64,000 nucleotides of DNA from an uncultured Algibacter sp. (GTDB lineage: Bacteria > Bacteroidota > Bacteroidia > Flavobacteriales > Flavobacteriaceae). The position numbers and the translations under genes are program-made. Under the pieces are notes generated by a model. The model was not told the DNA's origin. It saw only the letters and a list, made by a program, of their open reading frames with translations, and searched no databases. The stretch lies in NCBI RefSeq assembly GCF_947487605.1, contig NZ_CANKXK010000003.1:124001-188000 (forward strand), read 5' to 3'. This document shows positions 1-64,000 of this stretch, piece after piece. Positions within the stretch are counted from its first letter, which is position 1, and each line of letters begins with the position of its first letter.

Positions 1-782
1 GTCTGTCTAGCCTTATTATAACTATCTAAATTAGGTAGTTTAGCATCTAACACCGCTGCCTGAATACTATCTAATCTCGAATTAACACCTACTACATCAT
101 GATGGTAACGCTCATACATGCCATGATTAACTATACCTCTTATCGTATGTGCTAAATCGTCATCGTTTGTAAAAATAGCACCTCCATCTCCATAACAACC
201 TAAATTTTTAGATGGAAAAAAAGATGTAGCTCCAACATTACCAATAGTTCCAGCTTTTACCTTAGTTCCATTTTTATAAGTATAATTTGCCCCTATGGCT
301 TGTGCATTATCTTCTATTACAAATAAATTATGCTTCTTTGCAACTTCCATGATGGCTTCCATATTGGCACATTGACCAAATAAGTGAACAGGAACAATTG
401 CTTTTGTTTTATGTGTAATCGCTTTTTCTAAAGCTTCAATATTTATATTAAAATCATCTTCGTTTACATCTACTAAAACGGGAACTAAATTAAGTAAAGC
501 TATAACTTCAACAGTTGCGGCAAATGTAAAATCTGCAGTTATTACTTCGTCTCCTGGTTTCAAACCTAAACCCATCATAGCTATTTGCAAAGCATCTGTT
601 CCATTAGCGCATGGAATAACATGCTTGACTCCTAAATATTGTTCTAAATTATTCTGAAATTCATGAACTTTTGGACCGTTTATAAATGCTGTGTTTTCAA
701 TTACTTCTTGGATAGAAAGATTAACTTCATCTTTTATACCAGCATACTGACCTTTAAGGTCAACCATTTGAATTTTCTTCAT
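1..782 (-). CDS. DegT/DnrJ/EryC1/StrS family aminotransferase (partial, C-terminus beyond window)
   Basis: Not in the ORF track because it runs off the left edge. I translated it from the ATG at 782-780 (MKKIQMVDLKGQY...). About 260 residues are visible. They match the PLP-dependent sugar aminotransferase family that makes amino sugars for LPS, O-antigen or capsule: an N-terminal 'FINGP' and 'CANGTDAL' region, 'DFTFAATVEV', a 'VHLFGQ' segment, 'VIEDNAQA' (Asp contacting the PLP ring nitrogen) and 'SFFPSKNLGCYGDGG', which carries the Schiff-base lysine. The exact sugar substrate cannot be told. It is divergent from the Kdo transferase gene, which fits an LPS or surface-glycan neighbourhood. 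The 3' end and downstream neighbours lie outside the window. Confidence 0.9.
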   Translation of the reverse strand, partial: MKKIQMVDLKGQYAGIKDEVNLSIQEVIENTAFINGPKVHEFQNNLEQYLGVKHVIPCANGTDALQIAMMGLGLKPGDEVITADFTFAATVEVIALLNLVPVLVDVNEDDFNINIEALEKAITHKTKAIVPVHLFGQCANMEAIMEVAKKHNLFVIEDNAQAIGANYTYKNGTKVKAGTIGNVGATSFFPSKNLGCYGDGGAIFTNDDDLAHTIRGIVNHGMYERYHHDVVGVNSRLDSIQAAVLDAKLPNLDSYNKARQ

Positions 783-919
783 TTAAAAAAAATTAAGACC
801 CATTTGGTCAAATTAAAGAAAAACCCTTAAGAGTTTTGACTTACAAAATTACAAAAATCGAGCAGGTTATCCATAGAAATGTGTTAAAGAAATGTATTTT
901 AGCGTTAAAGAAAAAGACA

Positions 920-2155
920 TTGAGTTTTATTTATAATATTGGCATTAAAATAACTGACTTTGCATTAAAGTGCTTGTCATCTTTTAATATAAAGATAAAA
1001 TTAGGCGTAATAGGTCGTTCTAAAACTTTTGGTATCCTGCAAGATAACCTAAATGCAAAAAGTAAAACGCTTTGGTTTCATTGTGCTTCTTTAGGCGAAT
1101 ACGAACAAGGGTTACCCATTTTTAAAGAACTTAGAAGACATTTCTATCAGCATAAAATTGTACTCTCCTTTTTTTCACCTTCTGGTTATGAGATTCGTAA
1201 AAACACCCCAATAGCCGACATTGTAATTTATTTACCCTTAGATACTAGAAGAAATGCAAAACAATTCATAAATATAGTTAATCCAGAACTAACTGTATTT
1301 GTTAAATACGACATTTGGCCTAATTTTTTAAATGAAATTAAAACCAGAAATTTAAGAGCTGTTTTAATATCTGCATTATTTAGAAAAAATCAACCTTATT
1401 TTAAGTTTTATGGTAAAACTCTGAAACAAGCGCTGTTTTCTTTTGAACATATTTTTACTCAAAATGAATCTTCAAAGCAATTACTCGAATCTATTGACTA
1501 TAAAAACGCTACCGTTTCTGGAGACACTCGTTTTGATCGGGTTACAAATCAGTTAGAACAAGACAATACGTTAGAGTTTGTTGAAAATTTTAAAAATAAT
1601 CAAGTGTGTCTTGTTGCTGGTAGTACATGGAAAGAGGATGAACAACTACTAATTAATTTTATTAATTCTGAAAATACAGATAGAATTAAAATAATTATTG
1701 CTCCACATAATATAAAAGAGAATCAAATAAGAAACTTAAAAGAAAGCCTTTCTGTAAAAACTGCTTTATATTCTGAAAGAGATAAAATTAATGTAGCTAA
1801 TGTACAAGTGCTTATAATTGATTCCATTGGAATTCTTACAAAAATTTATAGTTACGCAGACATATCTTATATAGGTGGTGCTATGGGCAATACAGGGCTA
1901 CATAATACGCTTGAAGCTGCTGTATTTGGTGTTCCTATAATAATTGGGAAAAATCATCTTAAATTCCCTGAAGCACTAACCATGATAGAAAATGGCGGTA
2001 TGTTTTCTGTTTCAAATCAAGATGAATTTGACAAAATATTAAATAAACTGATAAAAAATAGTGACTTGCGGATAGAGTATGGGTCTAAAAATTCACAGTA
2101 CGTAAGAAATAATAAGGGAGCTGTCATCCAAATACTAGATTATCTGCGTATATAA
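920..2155 (+). CDS. waaA: 3-deoxy-D-manno-octulosonic acid (Kdo) transferase
   Basis: Transfers Kdo from CMP-Kdo to lipid A precursors at the inner face of the cytoplasmic membrane (GT30 family). Seen: 'HCASLGEYEQGLPI' and 'SFFSPSGYEIRKN' in the N-terminal Rossmann half, 'FVKYDIWPNFL', 'VSGDTRFDRV', 'VAGSTWKEDE' and the C-terminal nucleotide-sugar half with 'YIGGAMGNTGLHNTLEAAVFGVPIIIG'. The ORF track starts at a TTG at 836. Family members usually begin with a hydrophobic 'xxxYNIGI' segment, so the TTG at 920 (giving about 411 residues) is the better start, but no ATG is available and the choice stays uncertain. It is divergent from the DegT aminotransferase with a short gap of about 140 bp that contains a small ATTTGgtCAAAT palindrome. 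Confidence 0.93.
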   Translation: MSFIYNIGIKITDFALKCLSSFNIKIKLGVIGRSKTFGILQDNLNAKSKTLWFHCASLGEYEQGLPIFKELRRHFYQHKIVLSFFSPSGYEIRKNTPIADIVIYLPLDTRRNAKQFINIVNPELTVFVKYDIWPNFLNEIKTRNLRAVLISALFRKNQPYFKFYGKTLKQALFSFEHIFTQNESSKQLLESIDYKNATVSGDTRFDRVTNQLEQDNTLEFVENFKNNQVCLVAGSTWKEDEQLLINFINSENTDRIKIIIAPHNIKENQIRNLKESLSVKTALYSERDKINVANVQVLIIDSIGILTKIYSYADISYIGGAMGNTGLHNTLEAAVFGVPIIIGKNHLKFPEALTMIENGGMFSVSNQDEFDKILNKLIKNSDLRIEYGSKNSQYVRNNKGAVIQILDYLRI

Positions 2156-2247
2156 AATTAAGAATTGTTTAAGCTTTCTTATTTTTTTTTAAAAAAGTCA
2201 TTAAATTGGCACTTGACTATAAATAATTAACACTAAAAACAAAAAAC

Positions 2248-2616
2248 ATGAAAAAATCACTTTTAAGTATGGCATTAGTAATGGCATTAGGTTTATCTTT
2301 TACATCTTGTAGAGATACTAAAAAAGCAGACTCTGTTGAAGATGCTGTTGAAAATGCAACAGAAGCTGCAGGTAACGCTATTGAAGAAGCGGCAGAAGCT
2401 ACTGGCGATGCTGTAGAAGGAGCTGTTGATGCTGCTGGAGATGCAGTAGATAGCGCTGTTGATGCTGCTGGAGATGCAGTAGACAACGTTGTGAATGCCG
2501 CTGGAGATGCAGTAGATAGTGCTGTTGATGCTGCTGGAGACGCAGTAGATAACGCTGCAAATTCAGCTTCAGATGCTCTAAAAAAAGAAGCAGATAAGAT
2601 TAAGATTAACAACTAA
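2248..2616 (+). CDS. Small alanine-rich lipoprotein with 11-residue tandem repeats
   Basis: 122 residues. A signal peptide (MKKSLLSMALVMALGLSF) ends in a lipobox-like 'FTSC', so the mature protein should be lipid-anchored at Cys21. The rest is almost entirely Ala, Asp, Glu, Val and Gly, arranged as an 11-residue unit of the form 'AVDAAGDAVDS' repeated about four times nearly perfectly, with degenerate copies before and after. At DNA level this is a 33-bp tandem repeat. An 11-residue period predicts a long amphipathic helix, as in LEA-like or YtxH-like proteins. The function is unknown; an envelope spacer or stress role is only a guess. The gene is monocistronic and ends at a strong terminator. 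The opposite-strand ORF of similar length is a shadow of the repeat. Confidence 0.85.
   Translation: MKKSLLSMALVMALGLSFTSCRDTKKADSVEDAVENATEAAGNAIEEAAEATGDAVEGAVDAAGDAVDSAVDAAGDAVDNVVNAAGDAVDSAVDAAGDAVDNAANSASDALKKEADKIKINN
2422..2553 (+). repeat. Four 33-bp tandem repeats inside the lipoprotein gene
   Basis: Units begin at 2422, 2455, 2488 and 2521, each exactly 33 bp, of the form gctgttgatgctgctggaga... They are in frame with the lipoprotein (codon 59 onward), so gain or loss of a unit would lengthen or shorten the helix by 11 residues without a frameshift. The third unit is the most diverged. Confidence 0.9.
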
Positions 2617-2640
2617 TTATTAGCTGTCTTAAAAATTTAA

Positions 2641-2667
2641 AAACCACCTTGAAGGTGGTTTTTTTAT
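2641..2667 (+). terminator. Rho-independent terminator of the repeat lipoprotein
   Basis: The stem ACCACCTT/AAGGTGGT with a 2-base loop is followed by a run of T, about 25 bp after the stop codon. Confidence 0.85.
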
Positions 2668-2803
2668 GCTATAAACTTAAAGTATATAAATAGTCTTTAC
2701 AAAAAACTTATAAAGACTTAGTAATTAATACGCTAATTGACTGTGTCGATTACCATATCAACTTTTTAGGTATTATTCCTAAACTCTCAACTATTTTAAA
2801 AAC

Positions 2804-2836
2804 AAAAAAGCCGAAACTTTCGTTTCGGCTTTTTAT
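2804..2836 (-). terminator. Terminator of the tRNA-Gly/tRNA-Leu unit
   Basis: AAAAAAGCCGAAAC tttc GTTTCGGCTTTTT is a strong symmetric hairpin with A and T runs on both sides. It lies immediately 3' of tRNA-Leu on the minus strand and could also work on the plus strand. Confidence 0.85.
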
Positions 2837-2839
2837 CTG

Positions 2840-2923
2840 TACTGAAGACGGGACTTGAACCCGTACGTCCTAATGGACATTGGATTTTAAGTCCAACGTG
2901 TCTACCAATTCCACCACTTCAGC
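2840..2923 (-). tRNA. tRNA-Leu (anticodon UAA)
   Basis: The minus strand reads GCTGAAGTGGTGGAATTGG... with acceptor stem GCTGAAG/CTTCAGT, an anticodon stem TTGGA/TCCAA enclosing CTTAAAA (anticodon UAA), a short variable arm and a T arm containing GGTTCAAGTCC. The length of 84 nt fits a class II leucine tRNA. CCA is not encoded. Confidence 0.95.
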
Positions 2924-2925
2924 AT

Positions 2926-2950
2926 GCTTCGACTGTGCTCAGCACGTCGT
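2926..2950 (-). repeat. Degenerate GTCA-family palindrome between the two tRNAs
   Basis: The minus strand reads ...GTGCTGAGCACAGTCGAAGC, which matches the body of the dispersed palindrome family seen elsewhere in the window (for example the copy at 63934-63962), but the TGTCA head is degraded. Confidence 0.55.
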
Positions 2951-2974
2951 TGGTATATTTTAAGAAAGTTTCAG

Positions 2975-3046
2975 AGCGAAAGACGGGATTTGAACCCGCG
3001 ACCCCCACCTTGGCAAGGTGATGCTCTACCCCTGAGCTACTTTCGC
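2975..3046 (-). tRNA. tRNA-Gly (anticodon GCC)
   Basis: The minus strand reads GCGAAAGTAGCTCAGGGGTAG... The acceptor stem is GCGAAAG/CTTTCGC, the D arm contains the usual GGGG, the anticodon loop is TTGCCAA (anticodon GCC), and the T arm carries GGTTCAAATCC. Length 72 nt. It is the first gene of a two-tRNA transcript with tRNA-Leu. Confidence 0.95.
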
Positions 3047-3084
3047 AGTCTTTTTATGAACGTACAATATTGCTATTGCGGATG

Positions 3085-3114
3085 CAAATTTAAAATATTT
3101 CTAGGAATTGCAAA
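3085..3114 (-). promoter_or_regulatory. Bacteroidota-type promoter of the tRNA unit
   Basis: On the minus strand TTTG is followed after 18 bases by TAAATTTG, a full match to the known Bacteroidota vegetative promoter pattern (TTTG near -33, TAnnTTTG near -7). The predicted start lies about 30 bp upstream of tRNA-Gly. Confidence 0.6.
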
Positions 3115-3143
3115 GCCTTTTCCTAAAATAAATAAATTTTATT

Positions 3144-5756
3144 TTAAGCTTGTTTTTTCTTTACTAGCATACGCTTAATTTCATTGAGTTTCATAAGTGC
3201 TTCAACTGGCGTAAGTGTATCAATATCAGTATGTAAAATCTCATCCTTGATGTTTTCAAGAAGCGGGTCATCTAAATTAAAGAAACTCAATTGCATCTCA
3301 TCGTTTAGAGTTTTCACCTTATCTGTAAGCTCTTCACTTGAATGTGATTTTTCTAATTTCTCTAAAATCTTGTTTGCTCGTCGTAATACTTGTTGAGGCA
3401 TACCTGCCATTTTTGCTACATGAATACCAAAGCTATGTGCGCTTCCACCTTCAACTAATTTTCTCAAGAATAGCACATTGTCTTTAAGTTCTTTTACAGA
3501 CACGTTGAAATTTTTAATGCGTCCAAAAGTTTCACTCATTTCATTTAACTCATGGTAATGTGTTGCAAATAATGTTTTTGGCTTTGCGAGATGCTCATGT
3601 AAATACTCACTAATTGCCCAAGCAATGGAAATACCATCATAGGTACTTGTCCCTCTTCCTATTTCATCCAGCAATACTAAACTTCTATCAGAAATATTAT
3701 TTAAAATAGAAGCTGTTTCATTCATTTCAACCATAAAAGTAGATTCTCCCATGGAAATATTATCACTAGCACCAACTCTAGTAAAAATTTTATCTACCAA
3801 ACCAATTCTAGCTGCTTTAGCTGGCACAAAACTCCCTATTTGAGCAAGCAAAACAATTAAAGCTGTTTGACGTAATATGGCTGATTTACCAGACATATTT
3901 GGACCTGTAATCATAATGATTTGCTGTGAGGTTCTATCTAAAAACACATCGTTAGAGATATATGCTTCACCAATGGGTAATTGCTTTTCAATTACTGGGT
4001 GACGACCATCTTTAATCTCTAAATCGAATGAATCATCAAGTGTTGGGTAAATATATTTATTATCTTTTGCCAATTGAGCAAAACCACACAAACAATCTAA
4101 CTGCCCAACTAAATATGCATTTTGCTGTACTGGTTTAATGTATTGATTTAACCAACTTACTAATTCTGAAAACAATTGTTGCTCAATAGCTAAAATACGC
4201 TCTTCAGCACCTAAAATTTTAGCCTCATACTCTTTGAGTTCTTCAGTAATGTAACGCTCTGCACTCACTAAAGTTTGCTTACGTATCCAATCTTCTGGAA
4301 CTTTGTCTTTATGGGTATTTCTAACTTCAATATAATATCCAAATACGTTGTTTGACGCGATTTTAAGTGATGTAATACCAGTACGCTCACTTTCACGTTC
4401 AAGCATATTATCCAAATAATCTTTACCAGATTTTGACAAACCTCTTAACTCATCTAATTCAGAAGAAAAACCAGCAGCAATACTATTGCCTTTCAAAATA
4501 TTAACTGGGGCATCTTCATTTAAAGTTGCCTTTATTTTTTCGCGAAGCACATTGCAACTTTGAAGTTTATCTCCAATAATTTTAAGCGACTCATTATCAC
4601 AATTTGAAGCTAAAGATTTTATAGGCACGATAGCTTCCAACGAATTTTTAAGCTGAATAACCTCTCGTGGATTAACCTTCCCCGTTGCCGTTTTTGAAAT
4701 TAAGCGTTCTAAATCGCCAATATGCTTAATATGATTTTGAATCTTTTGAAGCACGGTATTTTCGTGAGTTAAGAAACTCACCACTTCATGACGTTGTTTT
4801 ATTTTTTCAACGTTTTTTAACGGGAGCGCTAACCATCGTTTTAGTAACCTGCCGCCCATTGGCGAGATGGTTTTATCAATAACATTTAAAAGTGTTACCG
4901 CGTTATTATTTGTAGAATTATAAAGCTCTAAATTTCTAATGGTAAACTTATCCATCCACACATAATCATCTTCAGCGATTCTAGAAATAGAGGTGATGTG
5001 TTGTAATTTATGATGTTGCGTTTCACCTAAATAATGAAGAATAGAACCTGAAGCAATAATACCTTCATACAAATCTTCAATTCCAAAACCTTTCAATGTT
5101 TTTGTATCGAAATGTTTCGTTAAGGTTTCGTAGGCATAATCGGTTTGATATACCCAATCTTCTAGATAAAAAGTATGAAAATCGTCTCCAAACGTATCAT
5201 TAAACAATGTTCGTTTTTGTTTTGAAACTAATACTTCACTCGGATTAAAATTTTGAAGTAACTTATCAATATACTCAGCATTCCCTTGAGAGGTTAAAAA
5301 CTCGCCTGTAGAAATATCTAAAAATGACACTCCAATATATTTTTTATCGAAATAGACCGAACACAAAAAATTATTAGATTTTGATACTAAAACCTCATCA
5401 TTCAAAGCAACCCCAGGAGTAACTAACTCTGTTACGCCTCGTTTCACTATGGTTTTAGTTTGTTTAGGATCTTCCAATTGGTCACAAATTGCCACACGTT
5501 CACCTGCTTTTACCAATTTAGGTAAATAGGTATTTAGAGAATGGTGCGGAAATCCTGCCAACTCTGTTTCGCTCTCGCTACCAGCACCACGTTTGGTTAA
5601 AATAATACCTAAAATTCCTGCAGCCTTAACAGCATCACTTCCAAAGGTTTCATAAAAATCGCCCACACGAAATAATAACAAGGCATCAGGATATTTCACC
5701 TTAATGGCATTATATTGTTTCATTAACGGCGTTACTTTTTTTGCTTTTTTCTTCAT
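3144..5756 (-). CDS. mutS: DNA mismatch repair protein MutS
   Basis: Recognises mispairs and small loops and recruits MutL. 870 residues, the normal length. Seen: N-terminal mismatch-binding domain with the Phe-X-Glu motif in 'RVGDFYETF', connector and lever domains, the ATPase with Walker A '[13 protein letters not shown]' (about residue 615), Walker B '[14 protein letters not shown]' (about 695) and '[10 protein letters not shown]', and a C-terminal helix-turn-helix region ending in a short basic tail. The start is the ATG at 5756. The gene is convergent with no close partner on its 3' side; the tRNA promoter lies just beyond its stop codon. mutL is not in the window. Confidence 0.97.
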
Positions 5757-5760
5757 GCCT

Positions 5761-5789
5761 TTATCATTCCTATGAAGATGGGAATCTCA
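5761..5789 (+). repeat. GTCA-family palindrome, plus orientation (left member of a pair)
   Basis: TTATCATTCCTATGAAGATGGGAATCTCA is a degenerate copy of the TGTCATTCCCGCGAAGGCGGGAATCTC form. With the minus-oriented copy at 5947-5973 it makes an outward-facing pair of 213 bp occupying most of the mutS/methyltransferase gap. Confidence 0.6.
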
Positions 5790-5946
5790 ATGGAAAAGTG
5801 ATTTATATATGTTATTTTTGACAAAATTGTAGCATGCAATGTACTATTAATTTCATGTGTTTTGAACTTGATTTTTCATAAGTTATCTACAATTAGAACG
5901 AGATTTCAACAATAGTTGTTATTTTGAACAAAGCCACACATTTGAT

Positions 5947-5973
5947 GAGATTTCCGCCTTCGCGGAAATGACA
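5947..5973 (-). repeat. GTCA-family palindrome, minus orientation
   Basis: The minus strand reads TGTCATTTCCGCGAAGGCGGAAATCTC. The hairpin arms TTTCCGC/GCGGAAA enclose a 4-base loop. Its right end supplies an ATG (gaaATGACA) that falsely extends the downstream methyltransferase ORF. Confidence 0.85.
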
Positions 5974-5985
5974 AAGACTATATTA

Positions 5986-6522
5986 ATGAGAAAACTTAAA
6001 AATAGCGAGCTAGATAGGTTAAGTATTGATGATTTTAAAGACGCTAAAAAAACGCCCATCATCATTATTCTGGATAATATTAGAAGTTTAAATAATATTG
6101 GTTCGGTATTTAGAACAAGTGATGCTTTTTTAATTGAAATAATTTACCTCTGTGGAATAACTGCAAAACCGCCACATAAAGACATTCATAAAACAGCCTT
6201 AGGAAGTACAGATACGGTTAATTGGGAATATGCCGAAAACACTATAGATTTAGTTGAGAAACTGAAAGCCAACAATGTAGTTATTTGCGCCATTGAACAA
6301 GCCGAAAATGCAACTATGCTAAACGACTTTACACCTAAACCACAGACCACTTATGCTTTAGTTTTTGGAAACGAAGTAAAAGGTGTTTCGCAAGATGTTG
6401 TTAACGCCAGCGATATTGTTATTGAAATTCCGCAATTTGGCACAAAGCATTCTTTAAACATTTCTGTAAGTTGTGGCGTTGTGGTTTGGGATGTGTTTTC
6501 AAAGTTAGAAGTTAGAAGTTAG
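5986..6522 (+). CDS. TrmH/SpoU family RNA 2'-O-methyltransferase
   Basis: A SPOUT-fold enzyme that methylates ribose 2'-OH in tRNA or rRNA using S-adenosylmethionine. Seen: motif 1 'NIRSLNNIGSVFRTSDAF', motif 2 'ALVFGNEVKGVS' and motif 3 'IPQFGTKHSLNISVSCGVVVWD', which form the knotted SAM site. There is no N-terminal extension, so it is a compact member of about 178 residues. The ORF track starts at 5968, but that ATG lies in a dispersed palindrome; the ATG at 5986 ('MRKLKNSELDRL') is the likely start. The stop codon falls inside a 7-bp microsatellite. The target nucleotide cannot be deduced. Confidence 0.9.
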   Translation: MRKLKNSELDRLSIDDFKDAKKTPIIIILDNIRSLNNIGSVFRTSDAFLIEIIYLCGITAKPPHKDIHKTALGSTDTVNWEYAENTIDLVEKLKANNVVICAIEQAENATMLNDFTPKPQTTYALVFGNEVKGVSQDVVNASDIVIEIPQFGTKHSLNISVSCGVVVWDVFSKLEVRS

Positions 6523-6545
6523 AAGTTAGAAGTTAGAAGTTAGAA
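6504..6545 (+). repeat. Heptanucleotide microsatellite (GTTAGAA)6
   Basis: Six perfect copies of gttagaa run from the last codons of the methyltransferase gene into the intergenic region. The in-frame stop (agt tag) arises in the third copy, so changes in copy number would not alter the protein. Confidence 0.9.
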
Positions 6546-6558
6546 TATATAACCTTAT

Positions 6559-6589
6559 TGTCATTTCGAGGGCAGTCGAGAAATCTCAT
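6559..6589 (+). repeat. GTCA-family palindrome, plus orientation
   Basis: TGTCATTTCGAGGGCAGTCGAGAAATCTC: the TGTCA head is followed by the imperfect hairpin ATTTCGA/TCGAGAAAT. It lies just upstream of the SAM methyltransferase start. Confidence 0.85.
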
Positions 6590-6594
6590 AATAT

Positions 6595-7254
6595 ATGGCA
6601 AAAAAAATCAAAAAACCTTGGCCAACAAAAGCCGTAATGCACCAGATTTATGATAAGCATCTTTGGGGCGGAAAAGATTTTGATTTTTACTCTGGTGAAG
6701 GTTCGCATGACCCAAAAATTACAACCCCTTATTTAGAACAAGTCGTTTCATTTTTAAAATCTTTTAGCGAGCTTTTAACTGTTTGCGATTTAGGTTGTGG
6801 CGATTTTAATATTGGAAAACACCTAACCAAATACACTAAAAAGTATATAGCTATTGATATTGCTGAGGCTTTAATTGAAAGAAACAAAAAACTATTCAAG
6901 TCTGATTATTTAGAATTCCAATGCTTAGATATCTCAAAAGATGAATTGCCCAATGGAGACTGTATTATTTTGAGACAGGTTTTACAGCATTTATCAAATA
7001 CTGAAATAAATCAAATCCTTCAAAAAATTCAGCATTATAAATACATCATTTTAACGGAACATATCCCAACTGGTAATTTTGAACCTAATATAGACATTAT
7101 ATCAGGACAAGGAAATCGTGTAAAATATAACAGTGGTGTTGCTATTTTAGAAGTTCCATTCAATTTAGAAATTAAAAAACAAAAACTACTTGATGAGTAT
7201 ATTATGGAAAACAATAAAGGCAGAATTGTAACGACATTATATCAAATATTCTGA
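6595..7254 (+). CDS. Class I SAM-dependent methyltransferase, substrate unknown
   Basis: 219 residues. The SAM-binding motif I is 'VCDLGCGDFNIGKHL' (about residues 63-77), followed by an acidic strand end 'YIAIDIAEALIERN', then 'FQCLDISKDELPNGDCIILRQVLQHLS', typical of a type-12 methyltransferase fold. No signal peptide or membrane segment. The substrate is not recognisable. The ATG at 6595 follows directly after a dispersed palindrome, so the 5' leader is largely repeat-derived. The gene stands alone, about 70 bp after the RNA methyltransferase on the same strand. Confidence 0.85.
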   Translation: MAKKIKKPWPTKAVMHQIYDKHLWGGKDFDFYSGEGSHDPKITTPYLEQVVSFLKSFSELLTVCDLGCGDFNIGKHLTKYTKKYIAIDIAEALIERNKKLFKSDYLEFQCLDISKDELPNGDCIILRQVLQHLSNTEINQILQKIQHYKYIILTEHIPTGNFEPNIDIISGQGNRVKYNSGVAILEVPFNLEIKKQKLLDEYIMENNKGRIVTTLYQIF

Positions 7255-7386
7255 AAGTTTTAACTGGTATAGTAATTCAAGTTCATTCTGAACATTTTTT
7301 AAATTCTAGTTATCGGTTTCTTATAATATAATTCGTTAAAACAGAACTATACCTTACCTTTATAACTATCACTAAATTAAATAACG

Positions 7387-8211
7387 ATGAACAGAATTAT
7401 TAATTTAATTATAGTTTGTTTCACGGTAGTATTAACCTCGTGTGAGGAAAACTCTAAACTTAGCAAAGACGTTAATCACCAAATAGAAAAAGAATCAAAA
7501 TCAGAGTTAAATAAATTTAGCACAACTTATTCCATCGGGGCAAAACCAGATTCAATTTCATTTATGGCTAATAATACAGCGGTAATTGTTGTTGATATGC
7601 AAAATGATTTCGGCTCGAAAGGCGGTTTATTAGATTTTCTAAGTATAGATATTTCGGAGGTTCAAAAAGTAGTAGAACCAACAAAAAAAGTAATTAATGC
7701 ATCACGTAAAGCAGAAATCCCAATTATCTATTTCAAAATGGGATATAAAGCTGATCTTTCTGATTTAGGAAGTGAAAATTCAATAAATAGAATAAGAAAA
7801 CCTTATGTGGGCGATACCATAATAGCTCCCAATGGAGAAATAAGTCGAATCCAAATTCAGGACACATGGAATACAGATATTATTGATGCACTAAAACCTC
7901 ACGAAAATGACATAATTATTGAGAAGACCAGATATAGTGGATTTTATAATACAACACTAGATTCAATCCTGAAAAAGAAAAATATAACCAATCTGGTTTT
8001 TACCAGCTGCACAACAAGTATTTGTCTTGAATCAACGGTTAGAGACGCTATGTACAGAGATTATAACTCCATAGTATTGGAAGATTGTACAGTAGAAACC
8101 ATCGGCTCAAATTTATCCCGAACAAATTACGAGGCGTCTATTTTAAATATTCAAATTATGTTTGGATGGATTTCAAATTCAATGGAATATGTTAATGCAT
8201 TAAGAGAATAA
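7387..8211 (+). CDS. Isochorismatase-family cysteine hydrolase, predicted lipoprotein
   Basis: 274 residues. A lipoprotein signal peptide (MNRIINLIIVCFTVVLTSC) is followed by a linker of about 40 residues and an isochorismatase-like hydrolase domain. Seen: 'AVIVVDMQNDF' (catalytic Asp), the lysine region in 'IIEKTRYSGFYNTTLD', and 'FTSCTTSICLESTVRDAMYRDY', where the cysteine before 'LEST' aligns with the family nucleophile. Members hydrolyse amides or ureido compounds such as peroxyureidoacrylate, nicotinamide or N-carbamoyl compounds. This substrate is not clear. A membrane-anchored, exported version is unusual because most members are cytosolic. Monocistronic on the plus strand. Confidence 0.85.
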   Translation: MNRIINLIIVCFTVVLTSCEENSKLSKDVNHQIEKESKSELNKFSTTYSIGAKPDSISFMANNTAVIVVDMQNDFGSKGGLLDFLSIDISEVQKVVEPTKKVINASRKAEIPIIYFKMGYKADLSDLGSENSINRIRKPYVGDTIIAPNGEISRIQIQDTWNTDIIDALKPHENDIIIEKTRYSGFYNTTLDSILKKKNITNLVFTSCTTSICLESTVRDAMYRDYNSIVLEDCTVETIGSNLSRTNYEASILNIQIMFGWISNSMEYVNALRE

Positions 8212-8233
8212 TTAAAAGGTATATCCCTAAAAA

Positions 8234-9364
8234 TCAATCCCCACAAATCTCCCCCAAAACCCACAAATAATCCTCACGATTTTCGATAAAATCTCTATCA
8301 GAAATATCAATAATTTTTACATTAAAATCTTTTTGAGTTTTTAAAAACTCTAAATAACCTGCGTTGATTTTTTCTAGATAATCATCAGAGATATTTTGTT
8401 CGTAATCGCGTCCACGTTTTTTGATATTTTGTTGTAACCGTTCGGTGTTTTGATATAAATACACATACAATTCAGGTTTCGCGATATCTTTATACATTAA
8501 ATAAAAAAGCTTTCTGTAGAGATTAAACTCATCATCATTCAATGTTATTTTAGAAAAAATAAGCGATTTAAACACGTCATAATCACTCACAATAAAATCT
8601 TTAAACAAATCGAGTTGTGATAAATCATCCGAAATTTGTTGATACCGGTCCGCTAGAAAAGACATTTCTAAAGTAAAGGCATACCTATTTGCATCTTCAT
8701 AAAACTTAGGTAAAAAGGGATTGTCAGCAAAGCGTTCCAAAATCAATTTCGCATTAAAATCATGAGCCATTTTAGTTGCTAAACTGGTTTTTCCGGCACC
8801 AATATTTCCTTCAATAGCTATGTAATTGAATTTTGAAAAATCATATTGTTTACTTGGGTTTTTAAGCCAAATCTTAATAGGTTCTAATACCGATTCATCT
8901 TCACATTCATCTAATAAAACAAAAACTTCTTTACCTAATTTTGGATGCTTTACTTTTGAAGCGATATCGTTAAGCGGCAACAACACAAACGCACGCTTGC
9001 TCATTTCTGGATGCGGCACTTGTAGTGTTTTGGTACTGATTATTTCATCTTCTGCAAAAACAATATCCAAATCTATGGTTCGTGCTTCATAGCCTTTTGT
9101 TTTGGTTCGGGTGCGCCCTAGTTCGGTTTCAATTTCCAATAAGATTTCTAATACATTTTGCGGTTTTAAATCGCTTTCTAAAACCAAACAGCAATTCAAA
9201 AAATCTTCACCTTCAAACCCAAACGCAGGCGATTTATAAACCTTAGAAATTAATTTAATATTTCCTACACGTTCATGAATAGCGTCAACCGCTTGCTGTA
9301 TGTTTTTAAACTTATCGCCTTTATTACTCCCAAGTGCTATATGATATGTTGTTGATTTTAGCAT
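8234..9364 (-). CDS. folK: FolK (HPPK) fused to a deoxynucleoside kinase
   Basis: 376 residues with two enzymes in one chain. Residues 1 to about 160 are 6-hydroxymethyl-7,8-dihydropterin pyrophosphokinase of folate synthesis: 'YHIALGSNKGDKFKNIQQAV', 'PAFGFEGEDFLNCC', 'RTIDLDIVFAEDEII' and 'VPHPEMSKRAFVLLPL'. Residues of about 175 to 376 are a deoxynucleoside kinase of the dGK/dAK type: P-loop 'IAIEGNIGAGKTSLA', 'ERFADNPFLPKFYED' (Glu/Arg site), 'FLADRYQQ', and a lid region 'KRGRDYEQNISDDYL'. This architecture recurs in Bacteroidota. It couples pterin and nucleotide salvage genes physically; no metabolic channelling is implied. Monocistronic, minus strand. Confidence 0.93.
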   Translation of the reverse strand: MLKSTTYHIALGSNKGDKFKNIQQAVDAIHERVGNIKLISKVYKSPAFGFEGEDFLNCCLVLESDLKPQNVLEILLEIETELGRTRTKTKGYEARTIDLDIVFAEDEIISTKTLQVPHPEMSKRAFVLLPLNDIASKVKHPKLGKEVFVLLDECEDESVLEPIKIWLKNPSKQYDFSKFNYIAIEGNIGAGKTSLATKMAHDFNAKLILERFADNPFLPKFYEDANRYAFTLEMSFLADRYQQISDDLSQLDLFKDFIVSDYDVFKSLIFSKITLNDDEFNLYRKLFYLMYKDIAKPELYVYLYQNTERLQQNIKKRGRDYEQNISDDYLEKINAGYLEFLKTQKDFNVKIIDISDRDFIENREDYLWVLGEICGD

Positions 9365-9432
9365 AGAAAAGCAAAATAATAAAAAGTAAATGGTTTCCTT
9401 TATATTTATAGTGTTGAATTTTAAAAATTACT

Positions 9433-9482
9433 TTCGATTGTTCTCGATACGATAAATCTATATTGCATCACTCGAACTGACC
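9433..9482 (-). repeat. GTCA-headed dispersed repeat, longer hairpin form
   Basis: The minus strand reads GTCAGTTCGAGTGATGC...GTATCGAGAACAATCGAA: the GTCA head is followed by TTCGAGTG and, about 25 bases later, TATCGAGAA, giving an imperfect stem. It lies just upstream of the transporter start at 9496. It looks like a longer relative of the other palindromes. Confidence 0.6.
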
Positions 9483-9495
9483 TAACGTAAAACAA

Positions 9496-10200
9496 ATGAC
9501 CATAAAAGACAAACTAACCGCCCAACGTATTTACATCCTTTTAGGTGGTTTATTCATCACATCATTAGTAGTTTCAAATCTTATTTTCCAGAAATTTTTC
9601 TATTGGTATCCATTTGATATTGAAATTTTCGGAAGCAAGCTTTTTGAAATTTCTGTTGGAATTTTACCGTATCCTATCACGTTTTTAATCACTGACTTAA
9701 TTAGTGAAATCTACGGAAAAAAACGCGCAAACGATGTGGTTGTGGTTGGCATTTTTGCTTCATTGTTTTCACTTTTAATTATTTATGTTGCCGATATTGT
9801 TCCCGCAACATATTGGGCTCCGGTTAACAACGACATGTTTAAAACCGTTTTCGGTAATTCTACTATTGCTGTTTTTGCAAGCATGCTTACCTATTTATTT
9901 GCGCAGTTTATAGACATCCAAATTTATCATTTCTGGAAACGCTTAACTAAAGGCAAACACTTATGGCTAAGAAATAATTTCTCCACTTGGTTTTCACAAT
10001 TTGTAGATACCTTCACCATAGTATTTTTACTATGTTCTTTTGGAATTATAGACTGGGTAAATTTTAAAGGCTTGTTAGTTAGTGGCTTTTTATTCAAAGT
10101 AATTATAGCAGCTTGCGACACCCCGTTTTTATATTTAGGGGTGTATTTATTCAGAAAACGCTTCAATTTAAAAGTGAATGAAGAGATTGATTTACTTTAA
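9496..10200 (+). CDS. Queuosine precursor transporter (VUT/YhhQ family)
   Basis: 234 residues with about six hydrophobic segments, so an inner-membrane protein. Family features seen: 'VVSNLIFQKFFYW', 'GILPYPITFLITDLISEIYGKKRAND' (the signature acidic/Gly segment), 'FAQFIDIQIYHFWKRLT', and 'NNFSTWFSQFVDTFTIVFLL'. YhhQ-type carriers take up 7-cyano- or 7-aminomethyl-deazaguanine for tRNA queuosine modification. The assignment is by family; the substrate is inferred. Start ATG at 9496, preceded by a dispersed repeat rather than a clear promoter. Stands alone on the plus strand. Confidence 0.9.
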   Translation: MTIKDKLTAQRIYILLGGLFITSLVVSNLIFQKFFYWYPFDIEIFGSKLFEISVGILPYPITFLITDLISEIYGKKRANDVVVVGIFASLFSLLIIYVADIVPATYWAPVNNDMFKTVFGNSTIAVFASMLTYLFAQFIDIQIYHFWKRLTKGKHLWLRNNFSTWFSQFVDTFTIVFLLCSFGIIDWVNFKGLLVSGFLFKVIIAACDTPFLYLGVYLFRKRFNLKVNEEIDLL

Positions 10201-10288
10201 TTTTTCAGAAAGAATTAACACTAATAAAAAGCGAATTTCATCTTTTAGCACCATTTTTGCGTATATATTTATAAGCTGAAAAAAGTAA

Positions 10289-10314
10289 AGATTTCCGCCT
10301 TTGCGGGAATGACA
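10289..10314 (-). repeat. GTCA-family palindrome, minus orientation
   Basis: The minus strand reads TGTCATTCCCGCAAAGGCGGAAATCT, close to the best-conserved subfamily (arms TTCCCGC/GCGGAAA). It lies immediately before the AsmA-like gene. Confidence 0.85.
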
Positions 10315-10325
10315 AATTATTGTTT

Positions 10326-13022
10326 ATGAAAAAAGCATTTAAAATTATTGGAATTACTTTATTAATCATCATCGCATTTTTAATTGCTATTCCATTCGCT
10401 TTCCAAGGTCAGATAAAAGATATGGTAAAGCGTTTTATTAATGAAAACCTAAATGCACAAGTAGAGTTTAGCGATGTCTCTCTAAGTTTTATTAGAAGCT
10501 TTCCGCAAGCACATGTTAATGTAAATGATTTGGTAATAACCAATTTTGAACCGTTTAAAGATGAAACTTTTGCAACGGTTAAAGATATTTCGTTTACCAT
10601 GTCTGTAAAAGAATTATTTAAAACTGCTAATGAAAATCCTATTGTTGTAAATTCAATAACTATAGACGAAGCACTTTTAACTCTAAAAACCGATAAGTTT
10701 GGAAATAACAATTACGATATAACAAAAGAAGACCCGAACAAAACACCCAAGGATAACGAATCTGAAAGTTTTTCATTTAGTCTTGAGGATTATAAAATAA
10801 AAAATAGTGCCTTTACTTATATTGATGAAGCTTCTAAAACTTTGATTTATATTACCGAATTAAACCACGAAGGCCATGGTACGTTTTCAGCAGAAACTTC
10901 AGAATTAAACACCAAAAGTGAAGCTAATGTGAGTTTTACTTTAGACAGCACCAATTACTTAAACAATAATCCTATAAAATTAGATGCCTTAATTGGTCTA
11001 GATTTAGAAAACAGCAAATACACCTTTAAAGAAAACAAAGCTTTTATAAATAATTTACCTTTAGAGTTTCAAGGCTATGTCCAACAACTTGAAAACGGAC
11101 AACAAATTGATATTTCGTTTGAAAACCCAGAATCAAGCTTTAAAAATTTCTTAGCAGTTATTCCTAAAACCTATTCTAAAAATATTGAAGAAGTTCAAAC
11201 CACAGGAGATTTTAAAGTAAAAGGACTCATTAAAGGCGTAAGTTCAGACGAAACTATTCCAAATTTGGATATCAGTATTACATCAAATAATGCATCCTTT
11301 AAATATCCAGATTTACCTAAACGTGTGCAAAATATTGTGATTAATACAGAAATAAAAAACACAACAGGAAAAGTTAATGACACTTATATAGACATTAAAA
11401 CATTACATTTTAAAATTGATGATGATGCTTTTAAATCGTCGGCAACTTTAAAAAATATCACAAAAAACATGCTAGTAAATGCTCATGTTGATGGTGTTTT
11501 AAATTTGGCAAACATTACCAAGGCATACCCTGTAGAATTAGAAAATGCGCTTACTGGTATTTTAAAAGGAAAAATAAATACGGCTTTTGATATGAATGCT
11601 ATTGAAACTAATGCTTTTGATCGCATTAAAAATAATGGTTCAGCAAGCATTACTGATTTTGTGTTTTCTTCGGAAGACATTGTGAATCCTATTCATATCT
11701 CTAAAGCTGATATGACCTTTAATCACGAAACTGTATCTTTAAATAATTTTAAAGCAAAAACTGGTGAAAGCGATTTAGATGCCTCTGGAACTACAAATAA
11801 TTTATTAGGGTTTTTACTAAGCGATAATACCTTAAAAGGGAATTTTAACGTAAACTCAAACCTCTTTAAAGTGAGTGATTTTATGACTGAAGATGGAGCT
11901 TCAGCAGAAAATAAAACCACTAGCGATTCTGAATCTTTAAAAATACCTGCCTTTTTAGATTGTGCCATTAATGCTAATGCTAAAACGGTTGTTTATGATA
12001 ATTTAAATTTAAAAGAAGTCACTGGAACACTTTATATAAAAGACCAACAGGCTTCCATACAAAATATGACATCGAGCATATTTGATGGTGCTTTATCTAT
12101 AGCTGGAGATGTTTCAACAAAAAACGAAACACCAACTTTTAGTTTAAATTTAGGTGCCGATGGATTCGATATTGCAAAATCGTTTAAGGAAATAGAATTA
12201 CTGCAAAACTTAGCACCTATTGCAAAACTGCTTCAAGGAAAATTGAATACAAACATTAATCTTTCTGGCGAATTAGATAAAGAGTTTTCACCAAACCTAA
12301 ATACCGTTTCTGGTAATGCTTTGGCACAATTACTAACTACTAAGATTAGTGCAAAGCAAGGAGAGCTATTCAATAAATTGGAAGGTGCATTAAGTTTTAT
12401 CGATTTTAGCAAACTCAATTTAAAAGACTTAAAAACCAAATTAGCATTTGCCAATGGAAAAGTGAGTGTTAAGCCTTTCGATATACAATACCAAGATATT
12501 AGCATTACGGTTTCTGGTGGCCATGGTTTTGACAAAACATTAGACTATGATGCCGTTTTTAACGTACCTGCAAAATATTTAGGTAGTGAAATAAATCAAT
12601 TAATTGGAAAAATTGATTCCGATGCAACAAAAAACATTACCATTCCTGTAACCGCAAATATTGGTGGTAGTTACTCCAATCCAACAATAAAAACAGATTT
12701 AACTAGTGGAGTTTCTAATTTAACCAAACAACTTATAGAGGTCCAAAAACAAAAATTACTAAATCAAGGCAAAGACAAAATAACAGACATGCTTGGTGAT
12801 ATTATAGGCGGTAACAAAACAAAAACCGATTCTATTAAGAAAGACCAAAATTCGGTAGTCCAAGATGTGCTAAAAGATATGATGGGAAATAAACCAAAAA
12901 CTAAGGATACATCATCAACAAAAACCGATTCTATAAAAACGAATCCAACAACAGATGCTGTTAAAAATGTATTAGGTGGGTTATTAAGTAAAAAGAAGAA
13001 GACAAAAGATACGATTAATTAG
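10326..13022 (+). CDS. AsmA-like envelope protein
   Basis: About 898 residues. One N-terminal membrane anchor (residues 5-25, 'IIGITLLIIIAFLIAIPFAF') precedes a long periplasmic chain of beta-rich repeats. The AsmA N-terminal region ('VNVNDLVITNFEPFKDETFATVKDISFTMSVKELF') and an AsmA C-terminal-like region ('FDGALSIAGDVSTKNETPTFSLNLGADGFD') are visible. The last 100 or so residues are low-complexity, rich in Lys, Thr and Asp. AsmA/TamB/YhdP-type proteins are thought to form bridges for phospholipid transport between membranes. The ORF-track start (TTG at 10320) is two codons upstream of the more likely ATG at 10326. Monocistronic. Confidence 0.88.
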   Translation: MKKAFKIIGITLLIIIAFLIAIPFAFQGQIKDMVKRFINENLNAQVEFSDVSLSFIRSFPQAHVNVNDLVITNFEPFKDETFATVKDISFTMSVKELFKTANENPIVVNSITIDEALLTLKTDKFGNNNYDITKEDPNKTPKDNESESFSFSLEDYKIKNSAFTYIDEASKTLIYITELNHEGHGTFSAETSELNTKSEANVSFTLDSTNYLNNNPIKLDALIGLDLENSKYTFKENKAFINNLPLEFQGYVQQLENGQQIDISFENPESSFKNFLAVIPKTYSKNIEEVQTTGDFKVKGLIKGVSSDETIPNLDISITSNNASFKYPDLPKRVQNIVINTEIKNTTGKVNDTYIDIKTLHFKIDDDAFKSSATLKNITKNMLVNAHVDGVLNLANITKAYPVELENALTGILKGKINTAFDMNAIETNAFDRIKNNGSASITDFVFSSEDIVNPIHISKADMTFNHETVSLNNFKAKTGESDLDASGTTNNLLGFLLSDNTLKGNFNVNSNLFKVSDFMTEDGASAENKTTSDSESLKIPAFLDCAINANAKTVVYDNLNLKEVTGTLYIKDQQASIQNMTSSIFDGALSIAGDVSTKNETPTFSLNLGADGFDIAKSFKEIELLQNLAPIAKLLQGKLNTNINLSGELDKEFSPNLNTVSGNALAQLLTTKISAKQGELFNKLEGALSFIDFSKLNLKDLKTKLAFANGKVSVKPFDIQYQDISITVSGGHGFDKTLDYDAVFNVPAKYLGSEINQLIGKIDSDATKNITIPVTANIGGSYSNPTIKTDLTSGVSNLTKQLIEVQKQKLLNQGKDKITDMLGDIIGGNKTKTDSIKKDQNSVVQDVLKDMMGNKPKTKDTSSTKTDSIKTNPTTDAVKNVLGGLLSKKKKTKDTIN

Positions 13023-13097
13023 GATTTTTTGATAAAAAGTCTCAACTTTGCATCCCTTTTTAGGAAATCCTTGAAAACGAAATAATAAAATATATTT

Positions 13098-13292
13098 ATG
13101 TTAAAGATTATAGTTAAAGATGGTGAGAACATCGAAAGAGCTTTAAAACGTTACAAAAGAAAGCACAGAAACATTAAAGTAATGCAGAACTTAAGAGACG
13201 GTCAGTTTTTTACAAAACCTTCTGTTAAGCGTCGCCGTGAAATTCAAAAAGCTGAATATATCCAAAACTTAAGAGATCAAGAGGATATATAA
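13098..13292 (+). CDS. rpsU: 30S ribosomal protein S21
   Basis: 64 residues, highly basic, with the family pattern 'IVKDGENIERALKRYKRKHR' and 'RRREIQKAEYIQNLR'. S21 sits near the 3' end of 16S rRNA and helps initiation complexes. In several Bacteroidota structures S21 is associated with occlusion of the anti-Shine-Dalgarno region, which fits the weak ribosome binding sites seen throughout this window. The gene has its own 3' terminator. Confidence 0.97.
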   Translation: MLKIIVKDGENIERALKRYKRKHRNIKVMQNLRDGQFFTKPSVKRRREIQKAEYIQNLRDQEDI

Positions 13293-13317
13293 ATCTTTAA
13301 TTACCTTATAAATGAAT

Positions 13318-13348
13318 CCCATTTGCATTAATTGTAAATGGGTTTTTT
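13318..13348 (+). terminator. Terminator of rpsU
   Basis: CCCATTTgCATTAATTGtAAATGGG followed by TTTTTT. The T run touches the last bases of the convergent DUF2797 gene. Confidence 0.8.
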
Positions 13349-14141
13349 AGTTTATAGTAATATTTACAACCAATCCCTCGTTAGCTCGAATATTGAAGAC
13401 TGTCTGGTCCTCAAAAATAAGATATTGCCCCTTTATACCAACCAGCTTACCAGAATATTTATGTTCCTTTATAATATTCAAACTTTTAGGTTTTTCTGGA
13501 TATTTATTTACAGGAAATTCTAAATTAGTTTCTGTATTACTTTCTATAAAATAATCTTTTGCTTCTTCTGGTATATATTGCCTTAAACGATCACGCCACT
13601 CAACCAAGTTCTCGTCCTTTATATCATTCTTAAGCATACTTCTCCAGTTAGTTTTATCACTTACATAATTCTTCAAGGCTACTTCTGTAATACCAGCTAG
13701 ATACCTATTTGGAACTTCTACAATTTCTATAGCCTCATGTGCCCCTTGGTCAATCCATCGAGTTGGTACTTGACTTTTTCTAGTAACACCAACCTTAACA
13801 TTGCTTGAATTAGCTAAATAAACTATATGTGGTTGCAATTGTGCCTTTTTTTCATATTCTAAGTCTCGATCCTCTTTACCTAAATGTGCAGTACTAAGTT
13901 CTGGTCTCATAATCCAATCTCCAGCACGGGCAGTATCGTAAAAACACTGTTTATCAAAGCCTTGTCTGTAAATAGGCTTATCCAATCCACAGTTTAAACA
14001 TTGATACTTTACAAATTGAATAGTAATGGATTTATTGAGCAACTGATTCATATTTAAAAAGTCATTTTTAAATACTAAATAATATTGAATTGGATACGAA
14101 AACTCGGTTTCCATTTTTGTTAAAACACCTTGGTAGGTCAT
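13347..14141 (-). CDS. DUF2797 domain-containing protein
   Basis: 264 residues, no signal peptide or membrane segment. Seen: an N-terminal region, a short Cys pair ('YQCLNCGLDKPIYRQGFDKQCFYD') that could bind a metal, 'DWIMRPELSTAHLG', and a segment 'HIVYLANSSNVKVGVTRKSQVPTRWIDQGAHEAI'. That last segment looks like the core of GIY-YIG-type folds ('VYL...KVGVTR'). DUF2797 proteins are conserved in Bacteroidota but have no assigned function known to me. The nuclease-fold resemblance is my inference and no activity is claimed. The gene is convergent with rpsU and divergent from the GH3-like gene. Confidence 0.85.
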   Translation of the reverse strand: MTYQGVLTKMETEFSYPIQYYLVFKNDFLNMNQLLNKSITIQFVKYQCLNCGLDKPIYRQGFDKQCFYDTARAGDWIMRPELSTAHLGKEDRDLEYEKKAQLQPHIVYLANSSNVKVGVTRKSQVPTRWIDQGAHEAIEIVEVPNRYLAGITEVALKNYVSDKTNWRSMLKNDIKDENLVEWRDRLRQYIPEEAKDYFIESNTETNLEFPVNKYPEKPKSLNIIKEHKYSGKLVGIKGQYLIFEDQTVFNIRANEGLVVNITIN

Positions 14142-14183
14142 AAAAAAAAGTCTTATTTTTAAGAACTTAAATATAAAACAAAT

Positions 14184-15698
14184 ATGCCAATTCCTTTAGT
14201 AAATTCTATTGCTTCTTGGTTCCTAAAAAAGCGTTTTCATCAAATAGAACTCTTTTTAAAATACCCTAACGAAGTACAAACAGAATTACTTTTAAGCTTA
14301 ATAGATTATGCTAAAGACACCGAAATAGGCAAACAATATAATTTTGCTTCGATAAAAAATTATAAAACGTTTGCAGAAAGAATTCCTATAAAGAATTACG
14401 AAGCGTGCCAAGATTTAATTCAACGTTCAAGACAGGGTGAAAACAATATTTTTTGGCCATCATCAATCAAATGGTTTGCAAAATCAAGTGGCACCACTCG
14501 GTCTAAAAGTAAATTTATTCCCGTTAGTTCTGAATCATTAGAAGATTGTCATTACGCAGCCAGTAAAGATTTGCTTTGTATGTATTTAAATAACAACGAA
14601 GATTCTCAGTTGTTCACTGGTAAAAGTTTGCGATTAGGCGGAAGCAAACAATTATATAAAGAAAACGGGACTGTGTTTGGAGATTTATCGGCTATTTTAA
14701 TAGACAATATGCCATTTTGGGCAGAATTTAGTAGCACCCCAAGCAACAAGGTATCCCTAATGAGCGATTGGGAACACAAAATGCAAGCCATTGTAGATGA
14801 AACTATAAATGAGAATGTTACTAGCTTAGCTGGTGTACCTTCTTGGATGCTCGTATTACTAAATGATGTTTTAAAAACCACAGGTAAGCAGAACCTATTT
14901 GAAATCTGGCCCAATTTAGAAGTTTACTTTCATGGTGGCGTGAGCTTTACACCTTACATAGACCAATACAAAAACATTCTTCCAAAAAAGGATTTTAAGT
15001 ATTATGAGATTTATAATGCTTCTGAAGGATTTTTTGCTATTCAAGATCAAAATAATTCCGATGAATTATTACTGATGCTAGATTATGGGATTTTCTATGA
15101 ATTTATACCAATGCATGTTTACGGCACAGAAGAAGAATATGCTATCCCATTAGGAGACGTACAACTAAATAAAAATTACGCTATTATAATAACCACCAAT
15201 GCGGGATTATGGAGATATAAAGTTGGAGACACTGTTAGGTTTACGTCTTTAAATCCATACCGAATAAAAGTTACTGGTAGAACCAGACATCATATAAATG
15301 TTTTTGGCGAAGAGCTTATTATAGAAAATGCAGAAGCAGCTTTAAAAAAAGTTTGTAAACGTACAAAGGCTGAAATTGTAGATTTTACTGCGGCACCAAT
15401 TTTTATGGAAGGGAAAGAAAAAGGAGGACACGAATGGCTCATTGAATTTAAAACACCTCCCAAGGATCTTAATTATTTTAACGAGTTATTTGATAACGCT
15501 TTAAAGTCTTTAAATTCTGATTATGAAGCTAAACGTTATAATAATATAACATTAAATAAACCAAAAATACATGTAGCTAGAGAACATCTCTTTTATGATT
15601 GGCTAAAACAAAACAATAAACTTGGTGGACAACATAAAATACCTAGACTCTCTAATTCCAGAAATTATCTCGAAGCATTATTAAACTTAGATTCTTGA
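14184..15698 (+). CDS. GH3-family acyl-adenylate/amide synthetase-like protein
   Basis: 504 residues. Related to plant GH3 auxin-amino acid synthetases in the acyl-adenylate-forming superfamily. Seen: 'FAKSSGTTRSKSKFIPVS' (phosphate-binding P-loop-like motif, about residues 98-115), 'YFHGGVSFTPY', 'YEIYNASEGFFAIQD' (adenine-site region), 'LWRYKVGDTVRFTS' and 'VTGRTRHHINVFGEELIIENAE' (hinge and C-terminal domain). Bacterial members are common in Bacteroidota but their acyl and amine substrates are not established. A flanking bidirectional terminator separates it from clpX. No operon partner. Confidence 0.88.
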   Translation: MPIPLVNSIASWFLKKRFHQIELFLKYPNEVQTELLLSLIDYAKDTEIGKQYNFASIKNYKTFAERIPIKNYEACQDLIQRSRQGENNIFWPSSIKWFAKSSGTTRSKSKFIPVSSESLEDCHYAASKDLLCMYLNNNEDSQLFTGKSLRLGGSKQLYKENGTVFGDLSAILIDNMPFWAEFSSTPSNKVSLMSDWEHKMQAIVDETINENVTSLAGVPSWMLVLLNDVLKTTGKQNLFEIWPNLEVYFHGGVSFTPYIDQYKNILPKKDFKYYEIYNASEGFFAIQDQNNSDELLLMLDYGIFYEFIPMHVYGTEEEYAIPLGDVQLNKNYAIIITTNAGLWRYKVGDTVRFTSLNPYRIKVTGRTRHHINVFGEELIIENAEAALKKVCKRTKAEIVDFTAAPIFMEGKEKGGHEWLIEFKTPPKDLNYFNELFDNALKSLNSDYEAKRYNNITLNKPKIHVAREHLFYDWLKQNNKLGGQHKIPRLSNSRNYLEALLNLDS

Positions 15699-15873
15699 AA
15701 ATCGCATTTATTCGATAAAGTGTATTGCTAAAAGTTTTTAAACGAGTATTTCATCTAATCATCTAAAAGCTATAAAAATCTTTTGACCAATAGTTTATTA
15801 AGTATACTTTTATTGAAGTTTAATAGACGAACGAAAAATTCCTCATAATGTCCATTATTAATTAAATCCAAAT

Positions 15874-15904
15874 AAAAAAACCACGCTTAAGGCGTGGTTT
15901 TTTG
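15874..15904. terminator. Bidirectional terminator between the GH3-like gene and clpX
   Basis: AAAAAACCACGCcttaaGCGTGGTTTTTT: a strong stem flanked by A and T runs, serving the convergent GH3-like gene (plus) and clpX (minus). Confidence 0.85.
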
Positions 15905-15927
15905 TTTCTTAAAGCTGTGATTGTTAT

Positions 15928-17160
15928 TTATGAAACCGCTTTCAATTTTTTCAAAGTTGTTTTAGTCAATTTTTCTTCGGCATACATTTTAGTAACATTA
16001 AATTTCTTTTCATCACTACTTGGTAATTCAAACATAGCATCTGTTAAAATCTCTTCACATAAAGACCTTAGACCTCTCGCTCCTAATTTATACTCTATTG
16101 CCTTCCCTACAATAAAGTTTAATGCTCCATCAGTAATACTGAAATCTATTTCATCCATTGAAAACAGTTTTTTATACTGTTTAATAATCGCATTTTTAGG
16201 CTCTGTTAAAATAGCTCTTAATGTATTAGCATCAAGTGGATCCATATATGTTAGTACTGGTAAACGACCAATAATTTCTGGAATTAATCCAAAATCTTTT
16301 AAATCTTTAGGAATGATATACTGAAGCAAATGATCTTGATCCACCACATCATCAGACATGGAAGCACTATAACCCACAGCTTGCATATTCAATCGTTTAG
16401 AAATTACGCGGTCTATACCATCAAAAGCGCCACCCGCAATGAACAAAATATTTTCTGTATTTACTTCTATAAATTTTTGGTCTGGATGCTTTCTACCTCC
16501 TTTTGGTGGAACATTTACAACCGTTCCTTCTAACAATTTTAACAAGGCTTGTTGTACACCCTCACCAGAAACATCCCTTGTAATGGACGGATTATCACTT
16601 TTACGGGCAATTTTATCTATTTCATCAATAAAAACGATGCCCTTTTCAGCTTTATCGAGATTATAATCTGCAGCTTGTAACAATCGTGTTAAAATACTTT
16701 CGACATCTTCTCCTACATAACCTGCTTCGGTTAAAACAGTGGCATCAACAATAGCTAAAGGAACATTAAGCATTCTAGCAATGGTTTTAGCCATAAGTGT
16801 TTTACCTGTACCTGTTTGTCCAACCATAATGATATTACTTTTTTGAATATCAATATCGTCATTTGATGCTGGCTGCAACAATCTTTTGTAATGATTATAA
16901 ACAGCTACAGACATCACTTTTTTAGTCATTCCTTGACCAATAATATATTCGTCTAAAAACTCCTTGATTTGCTGTGGTTTGCGAAGTTTTAACTCTGCCG
17001 ATAAGTCGCTACTATCGCTTTGTTTAGATTCTTCAATAACAATACCATGTGCCTGCTCAATACATCTGTCACAAATGTGTGCATCTAAACCAGCTATTAA
17101 TAAGTTAGTTTCTGGTTTCTTTCTTCCGCAGAAGGAACATTCTAATTCTTCTTTTGCCAT
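15928..17160 (-). CDS. clpX: ATP-dependent Clp protease ATP-binding subunit ClpX
   Basis: 410 residues. Hexameric AAA+ unfoldase that feeds substrates into ClpP. Seen: the N-terminal four-Cys zinc-binding domain ('[14 protein letters not shown]...HICDRC'), Walker A 'GQTGTGKT', Walker B '[13 protein letters not shown]', the pore-loop region '[11 protein letters not shown]', and sensor II in '[13 protein letters not shown]'. The ClpP-contact loop sits near 'IGRLPVLT'. It lies 67 bp downstream of clpP on the same strand and is very likely cotranscribed, after tig, in the conserved tig-clpP-clpX order. Confidence 0.98.
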
Positions 17161-17227
17161 TAATCAAATTTTAATATAAATCGTTAAAAATCAAAGTATA
17201 ACGAATTATAAAACTACAAAAATTTAT

Positions 17228-17902
17228 TTACTCACGTACTAAAACCTCATCTATCATGCCATACTCCTTGGCTTTATCGGCTTTCATCCAATAATCTCTA
17301 TCGCTATCGGCATATACTTTGTCGTATTCTTGACCCGAATGCTTACTAATAATTTTATAAAGTTCTTCCTTTAAAGTCAATATCTCGCGCGCTGTAATTT
17401 CAATATCACTTGCCTGTCCTTGCGCACCACCCAAGGGTTGGTGAATCATAACTCTAGAATGTGTCAAGCCACTACGTTTGCCTTTTTGACCTGCACATAA
17501 TAAAACGGCTCCCATAGATGCTGCCATTCCTGTACAAATAGTCGCTACATCTGGTTTTATAAACTGCATGGTATCATAAATACCTAAACCAGCATAGACA
17601 CTTCCACCTGGAGAATTGATATAAATTTGAATATCTTTTGAAGCATCCACACTTTCTAAAAACAACAGTTGTGCTTGAATAATGTTAGCCACTTGGTCGT
17701 TAATTGCGGTACCCATAAAAATAATTCGATCCATCATTAAACGCGAAAATACATCGAAAATTGCGATATTCATCTGGCGTTCTTCAATAATATTAGGGGT
17801 TAAACTCGTTGGATACATACTACTTACTATTTTATTATAATAAGTACTACTAATGCCTTGGTCTTTTATAGCAAATTTTTCAAATTCTTTTGCGTAATCC
17901 AT
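17228..17902 (-). CDS. clpP: ATP-dependent Clp protease proteolytic subunit ClpP
   Basis: 224 residues, the usual length with a short N-terminal propeptide-like extension. Serine protease of the ClpXP complex. Seen: 'QLLFLESVDASKDIQIYINSPGGSVYAGLGIYDTMQF', nucleophile Ser in 'CTGMAASMGAVLLCAG', catalytic His in 'SRVMIHQPLGGAQG', and the Asp-containing region 'DRDYWMKADKAKEYGMID'. A terminator hairpin separates it from tig, so clpPX may also have its own promoter. Confidence 0.98.
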   Translation of the reverse strand: MDYAKEFEKFAIKDQGISSTYYNKIVSSMYPTSLTPNIIEERQMNIAIFDVFSRLMMDRIIFMGTAINDQVANIIQAQLLFLESVDASKDIQIYINSPGGSVYAGLGIYDTMQFIKPDVATICTGMAASMGAVLLCAGQKGKRSGLTHSRVMIHQPLGGAQGQASDIEITAREILTLKEELYKIISKHSGQEYDKVYADSDRDYWMKADKAKEYGMIDEVLVRE

Positions 17903-17982
17903 AATTGTTCTAAAATATTAATTTGATTTAAAACCTTGACTCACATCAAGATACATAAAGCTTTCTTTCAATATATATATAA

Positions 17983-18020
17983 ATAAAAAAGCGCTTAAAC
18001 AAATGCGTTTAAGCGCTTAA
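17983..18020 (-). terminator. Terminator/attenuator between tig and clpP
   Basis: The minus strand reads AAGCGCTTAAAC gcattt GTTTAAGCGCTT followed by TTTTATTT. The 12-bp perfect stem indicates strong termination after tig. Confidence 0.85.
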
Positions 18021-18041
18021 ATATAATGAATTATTATTTGA

Positions 18042-19370
18042 TTATTTGTCCCCGTAAACTTCTTTAACAAAGTTTTCGTAACTCATTTCTTTAACCTTCA
18101 AATTAGCCTTTTCTTTATATACTTGTAAAAGTTTTTGGCTAACTAACTGTTCTGAAATTCTACGTGCTTCATCTTGGTTTGATAATACACGTGCAGCGAT
18201 ATCGTCTAATTCTTTATCTGAAGGATTCATTTGACCAAATTGAGCCATTTGTCCTTTAATCATTTCTCTTGCATGATTCTTTATATCGTCCATGGTTACT
18301 TGAACGTTATTTTCCTCAATTAATTTTCCTTCAATTAATTGGTAACGCAAGCTTTTTTCAGACTTCTCATATTCTTCTTTTGCTTGTACTTCATCCATTT
18401 CTTTTTCACCAGCTGTTTGCATCCATTTTGTTAAAAACTCTGCTGGTAAATCGAACTTCGTATTTTCTACTAAGTACTCTGTAACATCATTCAATAATTT
18501 TTGATCTGCTTGTTGAACAAATTGTTTTTCGGCATCTTCCTTAATTTTTGTTTTCAACTCTGTTACAGAAGTTACGGTACCATTTCCAAAAAGTTTGTCA
18601 AACAATTCTTGATCTAAATCTGCAAATTCTCTTTGGTTAATTTCTGAAATTGTGAAAGACACTTCAATATCTAAGCCATGAACATCATCATGTCCTAATT
18701 TTAAGGCATGCATTAATTCATGTTCATCATTATAAAGACCTTTTGTTTTTAAAATAATAACATCGCCTGCTTTTGCACCAATAAATTGTTTTGCGGTTGC
18801 TTTACCCTTAAACTTATCTAAAGTTAAAGTTACCGTATTATCGATTTCGCGTTCTTCATTTTTAAAAGTTCCTGTAACCTCACTATCTTTTTCAACAGTT
18901 TCTTGCGAAATTAATTTCCCATATTGCTTTTGAATGCGCTCAACTTGCTCGTTGATCATTTTATCATCGGCAACAATATTGTATTGCGTAATCGCTTTTT
19001 TGCTCTTTAAATTTACTTCAAATTCTGGTGCTAAACCTAATTCGAATTCAAAAGAGAAGGCATCAGAATCCCAATCAACAGCATCTTGAGGCTTAGGTAA
19101 TGGTTGCCCAAGTACATCTAACTTTTCTTCGGTTAAATATTTATTTAATGCTTCTTGCAGTAATTTGTTAACTTCATCTACCAATACGGCTTTACCATAT
19201 TGTTTTTTAACCATTCCCATTGGCACATGTCCTTTTCTAAATCCTGGAATGTTCGCTGTTTTACGATAATCTGATAAGATTTTTTCAACTTTATCGCTAT
19301 AATCTTCTTTAGCAATATCCACTTTTACAACCGCATTTAATGCATCAACGTTTTCTCTTGTAATATTCAT
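18042..19370 (-). CDS. tig: Trigger factor (ribosome-associated chaperone)
   Basis: 442 residues. Binds nascent chains at the ribosome exit. The N-terminal ribosome-binding domain carries a variant of the signature loop in 'NIPGFRKGHVPMGMVKKQYG'. The middle PPIase-like domain is divergent ('VTLTLDKFKGKATAKQFIGAKAGD...'). The C-terminal helical arms end at 'MSYENFVKEVYGDK'. Its 5' leader carries a good Bacteroidota promoter overlapping a palindrome, and a dispersed palindrome lies between promoter and start codon. First gene of the conserved tig-clpP-clpX order. Confidence 0.95.
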   Translation of the reverse strand: MNITRENVDALNAVVKVDIAKEDYSDKVEKILSDYRKTANIPGFRKGHVPMGMVKKQYGKAVLVDEVNKLLQEALNKYLTEEKLDVLGQPLPKPQDAVDWDSDAFSFEFELGLAPEFEVNLKSKKAITQYNIVADDKMINEQVERIQKQYGKLISQETVEKDSEVTGTFKNEEREIDNTVTLTLDKFKGKATAKQFIGAKAGDVIILKTKGLYNDEHELMHALKLGHDDVHGLDIEVSFTISEINQREFADLDQELFDKLFGNGTVTSVTELKTKIKEDAEKQFVQQADQKLLNDVTEYLVENTKFDLPAEFLTKWMQTAGEKEMDEVQAKEEYEKSEKSLRYQLIEGKLIEENNVQVTMDDIKNHAREMIKGQMAQFGQMNPSDKELDDIAARVLSNQDEARRISEQLVSQKLLQVYKEKANLKVKEMSYENFVKEVYGDK

Positions 19371-19425
19371 TTTTAATGATCTAAACCTTAAAAGGTATTT
19401 AATTTAAGTTTTAACTTGATTTTTT

Positions 19426-19451
19426 AGATTCCCATTTTCAGGGGAATGACA
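19426..19451 (-). repeat. GTCA-family palindrome in the tig leader
   Basis: The minus strand reads TGTCATTCCCCTGAAAATGGGAATCT: the conserved head with a diverged hairpin (arms ATTCCC/GGGAAT). It lies about 56 bp upstream of the tig ATG, so it should be transcribed. Confidence 0.75.
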
Positions 19452-19504
19452 ATTTCAATCGAAACTAAAAGACATAAATCTTTTAGAGTTTCTTGCAACT
19501 AAAA

Positions 19505-19540
19505 TTGGGATGCAAAAATATAACATTTTTCGCATCCCAA
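19505..19540. repeat. Inverted repeat overlapping the tig promoter
   Basis: TTGGGATGC and GCATCCCAA are perfect 9-bp arms 18 bp apart. They lie between and over the predicted promoter elements, so this may be an operator; it could also be a weak terminator of the upstream holin-like gene. Confidence 0.6.
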
Positions 19541-19544
19541 CAAA
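19513..19544 (-). promoter_or_regulatory. Bacteroidota-type promoter of tig
   Basis: The minus strand has TTTG, 20 bases, then TATTTTTG, a full match to TTTG-N(17-23)-TAnnTTTG. The predicted transcript would have a leader of about 135 nt. Confidence 0.6.
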
Positions 19545-19566
19545 GTTTAATTGTCTGATTTTTAAG

Positions 19567-19914
19567 CTATTTTTTATCCTCTTTTAAAAGTGAATGAAGT
19601 ATTGATTGTAGTATGGACAGTAAGATACTAAAAAGAATTGCCCACCAAATTGAACTTACCGAAAATCCTTCAATTAATTTATCTGCCAACAAGATTATTA
19701 ATGCATTTATTACTAATAAAAATAAGCCCAATGTTACTATAGTTATTGGTAAAGTGAAAATTATTAATATCGGCTTTACTAATAAATTTAATATAGATAA
19801 AACAACGGCTACTATAATTGCGGTTAGATAACCATCGACAAAAACGCCTGATAAAACATGTGCTAAAATAAATACTGCAATTGCGTTTAATAGAAGTTTG
19901 ATTATTAGTTTCAT
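19567..19914 (-). CDS. Phage holin family / YvlD-like four-helix membrane protein
   Basis: 115 residues, almost wholly hydrophobic, with four predicted membrane segments (about residues 4-22, 28-46, 52-72, 86-108). Matches the small 'phage holin family' (PF04020-type) with 'SGVFVDGYLTAIIVAVVLSILNLLVKPIL' and the charged tail 'LKEDKK'. Despite the name these chromosomal proteins are not tied to phage here: no phage gene is nearby. Function is unknown. It lies 16 bp after the MORN/TonB gene on the same strand and is probably cotranscribed with it. Confidence 0.85.
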   Translation of the reverse strand: MKLIIKLLLNAIAVFILAHVLSGVFVDGYLTAIIVAVVLSILNLLVKPILIIFTLPITIVTLGLFLLVINALIILLADKLIEGFSVSSIWWAILFSILLSILQSILHSLLKEDKK

Positions 19915-19930
19915 AATATTATGTTTTATG

Positions 19931-21118
19931 TTAATTCCCTACTCCTTTATAAAAAGGGTCCTCAAATATGTCTTTCTTCTTTTTGCTTTTTACCATAAAT
20001 ATTATTGGTAAAGAGTATGGTACAACAACAGCTTTTCCTCTTTGCATACCGGGTTCCATCTTTGGCAACTTACTAATAACATATTTAGCTTCTTCTTCTA
20101 AACTAGGATGTGGAGCTCGTACTCTTATACCTGTAACACTTCCTGTTTTATCTATTTTAAAAATGATATTTATCTTTTGTCTTCCTTCTAAACCAAGACC
20201 AAAAGCCAGATTAGTATTAAAACTTTTATTTACAAATTTTGCAACTTTTTCAGACATACACTTCTTTTTACCAAAATTACCTAATGCTAGTTCACAACCA
20301 GGATAAATAGGAACTTGCTCAAAATCACCTTCTGGAATCTTTGTTGGGTTTATTACAATATTGTTTTTAGATTTTCTAGCTATTCCTTTTTTAAATTTAA
20401 CCGTACTTGTTTTATCTCCTGCTTCTTCATAAACAAACCATTCCCCATCTAACTTATCCTTATCATAAGTTCCCTTCAAAAGAATTAATCCTTTTTCATT
20501 ATAGCGTTTCTCAACTCCATTTTTTAATCCTAATGCTGTTGTTCCTTCCAGTTCTATTTGCCCGTTTTTAAAATATTTCTTGTAAGCACCTTGTTTGTAA
20601 TCTAAATAATACTCAACCTCCCATTCTTTCTCTCCAGAGTCATAATATTTAACCCATAATCCAGACAATTGGTCATCTTTATAATTGGTTTCTATTTTAA
20701 CATTTTTGTTTTTATAAAACTCACGATACAGCCCATTTTTCAAAAGAAAATTCAATTTGGAATTAGGCTTACTAGAAAGCATCATTTCGTAAAGCAATGT
20801 GCCTTCTTCATAAAACCCATTTTTTATAAAATCTCCAGATTTTAACTTAATCGTCTTATTCTTTAAACCACCATTTTTGTAGTAGCTTTCTTGAAAACCA
20901 GTCTTTCTACCATTGCTATTATAGGTGTATATTTTGGACAGTTGTCCAGTTTCATAAAAATCTTGCCACTTACCAATCCTTTTTCCCTCCCTGTATTGAC
21001 CTAAAGTTTTTAATTCTCCACTTTTATAGTAGTCTTCAAACGGCCCATGCCTTTTCTTCTTTTGAGGAAACACTACACAAGATGCAACTAGGAATAAGGC
21101 TAAAATAAGATGTTTCAT
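19931..21118 (-). CDS. MORN-variant repeat protein with a C-terminal TonB domain
   Basis: 395 residues. An N-terminal signal sequence (MKHLILALFLVASC...) could be cut by signal peptidase I or, given 'VASC', by the lipoprotein peptidase. Residues of about 25-245 hold roughly ten MORN-variant (YwqK-like) units of the form 'GxxxxYYxNGxLK' ('HGPFEDYYKSGELK', 'IGKWQDFYETGQLS', 'SGLWVKYYDSGEKE'). The last 120 residues resemble the TonB C-terminal domain: 'MSEKVAKFVNKSFNTNLA...INIIFKIDKTGSVTGIRVRAPHPSLEEEAKYVISKLPKMEPG'. There is no separate membrane anchor after the signal, so energy transduction in the classic sense is unlikely; an envelope role in protein or glycan contact is possible. Confidence 0.85.
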   Translation of the reverse strand: MKHLILALFLVASCVVFPQKKKRHGPFEDYYKSGELKTLGQYREGKRIGKWQDFYETGQLSKIYTYNSNGRKTGFQESYYKNGGLKNKTIKLKSGDFIKNGFYEEGTLLYEMMLSSKPNSKLNFLLKNGLYREFYKNKNVKIETNYKDDQLSGLWVKYYDSGEKEWEVEYYLDYKQGAYKKYFKNGQIELEGTTALGLKNGVEKRYNEKGLILLKGTYDKDKLDGEWFVYEEAGDKTSTVKFKKGIARKSKNNIVINPTKIPEGDFEQVPIYPGCELALGNFGKKKCMSEKVAKFVNKSFNTNLAFGLGLEGRQKINIIFKIDKTGSVTGIRVRAPHPSLEEEAKYVISKLPKMEPGMQRGKAVVVPYSLPIIFMVKSKKKKDIFEDPFYKGVGN

Positions 21119-21175
21119 TTAATGGAATTAAAATTATACATTGGTAAAAATAGCTTTTTTAAAAGAAAAATCCTT

Positions 21176-21940
21176 CTATTTTATGAACGCTAGTACAACT
21201 TCATAAAAATCCTTAGGGTTTTCTGCATGCAACCAATGTCCAGCATTAGAAATTGTTACAATTTTAGCTATTGGAAAATGGTTAGCAATTAATCGTTCAT
21301 CTTCAATACCAATATATTCTGATCGATCACCACGTAAAAACAAAGTGTCTTTGTCAAATATTGCATAAGAAGGCAATGACTCTCCTATCTCGCCAACTTC
21401 ATTTTTTAAAACTTCAAGATTTATACGCAATGCCAATTTTCCTTTCTCAATCCAATACAGGTTTTTCAATAAAAACTGTCTTGTTCCAAAATCAGGCACA
21501 TAATCACTTAAAACAATATCTGCCTGCCCTCTGCTTTTAACTTCATCAAAATTTAATGCGCTCAAACCATTTAAAATAGCATCATGATGTATTGGGTAAA
21601 ACCGCGGAGAAATATCTGCAACTAATAATTTTGAAACCAATTCTGGATATAACGTTGCAAACAACATGGCTGTTTTACCTCCCATAGAGTGACCCAGCAA
21701 TATAATGTTTTCTATATTATGAGATTCGCAATATGCTTTTAAATCTTCTGCAAGAACTTCGTAATTAAACACCTCGTCATGAAAACTTCGCCCATGATTA
21801 CGCTGGTCTACTAGATGAACTTGAAACCCTTGCTCGCTAAATTGTCTGCCAAGTGATTTCCAGTTATCACTCATTCCTAAAAACCCATGTAGAATAACAA
21901 AAACTCGCCCTTCGCCTATAATATTTGAATGTAGCAGCAT
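21176..21940 (-). CDS. Alpha/beta-fold hydrolase (YbfF-like esterase)
   Basis: 254 residues. Seen: the oxyanion segment 'ILHGFLGMSDNWKSLG', nucleophile elbow 'LLGHSMGGKTAM' (Ser about residue 89), a cap region, 'LFLRGDRSEYIG' as the candidate acid strand, and catalytic His in 'SNAGHWLHAENP'. The family includes acyl-CoA and acyl-ACP esterases and BioH-type carboxylesterases; the natural substrate is not clear. Its ATG overlaps the pdxJ stop codon (TAATG), so the two genes are translationally coupled. The function may therefore relate to vitamin metabolism, but that is only suggested by position. Confidence 0.88.
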   Translation of the reverse strand: MLLHSNIIGEGRVFVILHGFLGMSDNWKSLGRQFSEQGFQVHLVDQRNHGRSFHDEVFNYEVLAEDLKAYCESHNIENIILLGHSMGGKTAMLFATLYPELVSKLLVADISPRFYPIHHDAILNGLSALNFDEVKSRGQADIVLSDYVPDFGTRQFLLKNLYWIEKGKLALRINLEVLKNEVGEIGESLPSYAIFDKDTLFLRGDRSEYIGIEDERLIANHFPIAKIVTISNAGHWLHAENPKDFYEVVLAFIK

Positions 21941-22653
21941 TATTTTAATTTATGAAGATACATTTGAATTACATTTTCAACGCCCAAATACAAACTCTCA
22001 GAAACAAGTGCATGCCCAATGGAGACTTCTAATAAATTTGGAATTTCATCTTTAAAAAACTTAATGTTTTCTAAAGACAAATCGTGTCCAGCGTTAATTC
22101 CTAATTCTAATTTGTTAGCTAGTTTGGCACTTTCTACATAAGGCTTAATAGCTTCTTTGTTACCTAAACCAAATTGGTGTGCAAAAGCCTCGGTATACAA
22201 TTCTATTCTATCTGTACCCGTTTCTTTAGCACCTTCTATTTGTTTTATGACTGGGTCGACAAAAATGGACGTTCGTACATTGTTATTCTGAAACTCCTTT
22301 ATAACATCTACTAAAAAATCCTTATGTTTTATTGTATCCCATCCTGCATTACTGGTAATTGCATCTACAGAATCTGGAACCAAAGTAACTTGTGTTGGCT
22401 TAACTTCTAATACCAAGTTCACAAAAGATTCTATAGGGTTTCCTTCAATATTATACTCGGTATAAACTTCTGATTTTAAATCTCGTGCATCTTGATAACG
22501 TATATGGCGTTCGTCTGGTCGCGGATGAATTGTAACCCCTTCTGCTCCAAAACGCTGAACATCTTTTGCAAATTTCACAACATTAGGCAGATCTCCTCCT
22601 CTAGAATTTCTCAAGGTAGCAATCTTGTTAATATTAACGCTTAGCTTAGTCAT
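21940..22653 (-). CDS. pdxJ: Pyridoxine 5'-phosphate synthase
   Basis: 237 residues, the usual length. Condenses 3-amino-2-oxopropyl phosphate with deoxyxylulose 5-phosphate in the DXP-dependent vitamin B6 pathway. Family segments seen: 'LSVNINKIATLRNSRGGDLPNVV', 'GAEGVTIHPRPDERHIRYQD' (catalytic His and Arg), 'VTLVPDS', 'TSIFVDP', 'IELYTEAFA', 'ELGINAGHDLSLENI' and 'VSIGHALVSESLYLG'. A TIM barrel is expected. It is first in a two-gene unit with the alpha/beta hydrolase and is divergent from the CBS-domain gene. Confidence 0.97.
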   Translation of the reverse strand: MTKLSVNINKIATLRNSRGGDLPNVVKFAKDVQRFGAEGVTIHPRPDERHIRYQDARDLKSEVYTEYNIEGNPIESFVNLVLEVKPTQVTLVPDSVDAITSNAGWDTIKHKDFLVDVIKEFQNNNVRTSIFVDPVIKQIEGAKETGTDRIELYTEAFAHQFGLGNKEAIKPYVESAKLANKLELGINAGHDLSLENIKFFKDEIPNLLEVSIGHALVSESLYLGVENVIQMYLHKLK

Positions 22654-22751
22654 ATATAATTTTTAAACCGCAAAAATACAAAGTAGAACAGGCTTAAGTG
22701 TTATTTTTTTAATTAATTTGCATACCAATGTAAACGAATCTTAAAAATTAG

Positions 22752-23411
22752 GTGAAGCTCACAGAATACATAATAAACGATATAAAACCTATTGCTAGTA
22801 ATAGCAAAATAAGTGATTTACAAGTATTGTTTAATCAATTAACATATTCTCATATTCCTATTAAAAACAAAGATAATGAGTTTATTGGCAGTTTATTTGA
22901 AACAGATGTACACTGTTTTGAAAGCGATAAGCTAATAAGTGATTATACTTATGCGCTCGAAGATTTTCACGTAAATGACAAAACACTTTGGTTAGATGTT
23001 TTAGAAGCTTTTGCAAGAAACTCAAGTAACATAATGCCTGTTTTAAATGAAAGCAATCGTTATCTTGGCTATTACGAATTAAGTGATATTATAAGCTTAT
23101 TCGGGGAATCTCCTTTTTTCATTGATCCAGGAGGCGTTTTGGTTGTAGAAAAAGGCATTAACGATTATTCTTTTAGCGAAATTAGCCAGATTGTAGAGTC
23201 AAACAACGGGAAATTGCTTGGAGCTTTTGTTTCAAAAATGAAAAATGATGTTATTCAAGTTACTCTTAAAATTGGCAATGTTTCTTTAAACGAGATAATT
23301 CAAACGTTTAGACGTTATAGTTATAATATAGTATCTGGACATGAAGATGACAGTTATAAGCAAAGCCTTAAAGAGCGATCTGATTATTTGAATAAATATT
23401 TAAATATGTAA
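22752..23411 (+). CDS. CBS-domain protein
   Basis: 219 residues. Two CBS motifs in the first half ('MKLTEYIINDIKPIASNSKISDLQVLFNQLTYSHIPI...' and 'NDKTLWLDVLEAFARNSSNIMPVLNESNRYLGYYEL') form one Bateman module that would bind an adenine nucleotide. The C-terminal half ('GGVLVVEKGINDYSFSEISQIVES...') resembles an ACT-like regulatory fold. Starts with GTG. It lies 3 bp from nadK, and this order recurs in Flavobacteriaceae, so a role in sensing nucleotide or NAD state is possible but unproved. Confidence 0.88.
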   Translation: MKLTEYIINDIKPIASNSKISDLQVLFNQLTYSHIPIKNKDNEFIGSLFETDVHCFESDKLISDYTYALEDFHVNDKTLWLDVLEAFARNSSNIMPVLNESNRYLGYYELSDIISLFGESPFFIDPGGVLVVEKGINDYSFSEISQIVESNNGKLLGAFVSKMKNDVIQVTLKIGNVSLNEIIQTFRRYSYNIVSGHEDDSYKQSLKERSDYLNKYLNM

Positions 23412-23414
23412 ACT

Positions 23415-24299
23415 ATGAAGGTTGCCGTTTTTGGACGATTTTATAATGAAACTACATCATCATCTGTTATAACACTTTTCAATTCGCTTGTTAAAAAAGA
23501 TGTTGAAGCCTATATAGAGACACATTTTTATGACCTCATTAAAGCTCAAAATTCTAATTTAGACGACTATACTGCATTTAAAACGTTTGATGTTCTTGAT
23601 ACCTCGTTTGATTTGCTAGTAAGTGTTGGTGGAGATGGCACTATTTTAAGAGCCATAACTTTTGTGAAAGATATGGGTATTCCCATTATTGGTATTAATA
23701 CAGGCAGATTAGGTTTTTTAGCTACAATTCAAGTTGATTCTATAGAAAAAGCTATTCAAGATATTATTGATGGAAATTATAAAATTTCAGAGCGTAGTTT
23801 GCTCGAAATTGAAACTTCGCCAGAAAATGATGAGATTAAATCGCTTAATTTTGCTTTAAATGAAATTGCTGTAAGTAGAAAAAATACAACTTCTATGATT
23901 ACTGTTGAAACGCATCTAGATGGGGAATATTTAACATCTTACTGGAGTGACGGTTTAATAGTTTCAACAGCAACAGGATCTACAGGGTACTCTTTAAGTT
24001 GTGGAGGCCCCGTAATTACACCTGACACAAATAGTTTTGTTTTAACACCTATTGCACCACATAATTTAAGTGCAAGACCTTTAGTTATTCCAGATTCTAC
24101 AGAAATACATCTTAAAGTTGATGGGCGTGAGGAAAACCACTTAGTATCTTTAGATTCTAGAATTGCTACTTTAGATAATGGAACTCTAATAAAAATTAAA
24201 AAAGCCACATTTAAAATTAAAATGATAGATCTTTTAAATGAAAGCTTTTTAAGTACACTCCGAAAAAAGCTGCTTTGGGGTGAAGACAAGCGTAATTAA
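23415..24299 (+). CDS. nadK: NAD kinase
   Basis: 294 residues. Phosphorylates NAD to NADP. Seen: the family signature 'SVGGDGTILRAITFVKDMGIPIIGINTGRLGFLA' (GGDGT at about 74-78), 'LNEIAVSR', 'YWSDGLIVSTATGSTGYSLSCGGPVI' and 'APHNLSARPLVIP'. The start ATG is immediately after the CBS gene, so the two are one operon. Downstream there is a promoter-like -7 element before DUF6089, which may start a second transcript. Confidence 0.97.
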   Translation: MKVAVFGRFYNETTSSSVITLFNSLVKKDVEAYIETHFYDLIKAQNSNLDDYTAFKTFDVLDTSFDLLVSVGGDGTILRAITFVKDMGIPIIGINTGRLGFLATIQVDSIEKAIQDIIDGNYKISERSLLEIETSPENDEIKSLNFALNEIAVSRKNTTSMITVETHLDGEYLTSYWSDGLIVSTATGSTGYSLSCGGPVITPDTNSFVLTPIAPHNLSARPLVIPDSTEIHLKVDGREENHLVSLDSRIATLDNGTLIKIKKATFKIKMIDLLNESFLSTLRKKLLWGEDKRN

Positions 24300-24373
24300 A
24301 CAATAATTTAGTCGAAATACAGTTTTACACTAATACAATTTAGCTCAAATTATACTTAGCTAATCTTATTTAT

Positions 24374-24381
24374 TATATTTG
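24374..24381 (+). promoter_or_regulatory. Candidate -7 element (TATATTTG) of the envelope operon
   Basis: TATATTTG matches TAnnTTTG, 17 bp before the DUF6089 start codon. No convincing TTTG near -33, so support is partial. Confidence 0.4.
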
Positions 24382-24398
24382 CAAACTTTTGAACGTAT

Positions 24399-25088
24399 AT
24401 GAAGCATTTAACTGTATTGGTTTTTAGCATTTTAAGCTTTTATTTAGGGCATGCTCAAATAAATGAAGTTGGTATTTTTATTGGTGGCAGTAATTTTATA
24501 GGAGATGTAGGTGCTACAGACTATATTTCTCCTAATCAGTTAGCAATTGGTGGCGTTTATAAATGGAATAGAAGCCCAAGACATTCTTATCGTGTATCTT
24601 TAATATTTTCGGAACTTGAAGGGATAGACAATAATTCTGATGACCCTAGACGTATTAAAAGAGGCTATAGTTTTACCAATCAAATTATAGAAATATCTGC
24701 TGGCATGGAATTCACTTTTTTTGATTTTGATTTGCATACTGGCAAAAAAATGGGGACACCATACTTATATACAGGTATTAGTGTTGCAAATCATGATAAT
24801 CACTATTTCCAAAACGGAGTGCAAACTCAAGAAAATAATTCTAGTTGGGCTTATGGTATTCCCATGGCATTAGGGTTCAAAACAACATTCCTAGATAATT
24901 TCGTGCTTAGTTTAGAAATTGGTGCTAGATATACATTCTCAGATGAAATAGACGGTAGTATTCCAGATGATAAATTTAGAGAACAATACAGATTTGGAAA
25001 TATAAACAATAATGATTGGTATGTGTTTTCAGGGATTACCTTAACATATACTTTCGGACTAAACCCTTGCTATTGTGCTGGAAATTAA
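24399..25088 (+). CDS. DUF6089 family outer-membrane-type beta-barrel protein
   Basis: 229 residues with a signal peptide ending 'YLGHAQ' and a barrel-like sequence of alternating hydrophobic strands: 'EVGIFIGGSNFIGDVGAT', 'LAIGGVYKWNRSPRHSYRVSLIFSEL', 'IIEISAGMEFTFFDF', 'TPYLYTGISVAN', 'LSLEIGARYTFSDEIDG'. The family is typical of Bacteroidota and lies next to uppS and bamA in many flavobacterial genomes. The role is not established; a periplasmic or outer-membrane scaffold is plausible. It ends one base before the likely uppS start codon. Confidence 0.85.
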   Translation: MKHLTVLVFSILSFYLGHAQINEVGIFIGGSNFIGDVGATDYISPNQLAIGGVYKWNRSPRHSYRVSLIFSELEGIDNNSDDPRRIKRGYSFTNQIIEISAGMEFTFFDFDLHTGKKMGTPYLYTGISVANHDNHYFQNGVQTQENNSSWAYGIPMALGFKTTFLDNFVLSLEIGARYTFSDEIDGSIPDDKFREQYRFGNINNNDWYVFSGITLTYTFGLNPCYCAGN

Positions 25089-25089
25089 A

Positions 25090-25830
25090 ATGGACTTACT
25101 AAAAGACATAAACCCTAACAAATTGCCAAAGCATGTAGCTATTATTATGGATGGCAACGGTAGATGGGCAAAGCAAAAAGGTATGCGGCGCACCTTTGGT
25201 CATGAAAATGGCACAAAATCAGTCAAGGATGTAGTTGAAACTTCTGCCGAATTGGGAATTGAAAATCTAACGCTTTATGCTTTTTCAACCGAAAACTGGA
25301 ATAGACCAAAACTAGAAGTTCAAACACTTATGAAACTTTTAGTCTCTTCTTTAAAAAAAGAGATTAAAACCATGTTAGACAACAATATTAAATTAAATGC
25401 CATTGGTAATTTAAAGACATTGCCCTCTAAAGTTTACAAAGAACTTTTCGATGTTATTGATGCCACCAAGGATAACAATAAAATGACATTAACTCTAGCA
25501 TTAAGTTATGGTTCTAGAGAAGAATTGCTAAACACTGTTAAAGAAATTAGTATTAAAGTTAAAAATAATATAATTTCGCCCGAAAAAATTGATGAATCGA
25601 TTATAAATGAGCATCTTTACACGCAAAATTTACCAGACGTAGATTTGCTTATTAGAACAAGTGGCGAAAAACGTATAAGTAATTTTTTGCTCTGGCAGAT
25701 TGCTTATGCCGAATTGTATTTTACCGATACACTTTGGCCAGATTTTACGAAACAGCATTTGTATAAAGCTATTATTGAATATCAAAAAAGAGAACGACGA
25801 TTTGGGAAAACAAGTGAACAACTTAGCTAA
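25090..25830 (+). CDS. uppS: Isoprenyl transferase (undecaprenyl diphosphate synthase)
   Basis: About 246 residues. Makes the C55 lipid carrier for peptidoglycan and O-antigen. Seen: 'HVAIIMDGNGRWAKQKGMRRTFGHENG' (catalytic Asp and diphosphate-binding site), 'LTLYAFSTENWNRPKLEV', 'LNAIGNLKTLP', and 'DVDLLIRTSGEKRISNFLLWQIAYAELYFTDTLWPDF', the C-terminal substrate and Mg site. The ORF track starts at an upstream TTG; the ATG at 25090 fits the family length and follows the DUF6089 stop directly. It overlaps the bamA start by about 17 bp. Confidence 0.96.
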   Translation: MDLLKDINPNKLPKHVAIIMDGNGRWAKQKGMRRTFGHENGTKSVKDVVETSAELGIENLTLYAFSTENWNRPKLEVQTLMKLLVSSLKKEIKTMLDNNIKLNAIGNLKTLPSKVYKELFDVIDATKDNNKMTLTLALSYGSREELLNTVKEISIKVKNNIISPEKIDESIINEHLYTQNLPDVDLLIRTSGEKRISNFLLWQIAYAELYFTDTLWPDFTKQHLYKAIIEYQKRERRFGKTSEQLS

Positions 25831-28405
25831 TAGTTTAGCTTTTTCTACTTATATAAAAAACTGTTTAGCATTACTATTTATAGTTTTTAGTTTTAGCCTT
25901 CAGGCGCAGGACATATCATACGACAATGGCAAAAAATATATTATTGGAGGCATATCTGTGTCTGGAAATACTAGTTTTAGCGAAAAAACCATTGTCACTT
26001 ACTCAGGTTTAAGAAAAGGCAAAGAGATAACCATCCCTGGTGAAGGCACTAGCACAGCCATAAAAAAATTATGGAACTCTAAACTCTTTAGCGACATAGA
26101 GTTATATGTAACCAAAATTGATGGCAACACAGCCTATTTAGAAATTCGTCTTTCAGACTTACCGCAGCTTAATGAACTAAAAATTAATGGGGTTAAAAAA
26201 TCGAAAGTTGAAGGTATTATAAAAGAAAATAAACTTGACAAAGGTGTTAAAGTAACAGAAAACCTTGTTACTACCACAAAAAATTTCCTCGAAACAAAAT
26301 ACAAAAAGCAAGGTTTCTTAAATTCAAAAGTCTATATAAACACCATAGATGTAAAAGACTCTATTCAAACTGCTAGAGTTAATATGGTATTAAATATTGA
26401 TAAAGGCGAAAAGGTTAAAATTAAAGATATCGTTTTCAATGGCAACGAAGTTTTAAAAAGCAAAAAACTTCGAAAAAGCATGAAAAACACTAAAAAAATT
26501 AATAGACTTAGAATATTAAAGCGATCAAAATTTATAGATTCTGCTTATCAAGCCGATTTAGGTCATATTATAGACACCTATAAAGAGAACGGCTATAGAG
26601 ACGCTAGAATATTATCTGATAGTGTTATAATAAATAATGACAAAACCATATCACTCCAAATTAATGTAAATGAAGGTGAGCAGTATAAGTTTGGTGATAT
26701 TACATTCATTGGAAACACAGTATATTCCAATGACCAACTAACTAGAATGTTACGTATAAGAAAAGGAGATACCTATAATGGTGTTTTACTCGAAAAACGA
26801 ATTGCAGACAATTCTAAGCCAGATGCACTTGATATAACAAACCTATATCAAAATAATGGTTATTTATTTTCAACTATAAACCCTGTTGAGGTTAGTGCGA
26901 AAGACAATGTTATTGACATGGAAATAAGAATTGTAGAAGGGAAACCTGCCTACTTCAACAACGTTAGTGTTTCTGGAAATGACAAAACGAATGATCATGT
27001 AATTTATAGGGAAATTAGAACACGTCCAGGGCAATTATACAGTAAGGCAAATGTAGTTAGAACCATTAGAGAACTTGGGCAGTTAGGCTTTTTTGATGCT
27101 CAAGAATTAACTCCAGATATTAAAAACCCAAATCCAAATGAGGGAACGGTTGACATTGACTATGTAGTTAAAGAAACAGGTTCCAGCCAAATAGAATTAC
27201 AAGGCGGTTATGGCGGCGGTGGCTTTATAGGAACACTTGGTTTATCGTTTAACAATTTTTCAATAAAAAACATCTTTAACAAAGAAGCTTATAAACCAAT
27301 CCCAATGGGTGATGGTCAAAAATTAGCGTTGCGTCTTCAAGCAAGTCGTTTTTTCCAAACATATAGTTTCTCGTTTTCAGAACCTTGGTTAGGTGGTAAA
27401 CGTCCCGTACAATTTTCAACATCTATATCGCACACTAAACAGTTTCAATTCAACCCTTTAACACGAAATGCAGACAAAAATAGGAGTTTTAATATTACTG
27501 GCATCACCTTTGGCTTAGCAAAACGTTTATCAATCCCAGATGATTATTTTACCTTATCTCAAGCGATAAGTTATCAACGTTATGATTTAAACAATTATGA
27601 CGTAGGTTTGTTTAATTTTGGCGATGGGTATTCAAACAACCTTTCATATACGGTTGGCTTAAGCAGAAATAACACCAGTGTAGATCCAATTTACCCAACT
27701 GGAGGTTCTAATTTTGGAATAACTGCAAAAGTTTCAGTTCCTTACTCTTTGTTTAATAATGTAGATTATAGTTCACTTAGAGAAACAAGTGACAGATTAA
27801 GTTCAATACCTAGACAATCAAGAACACAAGAAGAAAGTGAAGAACTAGCAAAAGCTGACCAAGAACGCTATAAATGGTTAGAGTTTTATAAAGTTAATTT
27901 TAAAGGAGATTGGTATACCGAAGTTATAAATAACAGCAAATTGGTTTTAAAACCTAGTGTAGAATTTGGCTTTCTTGGAGCCTACAATAACGATAGAGGA
28001 GTTATTCCTTTCGAGCGTTTTTATTTAGGTGGCGATGGCTTAGGTAACTTTTCGCTAGATGGTAGAGAAGTAATTGCATTACGTGGTTATCCAAACCAAT
28101 CATTGTCCGATCAAGATGGTGGTACTATTTACAATAAATTTTCTTTAGAATTACGCTACCCTATAACGCTTGCAGCATCGGCAAAAATATTTGCGCTTGC
28201 ATTTGTAGAAGGCGGTGCTTCTTATAACAATTTTAGGGACTACAACCCATTTAATATAAACCGTTCTGCAGGTTTAGGTGTTAGAATATTTATGCCAGCA
28301 TTTGGTTTATTAGGAATCGATTTCGGTCATGGATTCGACCCATTAGATGGAGAAGTTGGGAAACATGGATGGGAAACACACTTCATAATTGGGCAACAAT
28401 TTTAA
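25814..28405 (+). CDS. bamA: Outer membrane protein assembly factor BamA
   Basis: About 863 residues from the GTG at 25814, the start that gives a clean signal peptide ('MNNLANSLAFSTYIKNCLALLFIVFSFSLQA' then Q). The ORF-track start at 25700 lies deep in uppS and is unlikely. Residues of about 30-470 hold five POTRA-type repeats ('YIIGGISVSGNTSFSEKTIV', 'VKIKDIVFNGNEVL', 'YKFGDITFIGNTVYSNDQL', 'PAYFNNVSVSGNDKTNDHVI'), then an Omp85 beta-barrel with 'RFYLGGDGLGNFSLDGREVIALRGY' and a C-terminal strand ending in Phe. It inserts barrel proteins into the outer membrane and is coupled to uppS by overlap. Confidence 0.95.
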   Translation: MNNLANSLAFSTYIKNCLALLFIVFSFSLQAQDISYDNGKKYIIGGISVSGNTSFSEKTIVTYSGLRKGKEITIPGEGTSTAIKKLWNSKLFSDIELYVTKIDGNTAYLEIRLSDLPQLNELKINGVKKSKVEGIIKENKLDKGVKVTENLVTTTKNFLETKYKKQGFLNSKVYINTIDVKDSIQTARVNMVLNIDKGEKVKIKDIVFNGNEVLKSKKLRKSMKNTKKINRLRILKRSKFIDSAYQADLGHIIDTYKENGYRDARILSDSVIINNDKTISLQINVNEGEQYKFGDITFIGNTVYSNDQLTRMLRIRKGDTYNGVLLEKRIADNSKPDALDITNLYQNNGYLFSTINPVEVSAKDNVIDMEIRIVEGKPAYFNNVSVSGNDKTNDHVIYREIRTRPGQLYSKANVVRTIRELGQLGFFDAQELTPDIKNPNPNEGTVDIDYVVKETGSSQIELQGGYGGGGFIGTLGLSFNNFSIKNIFNKEAYKPIPMGDGQKLALRLQASRFFQTYSFSFSEPWLGGKRPVQFSTSISHTKQFQFNPLTRNADKNRSFNITGITFGLAKRLSIPDDYFTLSQAISYQRYDLNNYDVGLFNFGDGYSNNLSYTVGLSRNNTSVDPIYPTGGSNFGITAKVSVPYSLFNNVDYSSLRETSDRLSSIPRQSRTQEESEELAKADQERYKWLEFYKVNFKGDWYTEVINNSKLVLKPSVEFGFLGAYNNDRGVIPFERFYLGGDGLGNFSLDGREVIALRGYPNQSLSDQDGGTIYNKFSLELRYPITLAASAKIFALAFVEGGASYNNFRDYNPFNINRSAGLGVRIFMPAFGLLGIDFGHGFDPLDGEVGKHGWETHFIIGQQF

Positions 28406-28489
28406 CGAACATATTTATTTTGGCACGATATTTTCTAATAACCTTTTGATGATTTGAATGAGAATGAAATTTTTAAAATTAAAATTCGT

Positions 28490-28497
28490 TAATTTTG
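28490..28497 (+). promoter_or_regulatory. Candidate -7 element (TAATTTTG) before the ompH genes
   Basis: TAATTTTG matches TAnnTTTG about 94 bp before the first ompH start codon; no clear -33 element was seen. The 185-bp bamA/ompH gap otherwise holds only AT-rich sequence and a weak TGGCAC-like site. Confidence 0.35.
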
Positions 28498-28590
28498 AAG
28501 ATAGAATTCATAAACCGACGGAGTTCAAAACAAATTATCATCTGTCGTTTCTGAAATTTATGAGCTATAAATTATAAAAACATTAATCAG

Positions 28591-29610
28591 ATGAAACTAA
28601 AAGTTCTTTTTTTATTGACATTCTTGTTCATGCTAAGCTTTTCTGTAGATGCGCAAAGAGGCGTAAGAATAGGTTATATTGACACAGAGTACATTTTACA
28701 AAATGTACCCGAGTATCAAGAAGCAACAGCTCAACTAGAAAATAAAGTTCAGAAATGGAAAAGTGAAATTGATTCTAGATTGAGTACAGTAGCACAAAAA
28801 AGAAAAGACCTTAGTAATGAAAAAGCACTTTTAACTAAAGAGTTGGTTGAAGAACGTGAAGAAGATATTTATTATGAAGAAAAAGAAATATTAGACTATC
28901 AGCAAAAGCGTTTTGGACCGAATGGTGATTTAATGATTCAGAAGAAACAATTAATGCAACCTATTCAAGATCAAATTTTTGCAGCAGTACAAGATATGGC
29001 TTCTAGCAGAAAATATGATTTCATTTTCGATAAATCGGCAGATGTTGTAATGCTTTACTCAGCGAAGCAATTCGATTTAAGCGAGCAAATTTTAAGAAGC
29101 ATTACAAGAGCTTCAAAACGTAAACAAGTAAAATCTAAAGCAGAACGAAAAGAAGCTGAAAAAGAAGAGTTAGTTCCAGAAATTAACTATGAGCTAGAAG
29201 AAAGAGAAAAAGCACTTGAAGAAAAGAAGGCAAAAAGAGCAAGTGCTATTGAAGAAGCAAGAGCTAAGAAATTAGCAGCTCGTGAAGCAAAGGTAAAAGA
29301 AGCCGCAGATAGAAGACAAAAAATATTAGATGAAAGAGCCAAAGCAAGGCAAGACAAAATAGATGCTAAAAATAAGACAACTGAAACATCTACAGAAGTA
29401 GAAAGTGATGTAGAAGCCAAATCTGCAGAAGAAAAAGAAGCAAGTGAAGATGACAAACCAAAAACGAGAGCAGAGCTTATAGAAGAAAATAGACAAAAAA
29501 AATTAGCAGACCGCGCAGCACGTAAAAAAGCTTTAGAAGACAAGAAAAAGAAAATTTTAGAAGATCGCCAAAAAGCGAAAGATTCAATAAATAATAATAA
29601 AAACAATTAA
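28591..29610 (+). CDS. OmpH/Skp-family periplasmic chaperone with long charged tail
   Basis: 339 residues. Signal peptide 'MKLKVLFLLTFLFMLSFSVDAQ'. Residues of about 25-170 are an OmpH/Skp domain ('RIGYIDTEYILQNVPEYQEATAQLENKVQKWKSEID', 'RKYDFIFDKSADVVMLYSAKQFDLSEQIL'). The following 165 residues are a highly charged Lys/Glu/Arg/Ala stretch predicted to be a long helix or coiled coil, absent from ordinary Skp (about 160 residues). Skp-type proteins hold unfolded outer-membrane proteins for BamA. Two family members follow bamA here, and this is the long one. Confidence 0.9.
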   Translation: MKLKVLFLLTFLFMLSFSVDAQRGVRIGYIDTEYILQNVPEYQEATAQLENKVQKWKSEIDSRLSTVAQKRKDLSNEKALLTKELVEEREEDIYYEEKEILDYQQKRFGPNGDLMIQKKQLMQPIQDQIFAAVQDMASSRKYDFIFDKSADVVMLYSAKQFDLSEQILRSITRASKRKQVKSKAERKEAEKEELVPEINYELEEREKALEEKKAKRASAIEEARAKKLAAREAKVKEAADRRQKILDERAKARQDKIDAKNKTTETSTEVESDVEAKSAEEKEASEDDKPKTRAELIEENRQKKLADRAARKKALEDKKKKILEDRQKAKDSINNNKNN

Positions 29611-29635
29611 TAACACACTTAATACAATTTAAAAA

Positions 29636-30142
29636 ATGAAACACTTAAAAACTATTTTATTAGCAACGGCATTATGCATAGGGACAATTAGTTTTACTCA
29701 AGCTCAAAGTAAAGTTGCACATATAAATACTACTGAATTAATTCAAGCAATGCCAGAAATGAAATCGGCACAAGCAGAATTAGAAACTTTAGGTAAAACA
29801 TACCAAACAGATATTCAAGCTTCTATAACAGAATATCAAACAACTGTAAAACAATATGAAGCAGAAGCAGCTACAAAAACTGATGAAGAAAACCAAAAAA
29901 GAGGTTTAGAATTGCAAGAAAAGCAACAACGTATCCAACAGTTTCAAGCAGATGCTCAAAAAGATTTACAGAAAAAGGAAATTGACCTTTTAGGCCCTAT
30001 TACTGAAAAGGCTAAAGCAGCAATTTTAAAAGTTGCTAGAGCACAAGGTTACGAATATGTTGTAGACTCTGCACAAAGCGTTGTAATTATGTCTGATGGT
30101 AAAAATTTACTTGACGATGTTAAAAAAGAATTAGGTATATAA
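29636..30142 (+). CDS. OmpH/Skp-family periplasmic chaperone, short form
   Basis: 168 residues, the usual Skp length. Signal peptide ending 'ISFTQAQ', then 'KVAHINTTELIQAMPEMKSAQAELETLGKTYQTDI', a Gln/Glu-rich helical arm, and the closing strand 'RAQGYEYVVDSAQSVVIMSDGKNLLDDVKKELGI'. Expected to trimerise into the three-armed holdase that delivers barrel proteins to BamA. It is 26 bp after the long OmpH and ends at a terminator, which suggests that murI has its own transcript or depends on read-through. Confidence 0.95.
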   Translation: MKHLKTILLATALCIGTISFTQAQSKVAHINTTELIQAMPEMKSAQAELETLGKTYQTDIQASITEYQTTVKQYEAEAATKTDEENQKRGLELQEKQQRIQQFQADAQKDLQKKEIDLLGPITEKAKAAILKVARAQGYEYVVDSAQSVVIMSDGKNLLDDVKKELGI

Positions 30143-30166
30143 AACTATACTCAAAATAAATATTTT

Positions 30167-30196
30167 AAAGCTGTCTTATACAAGGCAGCTTTTTTA
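30167..30196 (+). terminator. Terminator after the ompH pair
   Basis: AAAGCTGtCTTatacAAGgCAGCTTT followed by TTTATTTTT, located between the second ompH and murI. Confidence 0.75.
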
Positions 30197-30208
30197 TTTT
30201 TGTTAAAT

Positions 30209-30988
30209 ATGAACAAACAACCTATTGGCATTTTCGATTCTGGTGTAGGTGGTACTTCCATTTGGAAAGCTATTAATAAGCTACTACCTAATGAGCATAC
30301 TATATATTTGGCAGATAGCGCAAATGCGCCTTATGGTCCTAAAGGAAAAGATGCCATTATTGAGTTAAGTATTAAAAACACCGAATACCTATTAAGTAAA
30401 GGTTGTAAACTTATAGTAGTAGCATGCAACACAGCTACCACAAATGCTATCGATTATTTAAGGAGTAATTATAAAGTTCCGTTTATTGGTATTGAACCCG
30501 CCATAAAGCCTGCCGCTTTACAAACAAAAACGAATACTGTTGGAATTTTAGCAACTAAAGGAACTTTAAGCAGTGCTTTATTTTCTAAAACTTCAAACTT
30601 ATTTGCTAGTAATATTAATGTTTTAGAGCAGAATGGCGATGGTATTGTAGAGCTTATAGAAACGGGACAATTGCATTCTGAAAAAATGAAATCGCTTTTA
30701 AAGATATATCTAAAACCAATGATAGAAGCAAATATTGATTATTTGGTTTTAGGATGCACGCATTACCCCTACTTAATGCCTTTGCTTATTGAATTACTAC
30801 CTAAGCATGTAAAAATAATAGATTCTGGGGAAGCAGTCGCACGACAAACAAAAGCTGTTTTAACATCTCACGATTTACTCAATGATTCTTCATCAATTGA
30901 TAAAACAGAATTTTTTACTAATAGAAACCTCGATGTTTTAAAGTCGCTCGTCAATAATAAATCTGATATTCAATATTTAGACTTTTAA
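30209..30988 (+). CDS. murI: Glutamate racemase
   Basis: About 259 residues. Makes D-glutamate for peptidoglycan. Seen: 'IGIFDSGVGGTSIWKAI' (first Asp/Ser site), 'NAPYGPKGKDAI', first catalytic Cys in 'LIVVACNTATTNAIDYLR', 'PFIGIEPAIKPA', and second catalytic Cys in 'YLVLGCTHYPYLMPLL'. Both cysteines are intact. The ATG at 30209 is preferred over the TTG of the ORF track. It is the last gene of the envelope block and is convergent with the gamma-carbonic anhydrase-like gene with a 6-bp gap. Confidence 0.97.
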   Translation: MNKQPIGIFDSGVGGTSIWKAINKLLPNEHTIYLADSANAPYGPKGKDAIIELSIKNTEYLLSKGCKLIVVACNTATTNAIDYLRSNYKVPFIGIEPAIKPAALQTKTNTVGILATKGTLSSALFSKTSNLFASNINVLEQNGDGIVELIETGQLHSEKMKSLLKIYLKPMIEANIDYLVLGCTHYPYLMPLLIELLPKHVKIIDSGEAVARQTKAVLTSHDLLNDSSSIDKTEFFTNRNLDVLKSLVNNKSDIQYLDF

Positions 30989-30994
30989 TAAACA

Positions 30995-31507
30995 CTATTT
31001 AAACCAACCAGAATATTTAATATAGTTATCGGCAATTCTATTTATTTCGCCAGATATTAATTCTTCACTAATATCTTTTACTTTTTTTGCTGGTACTCCA
31101 GCATATATACTGCCTGCTTCTACAATGGTATTTTTAGTTACTACTGCGCCCGCGGCAATAATAGAGTTACTCTTTATAATACAATTATCCATAACGATGC
31201 TTCCCATTCCAATTAGTACATTATCATGTATGGTACACCCATGCACCAAGGCATTGTGACCAATTGAAACATTATTACCAATAGTGGTTGGGGCTGTTTT
31301 ATAAGTCCCATGTATTACGGCACCATCCTGAATATTTACTTTATTGCCTATTTTAATAAAGTTAACATCGCCTCGAACAACAGCACTAAACCATATACTA
31401 CATTCATTTCCCATTGAAACATCGCCAACTATGGTAGCATTTTCGGCTATAAAGCAATCTTTTGGTATTTCTGGACTTTTCCCTCTTACTGATTTTATTA
31501 CTGGCAT
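30995..31507 (-). CDS. Gamma-carbonic anhydrase-like left-handed beta-helix protein
   Basis: 170 residues. The hexapeptide repeats ('ATIVGDVSMGNECSIWFSAVVRGDVNFIKIGNKVNIQDGAVIHGT', 'TTIGNNVSIGHNALVHGCTIHDNVLIGMGSIV') form a left-handed beta helix ending in a C-terminal helix. Histidines in 'VIHGT', 'IGHNALVHGC' correspond to the zinc site of the Cam/YrdA family. Members can be carbonic anhydrases or inactive homologues, so activity is not assured. It stands alone, convergent with murI. Confidence 0.9.
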   Translation of the reverse strand: MPVIKSVRGKSPEIPKDCFIAENATIVGDVSMGNECSIWFSAVVRGDVNFIKIGNKVNIQDGAVIHGTYKTAPTTIGNNVSIGHNALVHGCTIHDNVLIGMGSIVMDNCIIKSNSIIAAGAVVTKNTIVEAGSIYAGVPAKKVKDISEELISGEINRIADNYIKYSGWFK

Positions 31508-31547
31508 AGGTTTAAATAATTATTTTTTATTGACGATTGATTAATTA

Positions 31548-31574
31548 AAGATTCTTCGCTTTGCTCTGAATGAC
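31548..31574 (-). repeat. GTCA-family palindrome, minus orientation
   Basis: The minus strand reads GGTCATTCAGAGCAAAGCGAAGAATCT: the GTCA head and an imperfect hairpin ATTCAGAG/GAAGAATC. It lies just 3' of the LytTR regulator. Confidence 0.75.
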
Positions 31575-31578
31575 CAGA

Positions 31579-32313
31579 TTATTTAAAATATGACAAAAAA
31601 GCCGACTTTTTAGAGGACGAAACCATAACTTCTTTTCCATTACTTAACACAACCCTTCCTCCTTTTCCTTTTACATATTTTACGACTTCGTTTACATTAA
31701 CAAGATACGATTTATGTATACGAGCAAAACTTGAATTAACCAACGCATCTTCAAAATATTTTAAAGTTTTACTCACCAGCTTTTTCTTATTATTATTTAA
31801 ATAGATTTCGGTATAGTTATCGTCTGCTTTGCAATATAAAATATCAGCGGTGTTTAAAATTTCAAATCCATCTAACTGAGGGATTGTTATTTTACCATTT
31901 ACACTATTTGTTTTTGGAATTAGCACCTGATCCTGCAATGCATTTTCCTTTACTTTAATTTCTGTTACGTAATCAACTGCTTTTATGAGGTCGTCAATAG
32001 ATATTGGTTTCATCAAGTAATAGCTAGCATGGGCGTTTAACGCATCTATAGCATAATGATTATAAGCGGTAACAAATATAGTTTCAAAATCTACATCACC
32101 TACTTTATCTAAGAGGTCAAAAGCATTGCCATAAGGCATTTCTACATCTAGAAAAACCAAATCTAATTGGTTATTTCTAATTAAAACTAAAGCTTCTTCT
32201 ACATTTGCTGCTTCACCTAATACAATTATATTAGGACAGTATTTTTTAAGATAATTCCTTAGAATATCTCTACTAGTTTCTTCGTCTTCAACTATGATAG
32301 TGTTTAGTTTCAT
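31579..32313 (-). CDS. LytTR-family response regulator
   Basis: 244 residues. Residues of about 1-125 form a receiver domain ('NTIIVEDEETSRDILRNYL', phospho-acceptor Asp in 'LVFLDVEMPYGNAFDLL', 'VTAYNHYAIDALNAHASYYLMKPI'). The last 100 form a LytTR DNA-binding domain ('LYCKADDNYTEIYLNNNKKKLVSKTLKYFEDAL...SFARIHKSYLVNVNEV'). The partner is almost certainly the LytS-type kinase upstream on the same strand, from which it is separated by a 471-bp region carrying a decayed GIY-YIG gene. Target genes are unknown. Confidence 0.95.
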   Translation of the reverse strand: MKLNTIIVEDEETSRDILRNYLKKYCPNIIVLGEAANVEEALVLIRNNQLDLVFLDVEMPYGNAFDLLDKVGDVDFETIFVTAYNHYAIDALNAHASYYLMKPISIDDLIKAVDYVTEIKVKENALQDQVLIPKTNSVNGKITIPQLDGFEILNTADILYCKADDNYTEIYLNNNKKKLVSKTLKYFEDALVNSSFARIHKSYLVNVNEVVKYVKGKGGRVVLSNGKEVMVSSSKKSAFLSYFK

Positions 32314-32357
32314 TTTACATTTTTATTTTAGTTTGGCTGCCAATTAATAAATGTACT

Positions 32358-32380
32358 GTCAGTCTAAGCTTGTCGAAGAT
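32358..32380 (+). repeat. GTCA-family repeat, left flank of the GIY-YIG remnant
   Basis: GTCAGTCTAAGCTTGTCGAAGAT. It faces inward from the left and pairs with the minus-strand copy at 32716-32740, with the GTCA heads at the outer ends. Confidence 0.7.
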
Positions 32381-32422
32381 ATTTTAATCCTTATTCGAAT
32401 TTCCATATTTAGTATAATTCTT

Positions 32423-32689
32423 CTAAAACTCAATTAAACCTCCCCAATTTTTATTTATCAAAGCTGCCTTCTTTTTAAGAGAGCATCCTTTTAATTTGTT
32501 TTTCAATTGTAATAGCTTCAGAAGGAGTTAAGCATTGCATATACCACTTAAGTTCAATAGGTCTAGGTGAACATGTGTAACTATCTTTCTATTGCCTTCT
32601 TTATGTTAATTAATCCTTCCTTCTAAATCATTAGTCATTCCAGTGTAATAGGTGTTGTTTAAGCAAAGTATTATATAAACGTAATAAAA
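32423..32689 (-). pseudogene. Decayed GIY-YIG nuclease gene
   Basis: Absent from the ORF track because it is broken. Reading the minus strand across frames gives 'YYVYIILCLNNTYYTG', 'DLEGRIN', 'HKEGNRK', then 'SYTCSPRPIELKWYM', 'PSEAITIEKQIKR', then 'SLKKKAALINKNWGGL', which follow the small stand-alone GIY-YIG nuclease family in order (VY..., Y-T-G, Glu in IEKQIK). Lesions: no start codon in frame, a TAA where a Gln codon is expected after 'GRIN', one missing base near 'NRK/D' and one extra base before 'SLKKK'. It is about 89 codons long. Flanked by inverted GTCA repeats. This fills most of the 471-bp kinase/regulator gap. Confidence 0.85.
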
Positions 32690-32715
32690 TTATATTTTAA
32701 TAATTTATGCCGTAA

Positions 32716-32740
32716 GCGTTTCGACAAATTCAGCGTGACA
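32716..32740 (-). repeat. GTCA-family repeat, right flank of the GIY-YIG remnant
   Basis: The minus strand reads TGTCACGCTGAATTTGTCGAAACGC. It faces inward from the right and shares the body CTGA.TTTGTCGAA with other copies. Confidence 0.7.
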
Positions 32741-32784
32741 TTATCCATTCAATTGTATTATTCGTTTTAAAAAATGTTTAACAG

Positions 32785-34956
32785 TTAATCCTTTTTAAGT
32801 GTTACTACTACTTTGGTTCCTATATCTTCTTCGTCTTTAAAATCATCAATAAAAACATCTACTCTATCTTTATACATATTGTTTAGAATAGAAACACGCT
32901 TTTTAATATTTCCTAATCCTTTTGAATTTTGTTTTTGCTGATTTTTAGTCTTTAAAGCTTTCGATTTTTTTCGTCCAATACCATCATCGTTTATAATGAT
33001 ATTAATTTCATTCGGGGTTTTTTGAGTAAAGGATATTTCTAAATGCCCCTTCGTTTTCTTATAACGCAAACCGTGCCAAACAGCATTTTCTATATAGGGT
33101 TGCAATAACATTGGCGGAATTAAAAAGTCTTTTACATTAATTTGTTCATCAACCGTTATGCTATACTCGAACTTATCTTTAAATCTAAAATGTTCAAGTT
33201 TGGTGTATAATTCTATAAGCTCTATTTCCTTTTCAAGTGGAATAAAGTCTTCTTCACTATTTTCTAAAACCGCACGCATTAATAACGAAAAATCGGTTAA
33301 ATATTTATTTGCGGTTCTTTCGTCGTTAGATGCTATAAAACTATTTACAGAGTTTAGTGCATTAAATATAAAATGTGGATTCATTTGGCTTCGCAAACTT
33401 TTTAACGCTAACAAGTTATTTGCCAATCGCTGTTGCTTTATATATTTATACATTAAAAATGCAAGCACTAAAAGCAGTATTAACCCTCCTAATAATGAAT
33501 AAATAATCAGTTTCTGTCGTTTCGTTTGCTCGATAGTGAGTTGGTATTTACTTTCCGATAACTCCCTGTCTCCCTCTAAACTCAATATTCTATTTTGCTT
33601 GCTTACAATATCTTTACTAAATCGAGCTGCTTGCGATATTTCTTGTTCCCTCTTAGAATATAGCTTATCTACTAAGTCAACATAATCTTGATATGCTAAT
33701 AATGCCTTATCAAACTGTCCTGCATCTCGATAAACTTCAGATAGTTTTCTGGTAGCATCTTTTTGAACTATTAGGTCTTCTCTATTATTAGCTTCCTCAA
33801 TACTTTTTTCCAAATAAGGAATGGCATTGACAAAATCTTGTTGCAAAGCATAGGCGTTTCCAATTTTATAATTTTGCTTTTGCTGTGTTAGTGAACTCTT
33901 ATTATCTAGAATAGAATCTTTAGCAATATCATCTAAATCTATTAAAGCTTCTTTTCTCAGTTCAATTTCATCTGAATAATTGCTTTGCTTGTTTTGGAAA
34001 TCGGCGACTTTAATTTTTTCTTCAACAGCTCTTTTCTTATTTTCTTTAGTTGCTAAATCTAAGGATTTGCTAAATAGGCTTTGTGCTTCTTCCTTATCTC
34101 CACTTACATCATAAACGTCTGCAAGTTTCGAATTTAAATCGGTTATTTTTGGTGTTATTAAATGCTTTTGTGCCACTTGTAGCCCATTATTATATGAGCT
34201 AACTGCGCTTTCAAAATCTTTAATTAAGAAATACACATTGCCTAAAGATTCGTATAGCGATACTAAATCATAATTCGATAAATTTTTCTTATTTATGCTT
34301 TTGAAAAGGCTAATGCTTTCTTGATAATTCTTATTCAACTTATAAGCATTAGCTAATTTTAAATTAACGGTTTCCAGTTTTATATTCTGAAGACTAATGC
34401 GATAATTTGTAACAGCCAAATCGTATTGTTTCCAATACATATAAATATCTCCAAGAGTTTCGTAGGCAAGGGCGTTATCTCTTGTTGAATTGCTCTCTCC
34501 TAAAGCATCTGCAACAAACTGAATACTTTTTTGCGCATCTCTTTTAAGGTAAGATTTAGACGAATCGATTAAAGCCTTAAACAAACTTGTATTATTTCTA
34601 AACTTCTTTTTTAATCTAGAAAATGAAACATCCTCTTCACTTGGTTCAACTTTAACAGTAATACTCTCATCACTCTGAATGGTATAATAAACAGTTTCGA
34701 AATCCTTAGATCTAATTATAAGTTCATCGCCTTTTCGAGCTTCAATTTTAAACTTCCCTAAAAAGTCTGTCGTGGTATAATCTCCAGAACTTGTCTCTAC
34801 ATTTACATTTTGAATTGGGTCTCTAGTATCGCTTTCAATAACAGAACCTTTTACTATAAATTTAGGTCTTTCAAAAACATTGTTTTCCTGAACAAACGCC
34901 AAGTTTGCACTTAGAACAAGTAATAAAAAAATAATATACTTTGTAAATAACTTCAC
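32785..34956 (-). CDS. LytS-type sensor histidine kinase with TPR repeats
   Basis: About 723 residues from the GTG at 34956, which gives a good signal sequence ('KLFTKYIIFLLLVLSANLAFVQ'); the ORF track begins 10 codons earlier, also GTG. Order: signal peptide; a carboxypeptidase-regulatory-like beta domain ('FIVKGSVIESDTRDPIQNVNVET...TDFLGKFKIEARKGDEL'); about seven TPR units over residues 140-440; a coiled coil; one membrane helix ('LIIYSLLGGLILLLVLAFLMY'); the His-kinase domain with phospho-acceptor His in 'LRSQMNPHFIFNALNSV'; and an HATPase domain ('PPMLLQPYIENAVWHGLRYKK', 'NDDGIGRKK'). The sensing part should be periplasmic. It pairs with the LytTR regulator downstream. Confidence 0.93.
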   Translation of the reverse strand: MKLFTKYIIFLLLVLSANLAFVQENNVFERPKFIVKGSVIESDTRDPIQNVNVETSSGDYTTTDFLGKFKIEARKGDELIIRSKDFETVYYTIQSDESITVKVEPSEEDVSFSRLKKKFRNNTSLFKALIDSSKSYLKRDAQKSIQFVADALGESNSTRDNALAYETLGDIYMYWKQYDLAVTNYRISLQNIKLETVNLKLANAYKLNKNYQESISLFKSINKKNLSNYDLVSLYESLGNVYFLIKDFESAVSSYNNGLQVAQKHLITPKITDLNSKLADVYDVSGDKEEAQSLFSKSLDLATKENKKRAVEEKIKVADFQNKQSNYSDEIELRKEALIDLDDIAKDSILDNKSSLTQQKQNYKIGNAYALQQDFVNAIPYLEKSIEEANNREDLIVQKDATRKLSEVYRDAGQFDKALLAYQDYVDLVDKLYSKREQEISQAARFSKDIVSKQNRILSLEGDRELSESKYQLTIEQTKRQKLIIYSLLGGLILLLVLAFLMYKYIKQQRLANNLLALKSLRSQMNPHFIFNALNSVNSFIASNDERTANKYLTDFSLLMRAVLENSEEDFIPLEKEIELIELYTKLEHFRFKDKFEYSITVDEQINVKDFLIPPMLLQPYIENAVWHGLRYKKTKGHLEISFTQKTPNEINIIINDDGIGRKKSKALKTKNQQKQNSKGLGNIKKRVSILNNMYKDRVDVFIDDFKDEEDIGTKVVVTLKKD

Positions 34957-35005
34957 CTCTATCTTATATGAGATAAACTTACACACTTTACTTCATATAA
35001 TAAAA

Positions 35006-35070
35006 TGGTGCTTTCGGTAATCTTGCTATTTTCAATATAAAATATCGTTTTCGCGCATTATAAAGCACCA
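35006..35070. repeat. Inverted repeat upstream of the VWA lipoprotein
   Basis: TGGTGCTTT (35006-35014) and AAAGCACCA (35062-35070) are perfect 9-bp arms about 47 bp apart in the gap between the kinase and the VWA gene. Function unknown. Confidence 0.5.
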
Positions 35071-35163
35071 GTCACTAATTTAAAAACCGCTTTCGCTCAT
35101 TCATGGTTTTTTAAAAGAAAAGTTGCTTTTAGTTTTATCGAAAATCAAAAAACGTTAATTATC

Positions 35164-36321
35164 ATGAAAACAAATTTTAAACTCTTGCTTTTAGTAATCG
35201 TATTGGCAAGTATTACTGCATGCAATGCAAAAACCAAAAATAAAGACTTTGCGCTTTATAAAACTGAAAAAAAAGACTCAGAACCAAAAAACCAATGTAT
35301 TAAAGTTGCATTACTATTAGATACCAGCAATAGTATGGATGGACTAATAGACCAAGCAAAAGCACAACTCTGGGATTTAGTAAATGAGTTATCCTATGCT
35401 AAATGCGGAACTAAGAAACCAAACTTAGAAATTGCACTTTACGAATATGGAAATGACAGATTGAATAGTTACGAAGGTTATATAAAACAAGTCTTAGCTT
35501 TTAGTGACGACTTGGATGAAATCTCTAAAGAATTATTTTCATTAACCACAAATGGTGGTGAAGAATACTGTGGTCAAGTAATTAAAACTTCTCTAAACCA
35601 ATTAAATTGGGGTACTAATGCTGATGATTTGAAACTTATTTTTATAGCAGGAAACGAACCTTTTACTCAAGGCAAAGTCAATTATAAAAACGTTGCTATA
35701 AATGCTAAAGAAAAAGGCATTACCATAAACACTATTTTTTGTGGTAATTACAAACAAGGCATAGTAACTAATTGGAAAGATGGTGCCGACATAACTTATG
35801 GTGATTACATGGCAATAAATCAAAACAATAAAACAGTTCACATAGCTTCACCTTATGATGATGACATATTATTACTAAATCAAAAGCTGAATAAAACCTA
35901 TGTTGCCTATGGACAAAAAGGGAGGCAAAAGACAGAACTTCAAGCAGAACAAGATTCTAACGCTCGTTATTATAGCAAAGCCAATGCTGTTAAAAGGACT
36001 GTAAGTAAGAGTTCTCATTTATATAAAAACAAATCTTGGGATTTAGTAGATGCTATTGAACAGGATGAAGTTGACCTTGAAGATATAGAAGAATCTCAAT
36101 TACCTACCGAACTAAAAGGAAAAACTGAAGTAGAAATTAAAAAGTATGTGACTAAAAAAGGTGAAGAGCGTGTTAACATTCAAAAACAAATACAAGAATT
36201 AAATGCGAAGCGTAAAGAGTATGTTTTGAATCAGAAAAAAAACAACACAAATAATTTAGAAAATGCCATGACAAAAGCCATAAAAGAGCAAGCTAAAAAG
36301 AAAAAATACACTTGGAATTAA
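35164..36321 (+). CDS. von Willebrand factor A domain lipoprotein
   Basis: 385 residues. Lipoprotein signal (MKTNFKLLLLVIVLASITAC). A VWA domain begins at about residue 45 with the metal site 'VALLLDTSNSMDGLIDQAK' (DxSxS), continues with 'EIALYEYGND' and 'LTTNGGEEYCGQVIKTSLNQLNW' (the MIDAS Thr region), and 'LIFIAGNEPFTQ'. The C-terminal third is Lys/Glu-rich, helical and low complexity. Likely a divalent-ion-dependent ligand-binding protein on the cell surface or periplasmic face. The ligand is unknown. It stands alone, with a 78-bp palindrome pair after its stop. Confidence 0.88.
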   Translation: MKTNFKLLLLVIVLASITACNAKTKNKDFALYKTEKKDSEPKNQCIKVALLLDTSNSMDGLIDQAKAQLWDLVNELSYAKCGTKKPNLEIALYEYGNDRLNSYEGYIKQVLAFSDDLDEISKELFSLTTNGGEEYCGQVIKTSLNQLNWGTNADDLKLIFIAGNEPFTQGKVNYKNVAINAKEKGITINTIFCGNYKQGIVTNWKDGADITYGDYMAINQNNKTVHIASPYDDDILLLNQKLNKTYVAYGQKGRQKTELQAEQDSNARYYSKANAVKRTVSKSSHLYKNKSWDLVDAIEQDEVDLEDIEESQLPTELKGKTEVEIKKYVTKKGEERVNIQKQIQELNAKRKEYVLNQKKNNTNNLENAMTKAIKEQAKKKKYTWN

Positions 36322-36334
36322 TCATTTATTAAGC

Positions 36335-36412
36335 CGTCATTCTGAATTTATTTCAGGATTATATAAAAGTTTTTAAAAAATTATAAGAAACTGAAACAAG
36401 TTCAGTTTGACG
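36335..36412. repeat. REPIN-like pair of GTCA palindromes, 78 bp
   Basis: The left member (36336-36360, plus) is CGTCATTCTGAAT...TTTCAGGATT; the right member (36386-36412, minus) reads CGTCAAACTGAACTTGTTTCAGTTTC. The heads are at the outer ends and about 25 bp of AT-rich spacer lies between. It fills the convergent VWA/PorP gap. Because the two ends are inverted, the transcript could fold into one long stem, which may also act as a terminator. Confidence 0.8.
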
Positions 36413-36416
36413 AAGC

Positions 36417-37418
36417 TTAATTAACAGCAGGACATTTACAGTCGTATTGTTTTCTTCTACAGTTAAAGTTATAACCTAACGTTAATTGGTGAAAACCACC
36501 GCTTGTAAATACTACAGAATTAGATTGGTAGGTATAATTATAGGCGAACATAAACTCATTGTAATCTACACCAAGAATTGGAGATAATAATTGAAGCTTT
36601 TGGCTACTCACTCCAGAACCGTCTAAAAACTCGGCGCCATCAAAACTTCTTCTATAAGACAAACCACCCCATATTTTACCGAATTCCATCTCTTTATATG
36701 CCTTAGCATTAATATCTATTGATGACTCTCCTGTGCCATCTTTATACATAAACATTAAGGAAGGCTCATAAGTCCATTCACTTCCTAACTTGCCAAAAAC
36801 ACCGCCCATAGAAACTAAATAACGCCTAAGGTTACTTGTAATTTCTATATCATTATTAATCCCTGAATTTTCTAATAAATTTTTAATTGTGGCGTGGGCA
36901 TAAAAATCTAAATAGTGGTATGAGAATCCTAAATCAATATTTAAGTTTGTTTCGCTTTGTACAATCCCATCAATAATAGGGTCTGGGCCTTCAAACAGGA
37001 AAGAGGTTTCATCTAGCTTATATTGAATAAAACCAACGCTTAATCCAAAAGAAAGCATGTTTAAGTCTACTTCGTTTCTAGAAAACAATAAATGATGTGC
37101 ATAGGTAGCATAAGCCCCTGTTTGTGAATGATACCCATTTTTATCGGCATACAAAATACCTCCTATTGCAGATTGGGTATCACCTATTCTTCCATTAAGA
37201 CTTAAAGTTAATAGTTTAGGTGCTTCGTCGTGACCAAACCATTGCTGGCGTGCTGTTAATCTAACTTTAGAACAGTTAGCAACACCTGCCATAGAAGGGT
37301 GAATGAGGTAATAATTATCGGTTAAATAATCAGTATATATTGGCAACCCCTCTTGGGATATTGCAACATGACCTAATAATAGTCCAATTACAACTACTAA
37401 AATGTTTTTCAATTTCAT
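36417..37418 (-). CDS. PorP/SprF-family type IX secretion protein
   Basis: 333 residues. A signal peptide (ending 'GHVAISQ') and a beta-barrel-like sequence with the family opening 'GLPIYTDYLTDNYYLIHPSMAGVANCSKVRLTARQQWFG', later 'LSFGLSVGFIQYKLDETSF', 'LDLGFSYHYLDFYAHATIKNL'-type strands and a closing 'GGFHQLTLGYNFNC'. PorP/SprF proteins act in the outer membrane with the type IX machinery and help secrete or display adhesins such as SprB in gliding. No gliding or adhesin gene is beside it here, so its cargo is unknown. The last residues ('CRRKQYDCKCPAVN') are Cys-rich, which is unusual. Confidence 0.93.
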   Translation of the reverse strand: MKLKNILVVVIGLLLGHVAISQEGLPIYTDYLTDNYYLIHPSMAGVANCSKVRLTARQQWFGHDEAPKLLTLSLNGRIGDTQSAIGGILYADKNGYHSQTGAYATYAHHLLFSRNEVDLNMLSFGLSVGFIQYKLDETSFLFEGPDPIIDGIVQSETNLNIDLGFSYHYLDFYAHATIKNLLENSGINNDIEITSNLRRYLVSMGGVFGKLGSEWTYEPSLMFMYKDGTGESSIDINAKAYKEMEFGKIWGGLSYRRSFDGAEFLDGSGVSSQKLQLLSPILGVDYNEFMFAYNYTYQSNSVVFTSGGFHQLTLGYNFNCRRKQYDCKCPAVN

Positions 37419-37570
37419 AAATTCTATACCAAGGTAGGTTCAGTTTACTATAAACGTCTTGATTATTAAAAAATTACACTTAATGTATGTAAAAGAAATT
37501 ACTTCAACATAAACACGACCAATACAGGCAATGAAAATCAAATATATGGATATCTAAAGTTTTCTTTTAG

Positions 37571-37578
37571 TATTTTTG
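37571..37578 (+). promoter_or_regulatory. Candidate -7 element (TATTTTTG) of the NifU gene
   Basis: TATTTTTG matches TAnnTTTG, 16 bp before the ATG; no clear -33 box. Confidence 0.4.
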
Positions 37579-37594
37579 CAAAAAAATAGCTAAA

Positions 37595-38497
37595 ATGAGT
37601 GCTTTCAAGGTTAGTATACAAGAAACTTCAAATAATTCAATAATAAAATTTGAGTTAAACAAATTCATTACAAAACATCAAAGTTTTGAATTTAATAATA
37701 TAGATGATGCCAAATCTTCTCCTCTAGCTCAGCAACTATTCTATTTACCTTTTGTTAAAAAAGTTTATATCTCAGGCAATTTTGTTGCAGTAGAACGCTA
37801 TGATATTGTTGAATGGACAGATGTACAAGATGAAGTTGCTCAACAAATAGAGGCTTATTTAAATGATGGTGGCCTTGTAGTTGAAGAAACTGCAGAGTCA
37901 AAAAAAGTACCTGTAACTGTTTATGCAGAAAGTACACCAAATCCAGCGGTCATGAAATTTGTTGCCAACAAAAAAATGGTTACTGCCCTTTTTGAGTTTA
38001 CTTCTATTGATGATGCTAAATTATCTCCTTTAGCAACAGAGCTATTCCATTTCCCCTTTGTAAAAAGTGTTTTTATTGAAGATAATTATGTGTCAATTAC
38101 AAAGTACGACATGTCTGAGTGGCAAGAAATTGTTATAGAACTTCGTGAGTTTATAAGAAAGTTTATTGAAGATGGCAAGGAAATCGTTTTAGCCAATGCT
38201 GTTGAAACACTACAAAAATCTGAAAAACATCAAAATTCGCATTTTGAAAATTTAGATGATACTTCAAAAGAGATTGTAAACATTCTTGAAGAATATGTAA
38301 AACCAGCTGTAGCTAGTGATGGTGGTAATATTCAATTTATTGCTTACGATGCTGATACAAAAAATGTTCGGGTTATGCTTCAAGGTGCTTGTAGTGGATG
38401 CCCATCTTCTACTTTTACCTTAAAAAACGGCATAGAAAACATGCTCAAACAAATGCTACCTGGTAAAGTAGATATGGTTGAAGCAATAAATGGCTAA
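37595..38497 (+). CDS. NifU-like Fe-S scaffold with two N-terminal Nfu domains
   Basis: 300 residues with three domains. Residues of about 1-90 and 105-200 are two related Nfu N-terminal domains ('FEFNNIDDAKSSPLAQQLFYLPFVKKVYISGNFVAVERYD' and 'FEFTSIDDAKLSPLATELFHFPFVKSVFIEDNYVSITKYD'), which makes an internal duplication clear. Residues of about 220-300 are the NifU C-terminal domain with the cluster-binding pair in 'GACSGCPSSTFTLKNGIENML'. This single pair probably assembles a cluster across a dimer and delivers it to apoproteins, which include the biotin synthase in this window among possible clients. Monocistronic. Confidence 0.92.
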   Translation: MSAFKVSIQETSNNSIIKFELNKFITKHQSFEFNNIDDAKSSPLAQQLFYLPFVKKVYISGNFVAVERYDIVEWTDVQDEVAQQIEAYLNDGGLVVEETAESKKVPVTVYAESTPNPAVMKFVANKKMVTALFEFTSIDDAKLSPLATELFHFPFVKSVFIEDNYVSITKYDMSEWQEIVIELREFIRKFIEDGKEIVLANAVETLQKSEKHQNSHFENLDDTSKEIVNILEEYVKPAVASDGGNIQFIAYDADTKNVRVMLQGACSGCPSSTFTLKNGIENMLKQMLPGKVDMVEAING

Positions 38498-38597
38498 TCA
38501 TTTCTCATTATAAAAGTGACTAATTCCACTTGCTTGTGTCTTAAATACAGTCATCTCCATAGGGAGATTTTCAATTATAAATTTAAAATCGTAAAAA

Positions 38598-38798
38598 ATG
38601 GCAGTATTAAAAGTAATCGAGATTTTATCAAACTCAGATAAAAGTTGGGAAGATGCTACTAAAAAAGCAGTAAAACATGCATCAAAAAGTTTAAAAAACA
38701 TCCGTTCTGTATATGTTCAAGATCAAAGTGCTAGTGTAAAAGATGGTGAGGTTACAGAATTTAGAGTAAATCTTAAAATAACATTTGAAGTAGAATAA
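38598..38798 (+). CDS. Dodecin family flavin-binding protein
   Basis: 66 residues, the normal dodecin length. The sequence 'MAVLKVIEILSNSDKSWEDATKKAVKHASKSLKNIRSVYVQDQSASVKDGEVTEFRVNLKITFEVE' has the fixed order of the family with the flavin-stacking Trp in 'DKSWEDAT' and the Gln in 'YVQDQS'. Dodecins form hollow dodecamers that store flavin or coenzyme A. It lies 100 bp after NifU and ends at a terminator. Confidence 0.95.
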   Translation: MAVLKVIEILSNSDKSWEDATKKAVKHASKSLKNIRSVYVQDQSASVKDGEVTEFRVNLKITFEVE

Positions 38799-38823
38799 CT
38801 TTTTTTGCTCCCAAGCATTTAAG

Positions 38824-38850
38824 AGCGTTCATTAATTGAACGCTTTTTTT
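38824..38850 (+). terminator. Terminator of the dodecin gene
   Basis: AGCGTTC attaatt GAACGCT followed by TTTTTT, 25 bp after the stop. Confidence 0.85.
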
Positions 38851-38877
38851 ATGCTATAATTTCGCTAACTTTGGGCT

Positions 38878-40983
38878 ATGAAATACGTATTAATATTCGC
38901 TTTTATTATTCTAATTATGGGCTGTAAGGGTCAGAATTCCGAAACCATGAATCATCAATATACAAATGCCCTAGTTAACGAAACAAGCCCATACCTTTTA
39001 CAACATGCACACAATCCAGTTGATTGGAATGCTTGGAATGAGACTTCTCTAAAACAGGCGAAATCTGAAGACAAGCTAATACTCATTAGTGTTGGATATG
39101 CAGCATGCCATTGGTGCCATGTTATGGAACACGAAAGCTTTGAAGATAGTTTAGTGGCTCAGGTGATGAATAAAAATTTTATTAATATAAAAGTTGATAG
39201 AGAAGAACGCCCAGATGTAGATCAAGTATACATGAATGCCGTACAGCTCATGACTGGTAGCGGTGGTTGGCCTTTAAATGTGATTGCCTTACCAGATGGA
39301 AGACCCGTTTGGGGTGGCACTTATTTTAAGAAAGAACAATGGATTAGCGCCTTAGAGCAGATATCAAAATTATATGCTGAGAAACCTGAAAAGCTGCATG
39401 AATATGCAGACAAGTTAGAAGAAGGTATTAAATCGCTAGACGTTGTTCAATTAAATACCGATGAGCCTATCTTCGAAAAAAACTATATAGATGAAGCTGT
39501 AAAAGAATGGTCTAAACAATTCGATAATCGAGATGGCGGTTTAAATAGAGCTCCTAAGTTTATGATGCCCAATAATTATCATTTTTTATTGCGTTACGCT
39601 TATCAAACTAATGACGAAAAATTACAGGAGTTTGTAAATTTAACACTAACAAAAATGGCATACGGTGGTGTTTTTGACCAAATTGGTGGTGGATTTTCAA
39701 GATACTCTGTAGATACTGTTTGGCATATACCTCATTTTGAAAAAATGCTTTACGATAACGGTCAATTAGTTAGCCTCTATGCAGACGCCTATCTTATTAC
39801 AAAAAACGAATTATATAAAAACATCATTACCGAAACATTAGATTATGTAAAAGAGGAAATGACAACAGAAAATGGTGCATTTTATTCTTCATTAGATGCA
39901 GACAGCAATACTCCAGAAGGAGAACTTGAAGAAGGTGCTTACTATGTTTGGAACAAAGAAGAACTTAAAACACTTATCGGGGGTGACTTTGAATTGTTTT
40001 CAGATTATTACAATATTAATAATTATGGACTTTGGGAACATGGTAATTATGTTCTTATTAGAAAAGATGATGATACTTCAATCATGAAAAAACATGATTT
40101 AACACCTGAAACTTTATCAGAAAAAATAAACACTTGGAAAAACACACTTATAAATGAACGAAATAAAAGAGACAAACCAAGGTTAGATGATAAAACTTTA
40201 ATTTCATGGAATGCTCTAATGCTAAAAGGCTATATAGATGCCTACCGAGTTTTAGGTAATGCCGAATATTTGGCTTCCGCTAAAAAAAATGCCAAATTCA
40301 TTATTAATAATCAGTTAAGAGAAGATGGTGGACTAAACCACAGCTATAAAAATGGTAAAAGTAGCATCAACGGTTATTTAGAAGATTACGCAGCATCAAT
40401 TGATGCTTTTATTACCCTTTACGAGGTTACTTTAAATGAAACTTGGCTAAACACCGCAAGAAATTTAACCAATTATACATTTGATCATTTCTTTGATGAA
40501 ACGAGTAAGATGTTCTTCTTTACATCGAATGAAGATGACCCATTAGTAACAAGAAGTATTGAATATCGCGATAATGTTATTCCAGCGAGCAACTCCATAA
40601 TGGCAAAAAATTTGTTTAAATTATCTCATTATTTTGATAATACTTACTACAACAAAACAGCTATGACCATGCTAAATAATGTAAAACCAGAAATGCAGGA
40701 ATATCCTTCTGGCTATTCAAACTGGTTAGACCTCATGCTAAATTATGCACAGCCTTATTATGAAGTAGCTATAGTTGGTAAAGATGCTAAAGAAAAAATT
40801 GAATCTCTAAACAAAACCTACATACCAAACAAGCTTATTGCTGGAAGTACATCTGAAAATAACATGCCTTTATTAGAAAACAGATTTAACCCCGAAAACA
40901 CACTTATTTATGTTTGTGTAAATAAAGCATGTAAACTTCCAGTTTCTGAAGTTGATAAAGCTGTTAAATTATTAATGGAATGA
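38878..40983 (+). CDS. DUF255 thioredoxin-like lipoprotein (YyaL/SPATA20 family)
   Basis: 701 residues. A lipoprotein signal with 'FIILIMGC' lipobox, followed by a thioredoxin-like domain ('LVNETSPYLLQHAHNPVDWNAWNETSLKQAKSEDKLILISVGYAACHWCHVMEHESF', where the redox-type pair is CHWC) and a large alpha/alpha-barrel region. 'GGWPLNVIALPDGRPVWGGTYF' and 'WHIPHFEKMLYDNGQL' are family signatures. Most bacterial members are cytosolic; the lipid anchor here suggests an envelope role. Activity of the family is not established. It overlaps the next gene by 4 bp. Confidence 0.9.
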   Translation: MKYVLIFAFIILIMGCKGQNSETMNHQYTNALVNETSPYLLQHAHNPVDWNAWNETSLKQAKSEDKLILISVGYAACHWCHVMEHESFEDSLVAQVMNKNFINIKVDREERPDVDQVYMNAVQLMTGSGGWPLNVIALPDGRPVWGGTYFKKEQWISALEQISKLYAEKPEKLHEYADKLEEGIKSLDVVQLNTDEPIFEKNYIDEAVKEWSKQFDNRDGGLNRAPKFMMPNNYHFLLRYAYQTNDEKLQEFVNLTLTKMAYGGVFDQIGGGFSRYSVDTVWHIPHFEKMLYDNGQLVSLYADAYLITKNELYKNIITETLDYVKEEMTTENGAFYSSLDADSNTPEGELEEGAYYVWNKEELKTLIGGDFELFSDYYNINNYGLWEHGNYVLIRKDDDTSIMKKHDLTPETLSEKINTWKNTLINERNKRDKPRLDDKTLISWNALMLKGYIDAYRVLGNAEYLASAKKNAKFIINNQLREDGGLNHSYKNGKSSINGYLEDYAASIDAFITLYEVTLNETWLNTARNLTNYTFDHFFDETSKMFFFTSNEDDPLVTRSIEYRDNVIPASNSIMAKNLFKLSHYFDNTYYNKTAMTMLNNVKPEMQEYPSGYSNWLDLMLNYAQPYYEVAIVGKDAKEKIESLNKTYIPNKLIAGSTSENNMPLLENRFNPENTLIYVCVNKACKLPVSEVDKAVKLLME

Positions 40984-41333
40984 GCTTTATAACCATCTTT
41001 TTAATTGCCCTAGTAGCTGTTGAACATATTTACTTTCTAATTTTAGAAATGTTTCTGTGGACTAAACCAAAAGGCATTAAAGCATTCGGTTTAAAATCTA
41101 AGGAATTTGCCAAAGAAACTAAAGTCTTAGCTGCCAATCAAGGTCTATATAATGGGTTTTTAGCAGCTGGACTTATATTTTCAATTATACAAAAAGATAT
41201 AGAAATGGCTATTTTCTTTCTAATTTGTGTAACTATAGCTGGAATTTATGGGGCTTACTCAACGAAGAAAATTAAACTGTTTTATGTTCAATCTATTCCT
41301 GCGGTTTTAGCATTAATTAGCTGTTATTTTTAA
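40980..41333 (+). CDS. DUF1304 family small membrane protein
   Basis: 117 residues with four hydrophobic segments. Family segments 'IALVAVEHIYFLILEMFLWTKPKGIKAFGL' and 'LAANQGLYNGFLAAGLIFS' are clear. It starts within the stop region of the DUF255 gene (ATGA overlap), so translation is coupled. Function is unknown. Confidence 0.88.
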   Translation: MSFITIFLIALVAVEHIYFLILEMFLWTKPKGIKAFGLKSKEFAKETKVLAANQGLYNGFLAAGLIFSIIQKDIEMAIFFLICVTIAGIYGAYSTKKIKLFYVQSIPAVLALISCYF

Positions 41334-41387
41334 TTAATTCTCAGCATTTTTTAATGTAATCAGTGCAGAAAAACCTTAAATAGTTTT

Positions 41388-41395
41388 TAATTTTG
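41388..41395 (+). promoter_or_regulatory. Candidate -7 element (TAATTTTG) of the mscS gene
   Basis: TAATTTTG matches TAnnTTTG, 26 bp before the ATG; no convincing -33 element. Confidence 0.4.
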
Positions 41396-41421
41396 CAATA
41401 CGAATTAACTTATAAAAAAAT

Positions 41422-42237
41422 ATGAATTTAGAAAACATCGACACAGAAAAATGGCTTGATTTAGCCACAACATACGGGCTTAAAATTCTTGGAGCCATTG
41501 TAATATGGATTATTGGTTCTTGGGTAATTAAAAAAATTGTAAAGGGCACACGAAAAGTGATGACCAAAAAAAATTATGATGAAAGCCTACAGAAGTTTTT
41601 ATTAAATCTATTAAGTTGGATTTTAAAGATTATTTTAATAGTATCTATTTTAGGGACTATAGGAGTAGAAACCACTTCGTTTGCAGCTATTTTAGCAGCA
41701 GCTGGTTTAGCTATAGGTATGGCTTTACAAGGGTCTCTTGGTAATTTTGCAGGCGGTGTTTTAATTATGATCTTTAAACCAATAAAAATTGGTGATTTAA
41801 TTGAAGCTCAAGGTGAAATTGGGGTGGTTAAAGAGATTGAAATTTTCACAACTAAACTTACGGGGCTTTCAAATAGAGAAATTATAATTCCTAATGGATC
41901 GTTGTCTAACGGTAATATTATTAACTATACTTCGGAAGGCACGCGACGTGTAGACTTAACTTTTGGAGTAGGCTACGATTCTGATATTAAAAAGACAAAA
42001 GAAGTACTGATGAATGTTCTAACATCGCACCCTAAAGTATTAAAATCTCCAGAGCCAACAGTAAATGTTTCTGAATTAGCAGATAGCTCTATAAATTTTG
42101 CTGTAAGACCATGGAGTACGTCAGATGATTATTGGGATGTTTACTTCGGAATTACAGAAGACGTAAAAGAAGCACTTGATAAAGCAGGTATTGAAATTCC
42201 TTACCCACATCAAGTTGAGATACAGAAAAAGAGTTAA
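41422..42237 (+). CDS. Small-conductance mechanosensitive ion channel (MscS family)
   Basis: 271 residues, the compact MscS type with three membrane helices. Helix 3, the pore, is 'SFAAILAAAGLAIGMALQGSLGNFAGGVLIMIF' with the usual Ala/Gly packing. It is followed by the beta domain ('KIGDLIEAQGEIGVVKEIEIFTTKL', 'IIIPNGSLSNGNIINYTSEGTRRVDLTFGVGYD') and the cytoplasmic cage with 'IPYPHQVEI' at the end. It opens under membrane tension to relieve osmotic shock. The stop codon overlaps the convergent tsaB by 4 bp, so transcripts converge here. Confidence 0.95.
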   Translation: MNLENIDTEKWLDLATTYGLKILGAIVIWIIGSWVIKKIVKGTRKVMTKKNYDESLQKFLLNLLSWILKIILIVSILGTIGVETTSFAAILAAAGLAIGMALQGSLGNFAGGVLIMIFKPIKIGDLIEAQGEIGVVKEIEIFTTKLTGLSNREIIIPNGSLSNGNIINYTSEGTRRVDLTFGVGYDSDIKKTKEVLMNVLTSHPKVLKSPEPTVNVSELADSSINFAVRPWSTSDDYWDVYFGITEDVKEALDKAGIEIPYPHQVEIQKKS

Positions 42238-42908
42238 GATTTAGGTTTTAACGCCACAAAATCTTTCAAATAATAAGGTTCAAAATAAGCGACATCTTCG
42301 ATGTCGCTTATTTTATATTTATTATAAGCTAGCTGACTCATCTCATTAGCAGAAGGTAATTTATTTTCAACAAAAACAGCGTTAGAGTTATTTATAATTT
42401 CTTTCGTTTTTTCTACTCCATTACCAATAAAACAGACTTTGCCCAGTTTCAAATAATCTTCAAAAGATATCTCATCTAAAATTTGAGCTTGCGTCTCTCT
42501 TATTTGGTTATAATCAGTATCGAAAATAGCCGAATATACTTCCATTCTTCGGGCATCCAGCATGGAAACGATAACACCATTTTCATTTTTTACCTGATGC
42601 GCTAATGCCTCTAGAGTAGAAACAGAAATTAAAGGAATATCAAGCGCAAAACAAAGTCCTTTGGCTGCTGAAACGCCAATTCTTAAACCAGTATAAGAAC
42701 CTGGGCCTTTACTAACAGCTATAGCATCTAAATCGTTAGAAGTAATACTAGCTTCATTTAAAACAGTATTAATATAAACATGTAATCTTTCGGCATGTGA
42801 ATATTTTTTATCATAATCTTCTTTTAAGACTATCGTTTTACCTTCTTTTGAAAGTGAAACCGAACAGTTAGTTGTTGCTGTTTCTATATTTAATATATAT
42901 ATGCTCAT
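42234..42908 (-). CDS. tsaB: tRNA threonylcarbamoyladenosine biosynthesis protein TsaB
   Basis: 224 residues. Partner of TsaD in t6A37 synthesis on ANN-decoding tRNAs. Seen: N-terminal ASKHA motif 'ILNIETATTNCSVSLSKEG', 'IAVSKGPGSYTGLRIGVSAAKGLCFALDIPLISVSTLEALAHQ', and a shorter C-terminal domain than TsaD, with no metal-binding HxxxH, as expected. tsaD and tsaE are not in the window. Convergent with mscS. Confidence 0.96.
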   Translation of the reverse strand: MSIYILNIETATTNCSVSLSKEGKTIVLKEDYDKKYSHAERLHVYINTVLNEASITSNDLDAIAVSKGPGSYTGLRIGVSAAKGLCFALDIPLISVSTLEALAHQVKNENGVIVSMLDARRMEVYSAIFDTDYNQIRETQAQILDEISFEDYLKLGKVCFIGNGVEKTKEIINNSNAVFVENKLPSANEMSQLAYNKYKISDIEDVAYFEPYYLKDFVALKPKS

Positions 42909-42936
42909 TTTCTTTTCATAAAACGTAGAAAAAATG

Positions 42937-42961
42937 GATTCCCGCTTTCGCTAGAATGATA
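42937..42961 (-). repeat. GTCA-family palindrome, degenerate
   Basis: The minus strand reads TTATCATTCTAGCGAAAGCGGGAATCC: a head with one change (TATCA) and the diverged body of the TCCCGC subfamily. It lies in the tsaB/tolC-like gap. Confidence 0.6.
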
Positions 42962-43004
42962 ATTTCAATTGTTATCCCAATAAAACCATTGAGAAGTCAC
43001 CTTT

Positions 43005-44354
43005 TTAATTAGTTAAAGATTTTCCCATGTAAAAGTCTAAAACTTTTGTCTTAAAAACAAAATCATATTTAGCATTTATTAAGGAAGATTGTGCATTAAT
43101 TAATTGTACTCTGGCTTGTTCTAAATCGAAGGCCGTAATAGTTCCAATATTATAACGCTCTTTAGAGTTGTTAAATGCTAATTCTTGAGACGTTAAAGAC
43201 TTAATGGCGGCATCATAAGCTTTAAACGCTGCTTGAGCATCTGTATAAGCTCTTTGGATATTAGATTCTAAATCTAACTTGGCTTGATCAAATAAAAGTT
43301 TGCTGTTTTCTTCTTGAATCTTAGATATTGCAACATTGGTTTTATTTTGAAATCTGGAGAAAATAGGAATATTGACATTTAAATTGAAGTTATGCCCTTT
43401 CAACAAATCCAATTCTCTAAAAAATGCTTGCTTTATAAAATCATTTTTAGATTCACTCCAAACAGAGCCAAAACCATATCCAAAACTAATAGTAGGGTAG
43501 TAACCTGCTTTTAAAATTTCAGTATTTAATTGGGCATTTTCTATACGTTTTTCTGCAATCTTGATTTCTGCTCTATTTTCAAGTGCATGCTCTAAAATAG
43601 GTGTCACATTTTTATACAATAATCCCTCAGAGGGTTTATTGACATCAATAATTTCAACATTAAAACCATTAAAAGGAATTTGAAGTAACTGAGATAATGA
43701 TAATAATGATAAATTAAAACTATTCTCAGCTAGAGTAACTTGTTGTGCATCTCTACTTAAAGTCGCCTCAGCATCATAAATATTTGCCTTTGGTTGCACT
43801 CCAGCTTCAACTAATTCCTTTATTTGTTCTAGTTGTTTTCCACTAAAAATATACTGTGCTTTTGCTATTTCTAAATTTTCAATATTGAACAGCACATTCA
43901 AATAAGCATTAACAACATTTAAAGAAATATCATCTTTTATACGTCGCAATTCTAAAGTACTTGTTTCTTTAGTAAGTTGTGATTGCTTATATAAATTCAA
44001 CGTTCTAAACCCATTAAACACGTTTTGATTGACACCAATATTGTAATTAAACGAATGTGTTGTTTGATTCGTTATACGCTGGTTTGTAACTGGATCGAAA
44101 CCTGAGCCAATACTCATACGATTACCAGTAGTTGCAGCTACAGAGGGCAAAAACTGTCCTTTTGCGGCGATAATGTCTTGATCGTTTAAAAGAAGGGTGT
44201 TTTCACTTTGCTTGACCGTTATATTATTTTCAAGAGCATGATTAACACATTCTTGCAATGTCCATTTTTTATCTTGTGCAAAGAATGAAACTGATACTAA
44301 TAATAGTAAAAGTGAAAGACTGTTTTTTGTGAGTTTATTATTGAAATAAATCAT
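43005..44354 (-). CDS. TolC-family outer membrane efflux protein
   Basis: 449 residues. Signal peptide ending 'VSFFAQ', then two TolC repeats: 'WTLQECVNHALENNITVKQSENTLLLNDQDIIAAKGQFLPSVAAT' and 'PILEHALENRAEIKIAEKRIENAQLNTEILKAGYYPTISFGYGFG', with the periplasmic coiled coils and short barrel strands between. It is the last gene of a five-gene export operon and gives that pump its outer-membrane channel. The pump's substrate is not evident. Confidence 0.95.
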   Translation of the reverse strand: MIYFNNKLTKNSLSLLLLLVSVSFFAQDKKWTLQECVNHALENNITVKQSENTLLLNDQDIIAAKGQFLPSVAATTGNRMSIGSGFDPVTNQRITNQTTHSFNYNIGVNQNVFNGFRTLNLYKQSQLTKETSTLELRRIKDDISLNVVNAYLNVLFNIENLEIAKAQYIFSGKQLEQIKELVEAGVQPKANIYDAEATLSRDAQQVTLAENSFNLSLLSLSQLLQIPFNGFNVEIIDVNKPSEGLLYKNVTPILEHALENRAEIKIAEKRIENAQLNTEILKAGYYPTISFGYGFGSVWSESKNDFIKQAFFRELDLLKGHNFNLNVNIPIFSRFQNKTNVAISKIQEENSKLLFDQAKLDLESNIQRAYTDAQAAFKAYDAAIKSLTSQELAFNNSKERYNIGTITAFDLEQARVQLINAQSSLINAKYDFVFKTKVLDFYMGKSLTN

Positions 44355-44365
44355 ATTTTTTAGAA

Positions 44366-45469
44366 TTAATTTTCTTTTGATACTTTATTCCAAACCTTAA
44401 TTTTATCCCCTTCATTAATACCGTCAATAATCTCAACGTTAATCCCATCAGACAAACCTAAAGTAACATCTTGTCTTTTAAAAGTGTTATTCTCTCCTTG
44501 AATTTCTACATAGGGCTTCTCTGTTATTCTATCAAATCGAACCAGAGACTCTCTAATACAAAAAAGATCATCTTTACTTTCAATATCAATTTCTGCATTA
44601 GCACTATACCCTGCTCTAATATTGGTATTTACATCTACTTTAACGTCTGCTTTTATTGTAAACTGAACCGCTCCTGCATTATCCGAAATTCCTTTGGGAG
44701 CAATAAACACTAATTTAGCCGCCAATTTTTTTTCATCTAATGCTCCTATAATAACATCTATTGAGTCACCCTCAATTAATTTACCTACTTCTGATTCATC
44801 AACGGTTCCTTCAAAAATCATATTACTCATATCGGCTACTGTAGCTATAGTTGTACCAGCATTAAAATTATTACTTTGAATAACTTGATCGCCCTCTCTA
44901 ATAGGTATTTCTAAAACTGTCCCTGATATCTGAGCTATAATACTTGTATTAGCTGAATTACCACCAGATAAAGATCCTTTCTTGATTATTTGATAATCGT
45001 TTTGAGCCTGTCTTAGCGATTCTTTTGCTTGATTAAATGAAAGTTCACTGTTTTCAAAATCTTGTTTTGAAATGACTCCTTTATTGAAAAGTAATTTATT
45101 TCTTTTGAATAAAGTATTAGCATTATCGAATGATAATCTCGTGGTATTTAATCTACTATTCGCACTAGCTAATGATTGTTCGTTTGGAACAATTCTAATC
45201 TTAGCAATTAAATCGCCTTTTTCAACAAGATCGCCTTCTTCTACTGTAATGTCATCCACTATGCCAGAAATTTGAGGCTTTAATTCAATTTCTTCCTCAG
45301 GATTAAGACTGCCAGTGGCAACAATTTTAGTATTTATTGATGTACGAAAAGGTTCTTCAACATTATAATCTTCAACAGATTTAGCGTTAGAATCATAGAA
45401 ATACTTTAGCACTATTAAAAATAGTACCACTCCTACTACGATAAAACTAATTTTTAAAAATTTCTTCAT
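44366..45469 (-). CDS. HlyD/MacA-like periplasmic adaptor
   Basis: 367 residues. One N-terminal membrane segment ('KISFIVVGVVLFLIVLKYFY'), then a lipoyl-like half ('LKPQISGIVDDITVEEGDLVEKGDLIAKI'), a coiled coil hairpin, the second lipoyl half ('SIIAQISGTVLEIPIREGDQVIQSNNFNAGTTIATVADMSNMIFEG') and a beta-barrel domain. Adaptors of this type link inner-membrane transporters to TolC. The gene is 11 bp upstream of the TolC-like gene and 14 bp downstream of an ABC permease. Confidence 0.94.
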   Translation of the reverse strand: MKKFLKISFIVVGVVLFLIVLKYFYDSNAKSVEDYNVEEPFRTSINTKIVATGSLNPEEEIELKPQISGIVDDITVEEGDLVEKGDLIAKIRIVPNEQSLASANSRLNTTRLSFDNANTLFKRNKLLFNKGVISKQDFENSELSFNQAKESLRQAQNDYQIIKKGSLSGGNSANTSIIAQISGTVLEIPIREGDQVIQSNNFNAGTTIATVADMSNMIFEGTVDESEVGKLIEGDSIDVIIGALDEKKLAAKLVFIAPKGISDNAGAVQFTIKADVKVDVNTNIRAGYSANAEIDIESKDDLFCIRESLVRFDRITEKPYVEIQGENNTFKRQDVTLGLSDGINVEIIDGINEGDKIKVWNKVSKEN

Positions 45470-45483
45470 TTTATTTACTTTAT

Positions 45484-46725
45484 TTATTCTTCTCTTAATG
45501 CGTCAATTGGTTTTACACTTGTGGCTTTAAATGCTGGAATTAGTCCAATTAATGTTCCCAAGGTTATTACTATTAACAATGCAAAAAACACTATCGCAAT
45601 AGATACTGAAGGATTCCGCATAAAAGCATCCTCGCCAATACCTAACGTTTTATTAACTAACATTAAAATTAATCCGCCACTTATAATACCTAAAAAACCT
45701 GCAATTAGAGAAATGGCGATAGATTCAATAATAATTTGACGTTTAATTAGAAATGGTGTTGCACCTAATGCACGTCTAACACCAATTTCCTTAGTACGCT
45801 CTTTAACCGAAATGAGTAAAATACCACCAATGGCAAATACACCTGCAATTAAAGTAGCAATCCCTACAAACCATGTTAAAAATTGCATTCCTGTTAAAAA
45901 ACCAGTAATTTGATCAAATCTATCTCCAAGATTAAAACCGAAGAGCCCTCTATTATCATCTGGATGTATACTATGTATATTCTTTAGTAAAAGCTTAACA
46001 TCTGCATCGATTTGATTTATATCAAAATTTTCGTAGCCTGTAATTGTCATCCAATCAATAGTATTACCTCGACCAAAAATTTGCTGAGAAGTTGTAAAAG
46101 GAATATCAACATCTATTTGAGGTCCGCCAAAATTAACCACTTTGTATACACCTATAACAGTAAAACCTAGGTTTTCTCCATAAACTATTTTACCTATTGG
46201 ATTCTCGTCTTTTTCAAATAGTTGTTTATAAACATCTTCTGAGATAACTATTACTTTTTTATGCTCGTCAATATCTGTTTGGTTAATGTATCTCCCCCAC
46301 AATAAATCTTTTTTAGCCAATACATCATTAAAAGGGAATTCCCCTTTTCCAATAAAACTTGCAGATAATGATTTTCTACTTAAAGTAATTTGTAATTGAT
46401 GACTAGGTAAAACATATTCAACACCTTCAACATTCTCTTTAATTTTTTTAGCATCATCAAGATTCAGTTTTATTTTTCGTCCTTCTTGATAGCCCTTAAA
46501 AGGCATCGATGTATTTCCACCAGAAAGAAATAAACTATTTGTAGCATAGTTTTCAAACATTCTGTTAAAGTTATTTTCTATACCCCTTGAAGACCCTAGT
46601 AAACTTATTAGCAAAAGGATACCCCACCAAACACCAACCATAGTTAAAATAGACCTAAGTTTATTTTTACTTAGGCTATCAAAAACTTCTTGCCAGGTAT
46701 CTTTTTCTAATAAAAACTTTATCAT
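45484..46725 (-). CDS. MacB-type ABC transporter permease, second copy
   Basis: 413 residues. The N-terminal membrane helix ('NKLRSILTMVGVWWGILLLISLLG') is followed by a large periplasmic MacB-like domain and three C-terminal helices (FtsX fold: 'TWFVGIATLIAGVFAIGGILLISVKERTKEIGVRRALGATPFLI' and 'GTLIGLIPAFKATSVKPIDALR'). It abuts the first permease exactly (46725/46726) and probably forms a heterodimer with it. The ABC protein two genes upstream powers the pair. Confidence 0.94.
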   Translation of the reverse strand: MIKFLLEKDTWQEVFDSLSKNKLRSILTMVGVWWGILLLISLLGSSRGIENNFNRMFENYATNSLFLSGGNTSMPFKGYQEGRKIKLNLDDAKKIKENVEGVEYVLPSHQLQITLSRKSLSASFIGKGEFPFNDVLAKKDLLWGRYINQTDIDEHKKVIVISEDVYKQLFEKDENPIGKIVYGENLGFTVIGVYKVVNFGGPQIDVDIPFTTSQQIFGRGNTIDWMTITGYENFDINQIDADVKLLLKNIHSIHPDDNRGLFGFNLGDRFDQITGFLTGMQFLTWFVGIATLIAGVFAIGGILLISVKERTKEIGVRRALGATPFLIKRQIIIESIAISLIAGFLGIISGGLILMLVNKTLGIGEDAFMRNPSVSIAIVFFALLIVITLGTLIGLIPAFKATSVKPIDALREE

Positions 46726-47958
46726 TTAACCATTTCTTAATGCTATAATTGGTTTAATTTTTGATGCTTTCTTTGCAGGTAAAAAACCAGCTATAGCTCC
46801 AGCAATTACTAAAACTATAGTAGCAGTATATAAAATAGAAACACTTACACTTGGATTTGTAATCCAATATCGCTCAATACTAGAACCAATAGCTTCTAAA
46901 AACCCAACTCCTAAAAGTAAGCCTACATATCCTGCAAACGCCGTTATTATAATAGATTCAATTAGAATTATAGAAACAATAGATCTTGGTGATGCTCCTA
47001 AAGCCTTACGAATACCTATTTCTTTAGTACGTTCTTTAACAATAAAAATCATAATATTACTGATGCCTAAAATACCTGCTATTAAAGTACCAAAACCTAT
47101 AATAGGAATAAGTATTCCAAGACCTGTTGTCATGTTTTCGAGGCGTTTTTTTCCTTGTAATATTTGGGTTCCAATTCTAATAGCTCTTTGATCATTTGGA
47201 GCCACATCATACCTATTCTTTAATTTGGTAGTTATTTCTTGAACTAAAACAAAAGCTTGATCAGTATTTATTTTTGGATTATAACCTATAGTAATACTAG
47301 ATATTTCATCATTAGCAAGATATAGTCTTTGTATTGTGGTGTATGCTGTGTAAATGGCGCGCTCTTGACTATCGCCACCATTATCTGAAAAAACTCCAAC
47401 AACTTTATAAACAACTCCTTCTAAATCAATGTATTTCCCTAATGCAGATTCTTTAACAAACAAATCTTGTTCTACAAGGCGACCAATTGCTATAACTTTA
47501 TCTTTATTTTGTACATCTTTTTGATTTATAAAACGCCCTTTAATAATTACCGCTTTTTCTAAATATTGATGGTCTGGAGATATTCCAGTAATTGTATATT
47601 GGCCTTTCTTATTTTTATATTTAAGCTGATAACTTCTACTTAATTTAGGAGTTATATATTCCAGTTCATCTCCAAACTCTTTGTTTAGAAATTCTAAATC
47701 TTTATTATCAAACCTTATGAGCCTACCTATTTGAAGTCCTTTATAGGGTTTAGAAGTTGTTCCAGACCGAATCGTTATGGCATTTTCAGCAGTATTTACG
47801 AAAAATTTTTCAAACGTATTTTCTAACCCATTGGCAATTCCAAAAAGTATGGTGAATAACATAATAGCAAATGCTACTGTAAAACCAGAGAGTAAAGCCC
47901 TTGTCTTATTTTTGTTTATACTTTGAAATATTTCGCGCCAAAGGTCTAAGTCAAACAT
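46726..47958 (-). CDS. MacB-type ABC transporter permease, first copy
   Basis: 410 residues, same architecture as its neighbour: N-terminal helix ('NKTRALLSGFTVAFAIMLFTILFGIANGL'), MacB periplasmic domain, and FtsX-like C-terminal helices with 'IFIVKERTKEIGIRKALGASPRSIVSIILIESIIITAFAGYVG' and 'GFLPAKKASKIKPIIALRNG'. The two copies are clearly paralogous in sequence pattern but diverged. Its start overlaps the ABC ATPase end by 8 bp. Confidence 0.94.
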   Translation of the reverse strand: MFDLDLWREIFQSINKNKTRALLSGFTVAFAIMLFTILFGIANGLENTFEKFFVNTAENAITIRSGTTSKPYKGLQIGRLIRFDNKDLEFLNKEFGDELEYITPKLSRSYQLKYKNKKGQYTITGISPDHQYLEKAVIIKGRFINQKDVQNKDKVIAIGRLVEQDLFVKESALGKYIDLEGVVYKVVGVFSDNGGDSQERAIYTAYTTIQRLYLANDEISSITIGYNPKINTDQAFVLVQEITTKLKNRYDVAPNDQRAIRIGTQILQGKKRLENMTTGLGILIPIIGFGTLIAGILGISNIMIFIVKERTKEIGIRKALGASPRSIVSIILIESIIITAFAGYVGLLLGVGFLEAIGSSIERYWITNPSVSVSILYTATIVLVIAGAIAGFLPAKKASKIKPIIALRNG

Positions 47959-48652
47959 AGTGTTCTGCGCGTACTTGGGTTACTTTTTTATCTTCCATAA
48001 TGACGCCGTCTCGAAGCCTTACAATACGTTTACACATATTAGCAATATCCTCTTCATGGGTTACCATTAAAATAGTTTTACCCTCATCATTTAATTGCTG
48101 GATAAATTCCATGATTTCGTAAGACGTTTTAGTATCTAAAGCTCCTGTTGGTTCATCTGCCAATAATAATTTAGGATTCGCTGCCAAGGCTCGTGCAATT
48201 GCCACACGCTGATTTTGCCCACCTGAAAGCTCTTTAGGCAAATGTTTAGCCCAATCTGTCAACCCAACCTTACCAAGATGAAACATTGCTTGCTGTTGTC
48301 TTTCTTTCCTATTCACACCTTGATAATAAAGAGGGAGCGCTACATTTTCAAGCGCAGTTTTATAATTTATTAAGTTAAATGATTGAAAGATAAATCCCAA
48401 GAACTTATTTCTATAAACAGCAGCTTTTTTTTCGGTAAGATCTTTAATAGGAAGGTCATCTAAAATGTATTCACCAGAATCGGCTTCATCTAGCATGCCA
48501 ATTATATTAAGTAACGTAGACTTACCAGATCCAGAAGAACCCATAATAGCAACCATTTCACCATCTTTAACAGATAGATTTATTCCTTTTAATACATGTA
48601 AACTTGAGCCACCTATAGGATAGGATTTATGCAATTCGCGAATTTCTAACAT
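47951..48652 (-). CDS. ABC transporter ATP-binding protein (LolD/MacB type)
   Basis: 233 residues, a single nucleotide-binding domain. Seen: Walker A 'AIMGSSGSGKSTLLNIIG', Q-loop region 'FIFQSFNLINYKTALENVALPL', signature 'LSGGQNQRVAIARALAANPKLLLADEPTGALD' and the His switch 'ILMVTHEEDIA'. This subfamily drives mechanotransmission pumps (MacB) or lipoprotein release (LolCDE). Here it is first in an operon with two FtsX-type permeases, an adaptor and TolC, so efflux across both membranes is the best reading. Confidence 0.96.
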   Translation of the reverse strand: MLEIRELHKSYPIGGSSLHVLKGINLSVKDGEMVAIMGSSGSGKSTLLNIIGMLDEADSGEYILDDLPIKDLTEKKAAVYRNKFLGFIFQSFNLINYKTALENVALPLYYQGVNRKERQQQAMFHLGKVGLTDWAKHLPKELSGGQNQRVAIARALAANPKLLLADEPTGALDTKTSYEIMEFIQQLNDEGKTILMVTHEEDIANMCKRIVRLRDGVIMEDKKVTQVRAEHYV

Positions 48653-48708
48653 TATGCTATTAATTAACCAGCTAACCTTATAAGTAAGACACTAAAAGCA
48701 ACTAAATG

Positions 48709-48948
48709 TTACAAAATATTCTTGCTTTTTTGCTTATTGATTTTATTATATTTCCTGTAAATAATATACCCTATGCCCCCAACAAGAATATAAGGAATTG
48801 CCATAAGATAAACAATCCCGTCGTTAATCCCTTCTGCAACTGTTTTATTTCCTTCACTTTCTAAAACTGCTCGACACATAGCACATTGTGCGCTTGTATT
48901 TAAAGAAACGAACATAGAAAAGAGAAAAAAGATGAGTTTATTTTTCAT
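48709..48948 (-). CDS. Small exported CxxC membrane protein next to DUF420
   Basis: 79 residues. A signal peptide 'MKNKLIFFLFSMFVSLNTSAQ' leads straight into 'CAMCRAVLESEGNKTVAEGINDGIVYLMAIPYILVGGIGYIIYRKY', so the mature N-terminus carries a CxxC pair followed by one membrane helix and a short basic tail. The pair could bind metal or heme or be redox-active. It is 75 bp downstream of the DUF420 gene on the same strand. Both may work in cytochrome oxidase maturation, but this is only positional evidence. Confidence 0.75.
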   Translation of the reverse strand: MKNKLIFFLFSMFVSLNTSAQCAMCRAVLESEGNKTVAEGINDGIVYLMAIPYILVGGIGYIIYRKYNKINKQKSKNIL

Positions 48949-49023
48949 TTTACAAAATTTAAACCTAATTCATAATACGTAAAGGATAACTAGATTCTTA
49001 TGTCACAAAATCCTCAAATAACA

Positions 49024-49551
49024 TTAAACATAATATGGAGAAATCATAATATAAACAACAACTCCTGTTACTGCTACATATAGCCAAAGCGGAAACGTAA
49101 TTTTTGCTATTTTTTTATGTTTCTCAAAATTATTAGTTATAGCCCTTACATAGGTTATTAAAACAAACGGAATTACCGCCACAGACAGTATAATATGGCT
49201 TAACAATATGAAAAAATAAATTGACCTATATTCTCCCTGATAACTTGTTGAATTACTCGTCATGTGGTATAGAATATACATAGTCAAGAATAACACTGAA
49301 AGTATTATCGCAAATTTCATAAGTCGTTCATGAAATTTTCTATTTCCTTTCTTTATTTGAAATACAGCCAAAATTAAAACCAAGGCTGTAATACCATTTA
49401 TTGTCGCATATATTGGTGGTAAAAATACAGGTAATTCAATGTCTATTTTTATTCCGAAAAGTGCTGCAACCGCAACTGGAATTATAATAGACAAAGCAAC
49501 AATTAATTTGTTGTACTTTTTATCATCTAAAATTTTATCTTGTTCTTTCAT
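49024..49551 (-). CDS. DUF420 membrane protein (possible cytochrome oxidase maturation factor)
   Basis: 175 residues with five hydrophobic segments. Conserved histidines of the DUF420 family are visible in 'KFHERLMKFA', 'ILYHMTS' and 'LLSHIILSVAVIPF' and in 'EKHKKIAKITFPLWLYVAVTGVVVY'. One DUF420 member, CtaM of Staphylococcus, is needed for heme A oxidase activity, so a similar role is plausible. No oxidase gene is in the window. Confidence 0.85.
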   Translation of the reverse strand: MKEQDKILDDKKYNKLIVALSIIIPVAVAALFGIKIDIELPVFLPPIYATINGITALVLILAVFQIKKGNRKFHERLMKFAIILSVLFLTMYILYHMTSNSTSYQGEYRSIYFFILLSHIILSVAVIPFVLITYVRAITNNFEKHKKIAKITFPLWLYVAVTGVVVYIMISPYYV

Positions 49552-49659
49552 TTATCAAAAAATTATATAATTCTGAAACAACTCCTTCAACAAGCTTCAA
49601 TTGCTTTGCCTAGTCTTGAATAAGCGATACAGATTATTAAAGGTTTAAATTTATAAATT

Positions 49660-49695
49660 AAGCAAAACAATAAGGTCATTGTTTTGCTTTTTTTT
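49660..49695 (+). terminator. Strong plus-strand hairpin terminator without an obvious gene
   Basis: AAGCAAAACAAT aaggtc ATTGTTTTGCTT followed by TTTTTT. The U run is on the plus strand, yet both neighbours (DUF420 and dnaE) are on the minus strand. It may serve dnaE poorly in the other direction, or end a small plus-strand RNA. Confidence 0.6.
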
Positions 49696-49776
49696 GATTT
49701 GTATTGTTTTCATTACACGATGTTTTTAGTGCATCTCTTTTAGGCCTAGACAGAAGCTCAGCGTTATGAAAGGCAA

Positions 49777-52700
49777 CTAATTCAACTTAAACCGAACATC
49801 TTGAGCCTCCAACTCACTCAACAACTCCTGTGAGACCTTAACTTTTTGCCTTCTACTAGGCATAGTTAATTTCATTTTTTCCTTGGTATCATACACCAAA
49901 AAATTCAGCGCTTGGTTTCCAGGATGCATGTGCAACAACTCTTTTAAGGCTATTATTTTTTGTTCACTCAAATCTTTAATATCAACCTGTATAGAAAGCT
50001 TTTTGGCATACTGCTCCATCACATCATGCAGCAACTGGAAATTATTAAACTGTAATCGTGGGTCGCTCTTCTTCCCAGTATCTTTATTTGTCCAACCTTC
50101 ACGCACAAAGCTTTTTACAAACACAAAATTGTTCTGTAATAAAAAGTGTCTGAACTTCAAATATTCTTCGCCAAAAATTCTAAACTCATAACTATCCGTA
50201 TAATCTTCAATAGTAAATAATGCCCATCCTTTTCCTTGTTTACTTACACGGTGTTGCACATCGGTAACTACACCACCAAACACCAATTCGCGATTTACAT
50301 AAGGCTCTAAATTATTAAACATACCAACCGTAGCGTTACAAAAGGTTTTCATTTCGGTTTTAAAATCATCCAACGGATGTCCAGAAATATAAACCCCAAC
50401 AACCTCCCGTTCTTTACTCAAAGTCTTCATCGTACCCCACTCTTCACATGGTGGCACTTCGGGTTCAGAAAATTGCACACTACTCTGCTCTCCAAACATA
50501 TCTATTTGTGCAGAATTCTTATTCTCTTTATACTTTTGGGCAAACTTAATCGCTTTTTCTAAAAAGGTAATCCCATCACCATCATCATGAAAATACTGCG
50601 CACGATGTATATCTCCAAAACCATCAAAACCACCTGCATAAGCTAAATTTTCAAAAGCTTTTTTATTGGCAGCCCGTAAATCAATTCGCTTTGCAAAATC
50701 GAAAATAGAATTGTAGTGCCCATCCTCTTTACGGTTCTCTACAATCGTCATTACCGCACCATGACCAACACCTTTTATGGCGCCCATACCAAAACGTACC
50801 GCACCATCTTTATTCACCGAAAACTTGTAGTAACTTTCATTTACATCTGGCCCTAAAACATCCAACTTCATACGCTTACATTCTTCCATAAAGAATGTCA
50901 CTTGTTTGATATCGTTCATATTGTTAGACAATACTGCAGCCATATATTCCGCAGGGTAATGTGCTTTTAAATACGCGGTTTGGTAAGCAATCCACGCGTA
51001 ACATGTGGAGTGCGATTTATTAAAGGCGTAACTCGCAAAAGCCTCCCAATCTTTCCAAACCTTCTCCAAAATTTTAGCATCATGACCATTTGCACTGGCT
51101 TGCTCGATAAACTTAGGTTTCATTTTATCAAGTACAGCAATTTGCTTTTTACCCATCGCTTTACGAAGTACATCGGCTTCACCTTTAGTAAAACCTGCTA
51201 AACTTTGAGACAGTAACATCACTTGCTCTTGATAGACCGTAATACCATAGGTTTCTTTTAAGTACTCTTCCATGGCTGGTAAATCATACTCAATCTCTTC
51301 ATCACCATGTTTTCTTCGAACGAAACTTGGAATATATTCCATTGGCCCTGGACGGTACAAGGCATTCATTGCAATTAAATCTTCAAAAACCGTTGGCTTT
51401 AAATCCCGAAGGTGTTTTTGCATCCCAGGCGATTCGTATTGGAATACACCAACAGTTTCTCCGCGTTGGAATAAAGCATACGTTTCTTCATCATCTAAAG
51501 GAAAACTTTCAGGGTCTAGTTGAATATCATGTTTTGCTTTTACAATTTTAACAGTGTCTTTGATTAAAGTTAAGGTCTTTAATCCCAAGAAATCCATTTT
51601 CAATAATCCAGCATCTTCTACTACCGAGTTATCAAACTGCGTGACGTACAAATCGGAATCTTTTGCTGTTGCAACAGGAACAAATTTGGTAATATCATCT
51701 GGAGTAATAATGACACCACAGGCATGAATTCCTGTATTTCTAACAGAACCTTCAAGCGTTCTGGCGAGGTTTACCGTTTCAGCTTGTAAATCACTACCAT
51801 CAGCAATATTTAAAAGTTCGTTAACTTTTTCTAAATCTTCAGCTCTAAACTTCTTACCTAATTCTTTTTCATCCAACCCAAAAATCTTTCCGAGTTTAGA
51901 CATGGTTGGGATTAATTTCGCAATCCTATCGGCATCAAACAATGGCAAATCTAGTACACGTGCTGTATCTCGAATTGACGATTTTGCAGCCATAGTACCA
52001 TACGTAATAATTTGCGCCACTTGATTACTTCCATATTTATCGATAACATATTGCATCACACGACCTCTACCTTCATCATCAAAATCAATATCAATATCGG
52101 GCATACTAATACGGTCTGGATTTAAGAAACGCTCAAAAAGCAAATCGTACTTTAAGGGGTCTATATTTGTAATCCAAAGGCAATACGCCGCCACCGAACC
52201 AGCAGCAGAACCTCTTCCAGGACCTACCGATACATCCATGTTTCTGGCTTCGCGAATAAAATCTTCAACAATCAAGAAATACCCCGGATAACCTGTATTT
52301 TCAATAACACTCAGCTCAAAATCGAGACGCTCTGTAACTTCTTCGGTAAGTGTTTCACCATAACGTTTTTTAGCACCTTCATACACCAAATGTTTTAAAT
52401 AAGCATTTTCTCCACGCTTGCCTCCATCAATTGCATCTTCTTCATGCTTAAACTCTTCTGGAATATCAAAAGCAGGTAATAATACATCACGAGCTAATTG
52501 AAATGCTTCCACTTTATCAACCACTTCTTGAACATTTTTTATCGCTTCAGGGACATCCTGAAACAATGTCTTCATAGCTTCAGAAGACTTAAAATAATAT
52601 TCTTGATTTGGTAATCCGTAGCGATACCCCCTTCCTCTACCAATTGGTGTGGCTTGTTTTTCGCCATCTTTTACACACAATAAAATATCATGTGCATTAG

Positions 52701-54162
52701 CATCTTCTTGATTTCTATAGTAAGTGTTATTTGATGCAACCAGCTTAACCTCATGCTTTCTCGCCAATTTAATCAAGATTGGATTAACACGATTTTCATC
52801 CTCTTGATTATGGCGCATCAACTCGACATACAAATCGTCTCCAAATTCATTTTTCCACCAAAGCAAAGCTTCTTCAGCTTGATTTTCGCCAATATTTAAT
52901 ACTTTACTTGGGACTTCTCCATATAAATTCCCAGTCAGCACAATTAAATCTTCTTTATACTGCTGAATGAGTTTTTTATCAATTCTTGGCAAATAATAAA
53001 AGCCATCCACAAAGGCATGAGAGGATAATTTTGCCAAATTATGATAGCCATTTTTGTTTTTAGCCAGTAATACAATTTGATATCCGTTGTCTTTTCTAGA
53101 TTTATCTGCATGGTCTTCGCACACAAAAAACTCGCAACCTACAATGGGTTTTATCAATTTTGCATCTGTAGTTTCTCCTTTTTCTTCGGCTTCGGCTATT
53201 TTTGCTTTTACTCCACCGTTAAACTTATTTACTGCATTTACAAAATGAAAGGCACCCATCATGTTCGCGTGGTCGGTTAAAGCTACTGCAGGCATGTTAT
53301 GCTCGCCAGCTGCTGCAACAATATCTGAAACACTCATGGTGGATTGCAACACCGAAAACTGGGAGTGGTTATGCAAATGCACAAAATCAACATCAGCTAA
53401 ATCAGATACATTTTGTTGAATATCTTCTGATGAAATTCCAGATTTTGCTTTTTCAATACGCTCACGGATTTTGGCACTCTCCTTTTTAAGATTGATGTGC
53501 TTTAAACCAATAAACTGAATGGTATCGGGATTTTCTTTTTTGAAATTCTCAAAATAATCAGGGGCAACATCCAGCTGTTCTTTGGTGTATTCCCCTAAAC
53601 GCACCAACTCGAAAAAACAACGTGTAGTTGCCTCAACATCGGCTGTTGCATTATGCGCTTCAGAAAACGGCACATTAAATAAAAACTCATGAAGTTCTGT
53701 TAATGTTGGTAATTTAAATTTACCATAACGTCCACCAGGAATTTGGCACAATCCAGCCGTATGCTCTGTACAAGTATCTAAAACAGGAAGTTCTTGTAAC
53801 ACGTTTTCAACATCACCACGCACAAATTCTGCCCCCATGATGTTTAAATCGAACTTCAAGTTTTGCCCAACAACAAATTTAGTTTTCCCTAAAGCTTCAT
53901 TAAATTTTTCTAAAACCTCAGCTAGAGGGACTCCTTGTTCTTGTGCTAATTCCGTAGAAATACCATGAATTTTTTCGGCATCATACGGAATATTAAAGCC
54001 TTCTGGTTTTACTAAATAATCCTGACTCTCAATACAATTCCCCATCTCATCGTGGAGTTGCCACGCGATTTGAATACACCTTGGCCAGTTATCAGTATCT
54101 GTAATTGGCGCATCCCAACGCTTTGGTAATCCTGTGGTTTCAGTATCGAAGATTAAATACAT
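49777..54162 (-). CDS. dnaE: DNA polymerase III alpha subunit with N-terminal 3'-5' exonuclease
   Basis: 1461 residues. Replicative polymerase. Residues 1 to about 190 are a DEDDh exonuclease: Exo I 'LIFDTETTGLP', Exo II 'VVGQNLKFDLNIMGAEF', Exo III 'EAHNATADVEATTRC'. Then a PHP domain ('FVHLHNHSQFSVLQSTMSVSDIVAAAGEHNMPAVALTDHANM'), palm with the catalytic triad region 'MPDIDIDFDDEGRGRV' (about residue 690), 'SVGPGRGSAAGSVAAYCL', fingers, and an OB-fold ('VFGGVVTDVQHRVSKQGKGWALFTIED'). Proofreading is therefore fused rather than supplied by a separate DnaQ. No neighbour is obviously cotranscribed. Confidence 0.95.
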   Translation of the reverse strand: MYLIFDTETTGLPKRWDAPITDTDNWPRCIQIAWQLHDEMGNCIESQDYLVKPEGFNIPYDAEKIHGISTELAQEQGVPLAEVLEKFNEALGKTKFVVGQNLKFDLNIMGAEFVRGDVENVLQELPVLDTCTEHTAGLCQIPGGRYGKFKLPTLTELHEFLFNVPFSEAHNATADVEATTRCFFELVRLGEYTKEQLDVAPDYFENFKKENPDTIQFIGLKHINLKKESAKIRERIEKAKSGISSEDIQQNVSDLADVDFVHLHNHSQFSVLQSTMSVSDIVAAAGEHNMPAVALTDHANMMGAFHFVNAVNKFNGGVKAKIAEAEEKGETTDAKLIKPIVGCEFFVCEDHADKSRKDNGYQIVLLAKNKNGYHNLAKLSSHAFVDGFYYLPRIDKKLIQQYKEDLIVLTGNLYGEVPSKVLNIGENQAEEALLWWKNEFGDDLYVELMRHNQEDENRVNPILIKLARKHEVKLVASNNTYYRNQEDANAHDILLCVKDGEKQATPIGRGRGYRYGLPNQEYYFKSSEAMKTLFQDVPEAIKNVQEVVDKVEAFQLARDVLLPAFDIPEEFKHEEDAIDGGKRGENAYLKHLVYEGAKKRYGETLTEEVTERLDFELSVIENTGYPGYFLIVEDFIREARNMDVSVGPGRGSAAGSVAAYCLWITNIDPLKYDLLFERFLNPDRISMPDIDIDFDDEGRGRVMQYVIDKYGSNQVAQIITYGTMAAKSSIRDTARVLDLPLFDADRIAKLIPTMSKLGKIFGLDEKELGKKFRAEDLEKVNELLNIADGSDLQAETVNLARTLEGSVRNTGIHACGVIITPDDITKFVPVATAKDSDLYVTQFDNSVVEDAGLLKMDFLGLKTLTLIKDTVKIVKAKHDIQLDPESFPLDDEETYALFQRGETVGVFQYESPGMQKHLRDLKPTVFEDLIAMNALYRPGPMEYIPSFVRRKHGDEEIEYDLPAMEEYLKETYGITVYQEQVMLLSQSLAGFTKGEADVLRKAMGKKQIAVLDKMKPKFIEQASANGHDAKILEKVWKDWEAFASYAFNKSHSTCYAWIAYQTAYLKAHYPAEYMAAVLSNNMNDIKQVTFFMEECKRMKLDVLGPDVNESYYKFSVNKDGAVRFGMGAIKGVGHGAVMTIVENRKEDGHYNSIFDFAKRIDLRAANKKAFENLAYAGGFDGFGDIHRAQYFHDDGDGITFLEKAIKFAQKYKENKNSAQIDMFGEQSSVQFSEPEVPPCEEWGTMKTLSKEREVVGVYISGHPLDDFKTEMKTFCNATVGMFNNLEPYVNRELVFGGVVTDVQHRVSKQGKGWALFTIEDYTDSYEFRIFGEEYLKFRHFLLQNNFVFVKSFVREGWTNKDTGKKSDPRLQFNNFQLLHDVMEQYAKKLSIQVDIKDLSEQKIIALKELLHMHPGNQALNFLVYDTKEKMKLTMPSRRQKVKVSQELLSELEAQDVRFKLN

Positions 54163-54329
54163 TTCGTAAGTTTATGTGTTGATTTGTTTATTCGTTTAGA
54201 ATAAAAACGAAATGTATAAAAATAGGCAGAATTTACACTTTTTTAAAATGAAGTTTTTAAGAGTTGTGAACAAATCTTTCATCTCTGTTTAAATAAATTA
54301 CACTAATTTAGAATATTAAAACTTTTTAT

Positions 54330-55391
54330 ATGAAATTCATATTACTCATGCTCGGTATTACTTCATGTTTATTCAACTGCTCTAACCCAAATACGACTTT
54401 GTATGTTGGAACCTACACCAATGGCGACAGTGAAGGGATTTATCAATTTCAATTTAATACCGAAACTGGAGAATTAAGTAATAAGCACTTAGCGGCAACT
54501 TCAGAAAACCCATCATTTTTAACTTATTCACCTGATAAAAAACATATTTATGCTGTAAATGAAAATGAAAATGGTGCTATTACATCTTTTAAAGTTGAAA
54601 AGGAAGGGAATTTAACTTCTTTAAACACAGTAAGCGTAAATGGTGCTCACCCTTGTCATGTTACTATTAATGATTCTGGAGATAAGATTGTTGTGTCAAA
54701 TTATACTGGTGGTAATGCCTCATTACATTCTGTACTAAATAGCGGGCTCTTGACTGAGGCGTTTCAAGTTTTAGACCACAATATAGATAGCATAGCTTCA
54801 CATGTTCATTCGGCTCAATTTTTTAAAAACGATTTATTTATTTCAGATTTGGGAAGAAACGCAGTTTATCAATACAAATTAAAAGATAATTTATACACCC
54901 TAAAGTCTCCAAGTATTATTGAAATTCAAGATAACCCAGGACCAAGACACTTTTCCATATCAAAAAACGGTGCGTTTATTTATATTATTAATGAATATGG
55001 AAGCTCAATAACTTCGGTTAAAAAAACTGACAATGGGTTTAAACAAATTGATTCGGACTCTACTTTAGATGAAAACTACAAAGGGAAAAACTTTTGTGCC
55101 GATATTCACTTATCTAAAGATGAGCGTTTTTTATACGGCTCTAATCGTGGAGAAAACTCCATTGTCGTTTTTAAAAGAAATACTGAAACGGGTACGATAG
55201 ATAAAATACAAAATATAAGTACTCATGGCGATTGGCCTCGAAACTTCACTTTAGATCCAACTGGTAAATTTATGTTAGTTGCTAACCAAAACAGTGCGAA
55301 TATTTCAGTCTTTAAAATAGACCCTAAAACGGGTAAGCTATCATTTCTGCATGCCATAGATTTACCAAGTCCTGTTTGCTTATTGTTCTAG
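54330..55391 (+). CDS. Lactonase/beta-propeller lipoprotein (Pgl-like)
   Basis: 353 residues. A lipoprotein signal with 'LFNC'. The mature part is a seven-bladed propeller: 'TLYVGTYTNGDSEGIYQFQFNTETGELS', 'NPSFLTYSPDKKHIYAVNE', 'GAHPCHVTINDSGDKIVVSNYTGGNASLHS', 'GPRHFSISKNGAFIYIINEYGSSI', 'LYGSNRGENSIVVFKRN', 'GDWPRNFTLDPTGKFMLVANQNSANISVF'. This is the Pgl/YbhE lactonase family. 6-phosphogluconolactonase activity is typical of cytosolic members; a lipid-anchored version may act on other lactones. Monocistronic. Confidence 0.88.
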   Translation: MKFILLMLGITSCLFNCSNPNTTLYVGTYTNGDSEGIYQFQFNTETGELSNKHLAATSENPSFLTYSPDKKHIYAVNENENGAITSFKVEKEGNLTSLNTVSVNGAHPCHVTINDSGDKIVVSNYTGGNASLHSVLNSGLLTEAFQVLDHNIDSIASHVHSAQFFKNDLFISDLGRNAVYQYKLKDNLYTLKSPSIIEIQDNPGPRHFSISKNGAFIYIINEYGSSITSVKKTDNGFKQIDSDSTLDENYKGKNFCADIHLSKDERFLYGSNRGENSIVVFKRNTETGTIDKIQNISTHGDWPRNFTLDPTGKFMLVANQNSANISVFKIDPKTGKLSFLHAIDLPSPVCLLF

Positions 55392-55471
55392 CCTTTAAAT
55401 CTACTGATTATCAGTGTTTAAAAAATAACATTTCAAAACAGAAAAAGGCTAAATAATTCAAAAAAATATAA

Positions 55472-55479
55472 TATATTTG
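55472..55479 (+). promoter_or_regulatory. Candidate -7 element (TATATTTG) of rpsP
   Basis: TATATTTG matches TAnnTTTG with GC after it; a leader of about 40 nt would follow. No clear -33 box. Confidence 0.45.
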
Positions 55480-55496
55480 CGCCCTCATTAATAACC

Positions 55497-55511
55497 GAGG
55501 TCGAGAACCTC
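55497..55511 (+). promoter_or_regulatory. Small leader hairpin before rpsP
   Basis: GAGGT cgaga ACCTC forms a 5-bp stem in the predicted leader, about 16 bp before the ATG. It may be a regulatory site for the ribosomal protein, but the stem is short. Confidence 0.35.
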
Positions 55512-55526
55512 AAATAATTAATTATT

Positions 55527-56030
55527 ATGCCAGTAAAAATTAGATTACAAAGACACGGTAAAAAAGGAAAACCTTACTACTGGATCGTTGCAGCAGATGC
55601 ACGTTCAAAAAGAGACGGTAAATACCTAGAAAAATTAGGTGCTTACAATCCAAACACAAATCCAGCAACAGTTGAATTAAATGTTGATGGTGCTGTAAAA
55701 TGGCTACAGAATGGTGCACAACCTACTGACACGGCTAAAAACTTATTATCTTACAAGGGTGCTTTATTAAAGAATCACCTAGCAGGAGGTGTTAAGAAAG
55801 GTGCTTTAACTGAAGAGCAAGCAGAAGCAAAGTTCACTGCTTGGTTAGAAGAAAAAGCAGCAAAAGTACAAGCTAAAGCTGATGGCTTATCTGATGCTGA
55901 AGCTAAAGCTAAAGCTGATGCACTAGCTGCTGAAAAAGCAGTTAACGAAGCAAGAATCGCTGCTGCTGCTCCTGTTATTGAAGAAACAGAGGAAGCTGCA
56001 GAAGTTGAAGCTTCAAACGAAGAAGAATAA
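55527..56030 (+). CDS. rpsP: 30S ribosomal protein S16 with C-terminal extension
   Basis: 167 residues. The first 80 or so match S16 ('[42 protein letters not shown]', 'VEDG'-like region, '[23 protein letters not shown]'). Bacterial S16 is often only about 80-90 residues. Here a further 75 residues rich in Ala, Glu and Lys follow ('[42 protein letters not shown]') and end in an acidic tail. Extended S16 forms occur in Bacteroidota. S16 helps 30S assembly; the extension's role is unknown. A bidirectional terminator follows. Confidence 0.96.
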
Positions 56031-56052
56031 AAAATACATTTTTATACTTTAC

Positions 56053-56087
56053 AAAAAAACTCCGATACTAAGTGTCGGAGTTTTTTT
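56053..56087. terminator. Bidirectional terminator between rpsP and bioB
   Basis: AAAAAAACTCCGATACtaaGTGTCGGAGTTTTTTT: a 10-bp stem (one G-T pair) with A and T runs; it serves rpsP (plus) and bioB (minus). Confidence 0.85.
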
Positions 56088-56112
56088 ATGCTATTTTGTA
56101 ATATCAAGTAAT

Positions 56113-57207
56113 TTACTTGACAGCTTTCGCTTTTTCTTTTGCCACTTCGTTACGTTCAATGGTATGTTCAGGTCGTGTCCATTTTGGTTTTTCTCCTAAA
56201 GCTTGATACTGCGAATCTTGAGCTTCAACTGTTTCTGGCTGCATTTTCTTTATAAATGGTTTTTGAGGATTTAATCCTAGCAACTCAAACATTTTCATGT
56301 CTTCATTTACATCGGGATTAGGCGTTGTTAATAATTTATCACCAGCAAAAATAGAATTGGCACCAGCAAAGAAACACATAGCCTGTCCTTCTCTTGTCAT
56401 TTGTGTTCTTCCTGCACTTAAACGTACTTGTGTTTCTGGCATCACAATTCTTGTGGTTGCTACCATACGAATCATATCCCAAATAGAAATTGGTTCTTGA
56501 TCTTCAAGAGGTGTTCCATCAACAGCCACTAATGCATTTATAGGTACCGATTCTGGTTGCGGATTCAAGGTTGATAAGGCTACTAGCATACCTGCTCTAT
56601 CTTCAACCTTTTCACCCATACCAATAATACCGCCACTACAAACAGTTACATTGGTTTTTCGCACATTATCAATGGTTTCTAAACGGTCTTCAAAACCACG
56701 TGTAGAAATGACTTCTTTATAATATTCTTCAGAGGAATCTAAATTATGGTTGTACGCGTATAAACCTGCTTCTGCTAAACGTTGTGCTTGGTTTTCAGTT
56801 ATCATACCCAATGTACAACATACTTCCATATCTAATTTATTAATGGTACGCACCATTTCTAAAACTTGATCAAACTCTTCGCCATCTTTCACATTCCGCC
56901 ATGCTGCACCCATACATACACGTGAACTCCCACTAGACTTTGCTCGTAAAGCCTGAGCTTTAACTTGTTGAACCGACATTAAATCATTGCCTTCTATATC
57001 GGTATGATAACGTGCTGCCTGGGGACAATACCCACAATCTTCTGGACAGCCACCTGTTTTTATAGACAACAATGTAGAGACTTGAACCGTATTTGGGTCG
57101 TGATGTAAACGATGCACAGAAGCAGCATCATAAAGTAACTCCATTAAAGGTTTATTATATATTTCTAGAATTTCTTCTTTAGTCCAATTGTGTTTTGTCT
57201 CGCTCAT
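56113..57207 (-). CDS. bioB: Biotin synthase (radical SAM)
   Basis: 364 residues. Inserts sulfur into dethiobiotin. Seen: the radical SAM cluster CxxxCxxC in 'SIKTGGCPEDCGYCPQAARYHTD', 'VCMGAAWRNVKDGEEFDQVLEMVRTI', and the [2Fe-2S] region Cys residues in 'MEVCCTLGMI' and 'VTVCSGGIIGMGE' with Arg in 'VRLSAGR'. The C-terminal 45 or so residues extend beyond the barrel. The gene is separated from the other bio genes by the flotillin/NfeD pair but lies on the same strand. A terminator hairpin precedes it, so it probably has its own promoter. Confidence 0.97.
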   Translation of the reverse strand: MSETKHNWTKEEILEIYNKPLMELLYDAASVHRLHHDPNTVQVSTLLSIKTGGCPEDCGYCPQAARYHTDIEGNDLMSVQQVKAQALRAKSSGSSRVCMGAAWRNVKDGEEFDQVLEMVRTINKLDMEVCCTLGMITENQAQRLAEAGLYAYNHNLDSSEEYYKEVISTRGFEDRLETIDNVRKTNVTVCSGGIIGMGEKVEDRAGMLVALSTLNPQPESVPINALVAVDGTPLEDQEPISIWDMIRMVATTRIVMPETQVRLSAGRTQMTREGQAMCFFAGANSIFAGDKLLTTPNPDVNEDMKMFELLGLNPQKPFIKKMQPETVEAQDSQYQALGEKPKWTRPEHTIERNEVAKEKAKAVK

Positions 57208-57231
57208 AAAATCGCAATTAATGTATTTTCA

Positions 57232-57264
57232 AAAGTAAAAAATTCCGCTGGTGTAGCGGAATTT
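57232..57264 (-). terminator. Terminator of the flotillin gene
   Basis: The minus strand reads AAATTCCGCT acacc AGCGGAATTT followed by TTTACTT: a 10-bp stem just 3' of the flotillin stop and upstream of bioB. Confidence 0.75.
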
Positions 57265-57287
57265 ATTTAAGTTTATTTATTTCAAAT

Positions 57288-58952
57288 TTAAGAATCTACG
57301 TCACCAGATTTAGGAGGTAGCTTTTTATTATTAGGCTTATTCAATTCTTTTTTATCTGAATTAGGTTTTTCCTCAGAGCTAACATCTTCAATTGAAACTA
57401 TGTCTTTCCCCTTTAAATACTCAGGCAATTGCATTCCTGCCATATTAAACATTTCTTGTAATGGCGGTACAGATTTATACATTCCAGACAGAAAGTTTGC
57501 TGTTGATGATTTTCCATCTTTTGTTCCTCCGTTATCCCAAACAGTAACTTTGTCTATCTTGATATTTTTAATAGCTTCAGCTTGTAATTTAACCAACTCA
57601 GGTAGCTTATCTGCTATTAATAATAGTGCTGCATTCTGCGTGTCGTCTCCTGCTGCTTTGACTATTTGATCAAAACCTGCTGCCTGCTTAGTTAGTACTT
57701 CAAAAATACCTTCCGCTTCTGCTTGTGCTTTCAATAAAATAGCATCTGCTTCACCTTTAGCTATTCTTCTGAGGTTTTCAGCTTCTGCTTCGGCATCAAT
57801 TTCAACTTTTCTCTTATCAATTTCAGCTGGCACAATTATATCTGCTAACTGAGATGAACGGACTCTTTCGGATCTAGCTACTTCGGCAAGTTTCTCGGCT
57901 GCATAAGCCTCTTCTAAAGCTTTTGCAGCTTGAACTTTTTCAGCCGCTATAGCACGCTTTTCTGCTTCAGCTTCTCTTTCTCTGCGCAGTGCATCAGACT
58001 CTGCTATAGATATCTTGGCAATATTTTCCCCATCAATAGCTCTTGCATTAGCTTCAGAAGTTTTAATTCTTTCATCTTTTAAAGCTTCTGCTTCTCCAAT
58101 TTTAGCTAAAGCTATGGCACTTGCAGTTTCCACCCTTTCTTGTTGACTTGCTTTAGCTTCTCCAATCTTGGCTTGCGCATTGGCTGCGGCTATCTGAGTC
58201 CTCTCATTTTGCATCGCATTGGCTTCTCCAATCTTAGCCTTAGCATGTAGTTCTGCTACTTGAGTTCTTTCATCTTGAACAGCATTAGCTTCACCAATAG
58301 ATCCATCTCTAGTTTTTTCTGCTACAGATTTACGTGCTGCATTAATAGCATGCGCAGCTGCTTCTTTACCCAAAGCTTCTATATAACCAGACTCATCAAC
58401 AATATCGGTAATATTTACATTGATAAGTTTTAAACCTACCTTCTTTAATTCTGACTCAACACTTTGCGAGATATTTGCTAAAAATTTATCTCTATCAGAA
58501 TTAATTTCTTCAATATCCATAGACGCCACCACTAAACGTAATTGACCAAATATAATTTCCTGAGCTAAATCTTGAATTTCATTTTGCCCTAAACCTAATA
58601 GTCTTTCTGCTGCATTTTGCATGATTCCAGGTTCTGTAGAAATACCAATGGTAAATCGTGATGGTACGTTTACACGGATGTTTTGCTTTGATAGAGCATT
58701 GACAAGATTGACTTCAATAGATATTGGGGTTAAATCAAGAAATTCATAATCTTGAATAACTGGCAAGATAAATGCTGCTCCACCATGGATACATTTGGCT
58801 GATTGACCTCCACCAACTTTACCATAAACTACTAAAATACGGTCTGATGGACAGCGTTTATAGCGCTTTATTAAAATAATTAAAAATAGGAATATAAATA
58901 ATACTCCAAAAATAAGAGCCATAGGAAATCCTAAATTAAAGCCCTCCTGCAT
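57288..58952 (-). CDS. Flotillin-family membrane scaffold protein
   Basis: About 554 residues from the ATG at 58952. An N-terminal membrane segment ('MALIFGVLFIFLFLIILIKRY') is followed by a PHB/SPFH domain ('DRILVVYGKVGGGQSAKCIHGGAAFILPVIQDYEFLDLTPISIEV', 'MQNAAERLLGLGQNEIQDLAQEIIFGQLR'), then a long coiled-coil flotillin tail with repeated 'AKIGEANA' units, and a Lys/Asn-rich end. Flotillins organise membrane microdomains. The start overlaps the NfeD-like gene, so both are translated together; the ORF-track start is 5 codons upstream and a later ATG (M16) is also possible. Confidence 0.92.
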   Translation of the reverse strand: MQEGFNLGFPMALIFGVLFIFLFLIILIKRYKRCPSDRILVVYGKVGGGQSAKCIHGGAAFILPVIQDYEFLDLTPISIEVNLVNALSKQNIRVNVPSRFTIGISTEPGIMQNAAERLLGLGQNEIQDLAQEIIFGQLRLVVASMDIEEINSDRDKFLANISQSVESELKKVGLKLINVNITDIVDESGYIEALGKEAAAHAINAARKSVAEKTRDGSIGEANAVQDERTQVAELHAKAKIGEANAMQNERTQIAAANAQAKIGEAKASQQERVETASAIALAKIGEAEALKDERIKTSEANARAIDGENIAKISIAESDALRREREAEAEKRAIAAEKVQAAKALEEAYAAEKLAEVARSERVRSSQLADIIVPAEIDKRKVEIDAEAEAENLRRIAKGEADAILLKAQAEAEGIFEVLTKQAAGFDQIVKAAGDDTQNAALLLIADKLPELVKLQAEAIKNIKIDKVTVWDNGGTKDGKSSTANFLSGMYKSVPPLQEMFNMAGMQLPEYLKGKDIVSIEDVSSEEKPNSDKKELNKPNNKKLPPKSGDVDS

Positions 58953-59568
58953 TATCAGTAATTTCATAAGTGTGTTGTTTTAATGGTTCTATTGGTTTTC
59001 TTGTTTGATCTACTATTAATATACCGTTACTAGTTACATCTACTACTTTTATGATGGTTCCAGATTTTAATTCAACTAAAGAATCTGTTAAAGCATCTAA
59101 TTCTCTTGATGTCCCCTGAACTCTAACAGTCACCTTTCCCATTTTTGAACGGCTTGCACCTATAGTGAGGTAAACTTCACCAATAGCTCCTAATGCATTT
59201 TTATAATTAAGAGTACCACTATCGCTTAATTTTGACATGAAGTAAAACATGGCAGACATAATAGCCATCATAACTAAACCGAAAAATGTAGAAATAATAA
59301 ATGTTAAAGGCTTAGAAATCCCTGCTTCTATACAAGCAATACCACTCCATCCAAAAATGGTAAAAAATCCAACAAGATTTTTAAAGGTTATAAACTGAAA
59401 TCCTATACCAGCATCACCTTCAATTTCTGAATCAACTCCTTCAAGTTCATCTGCATCTCCTCCTGTAAAGGCTAGTATAATTACAATAGTAAAAACTAGC
59501 GACCCGATAATGGCTATTAACCAGTAAATTTTCGACAATAAATCTAAACTAGAAAACCAATCTGACAT
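58936..59568 (-). CDS. NfeD-like/OB-fold membrane partner of flotillin
   Basis: 210 residues with about three membrane segments ('IYWLIAIIGSLVFTIVIILAF', 'FKNLVGFFTIFGWSGIACIEAG', 'FIISTFFGLVMMAIMSAMFYFM') and a C-terminal OB-fold ('NYKNALGAIGEVYLTIGASRSKMGKVTVRVQGTSRELDALTDSLVELKSGTIIKVVDVTSNGILIVDQ'). NfeD-type genes recur beside flotillin or slipin genes and their products bind them. It overlaps the flotillin start by about 16 bp and lies downstream of the ketoacyl synthase gene by 60 bp. Confidence 0.88.
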   Translation of the reverse strand: MSDWFSSLDLLSKIYWLIAIIGSLVFTIVIILAFTGGDADELEGVDSEIEGDAGIGFQFITFKNLVGFFTIFGWSGIACIEAGISKPLTFIISTFFGLVMMAIMSAMFYFMSKLSDSGTLNYKNALGAIGEVYLTIGASRSKMGKVTVRVQGTSRELDALTDSLVELKSGTIIKVVDVTSNGILIVDQTRKPIEPLKQHTYEITDNAGGL

Positions 59569-59628
59569 CGTTAAATTAATTAAAAATATGAGTTAATAAA
59601 TATACAATCTTTATAAAGTTTTACAATT

Positions 59629-60816
59629 TTATTTTGAAAGAAAAATAGACACCGCATTTCCGCCAAATCCGACAGCATTAATTAAAATATTCTCTATTTT
59701 TTTTGGAGTATTTTGCGATTCTAAATAAGGAACACCTATGAACTTTTGATACTGCAACATGAGTACAGCAAATTCAATACTAAGAGCCCCGGACGCTCCA
59801 AAGGTGTGACCTACCTTCCATTTATTAGTAGTCAATGCAGGAAGTTTGTTACAAAATATTTTTTTTATCGCATTAAACTCAGAGGAATCTCCCTTAATAG
59901 TCCCTGGCGCATGCATAACCACAACATCAATATCATCTGGAGACATGTCACCCATTGCCATTTTCATGGACTTCTGAAAACATTGTGCATCACTTGAAAT
60001 TGAAATGTTATGTTTCAAGATCTCAGTTGCATAACCATAGCCTCTAATTATTGCCAACGCATTGTCTTTCTTTCCTGCTTCTAAACAGACCATGGAAGCT
60101 CCTTCTCCTAAAACCATTGTGTTTTTTGACTTTTCGAGATCTAAAGCACGACATGGAAAAGATTCTTCGGCAGGCTCAGAATGACAATTGTGGTTTAAAT
60201 TTGTCTTTGCATAAATCTTTAACGCTTGCATTTGAGCAATGGTAAATGGTGTTAATGGCGCCTCGCTACCACCTACTAAGAATTTATCACTCATTCCAGA
60301 ATTAATCCATGCAATACCGTTTAGCATAGCGTGTAATGCTGTGGAACAGGTAATAGAATGACTTATTTCTGGACCTTGCGTTTGTAAATCGTGCGCCACC
60401 CAAGATGATATATTCCCTAAAGTGGTTGTTGGCGAACTTAACGTTTTAGCTTTATTGTTTTTAAGAAACCCTTCATGATATTTTTCAAAAAGTGATGTAG
60501 CCCCTCGAGAAGATCCTATGTTGATTCCGAAATTATCTAAAGAATTCCAATTAGCATTTTTAATTGCTTTTCTAGATGCATAGATAGCATACAATACAGT
60601 AGCGTCTAAAGATTTATATTTGTTATCTGATTGTCTTAAAGCTTCAATCTCTTTTTTTGCATCCTCAGGAATTTCTGCTACTAAAACAGATGATGAATTG
60701 AATATTTTTTCAATGATAAAATGATTATCACTTTGATATCTTTTCCATGCCTCACTTAAAGATTTTCCTAGAGGAGAAATAGATGAAATAGCTGTTATTG
60801 AAATTGGTTTTTGCAA
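59629..60816 (-). CDS. Beta-ketoacyl synthase-like protein of the biotin cluster, with a repeat-derived insert
   Basis: 395 residues, a FabF-like condensing enzyme. The triad looks intact: Cys in 'HSITCSTALHAMLNGI', His in 'VVMHAPGTIKGDSSEF' (family form HGTGT), and Lys/His in 'TNKWKVGHTFGASGALSIEFAV'. The usual 'SSS' after Cys is replaced. It lies 21 bp downstream of bioA, so it probably works in pimelate-chain assembly for biotin or a related acyl step. Between 'ALKIYAKTNLNHN' and 'FPCRALDLEKSKNTM' there is a nine-residue insert 'CHSEPAEES' encoded exactly by a GTCA palindrome in the minus strand. The insert lies in a surface-type loop. Confidence 0.9.
   Translation of the reverse strand: MQKPISITAISSISPLGKSLSEAWKRYQSDNHFIIEKIFNSSSVLVAEIPEDAKKEIEALRQSDNKYKSLDATVLYAIYASRKAIKNANWNSLDNFGINIGSSRGATSLFEKYHEGFLKNNKAKTLSSPTTTLGNISSWVAHDLQTQGPEISHSITCSTALHAMLNGIAWINSGMSDKFLVGGSEAPLTPFTIAQMQALKIYAKTNLNHNCHSEPAEESFPCRALDLEKSKNTMVLGEGASMVCLEAGKKDNALAIIRGYGYATEILKHNISISSDAQCFQKSMKMAMGDMSPDDIDVVVMHAPGTIKGDSSEFNAIKKIFCNKLPALTTNKWKVGHTFGASGALSIEFAVLMLQYQKFIGVPYLESQNTPKKIENILINAVGFGGNAVSIFLSK
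60162..60188 (-). repeat. GTCA palindrome inserted in frame in the ketoacyl synthase gene
   Basis: The minus strand reads TGTCATTCTGAGCCTGCCGAAGAATCT, read as nine codons CHSEPAEES. It matches the TGTCATTCTGAGC...GAAGAATC subfamily and does not disturb the frame. Confidence 0.9.
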
Positions 60817-60837
60817 GAAATTATTTTGGCTACTAAG

Positions 60838-62103
60838 TTATACTATTTCTAGTGCATCTTCAATTACTTGATAGACTTTATCTAATTGTTCTTTAGTAAT
60901 TACATAAGGCGCTTGAATATATATAGTGTTCCCTAATGGACGTAAAAAAATACCGTTGTTCATAAAAAACTTAAAGAGTTTATCGCGAAGATTTCCATAG
61001 CGTTCCATTTCTACATTCAAATCTAAAGCGAAGATAATTCCCAATTGACGAATAGATTTTACTTTAGGGTGGCTTTGAATACGATTACCAAAGTCTTGAT
61101 GCGATGCTATAATAATTTTAATGTTTTCTTGAATACCATCGGTTTGCAGCAACTCTATACTCGCTAAAGCCGCTGTACAAGCCAACGGATTTGCAGAATA
61201 GGTATGCCCATGAAATAAGCCCTTGCTAATATCATCACTAAAAAAAGCATCATAAATTTTCTGTGAACATGTGGTAAGAGCCATTGGCAACAAACCACCT
61301 GTTAGGGCTTTACTTAAACAGATAATATCTGGCTTGGTTTCTAGATGAAGTGAAGCAAAATGTTTTCCTGTTTTTCCAAAACCAGTCATTACCTCATCTG
61401 CTACTGTAACGATATTATTCTCGGTACATAATTTTAAAATACCGTTTAAACCTTCAGCATCATGCATTTTCATGGCTGCTGCACCTTGAACCAAGGGTTC
61501 GTAAACAAACCCTGCTACATTATTGGTCACTATTATATCTTCTAAATACTTTAAAATTTCATTATTGTTTTCTCCATTAGGAGCTGGAATTCGTTTAACT
61601 TCTAAAAAGAAATCTTCAAACGGTCCATTGTAAACTGATAATCCTGAAACACTCATTGCTCCAAAAGTATCTCCGTGAAATCCTTCTTCAAAAGCGATTA
61701 ATGTATTTCGCTTTTCACCTTTATTAAAATGGTATTGCAAAGCCATTTTAATGCCAATTTCGACTGATGTAGAACCATTATCACTAAAGAATATCTTGTT
61801 TTGATTTTCTGGAAGGATTTTAATGAGTGCTTCAGATAATTTGATGGCAGGCTCATGGGTGAATCCACTAAAAACTACTTGATCGAGCTTTTGCATTTGT
61901 TTTGACACCCTACTGGTTATGTATTCGTTACAGTGCCCATACATACAAGTGTACCATGATGCAATGGCATCTATATACTCATTCCCATTTTCATCAATTA
62001 AAACACAACCCTTTGCTTTAGTAATAGCAATACTATCTGGATGTAATTTATGCTGTGTTAATGGATGCCAAAGGTGGTTTTTGTCGCGTTCTTGTAAATT
62101 CAT
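60838..62103 (-). CDS. bioA: Adenosylmethionine-8-amino-7-oxononanoate aminotransferase
   Basis: 421 residues. PLP enzyme converting KAPA to DAPA with SAM as amino donor. Seen: 'HLWHPLTQHKLHPDSIAI', 'YIDAIASWYTCMYGHCNEYI', 'KIFFSDNGSTSVEIGIKMALQY', 'TVADEVMTGFGKTGKHFAS', and the PLP lysine in 'ICLSKALTGGLLPMALTTC', followed by 'HGHTYSANPLACTAALAS'. The 83-bp gap upstream to bioD is almost entirely a repeat pair, so the ribosome-binding region is embedded in it. Confidence 0.97.
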   Translation of the reverse strand: MNLQERDKNHLWHPLTQHKLHPDSIAITKAKGCVLIDENGNEYIDAIASWYTCMYGHCNEYITSRVSKQMQKLDQVVFSGFTHEPAIKLSEALIKILPENQNKIFFSDNGSTSVEIGIKMALQYHFNKGEKRNTLIAFEEGFHGDTFGAMSVSGLSVYNGPFEDFFLEVKRIPAPNGENNNEILKYLEDIIVTNNVAGFVYEPLVQGAAAMKMHDAEGLNGILKLCTENNIVTVADEVMTGFGKTGKHFASLHLETKPDIICLSKALTGGLLPMALTTCSQKIYDAFFSDDISKGLFHGHTYSANPLACTAALASIELLQTDGIQENIKIIIASHQDFGNRIQSHPKVKSIRQLGIIFALDLNVEMERYGNLRDKLFKFFMNNGIFLRPLGNTIYIQAPYVITKEQLDKVYQVIEDALEIV

Positions 62104-62107
62104 ATTT

Positions 62108-62185
62108 TGTTATTCCTGAAAAGGCAGGAATCTATTTTTTAATTTTTTCGTTGTATTGCTGATTCCTGCTTTCGCAGGCACGACA
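62108..62185. repeat. REPIN-like 78-bp pair between bioD and bioA
   Basis: The left member (minus) reads AGATTCCTGCCTTTTCAGGAATAACA, so its head faces left (TGTTATTCCTG on plus). The right member is GATTCCTGCTTTCGCAGGCACGACA with its head to the right. The heads (TGTTA and TGTCG variants) are at the outer ends and about 27 bp lie between. It fills the gap between bioD (ends 62187) and bioA (starts 62103). Confidence 0.85.
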
Positions 62186-62186
62186 G

Positions 62187-62795
62187 TTACAAGTTATTCT
62201 TAAACAAATCAGCATACTCTTTTACTACATTTTTATCAAAATACGGTTCTTCATCAATCCTTCCAATTATTGGAACTTGAGTCATTTTTTTGATGATAGC
62301 TTCAGTAGTTGGGTGTTTGTTTCCACTATAAATTATAGACACATCAAAACCTTTATTCTTTAACGCCTGAATGGTTAATAATGTGTGATTTATACTTCCT
62401 AAATAATGTCTTGAAACCACTATAACTTTATAATGGGGTTGTATTAAATCGAAAACAGTGTTTTTATCATTTAATGGTACCAACAAACCTCCTGCCCCCT
62501 CAATAACTAAATGATTATTTGTTTTTGGAGTTTTAATTTTTTTAATATCAATTTGAATACCATCAATATCAGCAGCCGCATGCGGACTCATAGGTGTTTT
62601 TAATGCATACGCATTTGAGTGAAATTTTGATTTGGTATTTGAAACTAATCGTTCCACTTTTTTAGTGTCGCAGTTATCCAATTCCCCAGCTTGAACGGGT
62701 TTCCAATAATCAGCTTCCAAGGCTTCGGTTATAATTGCTGAAGCTACTGTTTTACCTACATCGGTTGAAATTCCTGTGATGAAATATGTGCTCAT
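62187..62795 (-). CDS. bioD: Dethiobiotin synthetase
   Basis: 202 residues. Closes the ureido ring of dethiobiotin using ATP and CO2. Seen: P-loop 'YFITGISTDVGKTVASAIITEAL', 'YWKPVQAGE', 'SPHAAADIDGIQID', 'NHLVIEGAGGLLVPLND' and 'VIVVSRHYLGSINHTLLTIQALK'. It begins inside the DUF2007 gene's stop (4-bp ATGA overlap), so translation is coupled to it. The chain is slightly shorter than the E. coli enzyme. Confidence 0.97.
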   Translation of the reverse strand: MSTYFITGISTDVGKTVASAIITEALEADYWKPVQAGELDNCDTKKVERLVSNTKSKFHSNAYALKTPMSPHAAADIDGIQIDIKKIKTPKTNNHLVIEGAGGLLVPLNDKNTVFDLIQPHYKVIVVSRHYLGSINHTLLTIQALKNKGFDVSIIYSGNKHPTTEAIIKKMTQVPIIGRIDEEPYFDKNVVKEYADLFKNNL

Positions 62796-63217
62796 TTTAA
62801 ATCAAATTCTGTTTTACAATCTTCACATTTATATTTATGCTTTGTGTAAAAAGGTAGAATATTAACAAATAGATTAAGGATAAGTGCAAAAATAAACGCA
62901 AAAAAAGATTTACCATCCTTTACAGTAGAATACAGTTGTGTTTTTTCACTATTACAATTTGGGCAATTTATAGTACTTCCATTATCGTCAACAGAATATT
63001 TGTTTATAGATTCTAAAATCTGTTCTGCTTCCTCGGCTTGATTGGATAATACTTTTAATTTCACACCTCCAATGGCATTACTTACCAATGGGTCGGTGTC
63101 TATGGTTAAGTTATCAGACAGAAAAACTTGAATACCATCGGCTTCCAAACGTCCTTTTATTATTTCTGCTTCGGATGAATATTGAAACCTAGCTATGGTT
63201 TTAAAAGTATTATTCAT
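62792..63217 (-). CDS. DUF2007-type protein with zinc ribbon, inside the biotin operon
   Basis: 141 residues. Residues of about 1-70 are a DUF2007-like 'signal transducing protein' domain ('KTIARFQYSSEAEIIKGRLEADGIQVFLSDN', 'GGVKLKVLSNQAEEAEQILE'). Then a first Cys pair ('INCPNCNSEKTQLYS'), one hydrophobic segment ('SFFAFIFALILNLFVNILPF') and a second pair ('YKCEDCKTEF'), so a split four-Cys zinc ribbon could bracket the membrane segment. It lies between bioF and bioD and overlaps bioD by 4 bp. DUF2007 proteins have no firmly assigned role known to me. A link to biotin is positional. Confidence 0.82.
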   Translation of the reverse strand: MNNTFKTIARFQYSSEAEIIKGRLEADGIQVFLSDNLTIDTDPLVSNAIGGVKLKVLSNQAEEAEQILESINKYSVDDNGSTINCPNCNSEKTQLYSTVKDGKSFFAFIFALILNLFVNILPFYTKHKYKCEDCKTEFDLK

Positions 63218-63265
63218 ATAATGATATTTGCTGTTTTATGAAAAATTAAAACAAGTTCAAGGTAG

Positions 63266-64000
63266 CTAAGTTACAAAAGTAGCAAGTAGATTTAAGACTT
63301 TGGTGATTTCTTGAGGGGAATTGTAACTATTCAGACAGAAACGTAATCGTTCTTTACCTTTTGGAACGGTTGGAGATAATATAGGCTTTACATTAAACCC
63401 ATTATCTTGAAGTTTTTCTGAAATAGATTTTACCTTGTTATTACCCGAAATGATACAGCAATGTATTGTTGAATGAGATTCAATAAAAATATCTTGAAGT
63501 TTATTTTTAACAATTTCAGACTTAAAAAGTTGTACGTTTTGATGTAATCTATCTAAGTTTTCGCTTATTATTAATTCATGATAAGCAGTATGAATTGTAG
63601 CTAAACTATGTGGCGGTAATGCTGTAGTATAAATAAAACTGCGCGAAAAATTTACTAAATATTCTTTTAAATTTTTACTACATAAAATTGCTGATCCGTG
63701 GCAACCCATGGCTTTTCCGAAAGTAATAATGCGAGCAAAAATGTCTTTTTCTAACCCTAAATTTTGAATAATACCAACTCCTTGTTCACCAAAAACACCT
63801 AATGCATGTGCTTCATCAACTACTAGAAACGCATTATATGTTTTACATATTTGTGACATTAAGGTTAAATCTGGAGTATCTCCATCCATAGAGAATACGG
63901 ATTCTGTGGCGATGTAGATATTTGTTTCTCGTGAGACCTTTCGACTGCGCTCAAGGTGACACTCTAAGTCTTTTATATTATTATGCTTAAACTTATAGGG
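63266..64000 (-). CDS. bioF: 8-amino-7-oxononanoate synthase (partial), with a repeat-derived insert
   Basis: At least 245 residues are in the window; the true start is beyond base 64000. The ORF-track Met at 63889 is internal (the family segment is 'TESVFSMDGDTPDL'). Seen: 'YNAFLVVDEAHALGVFGEQGVGI' (Asp binding PLP), the PLP lysine in 'IITFGKAMGCHGSAIL', 'SFIYTTALPP' and 'VSEKLQDNGFNVKPILSPTVPKGKERLRFCLNSYNS'. Upstream codons 64000-63890 read 'PYKFKHNNIKDLE', then 'CHLERSRKVS', then 'RETNIYIATESVFS', and the middle stretch is encoded by a GTCA palindrome. First visible gene of the biotin operon. Confidence 0.93.
   Translation of the reverse strand, partial: PYKFKHNNIKDLECHLERSRKVSRETNIYIATESVFSMDGDTPDLTLMSQICKTYNAFLVVDEAHALGVFGEQGVGIIQNLGLEKDIFARIITFGKAMGCHGSAILCSKNLKEYLVNFSRSFIYTTALPPHSLATIHTAYHELIISENLDRLHQNVQLFKSEIVKNKLQDIFIESHSTIHCCIISGNNKVKSISEKLQDNGFNVKPILSPTVPKGKERLRFCLNSYNSPQEITKVLNLLATFVT
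63934..63962 (-). repeat. GTCA palindrome inserted in frame in bioF
   Basis: The minus strand reads TGTCACCTTGAGCGCAGTCGAAAGGTCTC. It is read in the same codon frame (Cys-His-x-Glu) as the copy in the ketoacyl synthase gene. Confidence 0.85.

Follow-up and report, generated by a model that had tools for sequence, protein, structure and literature searches.

The bioF gene and the palindromes of the bio operon

The window, meaning the whole 64,000-nt stretch of DNA analyzed here, breaks off inside a gene that the first-pass annotation had read as bioF and as open to the window edge. This reading was borne out in the genome contig, where the full gene encodes 380 aa (L005:827-1969). The product matched aminotransferase class I/II (PF00155, E=7.7e-44), and, judging from the adjacency to bioD and bioA together with sequence recognition, the 380-aa gene is BioF. 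The features of the locus are listed in Table 1.

Table 1. Genes and palindromic elements of the bio operon discussed in the text (window coordinates)
Feature	Position	Strand	Remarks
bioF, 3' part	63266..64000	(-)	frame open to window edge; gene continues beyond
Type-A REP-like element TGTCACCTTGAGCGCAGTCGAAAGGTCTCA	63932..63961	(-)	in frame within bioF, read CHLERSRKVS
5' stem arm ACCTT of bioF element	63953..63957	(-)	directly after unpaired TGTC tag; fold and covariation
3' stem arm AAGGT of bioF element	63936..63940	(-)	fold and arm covariation, 357 copies
Beta-ketoacyl synthase-like gene with second genic copy	59629..60816	(-)	ORF and orthologue comparison
Type-D REP-like element TGTCATTCTGAGCCTGCCGAAGAATCT	60160..60186 (about)	(-)	in ketoacyl synthase gene, read CHSEPAEES

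The annotation had also recognized that a palindrome copy encodes the bioF peptide, which was confirmed: TGTCACCTTGAGCGCAGTCGAAAGGTCTCA is read in the codons TGT CAC CTT GAG CGC AGT CGA AAG GTC TCA. The copy in the ketoacyl synthase gene is read TGT CAT TCT GAG CCT GCC GAA GAA TCT, so that both share the register TGT CAx xxT GAG (CHLE and CHSE). The further claim that one element occurs twice in the operon held insofar as both copies are REP-like, in frame and in one register, but the two belong to different subtypes, type A in bioF and type D in the ketoacyl synthase, where the loop is CCTGCC instead of GCGCAG. A shared frame in two copies of one operon is weak evidence, because roughly four of the six frames of the element contain no stop, and the two-copy pattern proved misleading.

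The DNA folding energy of the single bioF element was unremarkable (z=0.41), and the hairpin is therefore supported by covariation between copies and not by stability. In the AlphaFold model of the window BioF, the insert residues 150-158 lie within a helix spanning residues 145-158, with pLDDT of 90-94 for the block. The charged CHxERSR reading can, on this model, serve as the helix end.

Two type-C palindromes in inverted arrangement, TGTTATTCCTGAAAAGGCAGGAATC and the reverse of CTGTCGTGCCTGCGAAAGCAGGAATC, were observed between bioA and bioD (window 62107-62184), which brings the REP subtypes in the bio operon to at least three. More REP-like copies were seen in the window at 5972, 6559, 10313, 19450, 31575, 32357, 32740, 36335 and 36412, comprising types A, B and C and a type with a GCAAAGCGA loop; those at 36335 (+) and 36412 (-) form another inverted pair.

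A REP-like family across the Flavobacteriaceae

In the own genome (3.38 Mb), TGTCAYNYTGAGCNNNNNCGAA was matched exactly nine times, and about 36 copies were judged credible when two or fewer mismatches were allowed. Across 300 Flavobacteriaceae genomes, TGTCANNNYGAGCGNAGTCGA was present in 170, with 1830 copies in total, while the backward control pattern gave no match in the same 300 genomes. Among 357 type-A copies the variable 5-nt arms paired perfectly in 178, compared with a mean of 11.8 and a maximum of 22 when arms were shuffled between copies, and 29 different paired stems were present. Given the genome copy numbers, the spread over genomes, the empty control and the arm covariation, the bioF repeat is not a chance match. 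The element is a REP-like palindrome about 30 bp long, in which the TGTC tag is unpaired and the 5-bp stem covaries.

In 227 intergenic copies TGTC was nearly invariant at a sharp left edge, and a search around these copies revealed no flanking motif. Type A has a 12-nt loop close to GAGCGCAGTCGA and a variable second stem position; its genic copies carry a CTCA-like tail, and its other copies show no conserved tail. With regard to MITEs, which combine terminal inverted repeats with target-site duplication, no duplication was consistent across copies; an excess of short matches was weak and confined to CTCA-tailed copies. Head-to-head pairs hold 89 of the 227 intergenic copies and tail-to-tail pairs hold 5, whereas genic copies are mostly single. 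Three relatives of type A were distinguished: type B (CGTCATnCTGAACTTGTTTCAG; CGTC...GAACTTGTTTCAG), in which, by inspection, the CGTC tag is followed by an approximately 8-bp stem with a 4-nt loop, type C (CGTCATTCCCGC...) and type D (...CCTGTCGA...).

The head-to-head pairs often join a stem ACCTY to a stem AGGTY (G313:C1 271944/271998 and 3101039/3101092, and other genomes), so that the long palindrome formed by both copies has a CC/CC mismatch and the stems of the single monomers stay intact. Tandem arrays of type A with regular spacing were also observed, at about 166 bp in G014:C15:263178-263697, 94-99 bp in G014:C19:156872-157376 and about 40 bp in G251:C1:2576993-2577253.

CGTC-tagged REPs, in the available portion of Di Nocera et al. 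(2013; PMC3733652), occur in phyla that include the Bacteroidetes, had yielded no dedicated transposase, and are characterized by a stem of 8-9 bp, a loop of 4-5 nt, AT at the first and second stem positions and a CCA tail. RPE-4 and RPE-6 are counted among them; intragenic REPs of the GTAG and CGTC types are catalogued there, in-frame copies are reported, and recB of two Xanthomonas species carries REP insertions at about the same site. Like those REPs, the present elements have an unpaired TGTC/CGTC tag at one end of a short palindrome, form predominantly head-to-head dimers and show no association with a transposase gene, and type B fits the description in stem and loop. Type A differs in its 5-bp stem, 12-nt loop and variable second stem position and in the tail of its genic copies, which is CTCA-like and not CCA. 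The reading-frame bias and same-site turnover described below are not reported for CGTC-tagged REPs in the same portion of that article.

In-frame palindromes that are tolerated by the protein are also known from housekeeping genes of Rickettsia, as the Rickettsia palindromic elements, RPEs (Ogata/Claverie; PMC2229807, PMC10969869). The present elements resemble RPEs by description in lying in frame in housekeeping genes but, unlike the classical RPEs of 100-150 bp in Rickettsia, are about 30 bp long and spread across the Flavobacteriaceae. They are a widespread counterpart outside Rickettsia of elements by which housekeeping proteins gain about ten residues. The element sequence itself appeared in the literature only as coincidental oligonucleotides in unrelated work, and no precedent was found in open-access full text for the Flavobacteriaceae families, a measured frame bias or same-site turnover. 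In-frame palindromes themselves are known; the REP families of the Flavobacteriaceae, the measurement of their frame bias and the turnover at a hotspot are new.

Reading frames of genic copies

To count frames, 249 loci chosen solely for holding a type-A copy were used, in a census weighted to REP-rich genomes (G313, G215 and G297 supply many loci). A copy was scored as genic when it lay inside a coding-supported ORF of at least 150 codons, open frame and codon usage being the sole criteria for calling genes. The 59 genic type-A copies fell into 34 gene families and 38 family-by-frame events, and independent copies were numerous enough to measure which reading frames and protein sites are tolerated.

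The favored frame was T-GTC-ANN-NYG-AGC-GCA-GTC-GAA-NNN-TC, read V-T-[LS]-S-A-V-E-x-S (VTLSAVExS). It accounted for 26 of 38 events against 8.7 expected with equal use of stop-free frames (0 of 1,000,000 simulations as high); a conservative bound of one third per event gave p=1e-5, and with one event per family the count was 26 of 34. Two reverse-frame genic calls (L242 and L323) resemble chance matches to the loose pattern, and because at least one of them is still counted, the measured bias is conservative. The CHxERSR frame of bioF was used in 3 of the 38 events. In the own genome, VTLSAVE was the frame of eight of nine genic type-A copies, bioF being the sole exception. The idea that frame is selected was therefore right in that genic frames are non-random and not evenly spread, but the Cys-His-x-Glu register singled out by the first-pass annotation is a minority one.

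Its proposal of selection for a soluble reading failed: mean hydropathy was +0.70 for the favored frame and -1.03 for CHxERSR, and VTLSAVE is the least hydrophilic of the common frames. The VTLSAVE codons are also commoner in these genomes (mean 16.5 vs. 9.6 per thousand). Frame thus matters among genic copies, CHxE is not the favored one and solubility is not the criterion. A type-B search gave five copies in ORFs, four of them in a CHxE-like register (RHPELVSGS) and two well inside the frame; the other subtypes had too few genic copies in the same loci for a frame census.

Copies at ORF edges, which are mostly untranslated, displayed no bias, with 9 of 43 in the VTLSAVE frame (Fisher p=1.9e-5 vs. 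genic copies), so that the bias is seen in translated copies only. This contrast between translated and untranslated copies suggests that the frame bias results from purifying selection acting on the peptide that the element encodes.

Recurrently occupied sites and their interpretation

BioF was compared between 30 orthologues in relatives and another 78 loci of named genomes. Many orthologues have a short segment from DLE to the strand that precedes SMDGD; in others this segment is REP-derived, and a recognizable REP was present in 31 of 108 species. The states found were type A read as CHxERSR, type B in forward (RHSELVSES) and reverse (DEMLKRVQHD) orientation, and type D (CHTEPVEV); one orthologue held type A in a third frame together with type D, and RFALNDN and RFAQDNN resembled, by inspection, further reverse copies that are more decayed. 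The expectation of a gap in orthologues was accordingly correct for the many that lack the segment, but others carry different REP types in both orientations and in more than one frame. In L366 a type-A copy lies within the loop of a type-B copy, and in bioF of G001, a genome of the same genus, a different REP copy lies two codons farther along.

Other genes were hit repeatedly as well. At TGTCATTCTGAGCCTGCCGAAGAATCT the ketoacyl synthase has 11 codons more than its same-genus orthologue L435; the site is 34 residues long in the own genome, compared with 23 residues in the G001 orthologue, and G007 and G313 hold other REPs at the same position. RNase R of the own genome has 13 extra codons at its REP site compared with same-genus G001, and REP copies stand there in two frames in other genera. 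Repeated REP use was also seen in proteins presumed, by sequence recognition, to be MetG-like, LeuS-like and 2-oxoacid dehydrogenase E2-like. Recurrently hit sites of this kind could be used as natural points for insertions into enzymes. Entire inverted REP pairs were observed in frame in coding sequence in L263 (G313), L245 and L252 (G155, G299), among them SGRAKSRPFDSAQGN in the ketoacyl synthase and VTSSAVEKSQKKGLDCARPD, each adding about 15-20 residues.

We consider it likely that the bioF repeat belongs to a mobile REP-like palindrome whose in-frame copies survive at permissive sites and are then replaced by other REPs. Transposition would be the source of the copies. TGTCACCTTGAGCGCAGTCGAAAGGTCTCA would have entered bioF in a stretch that tolerates it, at a helix end and before a strand; copies that break genes would be lost, and in-frame copies at permissive sites would survive. 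Replacement of the survivors by other REPs over evolutionary time would then leave different elements at the same site in different genera. The unusual CHxERSR frame may have been kept in bioF since that reading would prolong the local helix, a plausible reason in light of the structural model.

A more specific reading is possible but held tentatively. The codon positions in the housekeeping genes bioF, bio-operon ketoacyl synthase and RNase R, and probably in MetG and LeuS, might be standing docking sites, where a resident REP attracts or is swapped for new REPs by hairpin-loop nesting or exchange through a non-RAYT mobilizer, with the peptide filtered and one preferred reading per element family.

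An origin of the frame bias in the insertion mechanism (choice of target or length of the insertion) instead of in peptide selection is unlikely. The CTCA tail is more frequent in genic than in other copies, which would suit a fixed 30-bp unit, and decayed flanks cannot show a target preference; however, the intergenic copies have no flanking motif, the untranslated ORF-edge copies have no frame bias, and the same element stands in another frame at the BioF site.

Descent of all REP-like segments at the BioF site from a single ancient insertion that was inherited and drifted is very improbable. REP labels do cluster on the BioF tree (none of 200 shuffles was as low), and the [KR]C[QR]xERSR form recurs in several genera. 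Yet the tree, from which the site was omitted, requires a minimum of 22 state changes, and its starred branches force at least seven for presence alone. Close relatives carry different families, opposite orientations and a nested copy; the well-supported sister pairs L133/L138, L045/L368 and L151/L182 differ in type or orientation, and the shifted copy in G001 also stands against one insert. Deriving the reverse-orientation types from one ancestor by point changes would be very hard. The BioF site is a turnover hotspot and not a single inherited insert.

That the element is held in the Cys-His-x-Glu frame through selection for an open, soluble peptide has the least chance of all: the bioF and ketoacyl synthase copies, nearly all type-A copies at the BioF site and four of five type-B genic copies (of which just two sit well inside the frame) use this register, but for type A it is already contradicted by its use in 3 of 38 events elsewhere and one of nine in the own genome, by the favored frame being the more hydrophobic one and by the reverse-orientation copies also retained in BioF.

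The mobile palindrome favored here shares with REP/RAYT systems a hairpin and a tetranucleotide tag; in those systems, in-frame REP copies occur inside tnpA-REP genes of subclass 2.4, and subclass 2.6 comprises Bacteroidetes TnpA-REP (PMC6006769). Unlike in REP/RAYT systems, the tag is TGTC/CGTC and not GT[AG]G, and RAYT genes are not flanked by elements: 28 of 30 RAYT loci were free of copies, and the copies in the remaining two lay away from the gene. A Y1 transposase was undetected in over half of the element-bearing genomes, as no profile match to PF01797 was obtained in 91 of 170, including G191 (77 copies), G156 (64 copies) and G272 (44 copies). The analysis brings to light a family-wide mobile element without a known transposase. 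RAYT was considered as the mobilizer and rejected, the association being unconvincing (presence odds ratio 1.85, p=0.064; copy counts, Mann-Whitney p=0.037) and flanking copies absent.

One RAYT locus (L010:1483-2958; G000:C2:61712-63187) encodes a REP-associated Y1 transposase fused in frame to coproporphyrinogen III oxidase (HemF), in an ORF of 491 aa with PF01797 at residues 7-120 and PF01218 at residues 196-490. The fusion was confirmed by motif in 8 of 30 RAYT loci, each from a different genus, and several other ORFs of 490-553 aa at RAYT loci look like the same fusion, which is possibly a domesticated RAYT.
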